Shown here one piece after another: positions 1 to 45,978 of a stretch of 45,978 nt of DNA. The translations under genes were made by a program, and so were the position numbers. The DNA comes from Arcobacter sp. CECT 8985 (GTDB lineage: Bacteria; Campylobacterota; Campylobacteria; Campylobacterales; Arcobacteraceae). The stretch covers positions 1 to 45,978 of the forward strand of contig NZ_PDKC01000023.1 in NCBI RefSeq assembly GCF_004116495.1. Direction: 5' to 3'. Below the pieces are notes generated by a model that was not told where the DNA came from, did no database searches, and saw only the letters and a list, made by a program, of their open reading frames with translations. The stretch's first letter is position 1; each line of letters opens with the position of its first letter.

Positions 1-1
1 A

Positions 2-751
2 GATAATAATTATCTTTTTAGTATTGAATTAAGTAATAAAGCAACTTTAACAAAAGAAGGTAAAAATACTATATTTATATTTATCTTAATAGTAATAATA
101 TTTTTAATTGTGCTTTTTTATATTACTTATTTATATCACAACATAGTAAAAGATCAAAATAATCAATTAGAAGAGAAAGTTGAAGCAAGAACTTTACAAA
201 TAAGATCAACATTAAAAGAGCTAGAAAAAGTAAATCTAAAACTTTATGATTTAGCTCATACTGACTTCTTAACAAAAACAATGAATAGAAGACATTTCTT
301 TATGCATGCACAAAATGCATATAAAACTGCAATTGAAAAAGAAGAAGAATTAAGTGTAGTAATGATTGACATTGATAATTTTAAAAAATTAAATGATTCA
401 TATGGCCATGACTTAGGAGATAGAGTTTTAGTATCTTTTAGTAAAAGTATTAAAGATGCAATTGGAAAAGAGACAATTTTTGGTAGACTTGGAGGAGAAG
501 AGTTTGCAATTATCTTTAAAAATACAAATTTGAAAGAAGCAATAATTAAAACAAATGAAATAAGAAATAATATTGAAAAATTAGAAATTGCAACAAAAAA
601 TAATACAATAAAAATTACAGCAAGTTTTGGAGTATCAGATAGAAAAAATGCACATAGTATTGATGAAATGCTTAAAAAAGCAGATATACATCTTTATCAT
701 GCAAAAAGTTGTGGCAAAAATATAGTAAGAAGTAGATTAAATTTAATTTAA
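2..751 (+). CDS. Diguanylate cyclase, membrane-anchored (5' truncated by window edge)
   Basis: The reading frame is open from base 2, so the start lies outside the window. What remains is the end of a presumed extracytoplasmic sensor region, one hydrophobic membrane segment (about bases 68-130), a coiled-coil linker rich in Glu/Lys, and a complete GGDEF domain. The active-site motif is GGEEF, preceded by FGRL, and the substrate region has DIDNFKKLNDSYGHDLGD. It should make cyclic di-GMP at the inner membrane. The four residues where an RxxD inhibitory site would fall read GKET, so product inhibition through that site is not expected. A GTG at 110 lies inside the membrane helix and is not a sensible start. 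It converges on the helicase gene with 7 bp between stops. The sensor input is not visible. Confidence 0.85.
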   Translation, partial: DNNYLFSIELSNKATLTKEGKNTIFIFILIVIIFLIVLFYITYLYHNIVKDQNNQLEEKVEARTLQIRSTLKELEKVNLKLYDLAHTDFLTKTMNRRHFFMHAQNAYKTAIEKEEELSVVMIDIDNFKKLNDSYGHDLGDRVLVSFSKSIKDAIGKETIFGRLGGEEFAIIFKNTNLKEAIIKTNEIRNNIEKLEIATKNNTIKITASFGVSDRKNAHSIDEMLKKADIHLYHAKSCGKNIVRSRLNLI

Positions 752-758
752 TTAACTG

Positions 759-2798
759 TTACTCTTCTTTTCTAATTAATCCCGCTTCTTTTAAAAATGG
801 TGAATGTATAAAATCAATTTTCTTTATTCTATCATACTTAGCAAAGCTTAAATATAAAATATCTTTTGCTCTGGTTGCTGCCACATAAAATAGACGTCTT
901 TCTTCTTCTAGACTTCCACCTTTACTCATTAGTTTTCTATTAGGAAACCTTCCATCCATTAAATCAATTACATATACCTCTTTAAATTCTAAACCTTTAC
1001 TTGCATGAACAGATAAAAGATTTACACCATCACCTTCACTCATTTCACTTCCACCTAAAACCATTGAATTAATAAATTTTGACAAATCAGAGTAATGTGT
1101 TGATAACCTTTTTAAAAGTACTGTTTTTCTATTTATTTTTGAAATAGAATTACTTTTTAATTCTTCATTTATAGATCCATCTTTTTGAGTTGCTCTTTTT
1201 GTAGATACTTTTTCTTTTATTCTTTCAAAAAGTGGACTTTTAATAATATTTTCTATTTTTGTTGATGGAATTTTAATTCTTCTTTGTTCTTTTATTAACT
1301 TGTAAAAGTCATATAAATATGTTGCGCCCTCAACACTCAATTTAGGGTGTTTTAAAATTGGATTTGATAAAAAATTCTCTTCAAAACCACAATCTTTAAA
1401 CTTAGATAAGCTTCCTAATTCAATAAAATCATCAAATAATCCTAACTGAATATTTTTTACTTTACTAGATTCATAGGGGTTTTTAATTTTTTCATCAGGA
1501 TTAAATAATCCATCAAAAAGTTTTCCATGTCCAAGTTTTATTAAAGCATCAAAAATATCTTTTGCAATAGCTTTTCCAATACCTTTGCCATACTCTATAA
1601 TATGAATAAATGCCATCATATCATTATGTGATAATTGCATCATTAAAATATCTAAAACAAATTTTATTTCAACAGCATCAAAAAAAGACATTCCTCCTTT
1701 TCTTTTTGCTGGAATACTAAATTCTCTTAAATTAACTTCAATTCCATCCGCACTTGAATTATTTCTAAAAATTATTGCTATTTCATTGTGTGGTGTGCTA
1801 CTTTGAGAAATAAGCCTTGAAATATATTCATACTGACCAAAAAGCTCATTAAAAGCTAATAATTTTGGTTTTATATCAACATCAGTTCTCATAACCTCTA
1901 GATTTTTTTCATATATTCTTTCATTATGTTCTATAACTTTTGTTGCCAAATCTAAAATTGGTTTAGATGAACGATAATTTTTTCTTAATGTATAAACATT
2001 TGCAGATTTATATCTTCTAGAAAAAGTAGAAATTATACCAATATCTGAACCATTAAAAGCATATATACTTTGATCATAATCACCTACACAAAATAGTGAT
2101 TTTGGTTTAAATCCATCAAGAAGTCTTCCTTGCAGTGGATTTGTATCTTGGTATTCATCAACTAAAATTTCTTTAAAATCAAATTCTTTTTCTTTTAAAG
2201 TATTCAACATTAAAATAAGTAAATCATCAAAATTTACATAACCATACTTTCTTTTTAAATCATCAAATTCTAAAACTACATCTTCATAAATGGGAGTATA
2301 AATTTCATGTGCAGCATTTTTTGATATTATCCATTCTGCAAAACTCTCACCATCATTAGAATTTAAAAAGAGTGAATACATATCATACAAATATCCACCA
2401 TCATAAGGATTTGCTTCATCATCCCTATTATAAAAAACTCTTTTTTCATATAATGATTTAAATAGAGTTTTTAACTCATTGGGTTGTTTAAGTGTTATAT
2501 TTATATCTAATTTTTTTAATAATTTATAAGAAACAGAGTGAAAAGTACCAGCCATAATACTTTGTGCAACATCTTTACCAAAATATTTAGCAACCCTTTG
2601 TACCATTTCTGCTGCTGCTTTATTTGTAAAAGTAAGTAATAATATTTGATCTGGTTGAATCCCATTATTAATTAAATTAGCTATTCTTCCTACAATAGTA
2701 GACGTTTTTCCAGTGCCAGCACTAGCAATAATTAGATTATAACCAGGCTGACAAGTTGCAGCTTCTAATTGTTCTTTGTTTAGATTTGATAAAGGCAT
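759..2798 (-). CDS. UvrD/Rep/PcrA-family ATP-dependent DNA helicase
   Basis: A superfamily 1A 3'-5' DNA helicase of 679 residues, the usual length for Rep/PcrA. Walker A (ASAGTGKT, residues 25-32), motif Ia (TFTNKAA, near 56), Walker B (DEYQDTN, 214-220), the SVHASKGLEF motif V region near 600 and the C-terminal YVAATRAKD motif VI are all intact. Family members unwind DNA in repair, replication restart or removal of protein roadblocks. Sequence alone does not separate UvrD, Rep and PcrA roles here, so no symbol is given. The ATG at 2798 has only a weak Shine-Dalgarno sequence. The gene stands alone, with 79 bp to the lipid operon's last gene upstream. Confidence 0.9.
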   Translation of the reverse strand: MPLSNLNKEQLEAATCQPGYNLIIASAGTGKTSTIVGRIANLINNGIQPDQILLLTFTNKAAAEMVQRVAKYFGKDVAQSIMAGTFHSVSYKLLKKLDINITLKQPNELKTLFKSLYEKRVFYNRDDEANPYDGGYLYDMYSLFLNSNDGESFAEWIISKNAAHEIYTPIYEDVVLEFDDLKRKYGYVNFDDLLILMLNTLKEKEFDFKEILVDEYQDTNPLQGRLLDGFKPKSLFCVGDYDQSIYAFNGSDIGIISTFSRRYKSANVYTLRKNYRSSKPILDLATKVIEHNERIYEKNLEVMRTDVDIKPKLLAFNELFGQYEYISRLISQSSTPHNEIAIIFRNNSSADGIEVNLREFSIPAKRKGGMSFFDAVEIKFVLDILMMQLSHNDMMAFIHIIEYGKGIGKAIAKDIFDALIKLGHGKLFDGLFNPDEKIKNPYESSKVKNIQLGLFDDFIELGSLSKFKDCGFEENFLSNPILKHPKLSVEGATYLYDFYKLIKEQRRIKIPSTKIENIIKSPLFERIKEKVSTKRATQKDGSINEELKSNSISKINRKTVLLKRLSTHYSDLSKFINSMVLGGSEMSEGDGVNLLSVHASKGLEFKEVYVIDLMDGRFPNRKLMSKGGSLEEERRLFYVAATRAKDILYLSFAKYDRIKKIDFIHSPFLKEAGLIRKEE

Positions 2799-2877
2799 TA
2801 GTTGAATTCATTTTTATAAGTAAGTTTAATCATTTCCGAATATTATCATAAAAATACTTTGCATTTATTTCAACTAT

Positions 2878-3420
2878 TTATTTCTTTGGGAAATCCTTAA
2901 TTATTGTAATAACTAATTCACCAACTGTAATTCCAAATTTCTTCATTTTTGAATGATTTATAATAACTCCATCTTCTTGAAGATGAAGCCAATCTTTTAC
3001 ATTTAAATTAATTGTACTTCCATTATAAGGAACTTTCATTGTATAATCCATCATAACTGTATTTCCATTTACACTCATAACAGCATCACCAATAATATCT
3101 CCAGCTGTTCCAATATATTTACCATCAGATGTTGGTTTTAGTGTCCAAACTCTTGTTTGTTTTTCTCCATCATTATAAACAAATTTTTCATCTAATGTCC
3201 CTACTCCATTCTCATCCCAACTACCAACCAAATCACCTTTGAAAGTTCTTATAATTTTTCCACTCATATCTTTAACTAACCCATAAGCAGTTAGCTTTCC
3301 ATTAAAATAATTTTCTGGTACAAACTTTGGTGTTGTATTATCAAAATCACTAAGTTTCATTGAACTACATCCTCCTAATAATAAACTCAATCCGATTATG
3401 AACAATATTTTAAAACTCAT
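2878..3420 (-). CDS. DUF3833 family lipoprotein
   Basis: A 180-residue lipoprotein. A short hydrophobic signal peptide ends in a lipobox (LLGGC, Cys18), so it should be lipidated and membrane-anchored. The rest matches what I know of DUF3833: a mostly beta, lipocalin-like fold with the NYFNGKLTAYGLVKD start and alternating charged and hydrophobic strands. Its function is not established. It overlaps the upstream Cfa-like gene by 4 bp (ATGA), so it is the last gene of the eight-gene operon. DUF3833 genes repeatedly accompany Cfa-like, DUF1365 and FAD-enzyme genes in proteobacteria, which suggests a role in handling or sensing the modified lipid. That role is inferred from context only. Confidence 0.75.
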   Translation of the reverse strand: MSFKILFIIGLSLLLGGCSSMKLSDFDNTTPKFVPENYFNGKLTAYGLVKDMSGKIIRTFKGDLVGSWDENGVGTLDEKFVYNDGEKQTRVWTLKPTSDGKYIGTAGDIIGDAVMSVNGNTVMMDYTMKVPYNGSTINLNVKDWLHLQEDGVIINHSKMKKFGITVGELVITIIKDFPKK

Positions 3421-4640
3421 ATTAATCCTTTATTTAAATATATATTTTGATCTCTTGAAAAAACCAATTGAACAAGATTTATATTTCTTGTAATAAATGC
3501 TGCTTCACAATAGTTTAAATACATTTTCCACATTCTTATAAAATAATTGTCAAACCCTAACTCTTTTACTTTATCAATTTTATTTATAAAATTTTCATGC
3601 CATATATTAAGTGTTTTTGCATAATCTTCTGTAAACTCTTCCATATGTAATAAATTTAATCTAGTATGTTTTGAAGTTACATCTAAAATTTTTCCAACAC
3701 TTGGAAGATGTCCTCCTGGAAAAATATATTTTTGTATAAAATCAGTACTTTTTAAATACTGCTTATATCTACAATCAGGCATTGTTATAACTTGCATTGC
3801 TAAAACACCACTTGGTTTTAATAAACTTTGGCATTTTTTAAAAAATACATCAAAATACTCTTTTCCAACAGCTTCAAACATTTCAACAGCAATTATTGCA
3901 TCATACTTTCCAGATAAATCTCTGTAATCTTTAAGTAAAATATCAATTGCCTCATCAATATTTTCTTCTTTAAATCTTTTTAAACATAAAGCCATTTGCT
4001 CTTTGCTTAAAGTAACCGTTGTTACTTTACATCCTTTTTCTTTTGCTAAATGAATAGCCATAGATCCCCAACCTGAACCAATTTCTAAAACATGGGAATT
4101 TTTATTAATTCTTAATTTATCAGCTAATAATGAAATCTTTCTTTTTTGGGCTTCAAATAAATCTTCATCTTTATTTTTAAATACTGCACTTGAATACATC
4201 ATAGTTTCATCTAAAAATAGTTTAAAAAAATCGTTTGATAAGTCATAATGTTCGGATATATTTTTTCTTGAATTTGTTTTTGAGTTTTTTCTTAAAAGGT
4301 GTTTTATTTTATTAAATTGTGGAAATAAGTTTATTAATTTATTATTTCTTTCATCACTACTTAATGTACCAAGTTTACTTGAATTTAATAATGCAATAGA
4401 AATCAGATTTGTTAAGTTATTAGTTTCAAAATCTTCATCCATATAACTTTCAGCAAAACCTATATCTCCATAAAGTAATACTCTTTTAAAAAAGTTATTA
4501 CTTTTTATATTAAGTGTTGCTTTTGGATTAGTGTTATCTCCAAATAACTCTTTTTGCCCATTTGAAAAAGTAACTTCCAATGTTCCTTTTTCTATTTTAG
4601 ATAAAAATCCATAACCGAACTTTTCCCAAAACTTTTTCAT
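3417..4640 (-). CDS. Cfa-like S-adenosylmethionine-dependent fatty acyl methyltransferase
   Basis: A 407-residue member of the cyclopropane fatty acid synthase/mycolic acid cyclase family. The lipid-facing HYDLSNDFF motif (131-139) and the SAM-binding loop VLEIGSGWGS (184-193) are clear, as is the FIQKYIFPGGHLPS segment. Two residues differ from E. coli Cfa when aligned by eye: the bicarbonate-site Cys139 (YSCA) is Ser151 here (YSSA), and His266 (LLHTIG) is Gln283 (AMQVIT). The Glu of MFEHVG is kept (MFEAVG). This suggests the subgroup that travels with DUF1365 and FAD enzymes rather than a housekeeping cyclopropane synthase. Some relatives methylate unsaturated acyl chains, for example in furan fatty acid synthesis. 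It overlaps the upstream DUF1365 gene by one base. Confidence 0.85.
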   Translation of the reverse strand: MKKFWEKFGYGFLSKIEKGTLEVTFSNGQKELFGDNTNPKATLNIKSNNFFKRVLLYGDIGFAESYMDEDFETNNLTNLISIALLNSSKLGTLSSDERNNKLINLFPQFNKIKHLLRKNSKTNSRKNISEHYDLSNDFFKLFLDETMMYSSAVFKNKDEDLFEAQKRKISLLADKLRINKNSHVLEIGSGWGSMAIHLAKEKGCKVTTVTLSKEQMALCLKRFKEENIDEAIDILLKDYRDLSGKYDAIIAVEMFEAVGKEYFDVFFKKCQSLLKPSGVLAMQVITMPDCRYKQYLKSTDFIQKYIFPGGHLPSVGKILDVTSKHTRLNLLHMEEFTEDYAKTLNIWHENFINKIDKVKELGFDNYFIRMWKMYLNYCEAAFITRNINLVQLVFSRDQNIYLNKGLI

Positions 4641-5386
4641 TAAAATCTCCTTGTTTCATCTTGCTTTGTAGGACTATGCCAACTTAAGCCTTTTTTATAT
4701 AATTTTATTGCATGCAAAAAAGTTCTAGTAACTACAAAAAATGTTAAAAACCAATATTTAAAAAATAGTTTTAAGATGTTTTTACTAGTAAATTTCAATG
4801 CTTTCCCACTAAAAACAGCTGTAAGGCTCTTTTGCTCTTTTTCATAATAATCTATTTTTAAAGCAAATTTTTCTGGTTTTAAATTTAATGTAAAAAAATA
4901 TGTACCATCTCTATTAAAAAAAGGTGAAACATACATATCTTTTGTAATCTTTGCTTCATAGTTATCATTATTTTTTTGTTCAAGTTTTAAATCATATATA
5001 ATATTTCCACCATTATAATTATGCACTTCTGCTAACATATAAATAGGGATTTCATCTTTTATTACTAAAAGTAAACTAATTGGATTAAATACAAAATTAC
5101 AAACTCTTGGAAGAGTTATAAATCTTAAAGTTACATTTTGTTTGTCTATTTCAAATTTTTGAAGCAATTCATCTACATTTTGCATAAAATCAATATTTTT
5201 CCCAAAATGATCCTTTGCATAAAATGAGAATAAATTTAATTTATTTATAGAAAAATATTTTTGTTTTGATAAAGTATTAAAATTATTTAAATCAATATCT
5301 AATAAGTAAAATCCATATGTAAATTCATGAACTTTAGGTTCAAATCTTTTGTGAAATATTTTACCTTCTATAAATTGATGACTCAT
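4640..5386 (-). CDS. DUF1365 family protein
   Basis: A 248-residue protein of the DUF1365 family, recognised from its N-terminal pattern (IEGKIFHKRFEPKVHEFTY), the RVCNFVFNPISL block and the YVSPFFNRDGTYFF block. There is no signal peptide. A hydrophobic stretch near residues 203-222 (LFFKYWFLTFFVV) may touch the membrane. No reaction is established that I can name. The family is nearly always found between an FAD-dependent oxidoreductase and a Cfa-like methyltransferase, exactly as here, with a 4-bp overlap upstream and one base downstream. I infer a partner role in acyl-chain modification. Confidence 0.8.
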   Translation of the reverse strand: MSHQFIEGKIFHKRFEPKVHEFTYGFYLLDIDLNNFNTLSKQKYFSINKLNLFSFYAKDHFGKNIDFMQNVDELLQKFEIDKQNVTLRFITLPRVCNFVFNPISLLLVIKDEIPIYMLAEVHNYNGGNIIYDLKLEQKNNDNYEAKITKDMYVSPFFNRDGTYFFTLNLKPEKFALKIDYYEKEQKSLTAVFSGKALKFTSKNILKLFFKYWFLTFFVVTRTFLHAIKLYKKGLSWHSPTKQDETRRF

Positions 5387-6618
5387 AACTCACATCCAAA
5401 CTCTTTTGCTATTGTATTTGCACTGTAAAGACCATCTTCATGAAAACCATATCGCCAATAAGCACCTGCAAAATAAGTATTATTTTTCCCATTTATTAAA
5501 TCTCTTTTCTCTTGTGCATCTATTGCTTTTCTATCAAACTGTGGATGTTCATAAGATATCTTTTCTATATACTGTTTAAAATCATAATCTTCATTTAATG
5601 TTACAAAATAATCTTTTTTTGATTTTAAATTTTGCAATCTATTTATCCAATATGATAAACTAACACTTGATCTATTTTCATTATTTGTATAATTCCATGC
5701 TGCATAAATTTTTTCATCTTTATATAAAGCTTTCTTATCATTGTGTAAAACAGCTTTATTTTCTTTATATTTAAAACAAGAAAGAATATCTATCTCATTT
5801 TTTGTTGCATCTTCTAGAAGTTCTAAAGTTTGAGGAGCATGACAAGCAAAAATAACCTTATCATAAACAAACTCTTCATTAAAACTATTTTTTAAAATTA
5901 CTTTATTCTCTTCTCTTTTTACTTTTACAATATCACTATTTAATATGATTTTTCCAGATATTTTTTTTGATATTTTATTTACATAATTAATTGAGCCATC
6001 ACTAACTGTTAGCCATTGATGATGAGTATTTACTCCAAGTAGTCCATGGTTTTTAAAAAATTGAAGAAATGTTTTTGCAGGAAAGTCATTCATTTTTGTA
6101 TCAGGAGTTGACCAAATAGCTGCACCCATTGGTAAAATATATCTTTGTTTAAATACTTCAGAAAAATCTAATAAATATTCTCCTAAATTTTTATTTAAAT
6201 CATCACTATTTGTATCTAAATCACTATTTGCTTTTTTATTAAATTTTATAATATCAAATATCATTTTGTAGTGCTTATATGAAAATAGATTTTTTTTCTG
6301 AAAGAAAAGACCTTTTAAAGATTCTCCATTATATGCTACATTTGATTTTTTATCCCAAAATCCAAAACTCATATCACTATTTTCAATTTTTACATCTAGT
6401 TGTTTAAATAGTTTTGTCAATAGTGGATATGTTTCATTATTAAAAACTAAAAAGCCTGTATCTACTCCAAAGGTTTTGTTATTTTCTTGAACAATAGTAG
6501 TTCTTGCATGTCCACCAAGTCTTGGTTCTTTTTCATACAAATCAACTTCATATTTTTTACTAAGTAAATATGCACTAGCTAAACCACTTATTCCTGCACC
6601 AATAACTGCTATTTTCAT
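5383..6618 (-). CDS. FAD-dependent oxidoreductase, NAD(P)-binding amine-oxidase-like (COG2907 type)
   Basis: A 411-residue flavoprotein. An N-terminal Rossmann motif (VIGAGISGLASAYLL, residues 5-19) is followed by the second FAD motif YEKEPRLGGHART. The C-terminal FAD contact region reads TYFAGAYWRYGFHEDGLYSA. It belongs to the amine oxidase/phytoene desaturase-like superfamily. In this neighbourhood such proteins are thought to desaturate or oxidise acyl chains together with the adjacent Cfa-like methyltransferase. In alphaproteobacterial furan fatty acid synthesis a flavoprotein of this general kind acts on the methylated chain. The exact substrate here is unknown. It overlaps lipocalin and DUF1365 genes by 4 bp on each side, implying translational coupling. 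Confidence 0.85.
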   Translation of the reverse strand: MKIAVIGAGISGLASAYLLSKKYEVDLYEKEPRLGGHARTTIVQENNKTFGVDTGFLVFNNETYPLLTKLFKQLDVKIENSDMSFGFWDKKSNVAYNGESLKGLFFQKKNLFSYKHYKMIFDIIKFNKKANSDLDTNSDDLNKNLGEYLLDFSEVFKQRYILPMGAAIWSTPDTKMNDFPAKTFLQFFKNHGLLGVNTHHQWLTVSDGSINYVNKISKKISGKIILNSDIVKVKREENKVILKNSFNEEFVYDKVIFACHAPQTLELLEDATKNEIDILSCFKYKENKAVLHNDKKALYKDEKIYAAWNYTNNENRSSVSLSYWINRLQNLKSKKDYFVTLNEDYDFKQYIEKISYEHPQFDRKAIDAQEKRDLINGKNNTYFAGAYWRYGFHEDGLYSANTIAKEFGCEL

Positions 6619-7133
6619 TTGTATCGTCCTTGCTTATCTTGTTTTGTATATATCAATGTATTTAAATCAATATGATTTTTTAATTTGTTTAAAATTAAAT
6701 CTAATTTTTTCTTTTTCATTTTTGGAGTTCGACTCATTATCCAAATGTGTTCATTATCTTCATCTGTAACTAATGCACTTTTGTAATCTTTATCTATATA
6801 TGAAATATTATATCTTTTTGTAAAAATCCAAAAATATGTCATATCAATTTTTGCAACTGAATTTTTATTTGTAGAAGCACTTTCTCCTACACCCTTATAC
6901 AAAATAAGCTTTCCACCTATTTTATTTTCAAAGCATCTATTGAAAATTTTATATTCATTATCTTTTAATACATATTCTACACTTGATGCAACACAATTTT
7001 CTTGATAATGATTTGGAGTTCTAGCTATTTCATACCATAAACCACTAAATTTTTTTATACTTACAAACTTTAAAGGTGGCATAGCATAAACATTTAATGA
7101 AAAAAAAGTGATTAAAAGTAATCTTAATAACAT
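6615..7133 (-). CDS. Lipocalin family protein (Blc-like)
   Basis: A 172-residue lipocalin. A signal peptide (about residues 1-17, ending VYA) is followed by the lipocalin signature GLWYEIARTPNHYQENC (31-47) with the invariant Gly-x-Trp. The second conserved block (YFWIFTKRYNISYIDKDYKSALV) and the IMSRTPKM block are also present. There is no lipobox Cys, so it should be periplasmic and soluble rather than a lipoprotein like E. coli Blc. Lipocalins bind fatty acids or lysophospholipids; with the neighbouring enzymes this suggests carriage of modified lipids. A clear ribosome site (AGGAGA) lies before the ATG. There are 63 bp between it and the transporter gene upstream, the largest gap in the operon. 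Confidence 0.85.
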   Translation of the reverse strand: MLLRLLLITFFSLNVYAMPPLKFVSIKKFSGLWYEIARTPNHYQENCVASSVEYVLKDNEYKIFNRCFENKIGGKLILYKGVGESASTNKNSVAKIDMTYFWIFTKRYNISYIDKDYKSALVTDEDNEHIWIMSRTPKMKKKKLDLILNKLKNHIDLNTLIYTKQDKQGRYK

Positions 7134-7196
7134 CTAATTCTCCTATAAAAACATTTTATTGAAAATCAAAGCTATTTTGTACTTGTTTTAAGTTAG

Positions 7197-8453
7197 TTAA
7201 TATTTTAAATGTTTTGATTTTAATATATTTATTACAGCTATAATTTTTAAAGCTATAGGAAGAATACCATAAAGAGAAGATAAAACAATTTGAGAGGTTT
7301 GGGATTGGGGATTTTCATCAAAACCAAATAAACCTAAAATTACGAAGCTAACACCTACAGCTGTAGCAAAAGCAAGTTTTGTTAACATTGCCCAAAAGCT
7401 AAATAAAACTCCAGTAAATTGACTATTTTCATTTGTAAATTCTTGTGCAATATCAGCTTGAATAGAAGAAGGTAAAAACATATCAGCTCCTAAACTAAAT
7501 CCAGAAAATATACAAACAATTAAAAAAGCAGTAAAATCTCCTTGAGATAAAAATGGAACATATAAAAATACGGTTGAAGCTAAAATTATTGAATAAACCC
7601 AACTATTTTTCTTACCAAATTTTTTAGAAATAATATACCAAAAAGGTAAAGCTAATACCCCCGAAAGAAAATAGACTAAAAGAAGTAAACCTATTGAGTC
7701 TTTTTTATCTATTACATTTGTAACAAAAAGAATAAAAAGTGTAGAAGGAATCGCATTTGCTACATTATTTATAAAAAATGCAAAAAAAAGTCTTTTAAAT
7801 CTATAACTGTTATCTTTTAAAAAGACTAAAGACTCTTTTATTGATATATTTGTATTTATTTTTTTTGTATTTTTTGTTCCTATTATCAAAAGTAAAAGTA
7901 AAATAGGAAGAGAGAATAAAACTAAATCCCACATTAATAATAATGATTTATATTCATCTTTTGAGATATTAAAATAGTATGGCAAAAATAAAGCAAGAAC
8001 AATTGCAATTATTGTAAAAAATTCTCTTGAAGATGCAAGTAAATTTGTATGATTTTTATCATAACTAATCTCTGCACTCAAACTAAAATAAGCAATAGTA
8101 ATAAAACTCCAACCAGTATATACTAATATTGAAAAAAACAGTAAATATAATGCATTTACATTTTTAATTGGATGAGTAAGAAAATAAAAAGAAAAAAGTA
8201 TAAGTATTGAGCCAATTATTATAAAAATATATCTTTTAAAATACCTATCACTTAATCTTCCAATAATGGGATCTGTAAAAACATCAATAATTCTTGCAAC
8301 AAAAATAACAACACCAACTAATGCAATATCAATTCCAATATCTTTTGTATAAAATGTAGGTAAATATATATACAAAGGCAATCCCAAAATTGCTAAAGGA
8401 ATTGCAAATAATGAATAAGACAATAGTTTAAATGTTGGTAGATTTTTATTCAT
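7197..8453 (-). CDS. MFS transporter, GPH (glycoside-pentoside-hexuronide) type
   Basis: A 418-residue polytopic membrane protein with about 12 hydrophobic segments. The GPH-family cytoplasmic loop is visible as DVFTDPIIGRLSDRYFKRY (57-75), where a catalytic-type Asp precedes PxxGxxSD. Family members are cation symporters for sugars, and the MFSD2 branch moves lysophospholipids. Placed inside a lipid-modification operon, lipid or lysolipid movement is as likely as sugar transport; this is inference. It overlaps the NTF2-like gene by 8 bp. The same gene type accompanies COG2907/DUF1365/Cfa clusters in other proteobacteria as far as I recall. Confidence 0.8.
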   Translation of the reverse strand: MNKNLPTFKLLSYSLFAIPLAILGLPLYIYLPTFYTKDIGIDIALVGVVIFVARIIDVFTDPIIGRLSDRYFKRYIFIIIGSILILFSFYFLTHPIKNVNALYLLFFSILVYTGWSFITIAYFSLSAEISYDKNHTNLLASSREFFTIIAIVLALFLPYYFNISKDEYKSLLLMWDLVLFSLPILLLLLIIGTKNTKKINTNISIKESLVFLKDNSYRFKRLFFAFFINNVANAIPSTLFILFVTNVIDKKDSIGLLLLVYFLSGVLALPFWYIISKKFGKKNSWVYSIILASTVFLYVPFLSQGDFTAFLIVCIFSGFSLGADMFLPSSIQADIAQEFTNENSQFTGVLFSFWAMLTKLAFATAVGVSFVILGLFGFDENPQSQTSQIVLSSLYGILPIALKIIAVINILKSKHLKY

Positions 8454-8883
8454 TTAAACTTATCTTTTTTCTTATAATTTTTAAGATAGATCCTAATAAT
8501 GGTATCTTTTCATAAATATTACTTGCTGCATCCCAATAATCAATATGAGATACTATTTTTGCATCATTATTAAATTTAACAATACTAACACCCGTAAAAC
8601 TGCTTTGTTTACTATTATTTTTCATTTTATATACAAATTCCCACTCTATAAAAGATTGACTATCATTTGTAGAAAAACTCTTTATATTAAATTTTGCACT
8701 ATATAAGGTTTTATACATATCTTGAAAAACATCATATATCTTTTCAACTCCAATGACCTTTTGAAAAGGATCTTGAAAAATTGAGCTTTCATCAAAAAAA
8801 AACCTATAATTATCATAGGGAGTATTTTTATTATTATTTTCAAAAAAGCAGCAGTAATTTTTTGTATAAGTTTCTATATTCAT
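8446..8883 (-). CDS. NTF2-like / SnoaL-like fold protein
   Basis: A 145-residue protein with the layout of a cone-shaped NTF2-like domain: an N-terminal helix, the segment SSIFQDPFQKVIGVEKIYDVFQDMY (53-77), then strands ending in KIVSHIDYWDAASNIYEKIPLLG. The FQDPFQKVIG and HIDYWD motifs resemble the family that includes steroid isomerases and polyketide cyclases. It may be an isomerase or a ligand-binding protein. No catalytic mechanism can be assigned. It overlaps the SDR gene by 4 bp and the transporter gene by 8 bp, so it is translated as part of the lipid operon. Confidence 0.7.
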   Translation of the reverse strand: MNIETYTKNYCCFFENNNKNTPYDNYRFFFDESSIFQDPFQKVIGVEKIYDVFQDMYKTLYSAKFNIKSFSTNDSQSFIEWEFVYKMKNNSKQSSFTGVSIVKFNNDAKIVSHIDYWDAASNIYEKIPLLGSILKIIRKKISLNE

Positions 8884-9635
8884 TTCAAAAGTCTTTTAGT
8901 TATATTTAGAGATATTGAATATGGCAATATCTTTAAAAGTCTTAGAAAAAAAGCTAATTTAAAAGGAAATCTAATTTCAAAACCTTTGTTTTTTTCTAAT
9001 TGTGTAGCTATAATATTTGCGGCATCAATTGGTTCTAAAAGTTGAGGCATTTCAAAATCATTTTTTTTGGTAAGCCGTGTATTAACAAAACCGTGATTTA
9101 TTATTTGTAAATCAATATATTTTCTTTTTAATTCAGGTTGAATAGATTGTAATATATTCACAAGTGCTGCTTTTGAAGCACTATATGCTCCTCCATAAGG
9201 AAGCCCAAAATCACTGGATAAACTACAATTAAATACCCACTTGCCATATCCTTGTTTCTCAAAAAAATCTTTTAGGTTTTTTATTACTCTAATTGCACCT
9301 AAATAATTAATATTAGTCATTTGTTCGAAATCTTTTATAATCCATTCATCAATACTAAATGCATTATATACAGCAGCATTATAAAAAAGTAAATCAATTT
9401 TTAGATTTTGTGATTTTATTTTTTCAAGTGAATCCATAATTGAAACTTCATCACTGACATCAAGATTAAGCAATATCAATTTTTCATTATAAGTGTACAT
9501 TAAAGACATTAACTCTTTTGATTTTGTTGCACTTCGTGCACTTACAATTACAGTATGCCCTTTATTTAGCCAGATTTTAACAAGCTCTAAACCTATTCCA
9601 CTACTTGCACCTATTATCCAAATATTTTTAGACAT
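8880..9635 (-). CDS. Short-chain dehydrogenase/reductase
   Basis: A classical SDR of 251 residues. The NAD(P)-binding glycine motif is GASSGIG (9-15), the NNAG equivalent is YNAA (85-88), the catalytic Ser lies in NCSLSSDFG, and the Tyr-Lys pair is YSASK (151-155). A basic residue (Arg34 in VSARS) after the second strand favours NADPH; this is inferred. The C-terminus ends in hydrophobic and basic segments (KLAFFLRLLKILPYSISL) that may sit on the membrane. It is the first gene of the eight-gene operon, with a good ribosome site (AAAGGA) 6 bases before the ATG. The substrate is unknown but is likely an acyl or lipid carbonyl given the neighbours. Confidence 0.85.
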   Translation of the reverse strand: MSKNIWIIGASSGIGLELVKIWLNKGHTVIVSARSATKSKELMSLMYTYNEKLILLNLDVSDEVSIMDSLEKIKSQNLKIDLLFYNAAVYNAFSIDEWIIKDFEQMTNINYLGAIRVIKNLKDFFEKQGYGKWVFNCSLSSDFGLPYGGAYSASKAALVNILQSIQPELKRKYIDLQIINHGFVNTRLTKKNDFEMPQLLEPIDAANIIATQLEKNKGFEIRFPFKLAFFLRLLKILPYSISLNITKRLLK

Positions 9636-9672
9636 GATATGTCCTTTTGTTTAAACTATAAAATATATTATT

Positions 9673-9678
9673 ATCATA
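9673..9678 (-). promoter_or_regulatory. Candidate -10 box for the lipid-modification operon
   Basis: On the minus strand TATGAT lies 38 bases upstream of the SDR start, within an AT-rich stretch that also holds overlapping near-matches. No convincing -35 box is visible, which is common for Campylobacterota sigma-70 promoters. It lies downstream of the terminator of the first small RNA, so the operon most likely has its own promoter here. Confidence 0.35.
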
Positions 9679-9730
9679 AGAGGTTTTTTAGTAGTATTTT
9701 TTTGTTAATTAATATCAAAAAAAGTAAGCA

Positions 9731-9841
9731 AAAAAAAAGGCCTTCAAAGAAGGCCTTTTTACACACAAGGAAACATAAAAAAAATCTTGTAGAAATTTAA
9801 TTCTACCAAAAATAAGTAAGTCCGTACTCTTGCTTATTTAT
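9731..9841 (-). ncRNA. Candidate small RNA 1 (tandem pair)
   Basis: A predicted RNA of about 111 nt, unknown to me. It has a TATAAT box with an upstream TG, a 5' hairpin (arms 9811-9820 and 9829-9838, loop containing CGGA), and a second hairpin (9789-9794 with 9801-9806). Next come a CU-rich unpaired block holding TTTCCTTGTGTG and a perfect 12-bp terminator. Promoter, first hairpin and the CU-rich block are nearly identical in the second copy about 190 bp upstream. The second hairpin and terminator stems differ in sequence but not in form, which argues for selection on structure. The CU-rich block complements Shine-Dalgarno sequences, as in trans-acting small RNAs. A five-codon ATG frame (MFPCV) lies in the block but has no ribosome site. 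Confidence 0.75.
9734..9760 (-). terminator. Rho-independent terminator of small RNA 1
   Basis: A perfect 12-bp stem (arms 9734-9745 and 9749-9760, core AAGGCCTTC) closes a 3-nt loop. On the minus strand it is followed by nine consecutive T residues. It is one of the strongest terminators in the window and separates the small RNA from the lipid operon. Confidence 0.9.
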
Positions 9842-9847
9842 GTTAAA

Positions 9848-9902
9848 ATTATAACAGTTCATAATTAACTGTTTTTGAATAGAAAATTAATGATTAGTTA
9901 AT
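9848..9902 (-). promoter_or_regulatory. Promoter and two operator-like sites of small RNA 1
   Basis: The -10 box TATAAT is at 9848-9853 (extended by an upstream TG). Immediately upstream is an inverted repeat AACAGTT-N7-AACTGTT (9853-9873). A second inverted repeat ATTAA-N7-TTAAT lies at 9886-9902, with its centre about 31 bp (three helical turns) from the first. Both sites recur at the same spacing before small RNA 2. This suggests a dimeric regulator binding one face of the DNA. No regulator can be named. Confidence 0.65.
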
Positions 9903-9915
9903 AGAAATTTTAGGC

Positions 9916-9940
9916 AAAAAAAAACCTCCCGTTAGGAGGT
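9916..9940 (-). terminator. Rho-independent terminator of small RNA 2 and probably of the urea operon
   Basis: The stem ACCTCC/GGAGGT (9924-9929 with 9935-9940) has a 5-nt loop and is followed on the minus strand by a run of nine T residues. It is the first clear terminator downstream of ureG, so it could also end the long urt-ure transcript. Confidence 0.85.
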
Positions 9941-10035
9941 CTTTACACACAAGGAAACATAAAATTTTCATAGGAAAAAATTCGCTATGTAATTTATTAA
10001 GCATAAATAAGTAAGTCCGCTTCTTGCTTATTCAT
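9916..10035 (-). ncRNA. Candidate small RNA 2 (tandem pair)
   Basis: The second copy of the pair, about 120 nt. The 5' hairpin has arms 10006-10015 and 10023-10032, the same arms as copy 1, with loop AAGCGGA on the minus strand. A different second hairpin (CATAG/CTATG, 9969-9973 with 9985-9989) takes the place of copy 1's second stem. The conserved CU-rich block follows, then a 6-bp GC-rich terminator. Its promoter begins directly after the ureG stop, so it is encoded between the urea operon and small RNA 1, all on one strand. It might be a processed or independent 3' product of the urea transcript, but its own TATAAT box favours an independent gene. Confidence 0.75.
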
Positions 10036-10041
10036 AATAAA

Positions 10042-10097
10042 ATTATAACAGTTAACGATTAACTAAATTTCAACAAAAAGTTAATGAATAGTTAACT
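10042..10097 (-). promoter_or_regulatory. Promoter and two operator-like sites of small RNA 2
   Basis: The -10 box TATAAT is at 10042-10047 with an upstream TG. AACAGTT next to it is followed by ATTAACT, as in copy 1 (10047-10064). The distal site AGTTAA-N7-TTAACT (10079-10097) is a perfect 6-bp inverted repeat that overlaps the ureG stop codon. The spacing from -10 to distal site (33 bp) is identical in both copies. Confidence 0.65.
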
Positions 10098-10683
10098 ACA
10101 AAATAGCTTCTATCCAATTAATAACTTTTTGTAAACTCTGTTCATCTTTATTAGATATAAAGACTGATGGTTTATTTTTTCTATTATTAGCAACATCATT
10201 TTTCATATTATCTAAATCAACCCCTACATATACAGCTAAATCAGTTTTATTTATTACTAATAAATCAGAAAAAAGTAATCCTGCACCTTTTTTTCTTGGA
10301 ATATCTGCACCTTGTGCAGTATCAATAATATACATATAATAATCAATTAACTCATAAGAAAAAGTTGCACTAAGATTATCCCCACCACTTTCTACAAATA
10401 TTATATCAGGATTGTATTTTTCCTCAAGCTCTTCAACTGCTTTTTGATTCATTGAGATATCATCTCTAATTGCAGTGTGAGGGCATCCTCCTGTTTCAAC
10501 TCCTATAATTCTATTTTCATCAAGATCTAATGTTCTTTTTAAATAGTTCGCATCTTCAGTTGTATAAATATCATTTGTAACAATTGCTAAAGAGTATTTA
10601 TGTTTTAATGAATTTGTCATTGATTCAATAAGTGAGGTTTTTCCACTTCCAACTGGTCCAGCAATTCCAATTTTTAAACTCAT
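10096..10683 (-). CDS. ureG: Urease accessory GTPase UreG
   Basis: A 195-residue SIMIBI-class GTPase that drives nickel delivery to apo-urease with UreD, UreF and UreE. The P-loop GPVGSGKT is at residues 9-16. The metal-binding Cys-Pro-His of the family is present in [15 protein letters not shown], and the guanine specificity motif NKTD is in VINKTDLA. Length and motifs are standard. It is the last gene of the urea operon. Its ribosome site (AAGGAAAUAU just before the start codon) could pair over ten bases with the conserved CU-rich block of the small RNAs encoded directly downstream; that is an untested observation. Confidence 0.97.
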
Positions 10684-10704
10684 TATATATTTCCTTTTTA
10701 TTTT

Positions 10705-11409
10705 TTATGTACTAAACATCTTTGGTTCTAAATTTTTATGTGAAAAAATCACCTCTTCAAATAATGGATTAAAGTTTGTGATTTTATCTTTTATATTTTC
10801 AAAATCAATATTTTCCAAAATATCATCAAATTCAAAAAGCATTTGTTGTATTTGTGTTGGTTTTATTCTTGATATTTTAAGTGTAGTTGCAGAAATATTA
10901 ATAAAATTTTTCTTTGTCCACATAACAATAAAATTTCTCATATTAATATTCATATCATATGCTAATGCACTTAATACTATTATCTCATTTGCATCACATT
11001 TTTTATTTTCTATTAAATTAAAATATCTTTTTACTTCTTCTTTTTTTACAAGATTTTTTATCTGTTTGAAATAATTATTACCTATATCTTTTGAAGCCTT
11101 TGCAAACTCATAAGTTAAAAAAGAGCCATAATCATTATCAAATTTTTTAATCAAATTTATTTTTTTATCTTCAAATGCTTTATATACTTTTTTAATATAT
11201 ACAAACTCTTGTTGTAAATATTGATGTGTTATTAAATTTTCTAAATAAATTTTTAAAGTCTTTATATCGTGAACTTCACCTTTTATAATATGTGGTTCTA
11301 ATCCAAAAGAGTGAACAAAAACACCAGATGGAAAACTTCCATCAAGTATTTGTAAAAATCTACTAAGACTTTTTAAATCTGTACTAGTGTGAGTGATGTG
11401 CTTTTCCAT
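10705..11409 (-). CDS. ureF: Urease accessory protein UreF
   Basis: A 234-residue helical accessory protein that bridges UreD and UreG in the nickel-insertion complex. Family landmarks are FLQILDGSFPSGVFVHSFGLEPHI near the N-terminus and the ASKDIGNNYFKQ segment in the middle. It starts inside ureE with a 26-bp overlap and has no good Shine-Dalgarno sequence at its ATG, so translation is probably coupled to ureE. The gap to ureG is 21 bp. The sequence is diverged, as UreF usually is, but the position between ureE and ureG makes the call firm. Confidence 0.92.
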   Translation of the reverse strand: MEKHITHTSTDLKSLSRFLQILDGSFPSGVFVHSFGLEPHIIKGEVHDIKTLKIYLENLITHQYLQQEFVYIKKVYKAFEDKKINLIKKFDNDYGSFLTYEFAKASKDIGNNYFKQIKNLVKKEEVKRYFNLIENKKCDANEIIVLSALAYDMNINMRNFIVMWTKKNFINISATTLKISRIKPTQIQQMLFEFDDILENIDFENIKDKITNFNPLFEEVIFSHKNLEPKMFST

Positions 11410-11821
11410 TTGGTTTAAAATAGCCTTTTGTTTTCTCTACTTCTATATTTATATCTAAATGAGAAGCTTTTATAATATCTTGTATTGAAATATCATCTAA
11501 TACTGTTATTTTAAATTTATCTAGCATTATAGGCTGATGTCTATTACCTATTTCATATGCTGTTTTTGCAAAAGTTAAAGCATCAGAAAATTTAAGAACA
11601 TAAACCTCATCTTCACATCTAATAACTTTTATTTTATAACCTTCTTCATCAACTAAAAAATCATTTTCATGTAAATGCGTAAATTTCACTTTTACAATAA
11701 AATCTTTACCTTTTTTAGTAATTGCAGTTAAGTTTGGCTTTTGCATATCAAACCATGATAACTCTACTTCATCATCAAATTTTTCTAATTGTTTATCAAT
11801 TTTTATAATCTTTTTTATCAT
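11384..11821 (-). CDS. ureE: Urease nickel metallochaperone UreE
   Basis: A 145-residue nickel chaperone. The N-terminal beta domain contains LSWFDMQKPNLTAITKKG. The metal-binding half carries AYEIGNRHQPIMLD, where the His of GNRHQP is the conserved interfacial nickel ligand. A short His-rich tail ends in HHSH, shorter than the K. aerogenes tail but still able to bind nickel. It supplies Ni to the UreD-F-G complex. It follows ureC by 8 bp and overlaps ureF by 26 bp. Confidence 0.93.
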   Translation of the reverse strand: MIKKIIKIDKQLEKFDDEVELSWFDMQKPNLTAITKKGKDFIVKVKFTHLHENDFLVDEEGYKIKVIRCEDEVYVLKFSDALTFAKTAYEIGNRHQPIMLDKFKITVLDDISIQDIIKASHLDINIEVEKTKGYFKPNGKAHHSH

Positions 11822-11829
11822 GAGTATTC

Positions 11830-13530
11830 CTAAAACATAAAATATTTTTTTGCCATTGGCACACTTGTTACATAATTTGATTCAATTAATTCACCATCAA
11901 CAGTTACATCATATGTTTCAGGATCAACTTGTATATCTCCAATAAAATTGTTTAATTTCATATCTTTTTTACCAATATCTCTTGTGTTTTTAACACTTAA
12001 TACTTTTTTATTTATTTCTAATTTTTCTTTTAAATCATGACTTGCCACTTTAGAAGTAAAGATTGCACTTGTTTTAGCACTTGCTTTTCCTAAACTACCA
12101 AACATTGGTCTATACATATTTGGTTCTGGAGTGGGAATTGAAGCATTACTATCACCTAACATGGCTAAAGCAATAAATCCACCTTTTATTATAATTTCTG
12201 GTTTTACTCCAAAAAATGCCCTATTCCATAAAACTAAATCTGCCATTTTACCAACTTCAATACTTCCAACATACTCATCAATTCCACATGCAATTGCTGG
12301 ATTTATTGTATATTTTGCAACAAATCTTTTTATTCTTTCATTATCACATAATTCATCATCTTCTTTTAAAGCACCTCTTTGTCTTTTCATAGAATCTGCA
12401 ACTTGCCATGTTCTAATTATTACTTCACCAACTCTTCCCATTGCTTGAGAATCACTACTTGTAATAGATATTGCTCCAAGATCATGTAATACATCTTCTG
12501 CTGCAATTGTTTTACCTCTAATTCTACTCTCTGCAAAACTAACATCTTCAGGGATTTTAGGACTTAGATGGTGACATACCATAAGCATATCAAGATGCTC
12601 CTCAATTGTATTTTTTGTATATGGCAAAGTTGGATTTGTACTAGAAGGAAGAATATTAGATAATCCTGCAACTTTCATAATATCAGGAGCATGTCCACCA
12701 CCAGCACCTTCACTATGAAATGTATGAATTGTTCTATTTTTAAAACTATTAACTGTATTATCAACAAATCCAGACTCATTTAAAGTATCTGTATGAATTG
12801 CAACTTGTACATCAAAATCATCTGCAACTTTTAAACAATTGTCAATTGCATTTGGTGTACTACCCCAATCTTCATGTAGCTTTAAACCCATTGCTCCAGA
12901 TTCAACTTGCATTTTTAATGCTTCATAACTTGAGCTATTTCCTTTTCCCATAAAACCAAAATTTAAAGGTAAATCATCAACACTTTGTATCATTTTTGAG
13001 ATATTCCACTCTCCTGGAGTACAAGTTGTTGCATTAGTTCCAGTATTTGGCCCAGTTCCTCCACCAATCATTGTTGTAACTCCACTTGCAAGTGCTTCAT
13101 CTATTTGACCTGGACTTATAAAGTGTATATGAGAATCAATTCCACCTGCTGTTATTATTTTACCTTCTGCTGAAAGTATTTCAGTGTTTGCACCAATTTC
13201 TAGACCTTCAGTAATTCCATCACAAAGATTTGGATTTCCTGATTTGCCAATTGCACTAATAATTCCATCTTTTATTGCAATATCAGCTTTGTAAATACCT
13301 GTATAATCAATTATTACTGCATTTGTAATAATCAAATCTGCAACATTAGTAGCAGTTGGACTTTGAGCCATTCCATCTCTTATTGTTTTTCCACCACCAA
13401 ATTTACTCTCTTCACCATATGTTGTAAAATCTTTTTCAATTTTTGCAATCAATGAAGTATCAGCAAGTCTAAATCTATCATTTGTCGTTGGTCCATACAT
13501 TGAAGCGTATTTTTCTTTTGATATCTTCAT
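11830..13530 (-). CDS. ureC: Urease alpha (catalytic) subunit
   Basis: The 566-residue catalytic subunit that hydrolyses urea to ammonia and carbamate. Every active-site residue is present and falls at the K. aerogenes number: His134 and His136 (SHIHF), the carbamylated Lys217 with His219 (GLKLHEDWG), His246, His272, Cys319-His320 on the mobile flap (MVCHHL), Arg336 and Asp360. The dinuclear nickel site should therefore be complete. The gene follows ureAB after 1 bp. Helicobacter would call this subunit UreB; the general bacterial name ureC is used here. Confidence 0.98.
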
Positions 13531-13531
13531 C

Positions 13532-14209
13532 TTACTCTCCTAAAAAATGTTTTAAATTCTGCATAGCTTTAATTTTAATCTCATCATCATCTAAAAATCC
13601 TTCAACTAAGCCATTAAATCCACTTACATACCTTTTCCCAGTAAAATCTATTAGATTAATATTTTTCTTAGAGCCTGGTTCAAATCTAACTGATGTTCCA
13701 GCAGGAACATCTAATCTTTTTCCATAAGCTTCTTTTCTATCAAAAAATAATTCTTTATTTACTTCAAAAAAATGATAATGTGAACCAATTTGAATAGGTC
13801 TATCACCTTTATTCTCAACTTCTATTGTCAATACATCATAATTCTCATTTAAATTTATTTCACCCTCATCTATAAAATACTCACCTGGAATTAAATCATT
13901 TTTATCAAAAGATATAGGGTTATGCACTGTTACTAGTTTTGTTCCATCATTAAATGTTGCTTCAACTTGTACCATTTGCATCATAGAAGCAATACCTGGC
14001 AAAACATCATCTTCATTTAAAACTTTTGTAGCTTCAACCATAAGTTCTGCAACACTTTTACCATCTCTTGCACCTTCTAAAATGAAAGAACTAATTATTG
14101 ATACAGCTTCTGGATAATTAAGTTTTAAACCTCTTTGCTTACGCTCTAACGCTAATTTTGATGCTGTATAAATAAGCAGTTTCTCTTGCTCTTTATTAGT
14201 TAAGAACAT
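13532..14209 (-). CDS. ureAB: Urease gamma-beta fusion subunit
   Basis: A 225-residue fusion of the two small urease subunits. Residues 1 to about 100 are UreA/gamma ([17 protein letters not shown], then [19 protein letters not shown] with the HNPI end). Residues from about 107 are UreB/beta ([31 protein letters not shown] and the [12 protein letters not shown] block). The same fusion is known from Helicobacter (there called UreA) and Arcobacter, and it supports assignment to Campylobacterota. The protein is structural and packs against UreC. It follows ureD by 20 bp with a strong ribosome site (GGGAGGT). Confidence 0.96.
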
Positions 14210-14229
14210 TCTAATAACCTCCCTTTAAA

Positions 14230-14979
14230 TTATTGTTTTCCTAAAACAAAAAATTTTTTATTTAATTGTTTTCTATAAAGTTTCCAAATATATTCAATAT
14301 TTTGTTTTAATTTTGACATTGAACTACTACTAATTGAACCAATAATTATTTTCTTATGTTTACTATAGGCAAAACTTTCAAATTCTTCTAGATGTAGTGT
14401 GTTTAAAAAATGTTCATTATGGTTAGTTTTTATATATATTTTTGCAAAAAGTCTGTTTTTTGAACTTTTTTGAAAAATATACTCTTTTAAATATTTACCT
14501 GTAATGTCAAATTTTTCTAAATACTCTGTGTTATTATTAAAAGTAAATCTATTTTTCATAAGCATAGAAATAAAATCAAAATCTTCAAAACTTCTTCCTT
14601 GACTTAAAATATCAGTATAAAAAAATGTTGATTCTTCATCAAAATTTAATTTAAATGTTTGAATATATTTTGAGTTTTTATATAAAATTAACTCGTCATT
14701 TATAAATTCTAAATTTGATTTTTTTATATTTATATTAAAAGCACTTATTCCATACTCTTTTTTTGATGGATAAATTTTTGTTGCAGACTCTGTAGTTAAA
14801 ACTAAAGAGGAATTATACAAATTAAAAGAAGTTTTTACTCTATCTTTTGGGAATATTCCCTCCCCTATATTTAGAAGTTTTATATAATTTTCATCATCAT
14901 TAAAATAGTAGTGTCTAGAAGGTAAACTTAACTTTTTTAAATCAAGTTTATTGTCTTTAAAATCAAATTTTATACTCAT
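14230..14979 (-). CDS. ureD: Urease accessory protein UreD (UreH)
   Basis: A 249-residue accessory protein that binds apo-urease and receives nickel from UreG through a tunnel. Landmarks are LSLPSRHYYFNDDENY near the N-terminus, SLVLTTESATKIYPS (the conserved LTTQSATKVY block) and FYTDILSQGRSFEDFDF (the SQGR motif). The sequence is otherwise divergent, as is normal for UreD. It is the first urease gene after the transporter genes, 7 bp after urtE, tying transport and hydrolysis into one operon. Confidence 0.92.
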   Translation of the reverse strand: MSIKFDFKDNKLDLKKLSLPSRHYYFNDDENYIKLLNIGEGIFPKDRVKTSFNLYNSSLVLTTESATKIYPSKKEYGISAFNINIKKSNLEFINDELILYKNSKYIQTFKLNFDEESTFFYTDILSQGRSFEDFDFISMLMKNRFTFNNNTEYLEKFDITGKYLKEYIFQKSSKNRLFAKIYIKTNHNEHFLNTLHLEEFESFAYSKHKKIIIGSISSSSMSKLKQNIEYIWKLYRKQLNKKFFVLGKQ

Positions 14980-14986
14980 TTTATTC

Positions 14987-15682
14987 CTATACTGATAAAT
15001 GTTTTTTAATTATATCATCACTTAAATCTTTTATCTCTCCATTTGCAACAACACTTCCTCTATCTATTACATAAAAATCATCTCCATGTCTTCTTGCAAA
15101 AGGTAGTTTTTGTTCAACTAACATAACTGTTATATTTTCTTCTTTTGTTAAATAATCAATAACTTCACCAATTTGAGCAACAATATTTGGTTGAATCCCT
15201 TCACTTGGTTCGTCTAATATCAAAAATTTAGGATCAATACATAAAGCTCTTGCAATTGCCAATTGTTGTTGTTGACCTCCACTTAAATCTCCACCTTTTC
15301 TTTTTTGCATATCTTTTAAAACAGGGAATAAATCATATATCTTTTCAGGTACATCTTTTATCTTATTTCTATTAGACAAAACTCCAACTTCTAGGTTTTC
15401 TCTAACTGTTAATTGAGAAAATATTTCTCTTCCTTGTGGTACATAACCAATTGCTATACCTGCTCTTTTATGATCAGCAAGTTTTGAAATATCTTTTTCA
15501 TTATAAATTATAGAACCATCTTTAATAGGAAGTAAGCCCATAATAACTTTACTCAAAGTTGTTTTACCAACTCCATTTCTTCCCATGATACAAGTACATC
15601 TACCCTTTTTTATGTGTAAATCTAAATCCCAAAGAGTGTGGCTTTGTCCATAATATTGATTTATTTTTTCAATTTTTAACAT
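14987..15682 (-). CDS. urtE: Urea ABC transporter ATP-binding protein UrtE
   Basis: A 231-residue LivF-type ATPase. Walker A is MGRNGVGKTT, the signature is LSGGQQQQLAIARAL and Walker B is FLILDEPSEGIQPN. The ending and the QPNIVAQIGEVI block match UrtE more than LivF. With UrtD it powers uptake of urea through UrtBC. It is spaced 5 bp from urtD and 7 bp from ureD. UrtE and LivF are hard to separate alone; the urease genes next door settle it. Confidence 0.93.
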   Translation of the reverse strand: MLKIEKINQYYGQSHTLWDLDLHIKKGRCTCIMGRNGVGKTTLSKVIMGLLPIKDGSIIYNEKDISKLADHKRAGIAIGYVPQGREIFSQLTVRENLEVGVLSNRNKIKDVPEKIYDLFPVLKDMQKRKGGDLSGGQQQQLAIARALCIDPKFLILDEPSEGIQPNIVAQIGEVIDYLTKEENITVMLVEQKLPFARRHGDDFYVIDRGSVVANGEIKDLSDDIIKKHLSV

Positions 15683-15687
15683 ATTTT

Positions 15688-16476
15688 TTATTCTCCTAGA
15701 TATACTTTTCTTACTTTCTCATTATTTTGTATTGCATCCATACTACCTTCTGCTAAAACTGAACCTTCATGCAAAACTGTAACTTTAGTAGCAATACTTC
15801 TAATAAATTCCATATCATGTTCAACAACTACAACCGCATTATCTTTTGATAAATCAGTTAAAATTTGTGCAGTATTTTCAACTTCTTGGGGTGTCATACC
15901 TGCAACTGGCTCATCAACAAGTAATAGCTTTGGTTCTTGCATTATTAACATTCCTATTTCAAGCCACTGTTTTTGACCATGGGATAAAATTCCAGCTTGT
16001 TTATTATATAGCTGTTTTAAACCAATTAAATTCATAGTATGTTCAATTTTATCTTTTTGTTCACCTTTTAATTTTGAAAAAAGTGTTTTAAAAAACCTTT
16101 TATCATCTTTCATTGCAAGTTCTAAATTTTCAAATACTGTATTGTTTTGAAATACTGTTGGCTTTTGAAATTTTCTTCCTATTCCAATATCTGCAATTGA
16201 TGGTTCATCCATTGATAATAAATCAACTGCTTCTCCAAATACTACTTGTCCAACATCTGGTTTTGTTTTTCCTGTAACTACATCCATCATCGTAGATTTA
16301 CCAGCTCCATTTGCTCCAATAATACATCTTAATTCTGCATAATTAATAGAAAAACTTAAGTTATTTAAAGCCTTAAAACCATCAAAACTAACACTAACTC
16401 CATCTACTAAAAGGATTCTATCTCCTTTTTTTATATTCCCAAAATTTTGTTTTATTTCATGTTTTAATAGTTTCAT
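15688..16476 (-). CDS. urtD: Urea ABC transporter ATP-binding protein UrtD
   Basis: A 262-residue LivG-type ATPase. It has the UrtD opening ILLVDGVSVSFDGFKALNNL, Walker A IGANGAGKST, the UrtD-typical GIGRKFQKPTVF, and LSHGQKQWLEIGMLIMQEP in place of the usual LSGGQ signature. Walker B is LLLVDEPVAGMT. The LSHGQKQWLEIGM variant is characteristic of UrtD. It lies 1 bp after urtC and 5 bp before urtE. Confidence 0.94.
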   Translation of the reverse strand: MKLLKHEIKQNFGNIKKGDRILLVDGVSVSFDGFKALNNLSFSINYAELRCIIGANGAGKSTMMDVVTGKTKPDVGQVVFGEAVDLLSMDEPSIADIGIGRKFQKPTVFQNNTVFENLELAMKDDKRFFKTLFSKLKGEQKDKIEHTMNLIGLKQLYNKQAGILSHGQKQWLEIGMLIMQEPKLLLVDEPVAGMTPQEVENTAQILTDLSKDNAVVVVEHDMEFIRSIATKVTVLHEGSVLAEGSMDAIQNNEKVRKVYLGE

Positions 16477-16477
16477 A

Positions 16478-17584
16478 TTAAGATACCTTTTTTACTTTTA
16501 TTCTTTGAAAGATTCCAACTATACCTTTTGGAAGATATAAAGTAACAATAACAAATAATCCACCAAGTGCATATAACCAAACTTCAGGAAGTGCAGATGT
16601 AAAATATGTACTTGCAAAACTTACAACAATTGCTCCAATTATTGCGCCATATAAAGTACCTCTTCCCCCAATTGCAACCCAAATAACTAATTCAATTGAA
16701 AATAGTGGAGAAAATACATTTGGATTAATTATTCCAACTTGTGGTACATATAATGCACCTGCAATTGCAGCTAAAACTGCTGAAACTATAAAAATAAATA
16801 GTTTATATTGTTCAACTTTATATCCCAAAAATCTAACTCTACTCTCTGCATCTCTAATAGAAATAATTACTCTTCCTAATTTAGAATTCATAATAAATCT
16901 ACAAATTAAATATCCAATAACTAATGCAATAAAAGTAATTATAAGCAATGCTACTCTTGTACTATCTAAAGATAAATCAAAACCTAAAATATCTTTAAAA
17001 TCTGTAAGGCCATTGTTTCCTCCAAATCCCATATTATTTCTATAAAAAGCTAACATTAATGCATATGTCAAAGCTTGTGTAATAATAGATAAATAAACTC
17101 CTGTAACTCTAGATTTAAAAGCTAAATAACCAAAAACAAAAGCTAAAAGTGCTGGTACTGCCATCACCATTAAAAATGCAAATATAGGATTATCAAATCC
17201 ATGCCAAAACCATGGTAACTCTTTTAGATTCATAAATACCATAAAATCTGGTAAATCAGGGTTTCCATATACTCCTCGATCTCCAATTTGTCGCATTAAA
17301 TACATTGCCCATGCATATCCACCTAAAGCAAAAAAAGCTCCATGTCCTAAACTTAAAACTCCTAAATATCCCCAAACTAAATCAAGTGCAAGTGCTAAAA
17401 GTGCAAATGCAAGATATTTACCTAAAATAGTCACTGTAAAAGTTGATACATAAAATATTGAATCTTGTGGTATGAAAAGATTACAAAATGCTACAACAAA
17501 AACTATAACAGCAAGAGTTGATAAAACAATTTTACCACCCTTGTCATTTTTTAAAATATTTAATAAAATTGGTTCTCTTTTCAT
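16478..17584 (-). CDS. urtC: Urea ABC transporter permease UrtC
   Basis: A 368-residue inner-membrane permease of the LivM type with about ten membrane segments. The UrtC block LDLVWGYLGVLSLGHGAFFALGGYAWAMYLMR is clear, as are NNGLTDFKDILGFDL and the coupling helix SIRDAESRVRFLGYKVEQYKL. Longer than LivM because of the loop near residues 105-135, which is normal for UrtC. It pairs with UrtB to form the urea channel, 3 bp after urtB. Confidence 0.94.
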   Translation of the reverse strand: MKREPILLNILKNDKGGKIVLSTLAVIVFVVAFCNLFIPQDSIFYVSTFTVTILGKYLAFALLALALDLVWGYLGVLSLGHGAFFALGGYAWAMYLMRQIGDRGVYGNPDLPDFMVFMNLKELPWFWHGFDNPIFAFLMVMAVPALLAFVFGYLAFKSRVTGVYLSIITQALTYALMLAFYRNNMGFGGNNGLTDFKDILGFDLSLDSTRVALLIITFIALVIGYLICRFIMNSKLGRVIISIRDAESRVRFLGYKVEQYKLFIFIVSAVLAAIAGALYVPQVGIINPNVFSPLFSIELVIWVAIGGRGTLYGAIIGAIVVSFASTYFTSALPEVWLYALGGLFVIVTLYLPKGIVGIFQRIKVKKVS

Positions 17585-17587
17585 TTA

Positions 17588-19186
17588 TTAATCCTCTGCA
17601 TCTCGACCTTTTTGAGGGAATAATCCTCTAGGTCTTTTTTGTATAAATAAAATAATAAATACTAATATAATTACTTTTGCTAAAACTGCCCCTGCTACTG
17701 GTTCTATAAATTTGTTTATCTCTCCAAGAGAAAATGCTGCGATTAGTGTCCCCCATAAGTTACCAACACCGCCAAATACAACAACCATAAAACTATCTAC
17801 TATATATGATTGCCCAAGATTTGGTCCAACATTTGTCAATTGAGATAATGCAACACCTGCAATTCCTGCAATTCCAGAACCAATACCAAAAGTTAATGCA
17901 TCAATATAACTTGATTTAATTCCCATTGCTCTTGCAATTGTTCTATTTTGTGAAACTGCTCTTACTTTTAAACCCAATGATGTTTTTTTCATAACAAATA
18001 AAACACCTAAAAATACAACTATTGCAAAAATTACAATATATAATCTATTGTAAGTTAATGATAATGAACTATTTATCTCTAATGCTCCACTCATCCAAGA
18101 AGGAGTTTTAACTTCTTGATTTAAAGGAGAATAAATACTTCTTACAAGTTGTTGCAAAATTAAACTAATACCAAATGTTGCAAGTAGAGTTTCTAAGGGT
18201 CTCCCATACAGATGTCTAATTACTAATCTTTCAATTAAAATTCCTACAAGTCCACTTACAATAAATGCTGCTGGAATAGCTATGATTACTGAATATTCAA
18301 TAAGATTTGGCATTAGTTGTTGAATTGTATATGTTGTATAAGCCCCAATCATAATCAATTCACCATGAGCCATATTAATAACTTTCATAACACCAAATGT
18401 AATTGCTAAACCAATTGCTGCTAATAATAAAACAGAACCTAAACTAAGACCAAAAAATAGTTCTTGAATTACTCCATAAAAACTTTTTTTATGTTTTATA
18501 TTTCCTAATGAAGTTTTAACTGCTTTTATTAATTCTTGCTGTTGTGAATTTTTTTGAATATATAATAAAGTTTCATAAGTTCTAGGTGACATATATGAAC
18601 CTAACTTTTTAACTGCTTCAATTTTCTTATCTAAATTATCACTATATAATGCATTTAAATTTTCAATACATTCTAATAAAAGCTCTTTAATCTGTATATT
18701 TTTTTCAGTTTTTAAAGCTTTAAGAACTAAAGTTTTATCCTCTTTTTCTAAATTCGATAATATATTTTTTGCTGCACTCAATCTTTTATCTGAATTTTTA
18801 GAAAATAGATTTATTTGAGCAAGTGCGCTTTTTATAACACTTCTTAATTTATTATTGATTTTTATTTTTTTAAATGAGTATTTATCTGCTTTTTCTAGTT
18901 TTTTACCTGTTAATAACTCTTGTGTATAATAAGAGTATTCAACTTTTTTTAATAAAACTACAAGTTTTTTACTCTTTTTTTTGTAGTATAAATCACCTTT
19001 TAACATATATTTTAAAAGTGTTTCAAATCTTGCATCATCTTTATATTTATTTAATAACTCATCTAAAACTACTTGTTTTTTATTAAAACTTCTTGTAATT
19101 AACTTTGAAGAGTCTTCTTCAAAACTAGAACCAAAACAAAAAGTTATGATTAATAAATTAAGCAATATTATTTTTAAAAATTTCAT
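17588..19186 (-). CDS. urtB: Urea ABC transporter permease UrtB
   Basis: A 532-residue permease. Residues 1-19 form a signal peptide, followed by a periplasmic helical repeat region to about 225 (paired Lys/Leu-rich helices such as DKRLSAAKNILSNLEKEDK). A LivH-type membrane domain follows with LGLAITFGVMKVINMAHGELIMIGAY equivalents and the coupling motif VRAVSQNRTIARAMGI. The N-terminal extension is a hallmark of UrtB compared with LivH. It is separated from urtA by 37 bp that hold a stem-loop. Confidence 0.93.
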   Translation of the reverse strand: MKFLKIILLNLLIITFCFGSSFEEDSSKLITRSFNKKQVVLDELLNKYKDDARFETLLKYMLKGDLYYKKKSKKLVVLLKKVEYSYYTQELLTGKKLEKADKYSFKKIKINNKLRSVIKSALAQINLFSKNSDKRLSAAKNILSNLEKEDKTLVLKALKTEKNIQIKELLLECIENLNALYSDNLDKKIEAVKKLGSYMSPRTYETLLYIQKNSQQQELIKAVKTSLGNIKHKKSFYGVIQELFFGLSLGSVLLLAAIGLAITFGVMKVINMAHGELIMIGAYTTYTIQQLMPNLIEYSVIIAIPAAFIVSGLVGILIERLVIRHLYGRPLETLLATFGISLILQQLVRSIYSPLNQEVKTPSWMSGALEINSSLSLTYNRLYIVIFAIVVFLGVLFVMKKTSLGLKVRAVSQNRTIARAMGIKSSYIDALTFGIGSGIAGIAGVALSQLTNVGPNLGQSYIVDSFMVVVFGGVGNLWGTLIAAFSLGEINKFIEPVAGAVLAKVIILVFIILFIQKRPRGLFPQKGRDAED

Positions 19187-19199
19187 ACCATTCCTTTTT

Positions 19200-19226
19200 T
19201 AATATGAGAGAAAAACTCTCATATTA
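19200..19226 (-). promoter_or_regulatory. Stem-loop between urtA and urtB
   Basis: An 11-bp perfect stem with a 5-nt loop (arms 19200-19210 and 19216-19226, AATATGAGAG with CTCTCATATT) overlaps the urtA stop codon. On the transcribed minus strand it is followed by A residues, not T, so it is not a standard terminator. Such stems behind binding-protein genes usually protect the upstream mRNA or cause partial termination, giving more UrtA than permease. Confidence 0.6.
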
Positions 19227-20504
19227 TTTTTTACTGTTTCCCATACATTTTTTTGTAACTGTATTATAGTTTCCACAGTTAATTGGATCTGTCCAATCCG
19301 AAATTAGATTTTTACTATCTGGTAAATAGTTTGACCATGCATCACCTGGTACTTCTTTTTCAGTTTCCCATACTGTTTCAAATTGACCGTTATCTTGAAT
19401 TTCTCCAATAAATACTGGTTTTGTAATATGGTGATTTTTAAGCATTGTTGCTGTTCCACCTGTTAAGTTAGGAACTGATAATCCAATAATTGCTTTTCTT
19501 ACTTTATCAGGATCTGTTGTTCCAGCTTTTTTAACAGCTTTTACCCATAAATTAAATCCTATATAAGTTGCTTCCATTGGGTCATTTGTAACTTTTTTAT
19601 TATCTTTTTTAAATTTATGCCAAGATTTAATAAACTCATCATTTTGTTTTGTTTCAATACTTTGAAAATAGTTCCATGCAGCTAAATGTCCAACTAAAGG
19701 TTTAGTATCAATACCTGAAAGTTCTTCTTCACCAACAGAGAATGCAACAACTGGAATATTTTCAGCTTTAATTCCTTGATTTGCTAACTCTTTATAAAAT
19801 GGTACATTTGCATCACCATTAATTGTAGAAACTACAGCAGTTTTTAAACCTGTACTACCAAATTTCTTAATATCACTTACAATACTTTGCCAATCTGAAT
19901 ATCCAAATGGAGTATAGTTAACCATAATATCTTTATCTTTTACACCTTTAGATTTTAAGTATGCTTTTAAAATCTTATTTGTTGTTCTTGGATAAACATA
20001 ATCTGTTCCTGCTAATACCCATCTTTTAACTTTCACTTCATTCATTAAGTAATCAACTGCTGGAATTGCTTGTTGATTTGGTGCAGCACCTGTGTAAAAT
20101 ATATTTTTAGATGATTCTTCACCCTCATATTGTACTGGGTAAAATAAAATTCCATCTAATTCTTCAACAACAGGAAGAACAGATTTTCTTGAAACTGATG
20201 TCCAACATCCAAAAGTTGCAGCCACTTTATCTTTAGTAATTAAGCTTCTCATTTTTTCAGCAAATAGTGGCCAATTTGAAGCAGGATCTACTACAACTGG
20301 TTCTATTTTTTTACCTAATAATCCACCTTTTTTATTCTGTTCTTTAATTAACATTAATACTGTATCTTTTAATGTAGTTTCAGAAATAGCCATAGTCCCT
20401 GATAGTGAATGTAACACTCCCACTTTAATTGTATCCGCAGCATGAGCTAACATTCCTGCAAGTAATGCAGAAGCAACTGCTGCTTTAGCAAATCTCATTT
20501 TCAT
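19224..20504 (-). CDS. urtA: Urea ABC transporter substrate-binding protein UrtA
   Basis: A 426-residue periplasmic binding protein that captures urea. A Sec signal peptide (MKMRFAKAAVASALLAGMLAHA) is followed by IKVGVLHSLSGTMAISETTLKD, the typical UrtA/AmiC-type start. FGCWTSVSRKSVLPVVEE and the LFYPVQYEGEE motif are UrtA signatures. The C-terminal Cys pair and SDWTDPINCGNY are also family features. A TTG at 20519 would put the ribosome site (AAAGGAGA) inside the coding region, so the ATG at 20504, 5 bases after that site, is the start. It is the first gene of the urea operon. Confidence 0.95.
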   Translation of the reverse strand: MKMRFAKAAVASALLAGMLAHAADTIKVGVLHSLSGTMAISETTLKDTVLMLIKEQNKKGGLLGKKIEPVVVDPASNWPLFAEKMRSLITKDKVAATFGCWTSVSRKSVLPVVEELDGILFYPVQYEGEESSKNIFYTGAAPNQQAIPAVDYLMNEVKVKRWVLAGTDYVYPRTTNKILKAYLKSKGVKDKDIMVNYTPFGYSDWQSIVSDIKKFGSTGLKTAVVSTINGDANVPFYKELANQGIKAENIPVVAFSVGEEELSGIDTKPLVGHLAAWNYFQSIETKQNDEFIKSWHKFKKDNKKVTNDPMEATYIGFNLWVKAVKKAGTTDPDKVRKAIIGLSVPNLTGGTATMLKNHHITKPVFIGEIQDNGQFETVWETEKEVPGDAWSNYLPDSKNLISDWTDPINCGNYNTVTKKCMGNSKK

Positions 20505-20545
20505 TGAATCTCCTTTCAAATTAAGTCTTTTAAACTTATATTGAA

Positions 20546-20576
20546 AGTATAAAAAAACAGTGTTGTTTAAGTGTTG
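20546..20576 (-). promoter_or_regulatory. urtA promoter with 11-bp-spaced direct repeat
   Basis: On the minus strand CAACACT occurs twice (20570-20576 and 20559-20565), separated by TAAA, a repeat unit of 11 bp. It is followed after 7 bp by a -10 box TATACT (20546-20551). The repeats cover about -20 to -37, where a -35 box would be. Direct repeats one helical turn apart are the classic site of OmpR-family regulators, and one is encoded 3.5 kb upstream. The regulator assignment is inferred. Confidence 0.5.
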
Positions 20577-20601
20577 CTTTTATATCAAATATTTAATATT
20601 T

Positions 20602-20620
20602 ATGTATATTTTCTATACAT
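20602..20620 (-). terminator. Weak hairpin at the end of the hybrid kinase gene
   Basis: An inverted repeat ATGTATA/TATACAT (20602-20608 with 20614-20620) with a 5-nt loop spans the kinase stop codon. No T-run follows on the minus strand, so termination would be weak and read-through into urtA is possible. Confidence 0.25.
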
Positions 20621-22913
20621 TATCTATTAAATTTTCATCACATATCTTAATTATTTGTTGATAATCAAAGTTCTCTATCAATTCAATAATAATTTTTTGT
20701 TTTGAAGGTGAGACATGAAACTCTTCAAATAGTTTATAAATTTTTTCATTGTTCATTTGCATTGCACAATCTTTTAATTTTCTAAAAAAATTTGTTGGTA
20801 AACTATCATCTAATTTTTCTTGAATATTAATATTCTCTTCTTTTAAAAATACATTTACATTAAGATATTTTTGTAACAATCTTAGAATATTCTCTTCTTC
20901 AAAAGGTTTTGGTAAGAAGTCATTTGCACCTGCATTTAAAGCTTTTTTTCTATCTTCTAAAAATACATTTGCTGAAAGAGTTATTATTGGTATATTTTTG
21001 TCTTTTTTCTTTTCTCTTATTATTTTTATTGCATCAAGACCATTCATATCAGTCATTAATATATCCATAAAAATCAAATCAACTTTATTTTGTTCATATA
21101 GTTTCAATGCAAAAACTCCAGAACTAGCTTCTAAAATATTAAATTCATACTGTTTTAGTATTTGAATTACAAGTTCTCTATTCTCTTTTATATCGTCCAC
21201 TACTAAAATAGTTTTTGTAAAATTTTGTTTTTGAATTGATTTTATTCTACTTTTATTTATTTTTGAGTCAATATCATTATTTGTTGATTTTTCATAATCA
21301 ACACTAAAATAAAACTCTGTTCCTTTATTTAAACTACTTTTTACATAAATACTTCCATTCATCAAAGAGATTAACTCTTTTGTAATTGAAAGTCCTAATC
21401 CTGTGCCATTTTGGCTATAATCATCTTTTTTTACTTGCTCAAAGGGTTTAAATACTTTTTTTAAGTTCTGTTTTGATATTCCAATTCCTGTATCTTTTAC
21501 TTCAAAAAATAGTTTATTATTTAACTCATATATATAAAGACTTATAGAGCCTTGTTTGGTAAATTTTATTGAATTTCCAAGAAGATTAATCAAAATTTGT
21601 CTTAATCTCAATTCATCTAATTTTATAATTTTAGGTAAATTACTTGCTTTTTTTAGATTAAATTCTAAACCTTTTGATTCGCATCTAAATTCGAAAATTG
21701 ATTTTATTTCATTTATTAACTCTTCTAAATTAAAAGTTTTAGGAACAATTTCTATTTTCCCAGCTTCTATTTTTGAAAGTTCTAATATCTCGTTTATAAT
21801 ATTTAATAAGTGATTTGCACTTTTTTTAATTATATTAAGATTCTTTTTTTCTTGAATATTTATATTTTCAGATTTTTTAAGTAGATTTGAAAATCCCATA
21901 ATTGCATTTAGAGGAGTTCTTAATTCATGGCTCATTCTTACTAAAAATATTGATTTTGCTTTATTTGCACTAGTTGCTTCTTGCATTGCAATTTTAATTT
22001 TTTGTTCACTTGATATGAGCTTTTGCGTATTTTGTTTAAAAACATCAACTGCACCTATCATATCACCAATTTCATCTTGATATTTATCTTTGTTTAAATT
22101 TACACTCATATCATTTTTTGATAATCTAAGCATTGAGACTCTTAACAACTCTAAAGGTTGAACTATTCTAAATAAAATGATAAAAAAGGATAAAAGAAAA
22201 ACTACTATTGAAAAAAGAACAATAACAGTAACATAAAATTCCAATTTTTTAACAATTGCTCTTGCTTGTTCTACTTTTTGTTTAGTTCTTGATTCAAACA
22301 TTTTATAAAAAGTATCTAAAGGTTGCATGATTCTAATTTTTGCTTTATGATACTCTTCTGAGTACATCAATTCCCTTGCTAATTTGTAATTAGGTTTTGA
22401 TTTTATTGTGTATTTGCCATCTTTATCTTGGAAAATACCTTGTATTGCATTCATTGCTTTATGTTCTAAATTTGTTAGGTCATCTGATTCATTTTGGGAT
22501 GTAAATAGTAAGTTTAACTCTTCATCTGGAAAATTTGCTTGTTTCATTAATTTTCTCAATGGTATTTTTTTACCATCTAAAATAGGTTTACTTCCTTTTA
22601 AAGTTAAAAAGTCCCAAAAAATACCATTATATCTTTTTGGTCTTGGCTTCACTCCATTTCTAATATCTAAAACAGTTTGATATTGTTTTTTAAATAAAGG
22701 GTTTCCTGTAATTACATAAGTTCGTGCCATTCTTGTAAGGTCATCACTACTTTGTCTTAGTTCATGAGCTAAAACTAATGATTTATATTGCATTTGATAT
22801 GCATCTTCAAGTGTATCTGTAGATTTTTGATAATTATTAATTACGACGACAACTAAAATAAATAACCCTGTATTTAAAATAAACAGAAGCATAAAAAGTC
22901 TTTTTAAATTCAT
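20613..22913 (-). CDS. Hybrid sensor histidine kinase with C-terminal receiver domain
   Basis: A 766-residue membrane kinase. Order: TM1 (about 5-26), a periplasmic helical region of about 200 residues (ELRQSSDDLTRMARTYVITG), TM2 (about 227-250), HAMP, HisKA with phosphorylatable His in MSHELRTPLNAIMGF, HATPase (NLLGNSIKFT, DTGIGI, GTGLGLSITKEL), and a receiver (VVDDIKENREL, phospho-Asp in FMDILMTDMNG). About 80 residues follow, lacking a clear Hpt motif. A TTG at 22925 would include the GAGAGG ribosome site in the coding region, so the ATG at 22913 is preferred. It precedes the urea operon on the same strand and is divergent from a receiver-kinase and an OmpR regulator. The ligand is unknown; urea or nitrogen status is a guess from position. 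Confidence 0.9.
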   Translation of the reverse strand: MNLKRLFMLLFILNTGLFILVVVVINNYQKSTDTLEDAYQMQYKSLVLAHELRQSSDDLTRMARTYVITGNPLFKKQYQTVLDIRNGVKPRPKRYNGIFWDFLTLKGSKPILDGKKIPLRKLMKQANFPDEELNLLFTSQNESDDLTNLEHKAMNAIQGIFQDKDGKYTIKSKPNYKLARELMYSEEYHKAKIRIMQPLDTFYKMFESRTKQKVEQARAIVKKLEFYVTVIVLFSIVVFLLSFFIILFRIVQPLELLRVSMLRLSKNDMSVNLNKDKYQDEIGDMIGAVDVFKQNTQKLISSEQKIKIAMQEATSANKAKSIFLVRMSHELRTPLNAIMGFSNLLKKSENINIQEKKNLNIIKKSANHLLNIINEILELSKIEAGKIEIVPKTFNLEELINEIKSIFEFRCESKGLEFNLKKASNLPKIIKLDELRLRQILINLLGNSIKFTKQGSISLYIYELNNKLFFEVKDTGIGISKQNLKKVFKPFEQVKKDDYSQNGTGLGLSITKELISLMNGSIYVKSSLNKGTEFYFSVDYEKSTNNDIDSKINKSRIKSIQKQNFTKTILVVDDIKENRELVIQILKQYEFNILEASSGVFALKLYEQNKVDLIFMDILMTDMNGLDAIKIIREKKKDKNIPIITLSANVFLEDRKKALNAGANDFLPKPFEEENILRLLQKYLNVNVFLKEENINIQEKLDDSLPTNFFRKLKDCAMQMNNEKIYKLFEEFHVSPSKQKIIIELIENFDYQQIIKICDENLIDNV

Positions 22914-22947
22914 CAAACCTCTCAATTTAATTTTATATCTTTTTGTT

Positions 22948-22953
22948 TATAAT
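22948..22953 (+). promoter_or_regulatory. -10 box for the receiver-kinase/regulator operon
   Basis: TATAAT sits 35 bases upstream of the ATG at 22988 in the 74-bp divergent intergenic region. No clear -35 is seen. AT-rich near-matches on the other strand (TATAAA, GATATAAAAT) probably serve the hybrid kinase gene. Confidence 0.5.
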
Positions 22954-22987
22954 GATAACTAACTAGCAAATTCAAAAGAAAAAACAA

Positions 22988-24049
22988 ATGAATAAAAAAT
23001 ATACAATATTAATAATAGATGATAAAATAGAAAATTTACAATACCTAAACAATATTTTAAAAGATGAGAATTATTTAATAAAAGCAACAACAGATGCTCA
23101 ATTTGCAATAAAATCAGCTAAAGTTTCTGCTCCTGATTTAATACTTTTAGATATTAAGATTCCATATTTAGATGGATTTGAAGTTTGTAAAATATTTAAA
23201 GAAGATATAAATTTAAAAGAGATACCAATAATATTTATTAGTGCTTTAGATGATGTACAAAGTAAAGTAAAAGCCTTTGAAGAAGGTGGAGTTGATTATA
23301 TTACAAAACCTTTTGAAAAAGAAGAGGTAAAAGCAAGAATAAAAACACAATTAATGCTTTTTGAAAATAAACAAACAATTGTTAAATTACTACAACAACA
23401 AGATTTTTTTCTAAAAAAAATTATTCATGAAATGAATACACCTTTAAGTATTATCTCATTAAATATAGATAATCTTGAATCACAAATAGGTCCAAAAGAA
23501 CAATTTGAAGCAATAAAAGCTTCTTCAAAATCTCTTTCTTCAATTTATGATGATTTATATTATTTAATTAAAAAAGAAAAAAAAGTAGAAAATAAAACAA
23601 AAATAAATCTTGTAAACTTCCTTGCTTCTAGAATTATGTTTTTTGACGAAATGGCAAATATAAAAAATATAGATATAATGCTTGATATTCATAAAGAGTT
23701 TGATATTAGTATGGATGAAAACTATCTACAAAGAGTTATAGATAATACAATCTCAAATGCAATAAAATATTCTAAACAAGATAGTCATATTGATATTATT
23801 TTAGATAAAAAAGATAATAAACACATGATAATAATAGAAAATAGTGGTTCATATATAAAAGATACAAATTCTATTTTTGATGCATATTATCAAGACAAAA
23901 GCAGAAATATTGGTTTAGGACTTGGGTTAAATATTGTAAAAGATATTTGTAATAATTGTAATATAAAAATTATTGTAGAATCACAAAATAATAAGACATC
24001 ATTTTGTTATATTATTGATGAGAAAAATGTTATAAAAGGCAATTCATGA
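22988..24049 (+). CDS. Soluble histidine kinase with N-terminal receiver domain
   Basis: A 353-residue cytoplasmic protein: a receiver domain (acidic pair DD11-12, phospho-Asp55 in LLDIKIPYLDG, Lys in TKPFE), then HisKA (His147 in IIHEMNTPLSII) and HATPase (NTISNAIKYS; G2 box GLGLGLNIV). The G1 box reads ENSGSYI instead of DxGxG, an Asp-to-Asn change that might weaken nucleotide binding. With no membrane segment it probably receives phosphate from another kinase through its receiver, such as the divergent hybrid kinase, and passes it on. Its stop overlaps the start of the downstream regulator by 4 bp. The target is inferred. Confidence 0.87.
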   Translation: MNKKYTILIIDDKIENLQYLNNILKDENYLIKATTDAQFAIKSAKVSAPDLILLDIKIPYLDGFEVCKIFKEDINLKEIPIIFISALDDVQSKVKAFEEGGVDYITKPFEKEEVKARIKTQLMLFENKQTIVKLLQQQDFFLKKIIHEMNTPLSIISLNIDNLESQIGPKEQFEAIKASSKSLSSIYDDLYYLIKKEKKVENKTKINLVNFLASRIMFFDEMANIKNIDIMLDIHKEFDISMDENYLQRVIDNTISNAIKYSKQDSHIDIILDKKDNKHMIIIENSGSYIKDTNSIFDAYYQDKSRNIGLGLGLNIVKDICNNCNIKIIVESQNNKTSFCYIIDEKNVIKGNS

Positions 24050-24711
24050 AAATTTTTTTGTTAGAAGATGATACTTCTTTAAACAAAATAATAAAGCTAT
24101 CTTTAGAAAATAAAGGTTTTTATGTAGATAACTTTTTTAGTGGATATGAAGCTGCAAATATTATATTAAATAATAAGTATGATTTATACATTTTAGATGT
24201 AAATGTCTTAGGTTTTGATGGACATAAAATTTTAGAAATAATTAGAAAAGAGCAAATTGACACTCCTGTAATAATGATAAGTGCAGAAATTGATATTGAT
24301 AATATTAAAAAATCTTTTAATCTTGGATGCAATGATTATATAAAAAAACCATTTGATTTTGAAGAACTATTTTTAAGAATTCAATTTCATTTATCATATA
24401 AAAAAGAACCTAACTCTAATATGAATATTGACTTGGGATACAATTTTAGCTTCAATCTTTTAGAAGAAAAACTTTTTAAACATAATTATGAGATTGAACT
24501 TACATTAAAAGAGAAATTACTTCTAACTTTACTTGTAAAAAATATAAATGAAACAGTAACAAATGAAACAATTCATGAATACGTATGGGATAGTAAAGAG
24601 ATGGAATCTGTTAGTATGAGATCAATCATTCATAAATTAAAAAAGAAACTTAAAAACGCAATGATTATAAATATAAGAGGTGTTGGATATAAGTTAATTA
24701 GTATTAATTAA
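24046..24711 (+). CDS. OmpR-family response regulator
   Basis: A 221-residue regulator: receiver domain (EDD 7-9, phospho-Asp51 in YILDVNVLGFDG, Lys in IKKPFDFEEL) and a C-terminal winged-helix DNA-binding domain (LTLKEKLLLTLLVKN, then SVSMRSIIHKLKKKL and RGVGYKL). It is translationally coupled to the receiver-kinase (ATGA overlap). OmpR-type proteins bind direct repeats about 11 bp apart, and such a repeat lies in the urtA promoter. Control of msrPQ, whose operon converges with this gene, is an alternative. The stop overlaps the msrQ stop by 4 bp in convergent orientation. Confidence 0.92.
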   Translation: MKIFLLEDDTSLNKIIKLSLENKGFYVDNFFSGYEAANIILNNKYDLYILDVNVLGFDGHKILEIIRKEQIDTPVIMISAEIDIDNIKKSFNLGCNDYIKKPFDFEELFLRIQFHLSYKKEPNSNMNIDLGYNFSFNLLEEKLFKHNYEIELTLKEKLLLTLLVKNINETVTNETIHEYVWDSKEMESVSMRSIIHKLKKKLKNAMIINIRGVGYKLISIN

Positions 24712-25250
24712 TATTTTCTAACTTGTTGTAAAAGTTTAAAACATCCAATTATGATAATAAGCAAAACATAAAACATCTGATAAATATCAAGTGACTTTTG
24801 AGCTATAATAAGATGTATTGTTATTAAAAGTAAAGCTAAATATATCACTTTATGAAATTTATTATACTTTCTAAAAAGTTTTTTTGTAGAAGTTAAAGCC
24901 ATAAAAAGTAAGAGTATAAAAGCAATCATTCCTAAATAAATAAAAGGTTTCTTGGTTGTCTCTTTAAAAATAAAATGAATATCAAATTGTGCATCTAAAA
25001 CAATAAAATTTAAAAAATGTAAAAATGCATAAAAGAAACCAAAAAGTCCTATCATTCTTCTATATTTTAATAAATTTACATATTTTTTAATTAATGTAAT
25101 TAAAATAGTGAAAAATAACAAGACTACTGAAATCACACCTGTAAAAGTATAGATATACTTTATTGGATCTATTACATTTTGTATTATAAATAAATTATAA
25201 GATGAAATAAATATAGGTATTAATAAAAGTACAAAAATTAATATTTTCAC
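24708..25250 (-). CDS. msrQ: Heme-binding membrane subunit MsrQ of the methionine sulfoxide reductase
   Basis: A 180-residue integral membrane protein with about six hydrophobic helices, matching the ferric-reductase-like YedZ/MsrQ family. Candidate heme-ligand histidines are visible in FYAFLHFLNFI, KFHKVIYLAL and LLITIHLI. It feeds electrons from the quinone pool or cytoplasmic flavin carriers to MsrP in the periplasm. It is slightly shorter than E. coli MsrQ (about 211 residues). Its gene abuts msrP with a one-base overlap, the standard order. Confidence 0.9.
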   Translation of the reverse strand: MKILIFVLLLIPIFISSYNLFIIQNVIDPIKYIYTFTGVISVVLLFFTILITLIKKYVNLLKYRRMIGLFGFFYAFLHFLNFIVLDAQFDIHFIFKETTKKPFIYLGMIAFILLLFMALTSTKKLFRKYNKFHKVIYLALLLITIHLIIAQKSLDIYQMFYVLLIIIIGCFKLLQQVRKY

Positions 25251-26209
25251 TAAAAATCCTTTGTTAAATCCATTCCTTTATATAAATGTGCGACTTGTTT
25301 TTCATAGCCATTAAACATCAAAGTTCTTTGTTTAAAAAAATTTCCCAATAAACGTTCTCTTGCTTGAGACCATCGTGGATGATCAACATTTGGATTTACA
25401 TTTGCATAAAATCCATATTCATTTGAGTTTTCTTTTTGCCAAGTATTTAAAGGTTGTTTTTCAACAAAAGATATCTTTGAAATAGATTTTATAGATTTAA
25501 AACCATATTTCCAAGGGACAATAAGTCTAATAGGTGCTCCATTTTGCTTAGGCATTTTTGAACCATATAAACCAACAGCCATTAATGTCAATTCATTCAT
25601 TGCTTCATCCATTCTCAAGCCTTCCACATAAGGATAAGAGATTGTAGAAAAAGCTCCTCTTGCTTGATCAGGGAACATTTTTTCATCATATAATGTTTCA
25701 AACCTAATATATTTTGCACTTGATAAAGGTTGTAAATATTTAATTAATTTTGATAATTCAAAACCAATCCAAGGAACTACCATTGACCAACCTTCAACGC
25801 ATCTAAATCTATAAATTCTCTCTTCTAATGCAAATTTTTTCATTATATCATCTAAATCTATTGTCATTGGCTTTTTTACTAAACCATCAACTTTTATTTT
25901 CCAGTTATCTGTATTTAAAGTATGAGCCATATCTTTTACTTTTCCTTGACTCGTAGTAAACTCATAAAAGTTATTATGTGAAGTTATTTGTTCATAGGTA
26001 TTTAACTTAAGATTATTTAAATTTTTATCTTTTTTATAATCAAGATTTTTTACAGGAATATTCTCTTTTGCAAAAAGTTCAACTAATGCTGATGAAGATA
26101 CAATACTTGCAGCACCTAATTTAATAAAACTTCTTCTTTTATTAAAAAGATTTTCAGGTGTAACATCATTTTCATTAATTTGCCATTTCTTTGATTTTAT
26201 ATATTTCAT
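25250..26209 (-). CDS. msrP: Periplasmic protein-methionine-sulfoxide reductase MsrP (molybdoenzyme)
   Basis: A 319-residue molybdenum-cofactor enzyme of the sulfite oxidase fold that repairs oxidised methionine in envelope proteins. A twin-arginine signal is present (KRRSFIKLG, residues 24-32), and Cys137 in YRFRCVEGWSMVVPW is the Mo ligand. The N-terminal MKYIKSKKWQINENDVTPE block is typical of the family. A possible start at 26242 has no ribosome site; the ATG at 26209, six bases after AAAGGG, is chosen. Expressed with msrQ. Moco genes are not in this window. Confidence 0.94.
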   Translation of the reverse strand: MKYIKSKKWQINENDVTPENLFNKRRSFIKLGAASIVSSSALVELFAKENIPVKNLDYKKDKNLNNLKLNTYEQITSHNNFYEFTTSQGKVKDMAHTLNTDNWKIKVDGLVKKPMTIDLDDIMKKFALEERIYRFRCVEGWSMVVPWIGFELSKLIKYLQPLSSAKYIRFETLYDEKMFPDQARGAFSTISYPYVEGLRMDEAMNELTLMAVGLYGSKMPKQNGAPIRLIVPWKYGFKSIKSISKISFVEKQPLNTWQKENSNEYGFYANVNPNVDHPRWSQARERLLGNFFKQRTLMFNGYEKQVAHLYKGMDLTKDF

Positions 26210-26267
26210 AACAAACCCTTTATTCTTTATTAGTTTATACAATAATTATAAAGGATTTGTGTAGTAT

Positions 26268-27437
26268 TTATTTGTTAATTAATATAATTTTGAGATATTT
26301 TGCTACAAAAAGCAATAAAATTGCAATTAATGCAACTGCTGAGAAATTAATCCAAAAGATATAACTTAAATGTGTATTCAAACTAAATGATGCAAAAATT
26401 CTAATAAATAAAACAACTTGAAGTAATACAATTACTAGTTTAAAGATTATGCTTTCGACTTTTAAAAATTTATAAATATATGTCAAAACAAAAGTTGAAA
26501 TAAATCCTAGTCCAAGTATATGTAAAGATGCTTTTTCAAATAAAAAATCAATGTGAAAAATCTCAAAACAATTTTTTAAAGCTAGTACAAAAAATGAAAT
26601 AGCAACCCAATATATAGCAATATAAAAAGCTTTTAATTTGAAATCAACTTTAAATATTGGTAATTTCCATTTATATATTTCACGACAAATAAATAAAAAT
26701 ATTACTGTATTTATTATCAATTCAAAATATATATTTTCATAAAAATGTGAAATCATTTTTATTAATATTAGTGTGAAAAACTCACTATTTAAAAATCTAG
26801 ATTTATTAATTTTATAATCTTTAATTTCTGATTTAGTATATGCAAATATTAAATTCTGAGTTAAGACAAAAACAATTGGGAAAAAATAAAAATAAAAGCC
26901 TATATATGTTCCAATTCTTTTTAAAATAAAAGAATAATCTAATTCATAAAAAGATAAATAAAAAAATACATGAGAAATCAATGCAATAAAAAGAAAAAAG
27001 AGTATCCAATAAGCATCAGCTTTATTTTTTATATTACTTTCATAACTCATTATAAGAAGTAATTTAAAAGATAAAAATTGCACTGATAAAAGGGCTAAAG
27101 TAAAAAATATTATATATTCATTTGAAAAAAATAAAGAAGATAAAAATCCTAAACTACTGAAAAAATATATATAAAAATGCAACATATATATTTTTTTATC
27201 AACCTTTTCAATATTTAAAAGTTTAGGAAATAGATCATATAATATACCTATAAAAGATTGAATAAAAACAATATGTAACATTGAATAAGTATGATACGTA
27301 AGTATTGTTACACTTAAATTTACCATTTTAGAGTATGAAGCGAAAAGTAATCCTATAAATAGTATAAAAAATATAAGTCCACTTAATAAAAATGGATTTG
27401 AAGGTTGGCTTGTAAAAGATTTAAACCAATTTGTCAT
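26268..27437 (-). CDS. Polytopic membrane protein, NnrS-like
   Basis: A 389-residue protein made of about 12 hydrophobic segments with few soluble loops. The segment ASLHILGLGFISTFVLTYIY resembles the ALHALxxGAFGTM region of NnrS proteins, which respond to nitric oxide and protect against it in proteobacteria. The usual RVSLGHTGR motif after that region is not seen, so this is a diverged member or only a relative. His residues in HTYSMLHIVF could be heme ligands. It lies between msrP and tpx, with a ribosome site (AGGAG) placed directly after a perfect palindrome. It may form a stress-response unit with msrPQ, 58 bp downstream. Confidence 0.5.
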   Translation of the reverse strand: MTNWFKSFTSQPSNPFLLSGLIFFILFIGLLFASYSKMVNLSVTILTYHTYSMLHIVFIQSFIGILYDLFPKLLNIEKVDKKIYMLHFYIYFFSSLGFLSSLFFSNEYIIFFTLALLSVQFLSFKLLLIMSYESNIKNKADAYWILFFLFIALISHVFFYLSFYELDYSFILKRIGTYIGFYFYFFPIVFVLTQNLIFAYTKSEIKDYKINKSRFLNSEFFTLILIKMISHFYENIYFELIINTVIFLFICREIYKWKLPIFKVDFKLKAFYIAIYWVAISFFVLALKNCFEIFHIDFLFEKASLHILGLGFISTFVLTYIYKFLKVESIIFKLVIVLLQVVLFIRIFASFSLNTHLSYIFWINFSAVALIAILLLFVAKYLKIILINK

Positions 27438-27448
27438 AATTGCTCCTA

Positions 27449-27472
27449 AAAAAGGTCAAATTTGACCTTTTT
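27449..27472 (-). terminator. Perfect 24-nt palindrome between tpx and the NnrS-like gene
   Basis: The arms AAAAAGGTCAAA (27449-27460) and TTTGACCTTTTT (27461-27472) are exact complements. In RNA it forms a short-looped hairpin followed on the minus strand by T residues, so it is probably the tpx terminator. The ribosome site of the next gene begins immediately after the T-run, so it could also act as an attenuator or as a DNA operator. Confidence 0.65.
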
Positions 27473-27545
27473 AAATTTTTATATCAAATTATAACTTTTC
27501 AAAATGATATTAAAATTGACTTATGACAAATTCAATATATTTTTA

Positions 27546-28055
27546 TTAAATTCTTTTTTCTATTTCTGCCATAACTGTATCATAGTTTGGCTCTTTTGTA
27601 ATTTCATCACATAATTCTTTATAAACTACTACACCTTTTTTATCAATAACAAATACAGCCCTTGCTGCTATTCCAGCTAATGCCCCATTTTCAATTAACA
27701 AACCATATGCAATGGCAAGATCTTTATTTCTAAAATCACTTCCTACATTTATATTTTCAATTCCTTCAGTTGTACAAAATCTTCCCATTGCAAAAGGTAA
27801 ATCCATTGAAACAACACTAATTTCAACACTACTTAATCTTGCAGCCTCTTCATTGAATTTTCTTGTTTCTGCTGCACATACTGGAGTATCTAATGATGGT
27901 ACAACTACTAAAACTTGAAGAGTATCTTTTGCTCCCCCAACTTCAAATTCAGCTAAATCTTGCCCAACTACTTTTACTTTTGGTGCATTATCTGAAACAT
28001 TTACTTCATTTCCTAGTAAATTTACTTCTTCACCTTTTAAATGAGTAATTGCCAT
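27546..28055 (-). CDS. tpx: Thiol peroxidase (atypical 2-Cys peroxiredoxin)
   Basis: A 169-residue peroxiredoxin that reduces hydrogen and lipid peroxides with thioredoxin. The peroxidatic Cys60 is in PSLDTPVCAAETRKF, and the resolving Cys94 is in MGRFCTTEGI. Both positions and the length match E. coli Tpx (Cys61, Cys95). The N-terminal KGEEVNLLGNEVNVSDNAP is typical. It is followed by a strong hairpin. Its surroundings (msrPQ, NnrS-like) are also stress functions. Confidence 0.96.
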   Translation of the reverse strand: MAITHLKGEEVNLLGNEVNVSDNAPKVKVVGQDLAEFEVGGAKDTLQVLVVVPSLDTPVCAAETRKFNEEAARLSSVEISVVSMDLPFAMGRFCTTEGIENINVGSDFRNKDLAIAYGLLIENGALAGIAARAVFVIDKKGVVVYKELCDEITKEPNYDTVMAEIEKRI

Positions 28056-28109
28056 TTTTTAATCCTTATTATTTTTATTTTATTATATAAAATTACTTTA
28101 AAATATTAC

Positions 28110-28952
28110 TTAATGATTTAATTTTATGTTATTTGTTTCTAATATAACTTGATTTGATTTTACTAAAATATTTAATGCAGCTTTAAATCTTTTTTTACTC
28201 ATATCAAAAAGATTTATTATTAACTCTGCATCACTTTTTGACGTAACATCTAAAGTATTATTATTTTGTTTCAATACATCAATAATCTTAGAAGTATCTT
28301 CATTACTTCCTTTTATACCAATTTTTTGTAGTACTAAATCAAGTTTACCATCTGTTCTGACAGTTTTAATATAAGCTTTTTTAACATCACCAATATTAAT
28401 TTTTGTAAAAATTTCAGTATGAAAAATCATCCCTTCATACTCTTCATTTACTAAGACTTTAAAACCTAATGGTGTTTTTTTATAAATTAAAATTTGAACC
28501 TCATCATTTTTCTTAAAATGATTAATATTTCTATTAAAACTAGTAATAAACTTCTCTGTTCCTATTAATCTATGAGATTTTTCATCTTCAATAATTTTTA
28601 TTAATCTTCTCTCACCAACTTTAAAAGCTGCTTTTTGTTTATTTATTGGAACTAAAATATCTTTAGGTAATCCAATATCAACAAAAGCCCCAAATTTTGC
28701 TGTATCAACAACTTCAAGATATTTGATTTCGTTTTTCATTGCTTTGGGAGTTAAAGTAGTAGCAACAAGTCTATCTTCACTATCAGTATAAATAAAAACC
28801 TCTAACTCTTTGCCTAAAGACATGTCTTGTTTTATATATACATTGGGAAGTAATACTTCAGTTTCATCTTCACTAATTAAATAAAGCCCAGGTTCACTTG
28901 CTCTATTTATTTTTAAAGTGTTTATTTCACCTAATTTAATATTTTTATTCAT
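28110..28952 (-). CDS. CvfB-family S1-like RNA-binding protein
   Basis: A 280-residue protein of the CvfB/YitL family. Tandem S1-type beta barrels are visible: LKINRASEPGLYLI, then EVVDTAKFGAFVDIGLPKDILVP (92-114) and PLGFKVLVNEEYEGMIFHTEIF (161-182), ending in a winged-helix-like segment. In Staphylococcus, CvfB binds RNA and affects virulence gene expression; the role in Campylobacterota is not known to me. It lies 42 bp after znuB and 54 bp before tpx, all on the minus strand. Confidence 0.85.
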   Translation of the reverse strand: MNKNIKLGEINTLKINRASEPGLYLISEDETEVLLPNVYIKQDMSLGKELEVFIYTDSEDRLVATTLTPKAMKNEIKYLEVVDTAKFGAFVDIGLPKDILVPINKQKAAFKVGERRLIKIIEDEKSHRLIGTEKFITSFNRNINHFKKNDEVQILIYKKTPLGFKVLVNEEYEGMIFHTEIFTKINIGDVKKAYIKTVRTDGKLDLVLQKIGIKGSNEDTSKIIDVLKQNNNTLDVTSKSDAELIINLFDMSKKRFKAALNILVKSNQVILETNNIKLNH

Positions 28953-28994
28953 TGGTTATTCCGTTTCTATAATTTTTATATATTATATCTAAAA

Positions 28995-29801
28995 TTATCT
29001 CTTTATTAGTTTTACTATTAAAAGAGTCACTACACCAACAATTATAATACTCGCACCTGAACTAATATCATAAAAATATGAAATTGCTAATCCAAATACT
29101 GTAAAAAGTACTGCAAAGATGGCACTAATAATCATCATAGTTGAAAGTTTTGAAGCAAATAACTCAGCAATATATGTAGGAATAGTAAGCAAGGCAATAA
29201 CTAAAATAAGTCCTACAACTCTAATTGCCGCAACTACGCAAAGTGCAGATAAAATCAATATCAAAGTATAAAAGAACTTAACACTTATTCCTCTTAATTT
29301 TGCAAACTCACTATCATATGATACTGCTAATATTTGTTTATAAAATGCACATATACAAAAAAGAATAATAATATCTAAAATACTCATAAAAATAATATCA
29401 TCTTTTGAAACTGCAATAATTGAACCAAATAAATAACTCATCAAATCTGCATTATACCCAGGAGTTAAATCAACAAATACAATTCCAATAGCCATTCCTA
29501 AAGCCCACATCATTCCAATTATACTATCGATTCTTGTTTTATTATTTTGTGTTACAATTGCTATAAATACAGCAGATATTATTGCAAATATGGTAGCTCC
29601 AAAAAGTATAGGAAGTCCAAAAAATATAGCTAATCCTATTCCACCATAAGAACTATGTGCAATTCCACCTGCTAAAAAAGTAATTCTATTTACTATTACT
29701 AATGAGCCAATAATTCCTGCTGCAATTGATATTAAAACTCCTGCAATCAAAGCATTTTGGACAAAATCATATGATAAAGCTTGTATAATTGCATCAACCA
29801 T
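28995..29801 (-). CDS. znuB: Zinc/manganese-type ABC transporter permease (ZnuB-like)
   Basis: A membrane permease of about 268 residues in the ABC-3 family with about eight helices. Landmarks are GVLISIAAGIIGSLVIVNRITFLAGGIAHSSYGGIGL and VSVKFFY-type coupling (AKLRGISVKFFY). It works with ZnuC to import zinc, probably, although manganese or iron cannot be excluded. The GTG at 29813 is possible, but the ATG at 29801 is preferred; it overlaps the end of znuC by 8 bp. No substrate-binding protein gene is adjacent. Confidence 0.85.
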   Translation of the reverse strand: MVDAIIQALSYDFVQNALIAGVLISIAAGIIGSLVIVNRITFLAGGIAHSSYGGIGLAIFFGLPILFGATIFAIISAVFIAIVTQNNKTRIDSIIGMMWALGMAIGIVFVDLTPGYNADLMSYLFGSIIAVSKDDIIFMSILDIIILFCICAFYKQILAVSYDSEFAKLRGISVKFFYTLILILSALCVVAAIRVVGLILVIALLTIPTYIAELFASKLSTMMIISAIFAVLFTVFGLAISYFYDISSGASIIIVGVVTLLIVKLIKR

Positions 29802-30528
29802 GAGTACACCCACAAGTTGTTTTTCCTAATGCAGACAATAGCTCTACTTCACATAAATGTTCATTTTCATTTACATTTTTATCTAAATTATCCAATTTAT
29901 GATATACAAGATTTTTATTTACATGAGCAACACTTCTTGCATAGTTTAATAATACAGAAATATCGTGGCTTACAACAACAATTGCAATTTTTTTATTTAA
30001 TTTTGCAAGCAATTCATATACCTCTTTTTGTCCTTTCACATCAATACTTGCTGTTGGCTCATCCAACAACATAATTTCAGGGTTAGCACAAAGAGCTCTT
30101 GCAATAAATACCCTTTGTCTTTGCCCTCCACTAAGATTTCCTATTTTTTTATTAGAATAATCTTTCATACCAACTTGTTCTAATGAATTCATAGCACATT
30201 TAATATCTTCTTTTGAATATCCAAAAAATTTTCTTTTTGAACCTATATGTCCCATCAAAACAACTTCTAATGCTGTAATTGGGAAATCAATATTTAAATT
30301 TGTATTTTGAGGAACATATCCAAAACTATCATTTTTTAATTTTTTATTAATTGTTCCTGTTTGTGGTTTTTTTAAATCTAATATCAATTTTAAAAGTGTA
30401 GATTTTCCACCACCATTTGGACCTATTATTGCTAAAAAATCATCTTTTTTTATATCTAAATTTATATCTTCTAAAACATTAGATTTATCATATTTATAAG
30501 ATAAATCTCTAATTTCAACTATATTCAA
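29794..30528 (-). CDS. znuC: Zinc-type ABC transporter ATP-binding protein (ZnuC-like)
   Basis: A 244-residue ATPase with Walker A IGPNGGGKST, Q-loop FGYVPQNTNLNIDFP (a ZnuC/MntA-like signature), LSGGQRQRVFIARAL and Walker B MLLDEPTASID. The C-terminus is His- and Cys-bearing (HLCEVE and the ending CGCTHG), which could bind metal. The start is TTG at 30528, seven bases after AAAAGG; no ATG is available nearby. A 15-bp palindrome 20 bp upstream is a likely metal-sensor operator. Confidence 0.88.
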   Translation of the reverse strand: MNIVEIRDLSYKYDKSNVLEDINLDIKKDDFLAIIGPNGGGKSTLLKLILDLKKPQTGTINKKLKNDSFGYVPQNTNLNIDFPITALEVVLMGHIGSKRKFFGYSKEDIKCAMNSLEQVGMKDYSNKKIGNLSGGQRQRVFIARALCANPEIMLLDEPTASIDVKGQKEVYELLAKLNKKIAIVVVSHDISVLLNYARSVAHVNKNLVYHKLDNLDKNVNENEHLCEVELLSALGKTTCGCTHG

Positions 30529-30547
30529 TTATTTACCTTTTTATTAG

Positions 30548-30562
30548 TGCGACTAAGTTGCA
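30548..30562 (-). promoter_or_regulatory. Palindromic operator upstream of znuCB
   Basis: TGCGACTAAGTTGCA is a 15-bp near-perfect palindrome of the form TGCnACTnAGTnGCA. On the minus strand a TAAAAT -10 candidate lies directly upstream, so the palindrome would cover the transcription start, ideal for a repressor. A Fur-family metal sensor such as Zur is the natural candidate, but the sequence is not the enterobacterial Zur or Fur box. Confidence 0.55.
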
Positions 30563-30590
30563 ATTTTAACTAAATTTTTTTTAAATGTTG

Positions 30591-31340
30591 CTAATCAATA
30601 GAATCTTTTAGCTTTTCCCATAGAGTTCCTAAATATTCATGGAAAGCAAGTTCTGATTTATAAAGATTGTATCCACTTGGTCTAGAAAAAATTTGACCTT
30701 TATCTTTTGCAAGATGATTAGTAGGTGCAGGAATTGCATTTAATCTTAATTTTTTAAATATTTTCATTACTCTTGGCATATGTGAAGCAGAAGTAACAAC
30801 TATAAATTTTTCACCTTTTATCAAATTTTTTACTGAAACTGCTTCTTCTGTTGTATCTTTTGGTGTTGATAAAGTTAAAATATTTTCATTATCAATTTTT
30901 AAATCAAGTGCAAGTTCTTTTTGCATAAAAGCATGTGCAGTTACATCTTTACCACCATACCCTGAAAAAATAAGTTTTGCATTTGGTATGTTTTTATATA
31001 TTCTATATGCTTCAATAAAACGATTTAATGCAGTTGTACTTAATTGTGAAGTAATACTTAAACTTTTATTTGTTGTATGAGAAGAACCCAAAACTAAAAT
31101 ATATTTAACATCTTTAGGAATTATTTTTAAATCTTTATAACTATTCTCAAGTGGAAATAATAATCTATTTGAAATTGGTTCGTAAGATAATAAAACGATC
31201 CAAATTAATGAAAAACAAATAAATATTTTACTTTTAAAATATGATTTTTTATATAAAAAATATAAACCTAGTAATAATATTATCAAACCTATTGGCAAAG
31301 GCATAAAAAATCCTGATATAATTTTTTTTATAAAAAACAT
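30591..31340 (-). CDS. DUF218 family protein, ElyC/SanA/YdcF type
   Basis: A 249-residue protein with two N-terminal membrane helices (about 7-27 and 34-53) and a DUF218 domain: YILVLGSSHTT, LNRFIEAYRIYKNIPNAKLIFSGYGG, EEAVSVKNLI and IVVTSASHMPRVMKIF. ElyC-type relatives affect envelope biogenesis and peptidoglycan under stress; the biochemical activity is unsettled. It is the last gene of a run that starts at the Opp-type ATPase, 2 bp after the AMMECR1 gene. Confidence 0.8.
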   Translation of the reverse strand: MFFIKKIISGFFMPLPIGLIILLLGLYFLYKKSYFKSKIFICFSLIWIVLLSYEPISNRLLFPLENSYKDLKIIPKDVKYILVLGSSHTTNKSLSITSQLSTTALNRFIEAYRIYKNIPNAKLIFSGYGGKDVTAHAFMQKELALDLKIDNENILTLSTPKDTTEEAVSVKNLIKGEKFIVVTSASHMPRVMKIFKKLRLNAIPAPTNHLAKDKGQIFSRPSGYNLYKSELAFHEYLGTLWEKLKDSID

Positions 31341-31342
31341 AA

Positions 31343-31894
31343 TTAATCTTCTTTTATTTTTATAACTTCATAAATGTACACTTGTGCATTTTGTTCAAAG
31401 CATGAAGTTGAAACTCCTGCTTTCAAACAAAGAGAATCTATAAACTCTTCAAAAGTAGGTAAATCATTCCAAATTTGAGGTAAAAAAGTAGCTTGTTTAC
31501 CTTCAAAATTTAGAATCACTCCATGCTTTTTAGGAATAATCTTCTCTTTTAAATCATATTTATCAATATAATCTACTTTCTTTGCAGGAGTCAAAACAGA
31601 CACTTCAATTTTTATATTAAAAAAATCTTTCATCTCTATTGGTGAAAACCTTGTATCATAAAAAGCAGCTTTTCTTGCATTTTCAAAAACATCTTCATAA
31701 AGTTCTCTATATGCTTCAATTGATCCAATACAACCTCTTAATCTACCATTAATAGTAAGGCTTACAAATGTTGCTCTTTGTTCAGTTAATTCATCATGGT
31801 TTGATATATAATACTCTTTACTTAAAATTAAAGACTTATCAAAATATGTAAATATACTTTTTCTAGCAATATCCAATAGAATTCTCAAGTCCAT
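31343..31894 (-). CDS. AMMECR1-domain protein (AmmeMemoRadiSam system protein A type)
   Basis: A 183-residue single-domain protein with the AMMECR1 signature LRGCIGSIEAYRELYEDV (52-69) and RKAAFYDTRFSPI, followed by the IEVSVLTPAKKVDYID block and HGVILNFEGKQATFLPQ. In many bacteria this protein is encoded with a Memo-like protein and a radical SAM enzyme; neither partner is in this window. The function is not known. The start shares one base with the hemH stop, so it is probably co-expressed with heme synthesis. Confidence 0.88.
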   Translation of the reverse strand: MDLRILLDIARKSIFTYFDKSLILSKEYYISNHDELTEQRATFVSLTINGRLRGCIGSIEAYRELYEDVFENARKAAFYDTRFSPIEMKDFFNIKIEVSVLTPAKKVDYIDKYDLKEKIIPKKHGVILNFEGKQATFLPQIWNDLPTFEEFIDSLCLKAGVSTSCFEQNAQVYIYEVIKIKED

Positions 31895-32823
31895 TATTTT
31901 CCTATTAACTCTTTAACTGTTTTAATAAATGATTCAGAATCATTTACACATTTACAAACTTTATAATCACTAACACCAATTTCATCTGCAATTTCTTTAT
32001 ACTCTATACTTAATTCAAAATCTGTTTCTGAATTATCTATAATAAATGCAATTGGATATATTAAAACTTTTTGATTTTTAAAATTTTTTAGCATATCATC
32101 AAGTGAAGGTTCTAACCATTTCATAGGTCCAACTTTTGATTGATATGCTAAGTTAATTGACTTAAAGTTATACCCTTTATTTTTTAATTTATCTGATAAA
32201 ATTTTCACATGATCATTTACATGCTTTTCATAAACATCCCCAGCATTTACAATTTTTTGAGGTAATCCATGCGCTGAAAAAATTAAATTATAATCACTCA
32301 CCTCATCAACTTTAGAAATTAATTCATTTATAATAATTTCATTAAATTCATCATTTTTATAAAATGGATCTATAACTTCAATATTAAACTCATTTTTTGC
32401 AACTTCTTGAAAATCTTCAACTGAAGATTTTGTAGTAGTTGTTGAATATTGTGGATATAAAGGAAGTAAAATTACATCTTTTATTCCTTGTTGTTTTATT
32501 TGTTCTACAGCACTTATAGCAAATGGAGGTGTATATCTCATGGCTTGAGTTACATATATATCATCAAAACTATCATTTAACTTTTCAACTAAATTTTCTG
32601 TTATTTTATTAATAGGAGAAAGTCCACCAATCTTTTCATAATTTTCCCATGCACTATTTAATCTAGAAGTAGTAATAAAAAAAGCAATCATTTTTCTTAA
32701 TAAATTACTTTTAACTGTAATGATATTTTTATCATTAAACATATTTGTTAAAAACATTTTTAACTCTTCTTTTCTTCTTGGTCCACCCATATTTAGTAAA
32801 ACTAAAGCTTTTTTATTTTTCAT
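31894..32823 (-). CDS. hemH: Ferrochelatase
   Basis: A 309-residue enzyme that inserts ferrous iron into protoporphyrin IX, the last step of protoheme synthesis. The N-terminal LVLLNMGGPRRKEELKMFL, the porphyrin-contact PLYPQYSTTTTKS, the catalytic His185 in IFSAHGLPQK and the Glu-bearing IAFIIDNSETDFELSIEY are all present. It overlaps the Opp-type ATPase by 11 bp. The cytochrome c553 and ccoIS genes nearby are heme-dependent, although in different transcripts. Confidence 0.95.
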   Translation of the reverse strand: MKNKKALVLLNMGGPRRKEELKMFLTNMFNDKNIITVKSNLLRKMIAFFITTSRLNSAWENYEKIGGLSPINKITENLVEKLNDSFDDIYVTQAMRYTPPFAISAVEQIKQQGIKDVILLPLYPQYSTTTTKSSVEDFQEVAKNEFNIEVIDPFYKNDEFNEIIINELISKVDEVSDYNLIFSAHGLPQKIVNAGDVYEKHVNDHVKILSDKLKNKGYNFKSINLAYQSKVGPMKWLEPSLDDMLKNFKNQKVLIYPIAFIIDNSETDFELSIEYKEIADEIGVSDYKVCKCVNDSESFIKTVKELIGK

Positions 32824-33424
32824 TATACAACCTATTTAAATCTATTATTTTATCTGCACACCACTTTGCAAGTGACATATCATGTGTAATTAAAAGTATT
32901 GCACATCTATTCAAATTTTTAATTAACAATTGCATAACTTCTAATGCTATTACATTATCCAATGCAGATGTAGCTTCATCTACAAGTAATAATTTTGGAT
33001 TCATTAATAAACTTCTTAAAATTGAACACCGTTGAAGTTGTCCCCCACTTAATTCATGTGGTTTTTTTAATAGAATTGATTTGTCTAAACTTAATTCATT
33101 AATAAATTTATCCAAATTATCATTATAAAACTTTCTATCATTTATCACATCATCAATTTGATTTATTATTGTAAAAGAGGGATGAAAAGAACTATAAGGA
33201 TCTTGATAAATACAACTAATTGCTTCATTCTTAATTGTTCCTCTTTGTGGTTTTAAGTTTTTACAAATTAACTCAAAAAGTGTACTTTTCCCTTTTCCAC
33301 TCTCTCCTACAATACAAACCAATTCACCCTTTTTCAACTCAAGATTAAAATCTTTGAATATTAGTCTGTCTTTTTTATATGCAAATGTTAAATCTTCTAT
33401 ACTCAAAACTACATCATTTTTCAT
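32813..33424 (-). CDS. Orphan ABC ATP-binding protein, Opp/Dpp/Nik type
   Basis: A 203-residue ATPase. Walker A is GESGKGKST, the Opp-type Q-loop region is IYQDPYSSFHPS, the signature is LSGGQLQRCSILRSL and Walker B is LLLVDEATSALD. The C-terminal oligopeptide-binding extension of full OppD/F proteins is missing, so this is a minimal domain. No permease or binding protein is adjacent. It may serve a transporter encoded elsewhere (nickel or peptides are the usual Opp/Nik substrates). Nickel would fit with the urease but nothing here proves it. Confidence 0.8.
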   Translation of the reverse strand: MKNDVVLSIEDLTFAYKKDRLIFKDFNLELKKGELVCIVGESGKGKSTLFELICKNLKPQRGTIKNEAISCIYQDPYSSFHPSFTIINQIDDVINDRKFYNDNLDKFINELSLDKSILLKKPHELSGGQLQRCSILRSLLMNPKLLLVDEATSALDNVIALEVMQLLIKNLNRCAILLITHDMSLAKWCADKIIDLNRLYNEK

Positions 33425-33600
33425 TTTTTATACAAAACCAATCTATTAAAATTATAATATAATATAATAAGAAGCTTTAAAACAAGATATCAAGAATATT
33501 TATTATAAATTTTTATACTCACATTAATTTGTTTTTTAAAAGTTTATACAAGATTAATTAAGCTAAAATAACTGTCCTATATATTGAAGGAGATTAAAAA

Positions 33601-33882
33601 ATGAAAAAAATCGTAATAGGAACTATTATTGCTGCAGCATCTTTGATGGCTGCAAACTTTGCACAATGTGCAAGCTGTCATGGGGCTAAAGCAGAAAAAC
33701 ATGCTTTAGGGAAATCTCATATTATTGCTGGTTGGCCAGTAGATAAAATTAAAGAAGCTTTACACGGTTATAAAAACGGTACATATGGTGGAGCAATGAA
33801 AGGTGTTATGAAAGGTCAAGTTGCAAGACTTTCTGATGCTGATATCGATCAACTAGCTAAAAAAATTTCATCTTTTAAATAA
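33601..33882 (+). CDS. Cytochrome c-553 (class I, small)
   Basis: A 93-residue periplasmic monoheme cytochrome. A signal peptide (about 1-18, ending LMAA) is followed by the heme motif CASCH (23-27) and a Met-containing C-terminal half (GAMKGVMKGQVARLSDADIDQLAKKI) that provides the sixth ligand. In Campylobacterota such proteins carry electrons from the bc1 complex to the cbb3 oxidase, which fits the adjacent ccoS and ccoI genes. It has an excellent ribosome site (GAAGGAG) and a terminator right after it. Confidence 0.93.
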   Translation: MKKIVIGTIIAAASLMAANFAQCASCHGAKAEKHALGKSHIIAGWPVDKIKEALHGYKNGTYGGAMKGVMKGQVARLSDADIDQLAKKISSFK

Positions 33883-33901
33883 TTATTAATTTTTAGCTTG
33901 A

Positions 33902-33933
33902 AAAGTAAATCACTTTTGTGATTTACTTTTTTT
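33902..33933. terminator. Terminator of the cytochrome c553 gene, shared with the ccoS end
   Basis: A perfect 12-bp stem (33902-33913 with 33918-33929, AAAGTAAATCAC and its complement) with loop TTTT is followed on the plus strand by a T-run. The same stem includes the last codons and stop of ccoS on the minus strand, so it can serve both converging transcripts. Confidence 0.85.
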
Positions 33934-34140
33934 ATGCTCTTTTTTTGCCTTTTCAACTCTATCTTCTTTACTTTTAGCATCATTTAAATCTTCTGTTGAA
34001 TCAAAAAGTAAACCACTCATCATTTTTTCACTATCATCAAATTGTCCATTTTTTGCACCCCATATAAAAAAACCAAGTATTGCAAAAGATATTATTATTC
34101 CTACAACTAACATCATTAAAAGTGTCCCATTTATCCCCAT
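33910..34140 (-). CDS. ccoS: cbb3-type cytochrome oxidase assembly protein CcoS
   Basis: A 76-residue protein with one N-terminal membrane helix (about 8-28) followed by FIWGAKNGQFDDSEKMMSG. The FxWGxKNGQFDD motif is the hallmark of CcoS. A highly charged Lys-rich tail follows. CcoS is needed to put cofactors into CcoN of the cbb3 oxidase. It lies 9 bp after ccoI on the same strand, the usual order. Confidence 0.93.
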   Translation of the reverse strand: MGINGTLLMMLVVGIIISFAILGFFIWGAKNGQFDDSEKMMSGLLFDSTEDLNDAKSKEDRVEKAKKEHKKSKSQK

Positions 34141-34149
34141 AAATTATCC

Positions 34150-36588
34150 CTATTTTTTTAATTTTATTCTCATTGAATTTCCTACAACTATTAATGAACT
34201 CAAACTCATTGAAAGTGCAGCAACAAGTGGTATAACAAATCCTGCCATTGCAAGAGGTATTGTTATTGCATTATAAATCAAAGATATAAATAGATTCTGT
34301 TTTATAAATTTGTATGTTCTTTTTGATATAAAAAATGACTCTTCTAAACTTTTTAAAGAGTTGTCTAAAAGTACAATATCAGAAACGCTAAGCGCAATAT
34401 CAGCAGAATTTCCCATTGCAATTGCAATATCACTTTTTGATAATGCAACTGAATCATTTATTCCATCTCCTGCCATAACTACAGTCTTATTCTGATTTTT
34501 TAATTTATCAATATACTGTGCTTTTTCAATAGGATTAACATCACTTATAAATTTTGTAATACCTACTTCTTTTGCAACTTTTTGTGCAGTTTTATTATTA
34601 TCACCAGTTAACATAATTGTATCTATTCCAAAAGATTTCATTTTTTCAATAAACTCTTTTGCACCCTCTTTTATTTCATCTTCTAATTCAAAAGTTGCAA
34701 TAACCTGTGAGTCAATTGCAAATAAATAAACAGAGTTTAAACTATCAAACTTATAATTGATTTTATTATCTCTTAATAGTTTTATATTACCACCTAAAAG
34801 CTTAAATACTTTTCCATCAACATTTTTATATTTAGCTATTAAACCTTTTGAATTTATACTTTTTATATCAAAAAGTTCTTTTTCTGATAACTCATAATTT
34901 TCATCTAGATATTTTTTTACAGATTTACTTATTGGATGATTTGAATTTGATATTAAAGAGTATAATAGATTTAGTTTATGAATATTATTATCTAATATTT
35001 TTGCTTTTTTAACTTTTAACTTACCTTTTGTAAGTGTTCCTGTTTTATCAAGAACTAAAGTATCTGCAACTGCTAAACTCTCAATAAACTTAGCTTCTTT
35101 AAAAAGTAATCTTCTTTTTGCAAGTTCAGATATACCTATTAAATTTGCAATTGGTGTAGCTAAAGCTAATGCACAAGGACAAGCAATAACAATCACTGAA
35201 ACTGCAACAATAAAAGCTTTTTCAAAATGACTAACACCATCATAATTAAATCCAAAGTTAATTCCAAAATAGTACCAAACAATAAAAGTAATTAAAGACA
35301 AACATAAAATTGTTATACTAAAACCTTTTGAAATTTCATTTGCCCTATGTTCAATTTTTGGTTTAGAACTAAGAGAATCTTCCAGTAAAGTTACAATTGA
35401 ATTTAAAGTTGAGTCTTTATAAGCTTTGTCTACTTTATATCTTATTACTGATTCATTATTAATTGTTCCACTAAATATTTTTTCACCCTTTTTCTTATCA
35501 ACAGGTAAAGATTCTCCACTTAAACTTGACTCATCAAATGAAGCAGTTGTACTTATTAATTCTCCATCAAAAGAGGCTTTTTCTCCAGCTTTTAATTCAA
35601 CTATATCTCCAACTTGCACACTATTAATTGGAAGTATGTTTTTAATCTTATTTTTAATTACTACAGCTTCAAGAGGAATTGAACTTTTAATCTTATCCAA
35701 TGTATCAACTGCTGATTTTTTTCCAATAACCTCTAAATATTTTCCTACTAATACAAAAGTTATTATCATAGCTACACTATCAAAATAACTCTCTCCTTTT
35801 CCACCAAAAAGAATATATAAAGAGAATATATAAGAAGATAAAGCTCCTACACTAACTAAAAAATCCATATTTAATATACGATTTTTCAATCCATAATAAG
35901 CACCTTTGAAAAATATCCAACCACTGTAAAAAAGAACAGGAGTTGAAAAGATAAACTCTGCAATATGGATGTAGTGTTTTATTTCATCATCAATCCCAGT
36001 AAAAAAACCAGTATATTTTGCAACTGAAAGCATCATTATATTCATTGTTGCAAATACTGCAACCATCATACGAATAAAAAAATCCCTTTTAGCAACAGTT
36101 GCTTTTTCATCTGCAATAGTTGCATCATATGCATATGCATTGTAACCAATACTTCTAATTTTTAAAATAATTTCAGATAAGTTTATTTTGTCACTATCCC
36201 AAACAATTTTTGCTTTATTAGTAGAGAAATTTATATTAGCTTCAATAATTCCATCTGTATTAAATAGAACTTTTTCATTTAACCAAACACAAGCTGCACA
36301 GTGAATACCTTCAATAATTAAATCTATTTTTTTATAGCCATCTTCTGTTTGTGTAATAAAATTATCTTCAAAACTTTTTGTATCAAATTTCTCAACATCT
36401 TTATCTGAATTTATAGGTGGAGAAATAGTTTTATTACCTAGTTTATCGTAAAAAGAATCTAACCCATCAGATTTTAATAGGTGATAAACTCCTTGACATC
36501 CTTTACAACAAAAATGTAAATTTTCATCTTTTATCATTATATCTTCATCATATTCCAAATGACAATGATCACATTTTATTTTAGACAC
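34150..36588 (-). CDS. ccoI: Copper-transporting P1B-type ATPase CcoI
   Basis: An 812-residue heavy-metal P-type ATPase. The N-terminus has a Cys-rich domain (CDHCHLEYDED, then FCCKGCQGVYHLL) typical of CcoI/FixI, followed by one HMA domain with GIHCAACVW. The membrane metal site is CPC in IACPCALALATP, the phosphorylated Asp is in LDKTGTLTKG, and TGDNNKTAQ and GDGINDS follow. It supplies copper for cbb3 oxidase assembly rather than simple detoxification, as shown by the adjacent ccoS. The start is GTG at 36588 after an AGGA site. Confidence 0.94.
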   Translation of the reverse strand: MSKIKCDHCHLEYDEDIMIKDENLHFCCKGCQGVYHLLKSDGLDSFYDKLGNKTISPPINSDKDVEKFDTKSFEDNFITQTEDGYKKIDLIIEGIHCAACVWLNEKVLFNTDGIIEANINFSTNKAKIVWDSDKINLSEIILKIRSIGYNAYAYDATIADEKATVAKRDFFIRMMVAVFATMNIMMLSVAKYTGFFTGIDDEIKHYIHIAEFIFSTPVLFYSGWIFFKGAYYGLKNRILNMDFLVSVGALSSYIFSLYILFGGKGESYFDSVAMIITFVLVGKYLEVIGKKSAVDTLDKIKSSIPLEAVVIKNKIKNILPINSVQVGDIVELKAGEKASFDGELISTTASFDESSLSGESLPVDKKKGEKIFSGTINNESVIRYKVDKAYKDSTLNSIVTLLEDSLSSKPKIEHRANEISKGFSITILCLSLITFIVWYYFGINFGFNYDGVSHFEKAFIVAVSVIVIACPCALALATPIANLIGISELAKRRLLFKEAKFIESLAVADTLVLDKTGTLTKGKLKVKKAKILDNNIHKLNLLYSLISNSNHPISKSVKKYLDENYELSEKELFDIKSINSKGLIAKYKNVDGKVFKLLGGNIKLLRDNKINYKFDSLNSVYLFAIDSQVIATFELEDEIKEGAKEFIEKMKSFGIDTIMLTGDNNKTAQKVAKEVGITKFISDVNPIEKAQYIDKLKNQNKTVVMAGDGINDSVALSKSDIAIAMGNSADIALSVSDIVLLDNSLKSLEESFFISKRTYKFIKQNLFISLIYNAITIPLAMAGFVIPLVAALSMSLSSLIVVGNSMRIKLKK

Positions 36589-36752
36589 TTAAATTCCTAA
36601 TATATCTTTTCTTTTAGAGGTTTGTTTGTAATTAAAATAATTAAGATATTTATATAACCTCTTTTAAATCCTTTTATGTTATTATTACTTACAATAACAA
36701 TTTGATTTTATTAACATATTATTATAGCGAATTAAGTTTGGAGTAAGTCTTA

Positions 36753-38372
36753 ATGATTAACAATATATCTATATTAAAAAATATTACTATATTATATGCA
36801 GAAGATGAAGAGAGTTTAAGAGAGATAACACTCAATATCTTAAAAGGTTTCACAAAAAAGCAATATGTAGCAGAAGATGGGAAAGAAGGACTTGAACTAT
36901 TCAAGAAAAATGAAGATGAAATTGATTTAATTATCACAGATGTAAATATGCCACATATGAATGGCTTAGAGATGATTAAGCATATTAAAGAGATAAATCC
37001 TAATATTCCTATAATAGTAGCAACTGCTTTTTCAAATACAGAATATTTACTTGAAGCAATTAATATTGGCGTTGATAAATATGTATTAAAACCAATAGAT
37101 ATGAAAAAACTTCTTCAAACAATGAGCCAATCTTTACTTTATCATGAATTAAAAGATTTATATATTGATAAACTAACTCATCTACCAAATAGAAATAGAT
37201 TAAAAAAAGATTTAGAAGATACGCAAGAAGACTTGATGGCCTTAATAAATATTGATAAATTTTCAACTATCAATGACCTATTTGGTGAGAATAATGGCGA
37301 TAAAATTTTATCAGAATTCTCAGATAATTTAAAAGAACATTTCAATAAACATGAATACAAAATTTATAGAATTGAAGCAGATAAATTTGCAGTAGTTTCA
37401 AGGGATAAAAAAAGAGATATTCAAGAGTTTAAAAACTTATGTAAAGAGTTCGCTGATGATGTGCAAAAAAGAACTATTATCATAGATGATAATGAAATTG
37501 ACTTAGCAATAACAATTGGTATTGCTAAAGGCGATGGAAATATTGCATATAAATATACACAAAGAGTTATAACTTATGCAAGAAATAAATTTGAACAAGT
37601 TATGATTTATGATGATTCTTTTAATATTCAAGAGTCATTTGAAGAGAATATAAAATGGGTAAAGAAAATAAAAAATGGTTTAGCAAATGGCAATTTTAAA
37701 GGTTTTTATCAGCCAATTGTAAATAATAACACAAAAGAAATCTATAAATATGAAGCATTAATCAGATTCATTGAAGATGATGGTGAAGTTATTGCTCCAT
37801 TTAAATTTTTAGACATTGCAAAAAAAGCAAAACTTTATCCTAATATTATTAGAGTAATGCTAAAAGAAGCTCTTTTATTAATTAAAAATAAAAATAAAAG
37901 AGTTGCAGTAAATATCTCATTTGAAGATATAGCTAGTAGTGAGACAAGAAGATTTATATATGAAGAGTTAAAAAATGAAAGCGAATATACTAACTCTTTA
38001 GAATTTGAGATACTAGAAAGTGAAGAAATTTCTGATATGAATATTGTAAAAGAGTTTATAAAAGATGTTAAAAACTTAGGGTGTCATGTTGGAGTTGATG
38101 ACTTTGGAGCAGGATATTCAAATTTCAATATGCTTACAAACCTAGACATTGATTTTGTAAAAATTGATAGTTCTTTAATTAAAGAAATAGATCATGCAAA
38201 AAACCAAGAAATCATTGTAAATACTATTTCGAATTTCTCTAAAGAATTTGGATTTGCTACTGTTGCAGAATTTGTAAGTAGTAAAGAAATTTATGAGAAA
38301 GTTAAATCTTTAAATATTGATTACTCACAAGGATACTACTTTGGTAAACCTATGAGTTTTGATGAAGTATAA
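36753..38372 (+). CDS. Response regulator with GGDEF and EAL domains (cyclic di-GMP phosphodiesterase)
   Basis: A 539-residue cytoplasmic protein. An N-terminal receiver (AEDEE 16-20, phospho-Asp63 in ITDVNMPHMNG, Lys in LKPID) is followed by a degenerate GGDEF domain in which the active loop reads IEADKF, so it should not make cyclic di-GMP. The EAL domain keeps its catalytic set: EALIRF, VNISFEDI, ESEE, VDDFGAGYSNF, VKIDSSL, VAEF and QGYYFGKP. It should hydrolyse cyclic di-GMP under control of receiver phosphorylation. It has its own promoter region (164 bp from ccoI, divergent) and a GGAG ribosome site. The partner kinase is not adjacent. Confidence 0.9.
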   Translation: MINNISILKNITILYAEDEESLREITLNILKGFTKKQYVAEDGKEGLELFKKNEDEIDLIITDVNMPHMNGLEMIKHIKEINPNIPIIVATAFSNTEYLLEAINIGVDKYVLKPIDMKKLLQTMSQSLLYHELKDLYIDKLTHLPNRNRLKKDLEDTQEDLMALINIDKFSTINDLFGENNGDKILSEFSDNLKEHFNKHEYKIYRIEADKFAVVSRDKKRDIQEFKNLCKEFADDVQKRTIIIDDNEIDLAITIGIAKGDGNIAYKYTQRVITYARNKFEQVMIYDDSFNIQESFEENIKWVKKIKNGLANGNFKGFYQPIVNNNTKEIYKYEALIRFIEDDGEVIAPFKFLDIAKKAKLYPNIIRVMLKEALLLIKNKNKRVAVNISFEDIASSETRRFIYEELKNESEYTNSLEFEILESEEISDMNIVKEFIKDVKNLGCHVGVDDFGAGYSNFNMLTNLDIDFVKIDSSLIKEIDHAKNQEIIVNTISNFSKEFGFATVAEFVSSKEIYEKVKSLNIDYSQGYYFGKPMSFDEV

Positions 38373-38383
38373 ACTACTTCATC
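38361..38383. terminator. Hairpin bridging two convergent stop codons
   Basis: GATGAAGTA (38361-38369) and TACTTCATC (38375-38383) form a 9-bp stem whose loop holds the stop of the EAL gene, while the other arm holds the gmk stop. No T-run follows on either side, so it is at best a weak bidirectional terminator. Confidence 0.4.
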
Positions 38384-38991
38384 CAAGCTTTAACAACTTC
38401 ATCTTTATTAAATAAAGTTGCATTTATTTTAGCAATATTTGCTAATGAAACTAACTTTTTACTAGCTTCTTGTAAATCATCATTAATTAAAAAGTAATCA
38501 TATTTATCAATTGCATTAATTTCAATTTTTGCATTACTTACTCTTTTTTCAATTACTTCTTTTGAATCTGTTGCTCTTGAATTTAATCTATTTTCTAATT
38601 CTTTTAAAGATGGAGTAGTAATAAATACTGATGTAACATAAGTAGATAGTTCTGTTTTCTTTACTAAATCATGCCCTTGTACATCTATATCAAAAATTAC
38701 AAGTTTATCTTCTTTTAATGCTTGTTTAACAGGTTTAAGAGATGTTCCATAATAGTTTCCGTGAACATTTGCATACTCTAAGAAATTATTAGCTTTTATA
38801 TCAGCTTCAAATTCTTCTTTTGATACAAACAAATAATCAATACCATGTTTTTCTCCTTCTCTAGGAGCTCTAGTAGTCGTAGAAATTGAGAAATAGTATT
38901 TATCAATATTTTTATATACCTCTTTTAAAAGTGTAGACTTTCCACATCCACTTGGACCAGAGATTAATAATATTGCTCCATTATTATGCAT
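38374..38991 (-). CDS. gmk: Guanylate kinase
   Basis: A 205-residue nucleotide kinase converting GMP to GDP. The P-loop is SGPSGCGKST (11-20), followed by SISTTTRAPREGEKHGIDYLFVS (GMP-binding SxTTRxPRxGExxGxDYxF) and the VIFDIDVQG block. Length is standard. It overlaps the upstream acidic-protein gene by 8 bp and converges on the EAL gene. In C. jejuni, as I recall, gmk follows a highly acidic protein gene in the same way. Confidence 0.96.
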   Translation of the reverse strand: MHNNGAILLISGPSGCGKSTLLKEVYKNIDKYYFSISTTTRAPREGEKHGIDYLFVSKEEFEADIKANNFLEYANVHGNYYGTSLKPVKQALKEDKLVIFDIDVQGHDLVKKTELSTYVTSVFITTPSLKELENRLNSRATDSKEVIEKRVSNAKIEINAIDKYDYFLINDDLQEASKKLVSLANIAKINATLFNKDEVVKAWMK

Positions 38992-39781
38992 TTTCTTTTC
39001 CCTTTAAACTAAGTTTTAAATCAACATCTTCCCCATTAGATAATTTATCAATAACACTTTGATCAAATTTTTTCAATAGTGGTTTTAATTCATCAATTGA
39101 GTATTTATTTAATATCAATTTTAATGGTTCACTTGGATGAGTTAAATCATATTCATTAACCTCAGTTAATGCATCATCTATAATATCTGATAACTCTTTC
39201 CAATCAGCTTCATCTTTTATTACTTGATTTTGAACATCTTCATATCTTAAAATATCAGTTATTTTTGAAAGTTCATTATTATCTAAAACTCCACCTTCTC
39301 TAAGTGAAGCTAAAGTAACAATACTCTCATCACTATCATCTTCTATATCTGCTGCTATATCATCTGCAAGGGATTCTACATAATTTGTTAAATCACTAGC
39401 ATCATCATCTAAGTTTACTTTATTTGTTAATGTAGCCTCTTTAGAAGCCTGCTTTTTTTCGTTAATATCTTCTTCTTTTAAAAACTTAATTTGTTCAGAT
39501 AATATCTCTTTTAATTGTAAAGGTAAAAAAGGTCTTGGAATAATAAAATCTCTTGCTTTATCAAAAGGTAATTCATCATTTGAAATTGCCCCTAATTTAG
39601 AACAATATTTCTTAAAATTATTGAACTTATCATTAATAAAATTTTGATCTATTATTATAAATTCTGTACTATTTTCTACATTTAGATTATTTTGAACATG
39701 AAGTTTCAGATCTAATTTTTTACAAATTAATGTAAAAATCTTAATTATAATTGCTGTATCACTTATTAGTATCAAATTCAC
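38984..39781 (-). CDS. Acidic hypothetical protein conserved in Campylobacterota
   Basis: A 265-residue protein I cannot assign a function. Residues 1 to about 95 look like a receiver fold without its phospho-Asp (LILISDTAIIIKIFTLI, EFIIIDQNF, FIIPRPFLPLQLKEIL), so a pseudo-receiver is possible. The middle (about 110-160) is a long acidic linker (DDDASDLTN, DDIAADIEDDSDES), and the C-terminal third is helical. It overlaps the ABC ATPase by 4 bp and gmk by 8 bp. C. jejuni has a gene annotated as highly acidic protein at this place; flagellar fliR, which I recall beside it there, is absent here. Confidence 0.7.
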   Translation of the reverse strand: MNLILISDTAIIIKIFTLICKKLDLKLHVQNNLNVENSTEFIIIDQNFINDKFNNFKKYCSKLGAISNDELPFDKARDFIIPRPFLPLQLKEILSEQIKFLKEEDINEKKQASKEATLTNKVNLDDDASDLTNYVESLADDIAADIEDDSDESIVTLASLREGGVLDNNELSKITDILRYEDVQNQVIKDEADWKELSDIIDDALTEVNEYDLTHPSEPLKLILNKYSIDELKPLLKKFDQSVIDKLSNGEDVDLKLSLKGKENA

Positions 39782-40464
39782 CTTATCTCCTCTAACTTCA
39801 AATCAAGAACTCTAAAAGTTCTATCACATTTACTTGCAAGAGTTTCATCATGTGTAACTAAAATAAGTCCGGCTTCATTATTTTTTACATAATCAAATAA
39901 AGCATCCATAACATGAGAAGAAGTCTCTTTATCTAAATTTCCAGTAGGTTCATCAGCAAAAATTACTTTTGGTTTCTTTGTTAAAACTCTAGCAATGGAT
40001 AATCTTTGCTGTTGACCTCCACTTAATTCTCCAACACCTTGATTTAAAACATGTTCGATATCAAGATCTTTTAATAACTTTAAGTCTATATCTTTTGTAC
40101 TTAAAAGTGTAGCAATATCTAAATTTTCTTTAGCACTAAATCCTCTAAACAGATAGTGAGCTTGAAATATTATACCAAAATCTTCTCTTCTTATATTTAA
40201 AAGCTTTGATTTTTTTAGTTCATAAATATTATTTTGTTTATATATTATTGAACCTTCATTTGGTTTTAAAAGTGATGACAAGATGTTTAATAATGTAGAT
40301 TTTCCACTACCACTCATTCCAATAATGGCAATAGTTTCATGTTTATGTAAAGATAAATTTATATTCTTGAAAAGTTCATAATCAAACTTATGAGAAATCC
40401 CCTTTGCTTCAAGCAAAAGGGGATTAATAGAGTGTGACGAGCTACTTGTTTTTTGTTCGTGCAC
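39778..40464 (-). CDS. LolD-like ABC transporter ATP-binding protein
   Basis: An ATPase of about 229 residues with Walker A GMSGSGKST, Q-loop FGIIFQAHYLFRGFS, signature LSGGQQQRLSIARVL and Walker B IFADEPTGNLD. This is the MacB/LolD class. In Campylobacter the homologue follows tsf. No permease is adjacent. The start is uncertain: there is no ATG; a TTG at 40515 lies inside tsf, a GTG at 40464 is 17 bp after the tsf stop, and a TTG at 40416 would best match the usual LLLEAKGISHKFDYELF start. An inverted repeat covers the region of the last candidate. Confidence 0.8.
   Translation of the reverse strand: MHEQKTSSSSHSINPLLLEAKGISHKFDYELFKNINLSLHKHETIAIIGMSGSGKSTLLNILSSLLKPNEGSIIYKQNNIYELKKSKLLNIRREDFGIIFQAHYLFRGFSAKENLDIATLLSTKDIDLKLLKDLDIEHVLNQGVGELSGGQQQRLSIARVLTKKPKVIFADEPTGNLDKETSSHVMDALFDYVKNNEAGLILVTHDETLASKCDRTFRVLDLKLEEIR
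40396..40424 (-). repeat. Long inverted repeat at the 5' end of the LolD-like gene
   Basis: AATCCCCTTTGCTT (40396-40409) and AAGCAAAAGGGGATT (40411-40424 region) form a stem of up to 14 bp with one bulged A. No T-run follows in the direction of transcription. It could be a weak tsf terminator or could sequester the translation start of the ATPase. Confidence 0.55.
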
Positions 40465-40480
40465 AATTAAACTTTGGGGA

Positions 40481-41527
40481 TTATTTACCCATTTGTTTTG
40501 CAACTTCTGCTGCAAAATCTTCTTCTTCTACTTCAATACCTTCACCAAGTTCAAATCTAATATATTCAACAATTTTAATTGAAGGATCAGTTTCTGCAAT
40601 TGCTTGCTCAACTGTTTTTTTGTCATCCATAACATACGCTTGAGATAAAAGAGCAAATCTTCCATCTAATTGAGTATTATCTTGGATATATCTTTCGATT
40701 TTCCCTGGAATAATTTTATCCCAGATTTTTTCTGGTTTACCTTGTTCTTTTAACTCAGCTTCAAATTTAGCTTTTGCATTTGCAATAGCTTCATCAGTTA
40801 ATTGAGATTTAGAAACAAAATCAGGAATATTTTTTAATGGTTTACCTAATCTTTTTAATTCATCATTATCAGCTTCAATTTCTGCTACAATTGCTCTATT
40901 TTCAGATTCAACAAATGCTGGATCTAAATCAGTATAAGAAATAACAGTTGGTTTCATAGCTGATGCATGCATTGCAATACTTTTTAATAATGAAACAGTT
41001 TTCTCTTTTGCAGAATCATCACAAGTTGCAGCTAATAAAACTCCAACTTTACCTGTTGCATGAACATAACCATTAACAACTTGACCTTCTACTGAAGCTA
41101 ATTTTCTAGCTACTAAGTTTTCACCAATAGTTGCAATTTTTTCATTTAAGAAAGTAGTAAAATCTTGCCCATTGATTGAAGATGAAGCTAAAGTTTCAGC
41201 ATCATTAATTCCATTTTCTTGTGCATGTGCAGTAATTTCTTTAGTTAATGCAATAAAGTTATCATTTTTAGCAACGAAGTCAGTTTGTGAATTAAGTTCT
41301 AACATAGTACCTTTAGTATTATCTTCATTAACTAATACAGAAACTAAACCTTCAGCAGCTACATTACCTGCTTTTTTAGCAGCTTTACTTAATCCTGCTT
41401 CTCTTAAGTGTTGAACTGATTTATCTAAATCACCTTCACACTCATTTAAAGCATTTTTACAATCAAGCATACCTGCACCAGTCATTTCTCTTAATTGTTT
41501 AATTAATTTTGGAGTTGCACCTGCCAT
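40481..41527 (-). CDS. tsf: Elongation factor Ts
   Basis: A 348-residue guanine nucleotide exchange factor for EF-Tu. The N-terminal UBA-like domain begins with TPKLIKQLREMTGAGMLDCKNAL, and the TDFVAKN motif that contacts EF-Tu is at about 82-88. The length is above that of E. coli (283) but normal for Campylobacterota, with the insertion around residues 205-300. It is 3 bp from rpsB and in the universal rpsB-tsf order. Confidence 0.97.
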   Translation of the reverse strand: MAGATPKLIKQLREMTGAGMLDCKNALNECEGDLDKSVQHLREAGLSKAAKKAGNVAAEGLVSVLVNEDNTKGTMLELNSQTDFVAKNDNFIALTKEITAHAQENGINDAETLASSSINGQDFTTFLNEKIATIGENLVARKLASVEGQVVNGYVHATGKVGVLLAATCDDSAKEKTVSLLKSIAMHASAMKPTVISYTDLDPAFVESENRAIVAEIEADNDELKRLGKPLKNIPDFVSKSQLTDEAIANAKAKFEAELKEQGKPEKIWDKIIPGKIERYIQDNTQLDGRFALLSQAYVMDDKKTVEQAIAETDPSIKIVEYIRFELGEGIEVEEEDFAAEVAKQMGK

Positions 41528-41529
41528 AA

Positions 41530-42318
41530 TTACGCTTCCTCTTCAGTTTTAGTTTCTTCCTCTGCTACTGCTTCAGCTACTACTTCTTTTGTTTCTTCTT
41601 CAGTTACAGGAGCTTCTTCTTCAGTACCTTCTGCATCTGCAGCTGCTGCTTTACCTTCATTTACTGCTGCTGCCATTTCTTGGCAGAATAATTGAATAGA
41701 TCTAATTGCATCATCATTTCCAGGAATTGGGAAATCAACTACATCTGGATCGCAGTTTGTATCTAATGGAGCAACTACTTTAATTCCTAATCTTCTTGCT
41801 TCTTTAATAGCAATTTTTTCTTTAACAGCATCAAGAACAAACATCATATCTGGTAAATTTTTCATCTCTTTAATACCACCAAGATATAACTCTAATTTTT
41901 CTTCTTTTCTTGAAAGCATTAAAGCTTCTTTTTTAGTTAAAAGATCAAATTGACCTTCTTCTCTCATTTTTTTAATAACTTCTAATTTTCTAATTGATTT
42001 TTTAATTGTTCCGTAGTTTGTTAACATACCACCTAACCATCTGTGGTTAACATATGGCATATTACAAGATTCTGCAGCTCTTTTAACAGCTTCACTTGCT
42101 TGTTTTTTTGTTCCTACAAAGATCATAGTTTGACCTTCAGCAGCTGCATCTCTTACTACATTATATGTATATCTGAAATATCTTAATGTTTTTTGTAAGT
42201 CAATAATATAAATATTCTTTCTAACACCGAAAATGAATTTTTTCATTTTTGGATTCCATCTTCTTGTTTGGTGTCCAAAGTGTACACCACATTCTAATAG
42301 GTCTTTCATTGTAACCAT
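41530..42318 (-). CDS. rpsB: 30S ribosomal protein S2
   Basis: A 262-residue ribosomal protein. [23 protein letters not shown] and the [17 protein letters not shown] and [13 protein letters not shown] blocks are S2 signatures. The C-terminus is an acidic, Ala-rich extension of about 45 residues. An ATG 10 codons upstream (42348) has no ribosome site. The ATG at 42318 follows AGGAGA by 6 bases and gives the family's normal start, so it is chosen. A structured leader precedes it and probably lets S2 repress its own operon. Confidence 0.97.
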
Positions 42319-42330
42319 ATTGTTTCTCCT

Positions 42331-42440
42331 AAGTTTTATTTTTTTCAAGTGGGTTTAGCCTCTGTGCCCCTTAGTACCGATTGATACAACCCATTTTAGG
42401 ACTGACACATGTGAGGTTTCTTTGTTATCTTAACAACAAA
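42331..42440 (-). promoter_or_regulatory. rpsB leader RNA with a predicted pseudoknot
   Basis: Read on the minus strand, a first hairpin (CTTTGTT/AACAAAG) begins the leader. A long helix follows: the 13-nt strand AGGGGCACAGAGG (42371-42359) pairs with three blocks CCUC (42416-42413), UGUGUC (42409-42404) and CCU (42400-42398) separated by 3-nt bulges. Its loop holds a 5-bp hairpin (GUAUC/GGUAC) and UGGGUU (42393-42388), which can pair with AACCCA (42355-42350) beyond the helix, making a pseudoknot. The structure ends about 20 nt before the ribosome site. S2 autoregulation through a leader pseudoknot is known in gammaproteobacteria; extension to this group is inferred. Confidence 0.65.
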
Positions 42441-42498
42441 GTAAAGATAATAAGAACGCGTATGATATCCAAGTTAACTTTAATTTAAGTTTAAGTGA

Positions 42499-42524
42499 AA
42501 AAAGGAGAAATATTTCTCCTTTTT
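42499..42524 (-). terminator. Terminator of the proVWX operon
   Basis: GGAGAAA (42504-42510) and TTTCTCC (42513-42519) form a 7-bp stem extended by A-T pairs on both sides (nearly perfect 24-nt palindrome), followed on the minus strand by a T-run. It lies 11 bp after the proX stop and isolates the rpsB leader promoter. Confidence 0.85.
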
Positions 42525-42534
42525 ATTTTGTAGT

Positions 42535-43509
42535 TTATTTTGCTGCTTTTGCTTCTTTTATCCAAGCATCCACTTTAGTTTTATTTTTTTCTAGCCACAT
42601 TTTTACATGTCTATTAATATCTTTTTCTTTATTTTGACCTTTATTCATAAGCATATTTTCACCACTAATATCATTTACATTAACTTTAATAATGTCAAAT
42701 AATTTTGCAATATCTTTATGCTTTTCTTTTACACCTGCATTTGTAACAATTCTTTGAGAATTTACAGCAAAACCATAATCTGCTCCATTTGATAATTTTG
42801 TTGATTTTTGATTTGGATTAGCTGAATATTTTACTTGTAAAAATACAACATCTCTACCAGGAACAAGTTTTCCACTTACCCAATATGGAGTCCATGTATA
42901 ATATAAGATTGGTTTGCCATTTTTATAATTTGCAATTGTATCTGCAATCAATGCTGCATATTCACCTTGATTATGTTGAATAGTATCTCTAAGTTTATAT
43001 TTATCTAATTGATAATTAATAACTTTTTCACAACCCCAACCGGCATTACAACCAGTTAAATCTGCTTTCCCATCTCCATTTAAATCAAATAATTTTGCAA
43101 TTTTTGGATCTTTTAAATCATTTATATATTTTATATTATATTTTTGTGCAGTTTTCTTATCAATTAAATAACCTTGTGCACAACCAGTTATAAATGGATT
43201 AAATACATCAAATTTTTCTTTACCTAAAGCTTTTAATTTATCATCATGTAAAGGATGCCAATTAACAGCTAAGAAATATATGTTATCTTCATTAGCATGG
43301 TCTGCAATTGTTTGATATGCAATATCATAACCAACACCATTTGTCATTTCTACATCATAACCTAATTTTTTTACTAAATTAACTACAATTTTTGTTTGAA
43401 AACCCTCTTCTGCAATTGTAGTTTTTATTGCAGTAACTTTTGTTGCAAAAAGTGAACTTGCAAAAACTAAAGATGATACGGCACCTATAATTATTTTTTT
43501 ATTTAACAT
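42535..43509 (-). CDS. proX: Glycine betaine/L-proline ABC transporter substrate-binding protein ProX
   Basis: A 324-residue periplasmic protein. A Sec signal peptide (about 1-22) is followed by the ProX start [25 protein letters not shown]. Matches to E. coli ProX include [41 protein letters not shown] and [16 protein letters not shown]; the Trp residues in NWHP and YYTWTPYW form the betaine-binding aromatic cage. It delivers osmoprotectants for salt stress. It overlaps proW by 11 bp. Confidence 0.94.
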
Positions 43510-44533
43510 TATTTCTCCCTTTTAAATTGTTATATATTAATCCAATTGGTCCTTTTTCATACCATTTAAATTTAATTGTTTTATCTCTTTTCCCCATTTC
43601 CTGTGTTAGTCTATCTAATATTACTGCTAATAATACAATTCCTAATCCACCAACAGATGCAAGCCCAACATCAAGTCTACCAATTCCATTTAGAACCATT
43701 TGACCTAATCCACCAACTGCAATCATTGAAGCAATAACAACCATTGATAAAGCAAGCATTAATGTTTGATTTACTCCTGCCATAATTGTTGGCATTGCAA
43801 CTGGAATTTGAACTTTCCATAACATTTGTCTAGAACTTGATCCAAATGATCTTGAAGCTTCTATTAAATCTTCTGGAACTTGTCTAATTCCTAAATTTGT
43901 AAGTCTGATTAATGGAGGAAGCGCAAATATAATTGTAACAATAACACCAGGTACATTACCAATACCAAATAACATTACAATTGGAATTAAGTAAACAAAC
44001 GCTGGTGTAGTTTGCATAGCATCAAGTAAAGGTCTTACAATTTTATTAACCCTATCACTTTTAGCAGTCCAAATACCCAAAGGTAAACCAATAATAATGC
44101 AGAAGAATACTGCTGTGATAACTAAAGCTAAAGTTATCATTGCTTGTTGCCAAGCTCCAATAAATCCAATTATTGCAAATGAAATAAATGTTCCAAAAGC
44201 CATCTTTTTAGTAGAAAATTGTAATGCAACTAATACAAAAAAAACAATTACAACATAAGGTGATAAATATTGTAAAAAAGTTTCAATAGATTTTAAAACA
44301 ATATCAATTGGTGCTTTTGTATATAAAAAGAAATCTCTAAAATTTGTAACTAGCCAATCAATACCATGATTAGTCCAGCTATCAAAAGGAATAATAGAGT
44401 CTTTAAAAGGATGTAAAATATCAAAATTTGATGCATTATCTAAATTTGAAGTATCTATATTAGATGTCCAATCAACAGAAGACTGTTTGTCAGCTTGTGC
44501 AGCTGAAGCATTTCCCCATGGATCACTACTCAT
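43499..44533 (-). CDS. proW: Glycine betaine/L-proline ABC transporter permease ProW
   Basis: A 344-residue permease with a long N-terminal soluble segment (about 1-85) and about six membrane helices. [49 protein letters not shown] and the coupling loop [21 protein letters not shown] are ProW signatures. It forms the channel for ProX-bound betaine. It overlaps proV by 8 bp and proX by 11 bp, so all three are translationally coupled. Confidence 0.94.
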
Positions 44534-45731
44534 AATCTACTCCTTCATCAAATATTTTAAGTAATCCACTTTTAGAAATTGTTCCTTTATATTTGCCATT
44601 GTCATTAACAATTGCAGTTGGATAACTATGAGAGGCAATATCTGAAATAAACTCTGAAATTTGTAAATTTTCATTTATCGGTTGTTCATCAATTATTGCA
44701 TCTTTAATTGTTCCTCCTAATCTTTTTTGTTCTTTTAAAGAATCTAAAGTAAGTAATCCTATATATGTTCCATTTTTTTCTACAAAATATGCAAAGTCAT
44801 CATCAAAATCAGATAAATATTGCAATGCAGCTTTTATTCCTGTCCCATCTTTATTTATAATAGTAGAACGGACTTTTTTTGCAATATGTGAAGCACTAAG
44901 TACAGATGTTACATCAACACCTTTAAAAAATGATTTTACATAATCATTGGCAGGATTATTGATAATATCTTCTGGAGTTCCTATTTGAGAAATTTCTCCA
45001 TTCTGCATAATTGCAATTCTATCACCAATTCTAATGGCTTCGTCTAAATCATGTGAAATAAACACAATAGTTCTTTGTTCTTCACTTTGTAAAGTTAAAA
45101 GCTCATCTTGCATTTCTGTCCTAATCAAAGGGTCAAGTGCAGAGAAAGCTTCATCCATCAGTAATATATCCGGGTCATTAGCTAAAGCTCTAGCTAAACC
45201 TACTCTTTGTTGCATACCACCACTTAATTCATCTGGATAAGACATCTCATGTTGAGCTAAGCCCACTTGAGCTAGTGCTTTTCTTGCTTTGTCATATCTT
45301 TCATCTTTATTAACTCCACTTAACTCTAATCCAAATGATACATTATCAATAATATTCATATGAGGCATAAGTGCAAAAGATTGAAATACCATAGAAATTT
45401 TCTTTCTTCTTATATCAATTAATTCTTTGTCACTTAAATTTGTTATGTTAGTGTCGTCAATAAAAATTTCGCCAGCTGTTGGCTCAATTAATCTATTAAG
45501 TAATCTTACAAGTGTAGATTTACCAGAACCTGAAAGTCCCATTATTACAAAGATCTCTCCCTCTTTTATTTCAAAAGAAGCATTTTTTACTCCAATTGTC
45601 ATGCCTGTTTTATTAAAAATCTCATCTTTATTAATCCCTTGCTCTAAAAGCTTAATTGCCTTTTTAGGATGGGATCCAAAAATTTTATAAACATTTTTAA
45701 CAACAAGCTTTTTTTTCCTTTTATCTTCGAT
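44526..45731 (-). CDS. proV: Glycine betaine/L-proline ABC transporter ATP-binding protein ProV
   Basis: About 402 residues: an ATPase domain (Walker [38 protein letters not shown]; Walker [13 protein letters not shown]) and two C-terminal CBS domains (from about [18 protein letters not shown] on), which sense ionic strength in this family. No ATG, GTG or TTG gives a family-like start. The only strong ribosome site (AAGGAG, 45738-45743) precedes an ATC codon at 45731 by 6 bases, and starting there matches the E. coli N-terminus in length. An ATG at 45773 is upstream of the likely transcription start. The start is therefore provisional. Confidence 0.85.
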
Positions 45732-45761
45732 AGTTCTCTCCTTATTAAGAAGTCTACAATT

Positions 45762-45767
45762 ATTATA
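45762..45767 (-). promoter_or_regulatory. -10 box of the proVWX operon
   Basis: TATAAT on the minus strand, 31 bases before the candidate ATC start and 19 bases before the ribosome site. A transcription start about 7 bases downstream would leave a short leader with the AAGGAG site. No clear -35 is seen. The remaining AT-rich bases to 45978 show no gene or motif that I can support. Confidence 0.5.
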
Positions 45768-45978
45768 AGACATCTTGGTGTTAATTTTTATCTTAGTATG
45801 TATATTTTTTACACAAACTGTGTATTTTATTGCATAATATATGTAATATATTTGCATTCATACTGTTTTAATATAACATAAATTATATTATTTTGATAAG
45901 TAAATGGTAATTTTTTATGATATTTTTATATTTTTTATGTTTTTTACACTAAAATTGTAGATTTTATATATATTATAT

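Follow-up and report, generated by a model that had tools for sequence, protein, structure and literature searches.

A putative furan fatty acid operon in Arcobacteraceae and a photolyase-linked LytS/LytTR system as its candidate regulator

We analysed a stretch of 45,978 nucleotides from Arcobacter sp. CECT 8985 (hereafter, the window), in which eight complete open reading frames, all on the minus strand, span positions 2878-9635 (Table 1). Adjacent genes overlap by 1-8 bases, the sole exception being a 63-base gap 5' of the lipocalin gene; an internal copy of the promoter motif described below falls within this gap except for 4 of its bases. The transporter scored 106.9 bits against the GPH model, under that model's cut-off of 231. 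All 22 genomes of the family found to carry the operon (20 located via DUF1365, plus G397 and G398) keep the gene order, with the NTF2-like or lipocalin gene absent in some, and the arrangement is therefore conserved far beyond chance. Tandem small-RNA-like units upstream were discarded as a part of the operon, as two genomes (G241 and G256) retain such units without it.

Table 1. Genes and motif sites in the window (scores are for the named model or for the motif position weight matrix, PWM).
Feature	Position	Strand	Evidence and remarks
SDR oxidoreductase, operon gene 1	8880..9635	-	adh_short 122 bits
NTF2/SnoaL-like protein	8446..8883	-	SnoaL_2 35.1 bits (cut-off 27)
GPH-type MFS transporter	7197..8453	-	MFS_2 191 bits
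Lipocalin	6615..7133	-	Lipocalin_2 97.6 bits
UfaD-like flavoprotein, candidate fatty acid desaturase	5383..6618	-	Amino_oxidase 61.8 bits
UfaO-like DUF1365 protein, candidate O2-dependent furan former	4640..5386	-	DUF1365 182 bits
UfaM-like SAM methyltransferase, CFA family	3417..4640	-	CMAS 291 bits
DUF3833 lipoprotein	2878..3420	-	DUF3833 210 bits
Operon promoter motif, exact	9685..9712	-	PWM 31.9 bits, training site; 49 bases between motif and SDR start
Internal motif copy, 2 mismatches	7173..7200	-	PWM 13.9 bits; 39 bases to lipocalin start
Motif copy before msrP, 2 mismatches	26255..26282	-	PWM 22.2 bits; near-identical site in G207
MsrP, protein-methionine-sulfoxide reductase catalytic subunit	25250..26242	-	NF003767 459 bits (cut-off 207)

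Three of the operon genes, which lie side by side, are by Pfam family (CMAS, Amino_oxidase and DUF1365) counterparts of UfaM, which we take to be a member of the CFA family, UfaD and UfaO, and together they look like the Rhodobacter-type set for methylated furan fatty acids. Excerpts of Lemke 2020 (PMC7380195) describe UfaD as FAD-binding and phytoene-desaturase-like and UfaO as belonging to DUF1365; the ufa genes of Rhodobacter sphaeroides and Rhodopseudomonas palustris encode the same SAM methylase, FAD-binding desaturase and DUF1365 protein (matched here by family), and R. palustris RPA2569-2571 are contiguous, with the ufaD-ufaO-ufaM order of the window. The window UfaD carries Amino_oxidase and NAD_binding_8 domains, with CrtD and crtI-family models among its weak matches, and shares 38-42% identity with the 40 listed matches that are borne on plasmids, several of which are annotated as adjoining DUF1365. 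A scan of genome contigs with the window UfaD as query returned zero relatives; a second scan, with an alphaproteobacterial alignment, yielded 80 proteobacterial UfaD loci (with neither R. sphaeroides nor R. palustris represented), with a UfaO-like gene at all 80 and a UfaM-like gene at 74. For UfaO, a sequence search of the PDB gave one match, at chance level, and Foldseek with the predicted structure gave none at E ≤ 0.001. The predicted structure (mean pLDDT 92.9) is a beta barrel followed by helices at the C terminus. Its best PDB matches are calycin-like barrels, namely OlmO (Z 8.9, rmsd 3.6, 128 aligned), nitrobindin (Z 8.8) and fatty-acid binding proteins (5.5-8); scores of this middling order provide a lead only.

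On the strength of the findings of Lemke 2020, we infer a furan chemistry in which UfaM would methylate a cis-unsaturated chain on membrane phospholipids, UfaD would desaturate the methylated chain to a methylated diene, and UfaO would close the furan ring using O2, the resulting furan fatty acid acting as a membrane antioxidant. The ufa pathway would be expected to yield 11Me-18:1, 11Me-18:2 and 9M5-FuFA. The SDR, NTF2-like, transporter, lipocalin and DUF3833 proteins would be accessory. Presumably, an SDR, a lipocalin and a transporter are also encoded by the other three genes of the R. sphaeroides operon, RSP1087-1089. According to an excerpt of PMC7380195, these three are dispensable for furan fatty acid synthesis, which leaves the earlier suggestion that the lipocalin and the transporter export or deliver the product weak.

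In R. sphaeroides, loss of chrR raises furan fatty acid and the ufa genes answer to singlet oxygen (Lemke 2020, PMC7380195, in part). Compared to Rhodobacter, neither ChrR nor an ECF sigma factor was found here, and the window set is longer, including the NTF2-like and DUF3833 genes. The draft genome, which comprises 82 contigs and is 99.96% complete, gave 0 ChrR matches at E ≤ 1, no ECF sigma factor by Sigma70_r2, whose single match at E ≤ 1 is in a 627-aa frame, and no MerR protein with a B12-binding domain, the two MerR_1 matches lying in 118- and 128-aa frames that are too short for a second domain. The Vibrio cholerae form of the sigma-E site, TGATC-N18-CGTAT, had 0 matches in the window with spacers of 16-20 (chance expectation 0.01). 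ChrR scored above the cut-off in 0 of the 397 genomes of the phylum; weak matches to part of the model, at 20-28 bits and below the cut-off, occurred in 8 of the 397, including the ufa-bearing G296, G309 and G341. Conversely, a ChrR-like gene lies near UfaD at 39 of the 80 proteobacterial loci (at 31 of the 55 with full flanks, many of the 80 having short ones), vs. none of the 27 Campylobacterota stretches (UfaD is present in 25); the ChrR HMM was built from 4 of 9 plasmid loci, so that the count of 6/9 there is partly circular. The preliminary description had proposed an eight-gene lipid-modification operon akin to those of sigma-E/ChrR regulons but lacking the usual sigma factor: by Pfam, the eight genes each belong to the family then named (the flavoprotein via Amino_oxidase), three of them match the furan fatty acid set, the kinship is borne out by the proteobacterial loci, and the absence of the sigma factor extends from the window to the whole draft genome. 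Of the genes that often accompany such sets, photolyase is present in this genome (contig C30), and ChrR and an ECF sigma factor were not found.

At the front of the operon is a new element, the bipartite motif AAYTRACA-N9-TACHAAAAA, which has its only exact match in this genome there. Over 104 genomes of the family, the exact pattern had 46 matches vs. 5 for the backward pattern, and 26 vs. 5 when ufa fronts were left out; of the 46, 20 belong to ufa operons and another 13 to operons with photolyase, ferrochelatase or lipocalin, whereas 5 fall inside genes, a number equal to the total of the backward control. The PWM was trained on 14 SDR promoters, the best-fitting of 23 ufa fronts, so only untrained sites count as support; it recovers 7 of the 9 untrained fronts, and a motif copy lies 40-49 nt 5' of the lipocalin gene in 13 of the 19 other operons for which a lipocalin frame was called. 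Because PWM scores of up to 20.5 are also found inside genes and the pattern at ≤2 mismatches is not enriched (94 matches vs. 156 backward in G000 and G207), inexact sites rest on their position. In the window, 6 sites reach 8.5 bits vs. 5 on the reversed sequence, with separation only above 9.8. A one-mismatch site elsewhere in this genome (C5:11692) was dropped, with no gene near (822 nt), and eight in-gene sites (L105, L109, L118, L119, L120, L124, L125 and L130) were taken as chance matches. Of 72 sites, 60 have a TATAAT-like box, and 39 of these boxes are placed 21-23 nt past TAC; the window candidate for a -10 box, GATAAT, starts 18 nt after TAC rather than 22-23 nt. The second box of the motif would sit near -35 of a common promoter.

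Near matches in this genome precede msrP in the window, a second lipocalin gene, and an operon of a flavoprotein, a LytS kinase, a LytTR regulator and photolyase. By its upstream site, msrP is a probable regulon member; the NF003767 model starts at MsrP residue 15, and the true start is probably 33 bases inside the open reading frame. In genomes of the family, matches lie before the FADox-LytS-LytTR-photolyase operon and before the genes for glutathione peroxidase, ferrochelatase, DPRP, YfcH, SRPBCC, MsrP and the second lipocalin. We propose that the ufa operon, photolyase, the second lipocalin and MsrP would form a photo-oxidative stress regulon with a common motif promoter, to which relatives would add glutathione peroxidase, ferrochelatase and DPRP photolyase-like genes.

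Alternatively, the motif might be only an ordinary AT-rich core promoter of these genomes that marks no regulon. The AT-rich background and the lack of enrichment at 2 mismatches are in line with this, but we consider it very improbable given the excess of exact matches over the backward control, the placement of 33 of the 46 at ufa, photolyase, ferrochelatase or lipocalin operons, and two conserved C residues, 13 bp apart, that hold most of the motif information. It is also improbable, albeit less so, that the operon product is another modified lipid (a cyclopropane, branched or methylated unsaturated chain) rather than a furan. UfaM could act as an ordinary Cfa, this genome having no other strong match to a CFA-type gene; however, UfaD and UfaO adjoin UfaM in the 24 Campylobacterota stretches that have UfaM, and two Cfa equivalog models, with cut-offs of 600 and 400, give the window UfaM 309 and 277 bits. 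This UfaM has Q at the position of E. coli Cfa H266, as do all 103 operon-type proteins in a set biased by selection with an HMM from six such proteins, and S at the C139 position. These residues were dropped as proof of UfaM activity, as true cotton cyclopropane synthases share both changes (PMC3132707, in part).

As for the regulator itself, the photolyase operon of this genome encodes a kinase with a His_kinase domain (PF06580) and a regulator with Response_reg and LytTR domains, the gene for the latter sitting in a motif-bearing operon. The LytS kinase is present in all 22 family genomes with the ufa operon and, among family members in the phylum sample, in 30 of 34 that have photolyase vs. 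1 of 8 that lack it. The LytTR response regulator, driven by the LytS-type membrane kinase, is most likely the activator that would bind the motif; the photolyase operon, with its own motif, would then be autoregulated, and the signal may be light, singlet oxygen or membrane state. Alternatively, the same regulon and motif could be served by another DNA-binding activator, the two-component system being merely co-regulated, which we regard as unlikely but worth keeping in mind. LytTR sites are direct repeats about 21-22 bp apart, a spacing not evident in the motif boxes, which are separated by a fixed 9-nt gap, with their conserved C residues 13 bp apart and no further half-site seen; furthermore, the kinase is linked to photolyase, so its co-occurrence with the motif may follow photolyase. 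Nevertheless, a placed motif at the photolyase region was found in 23 of the 30 kinase-positive genomes (7 of these 30 stretches were chosen because of an exact match there, and 7 have no placed motif) and in none of the 4 that are photolyase-positive and kinase-negative (Fisher p = 0.007, kinship ignored), and among the six genes of the photolyase operon of this genome the LytTR protein has the only DNA-binding regulator domain detected by Pfam.

On balance, we favour a joint reading, built on gene content, the motif, its common sites and co-occurrence, all established at the level of sequence, in which the operon makes a furan fatty acid, belongs to a photo-oxidative regulon, and is controlled by LytS/LytTR in place of sigma-E/ChrR. 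The fuller proposition, that Arcobacteraceae run the classic singlet-oxygen regulon, with its furan lipid synthesis, lipocalins, photolyase, glutathione peroxidase, ferrochelatase and MsrP, through the photolyase-linked LytS/LytTR pair, with a membrane sensor that reads photo-oxidative membrane damage and a complete replacement of sigma-E/ChrR with its own promoter code, we hold to be evenly poised between true and false. The light- or peroxide-related response at which the preliminary description hinted fits the motif shared by photolyase, glutathione peroxidase, ferrochelatase and MsrP genes, and that interpretation, partly supported overall, now seems incomplete: the pathway can be given a name, the genome does encode photolyase, and another regulator appears to have replaced the sigma factor. 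If correct, the joint reading would add a family of Campylobacterota to the makers of furan fatty acids, give the photo-oxidative regulon of a non-phototroph a concrete regulator and promoter code, offer a clean case of regulon rewiring (same targets, different regulator, another phylum), and add a candidate sensor of light or singlet oxygen beyond the sigma-E/ChrR and B12-MerR types.

Known LytS/LytTR two-component systems have the same domains as this pair, which is linked here to photolyase and a CrtD-like flavoprotein. In the open-licence PMC literature, judged by titles and the starts of abstracts, papers on LytTR (with photolyase, singlet oxygen or Arcobacter) described no such photolyase- or flavoprotein-linked role, and none of those listed on Arcobacter photolyase or blue light, or on singlet oxygen in Campylobacterota, treats the window system; no paper on furan fatty acid in Arcobacter was found in this literature. 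Closest in subject is a paper on Campylobacter jejuni exposed to violet-blue light, whose excerpt does not mention photolyase, fatty acid or LytTR (PMC9426514). The blue-light response of V. cholerae, as excerpted in PMC5241685, is similar in that the CFA-like VC1122 is raised by blue light and phr is in a light-responding operon, and differs in its control by ChrR/sigma-E and a MerR protein. A plasmid cluster of Pseudoalteromonas shioyasakiensis (L166) shares with the window the NTF2-like, SDR, FAD, DUF1365, CFA and DUF3833 genes, whereas it begins with sigma factor and ChrR genes, includes DUF2878 and chalcone isomerase-like genes, and has, in the stretch shown, no annotated MFS transporter or lipocalin, unlike the window operon; it also contains DUF523/DUF1722 and phrB.

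ORF calling identified eight complete ORFs in the operon (see table), encoding, from the promoter to the end, an SDR, an NTF2-like protein, a GPH-type transporter, a lipocalin, an Amino_oxidase flavoprotein, and DUF1365, CFA-like and DUF3833 proteins; Pfam bore out the family names assigned in the preliminary description. Genes overlap by 1-8 bases, with the sole exception of a 63-base gap upstream of the lipocalin gene, and the operon's G+C content (0.235-0.265 in 2-kb windows) is near the flank values (0.245-0.316). Lemke 2020 (PMC7380195) showed that phospholipid-bound methylated furan fatty acid is made by the SAM-dependent methylase UfaM, the FAD-binding desaturase UfaD and UfaO, a DUF1365 protein, that the furan ring oxygen derives from O2, and that three contiguous R. 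palustris ufa genes suffice for furan fatty acid. Genes of these three kinds are found in the operon here, also in the order ufaD-ufaO-ufaM. The pathway itself is already known; the new part is the regulatory wiring, the motif and the two-component system. Among the papers listed by searches of the open-licence PMC literature, none deals with furan fatty acids in the window's family, Arcobacteraceae, or with LytTR or any photo-oxidative regulon there.

An alphaproteobacterial alignment retrieved 80 proteobacterial UfaD stretches; every one of them holds a UfaO-like gene and 74 hold a UfaM-like gene, and UfaO is positioned after UfaD in all 79 UfaO coordinates listed. UfaM is a member of the CFA family. 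The window's UfaM is the only strong CFA-type match in its genome (four others reach 24-29 bits) and scores under the Cfa equivalog cut-offs. In operon-type UfaM proteins, the position of E. coli Cfa H266 is Q (103/103) and that of C139 is S or A (100/103), with E239, I268 and Y317 retained. Since cotton synthases (PMC3132707) carry both changes too, the H266 and C139 changes mark the group and are no proof of activity. The UfaO structure is predicted with high confidence as a beta barrel (pLDDT 92.9) and bears a modest resemblance to calycins of the nitrobindin-like and fatty-acid-binding kinds.

DUF1365 was found in 23 of the 397 sampled Campylobacterota genomes, 20 of them from the window's own family; these 20, together with two genomes from the window's genus, G397 and G398, form the operon-positive family set (n = 22). 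In all 22, the SDR, transporter, UfaD, UfaO, UfaM and DUF3833 genes are kept in a single order, and the NTF2-like or lipocalin gene is absent from some. The full gene set also occurs in a genome of another family (G371), and partial sets in G060 and G195. In the genus members G241 and G256 the operon is absent beside an otherwise conserved helicase gene; these loci (L060 and L059) retain both the helicase gene and the small-RNA-like units described below, which makes the operon either an optional insert or a loss at a single site. The DUF1365 gene of G291 (C34:62337-63026) has one in-frame stop; the rest of that operon looks complete.

ChrR-like genes were found in 39 of the 80 proteobacterial UfaD stretches (31 of 55 with full flanks), in 6 of 9 plasmid loci, and in none of the 27 stretches from Campylobacterota (25 with UfaD). 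Annotated ChrR-associated examples of the gene set occur in Pseudoalteromonas, Azospirillum and Rhizobium tropici, and the Paracoccus zhejiangensis example has an annotated sigma factor and anti-sigma factor. The absence of ChrR noted in the preliminary description holds beyond the window, as a profile search of the whole genome returned zero ChrR matches; a photolyase, whose presence it had left to a genome search, lies on contig C30. The only Sigma70_r2 match of the genome falls in a frame of 627 aa, and its two MerR proteins are both short. Weak partial ChrR matches, under the cut-off, occur in 8 of the 397 phylum genomes, 3 of which carry the ufa operon. In V. cholerae, a CFA-like gene and a photolyase are known to take part in a blue-light response under ChrR and MerR (PMC5241685).

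When regions upstream of the first operon gene were compared across 23 loci, window included, a bipartite motif whose two boxes keep a constant distance of 9 bases (AAYTRACA-N9-TACHAAAAA) was conspicuous amid otherwise diverged AT-rich DNA. A weight matrix (PWM) trained on the best 14 of the 23 upstream sites and run on 28 loci gave 55 matches of at least 11 bits vs. 15 on reversed sequence. It recovered 7 of 9 untrained ufa fronts, one of which precedes a ThiD-ThiE-SDR operon; the fronts of L043 and L049 were not found at this threshold. A copy lies 40-49 nt before the operon lipocalin gene in 13 of 19 cases, and others precede DPRP photolyase-like and YfcH-like genes. Window matches exceeding the best reversed-control score (9.8 bits) are at the operon front (31.9), msrP (22.2), the lipocalin gene (13.9) and within one gene (10.2). 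The same genome has sites at its second lipocalin (20.8 bits) and ahead of a CrtD-like flavoprotein/LytS-type kinase/LytTR response regulator/ThiD/DUF523-DUF1722/photolyase operon (23.7 bits). Among 72 sites of at least 15 bits with a downstream ATG, 60 have a TATAAT-like box, which begins 21-23 nt after TAC in 39 of these 60, placing the motif's second box near -35.

Across 104 family genomes, the exact motif has 46 matches vs. 5 for the backward control, and 26 vs. 5 without the ufa fronts that were the source of the pattern. Twenty of the 46 precede ufa operons (one with the called SDR start 326 nt away), 13 precede photolyase, ferrochelatase, second-lipocalin or DUF523/DUF1722 operons, 3 an amine-oxidase-like gene, 1 ThiD and 1 CbiX, 3 lie elsewhere and 5 within genes. 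Allowing up to two mismatches gave no enrichment (45 vs. 77 backward in G000, 49 vs. 79 in G207). Run on 60 loci that surround photolyases and kinases, the PWM found 24 matches (7 reversed), many of the 24 upstream of genes for glutathione peroxidase, SRPBCC and EAL-like proteins and flavoproteins. Ferrochelatase and CbiX genes bear the motif in several relatives (L303, L300, L267 and others), a pattern that would be consistent with clearance of photosensitising porphyrins.

The LytS-type kinase is encoded in 72 of the 104 family genomes, including all 22 operon-positive ones. Within the phylum sample, which includes 42 family genomes, the kinase was found in 30 of 34 photolyase-positive vs. 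1 of 8 photolyase-negative family genomes, and it starts at most 12 kb from the photolyase match in 29 of the 30 with both. The photolyase surroundings of the 34 genomes, covered by 35 stretches 7-20 kb long, of which seven had been selected beforehand for containing an exact motif match, gave 44 PWM matches vs. 9 reversed. At least one match lay no more than 75 nt upstream of a gene in 23 of the 30 kinase-positive genomes and in 0 of the 4 kinase-negative ones. In G291, G341, G448 and G455 the motif stands ahead of a gene row that runs from DUF523/DUF1722 as far as the flavoprotein and kinase genes, and in three of them on through the response regulator; this position suggests that the two-component system regulates itself through the motif before its own gene row. 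Residues 1-130 of the kinase are mostly hydrophobic, with no obvious extra domain, hinting at a membrane-embedded sensor. Repeats of LytTR sites are spaced differently from the motif's boxes, so that action of the LytTR protein at the motif is something we infer.

Coordinates of features in the window
Feature	Positions	Strand	Remarks
ufa operon	2878-9635	minus	eight ORFs
Two tandem small-RNA-like units	9730-10060	minus	between ureG and operon
5' ureB small RNA (Rfam RF02514)	13103-13376	plus	53.1 bits
Urease gene	11830-13530		RF02514 match antisense to it

Each small-RNA-like unit comprises a promoter box TGTTATAAT, a conserved core AAGCAAGA..CGGACTTACTTATT, a conserved TTTTATGTTTCCTTGTGTGTAAA and, last, a terminator-like hairpin. 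An Rfam scan of the window gave no match at these units, which are present in all 6 genus genomes (two in G000, G207 and G256; one in G241, G397 and G398). In L033 (G256) and L034 (G207) the unit query also gave a weaker match, whose promoter is similar and whose hairpin core differs; it may represent a second such small RNA.
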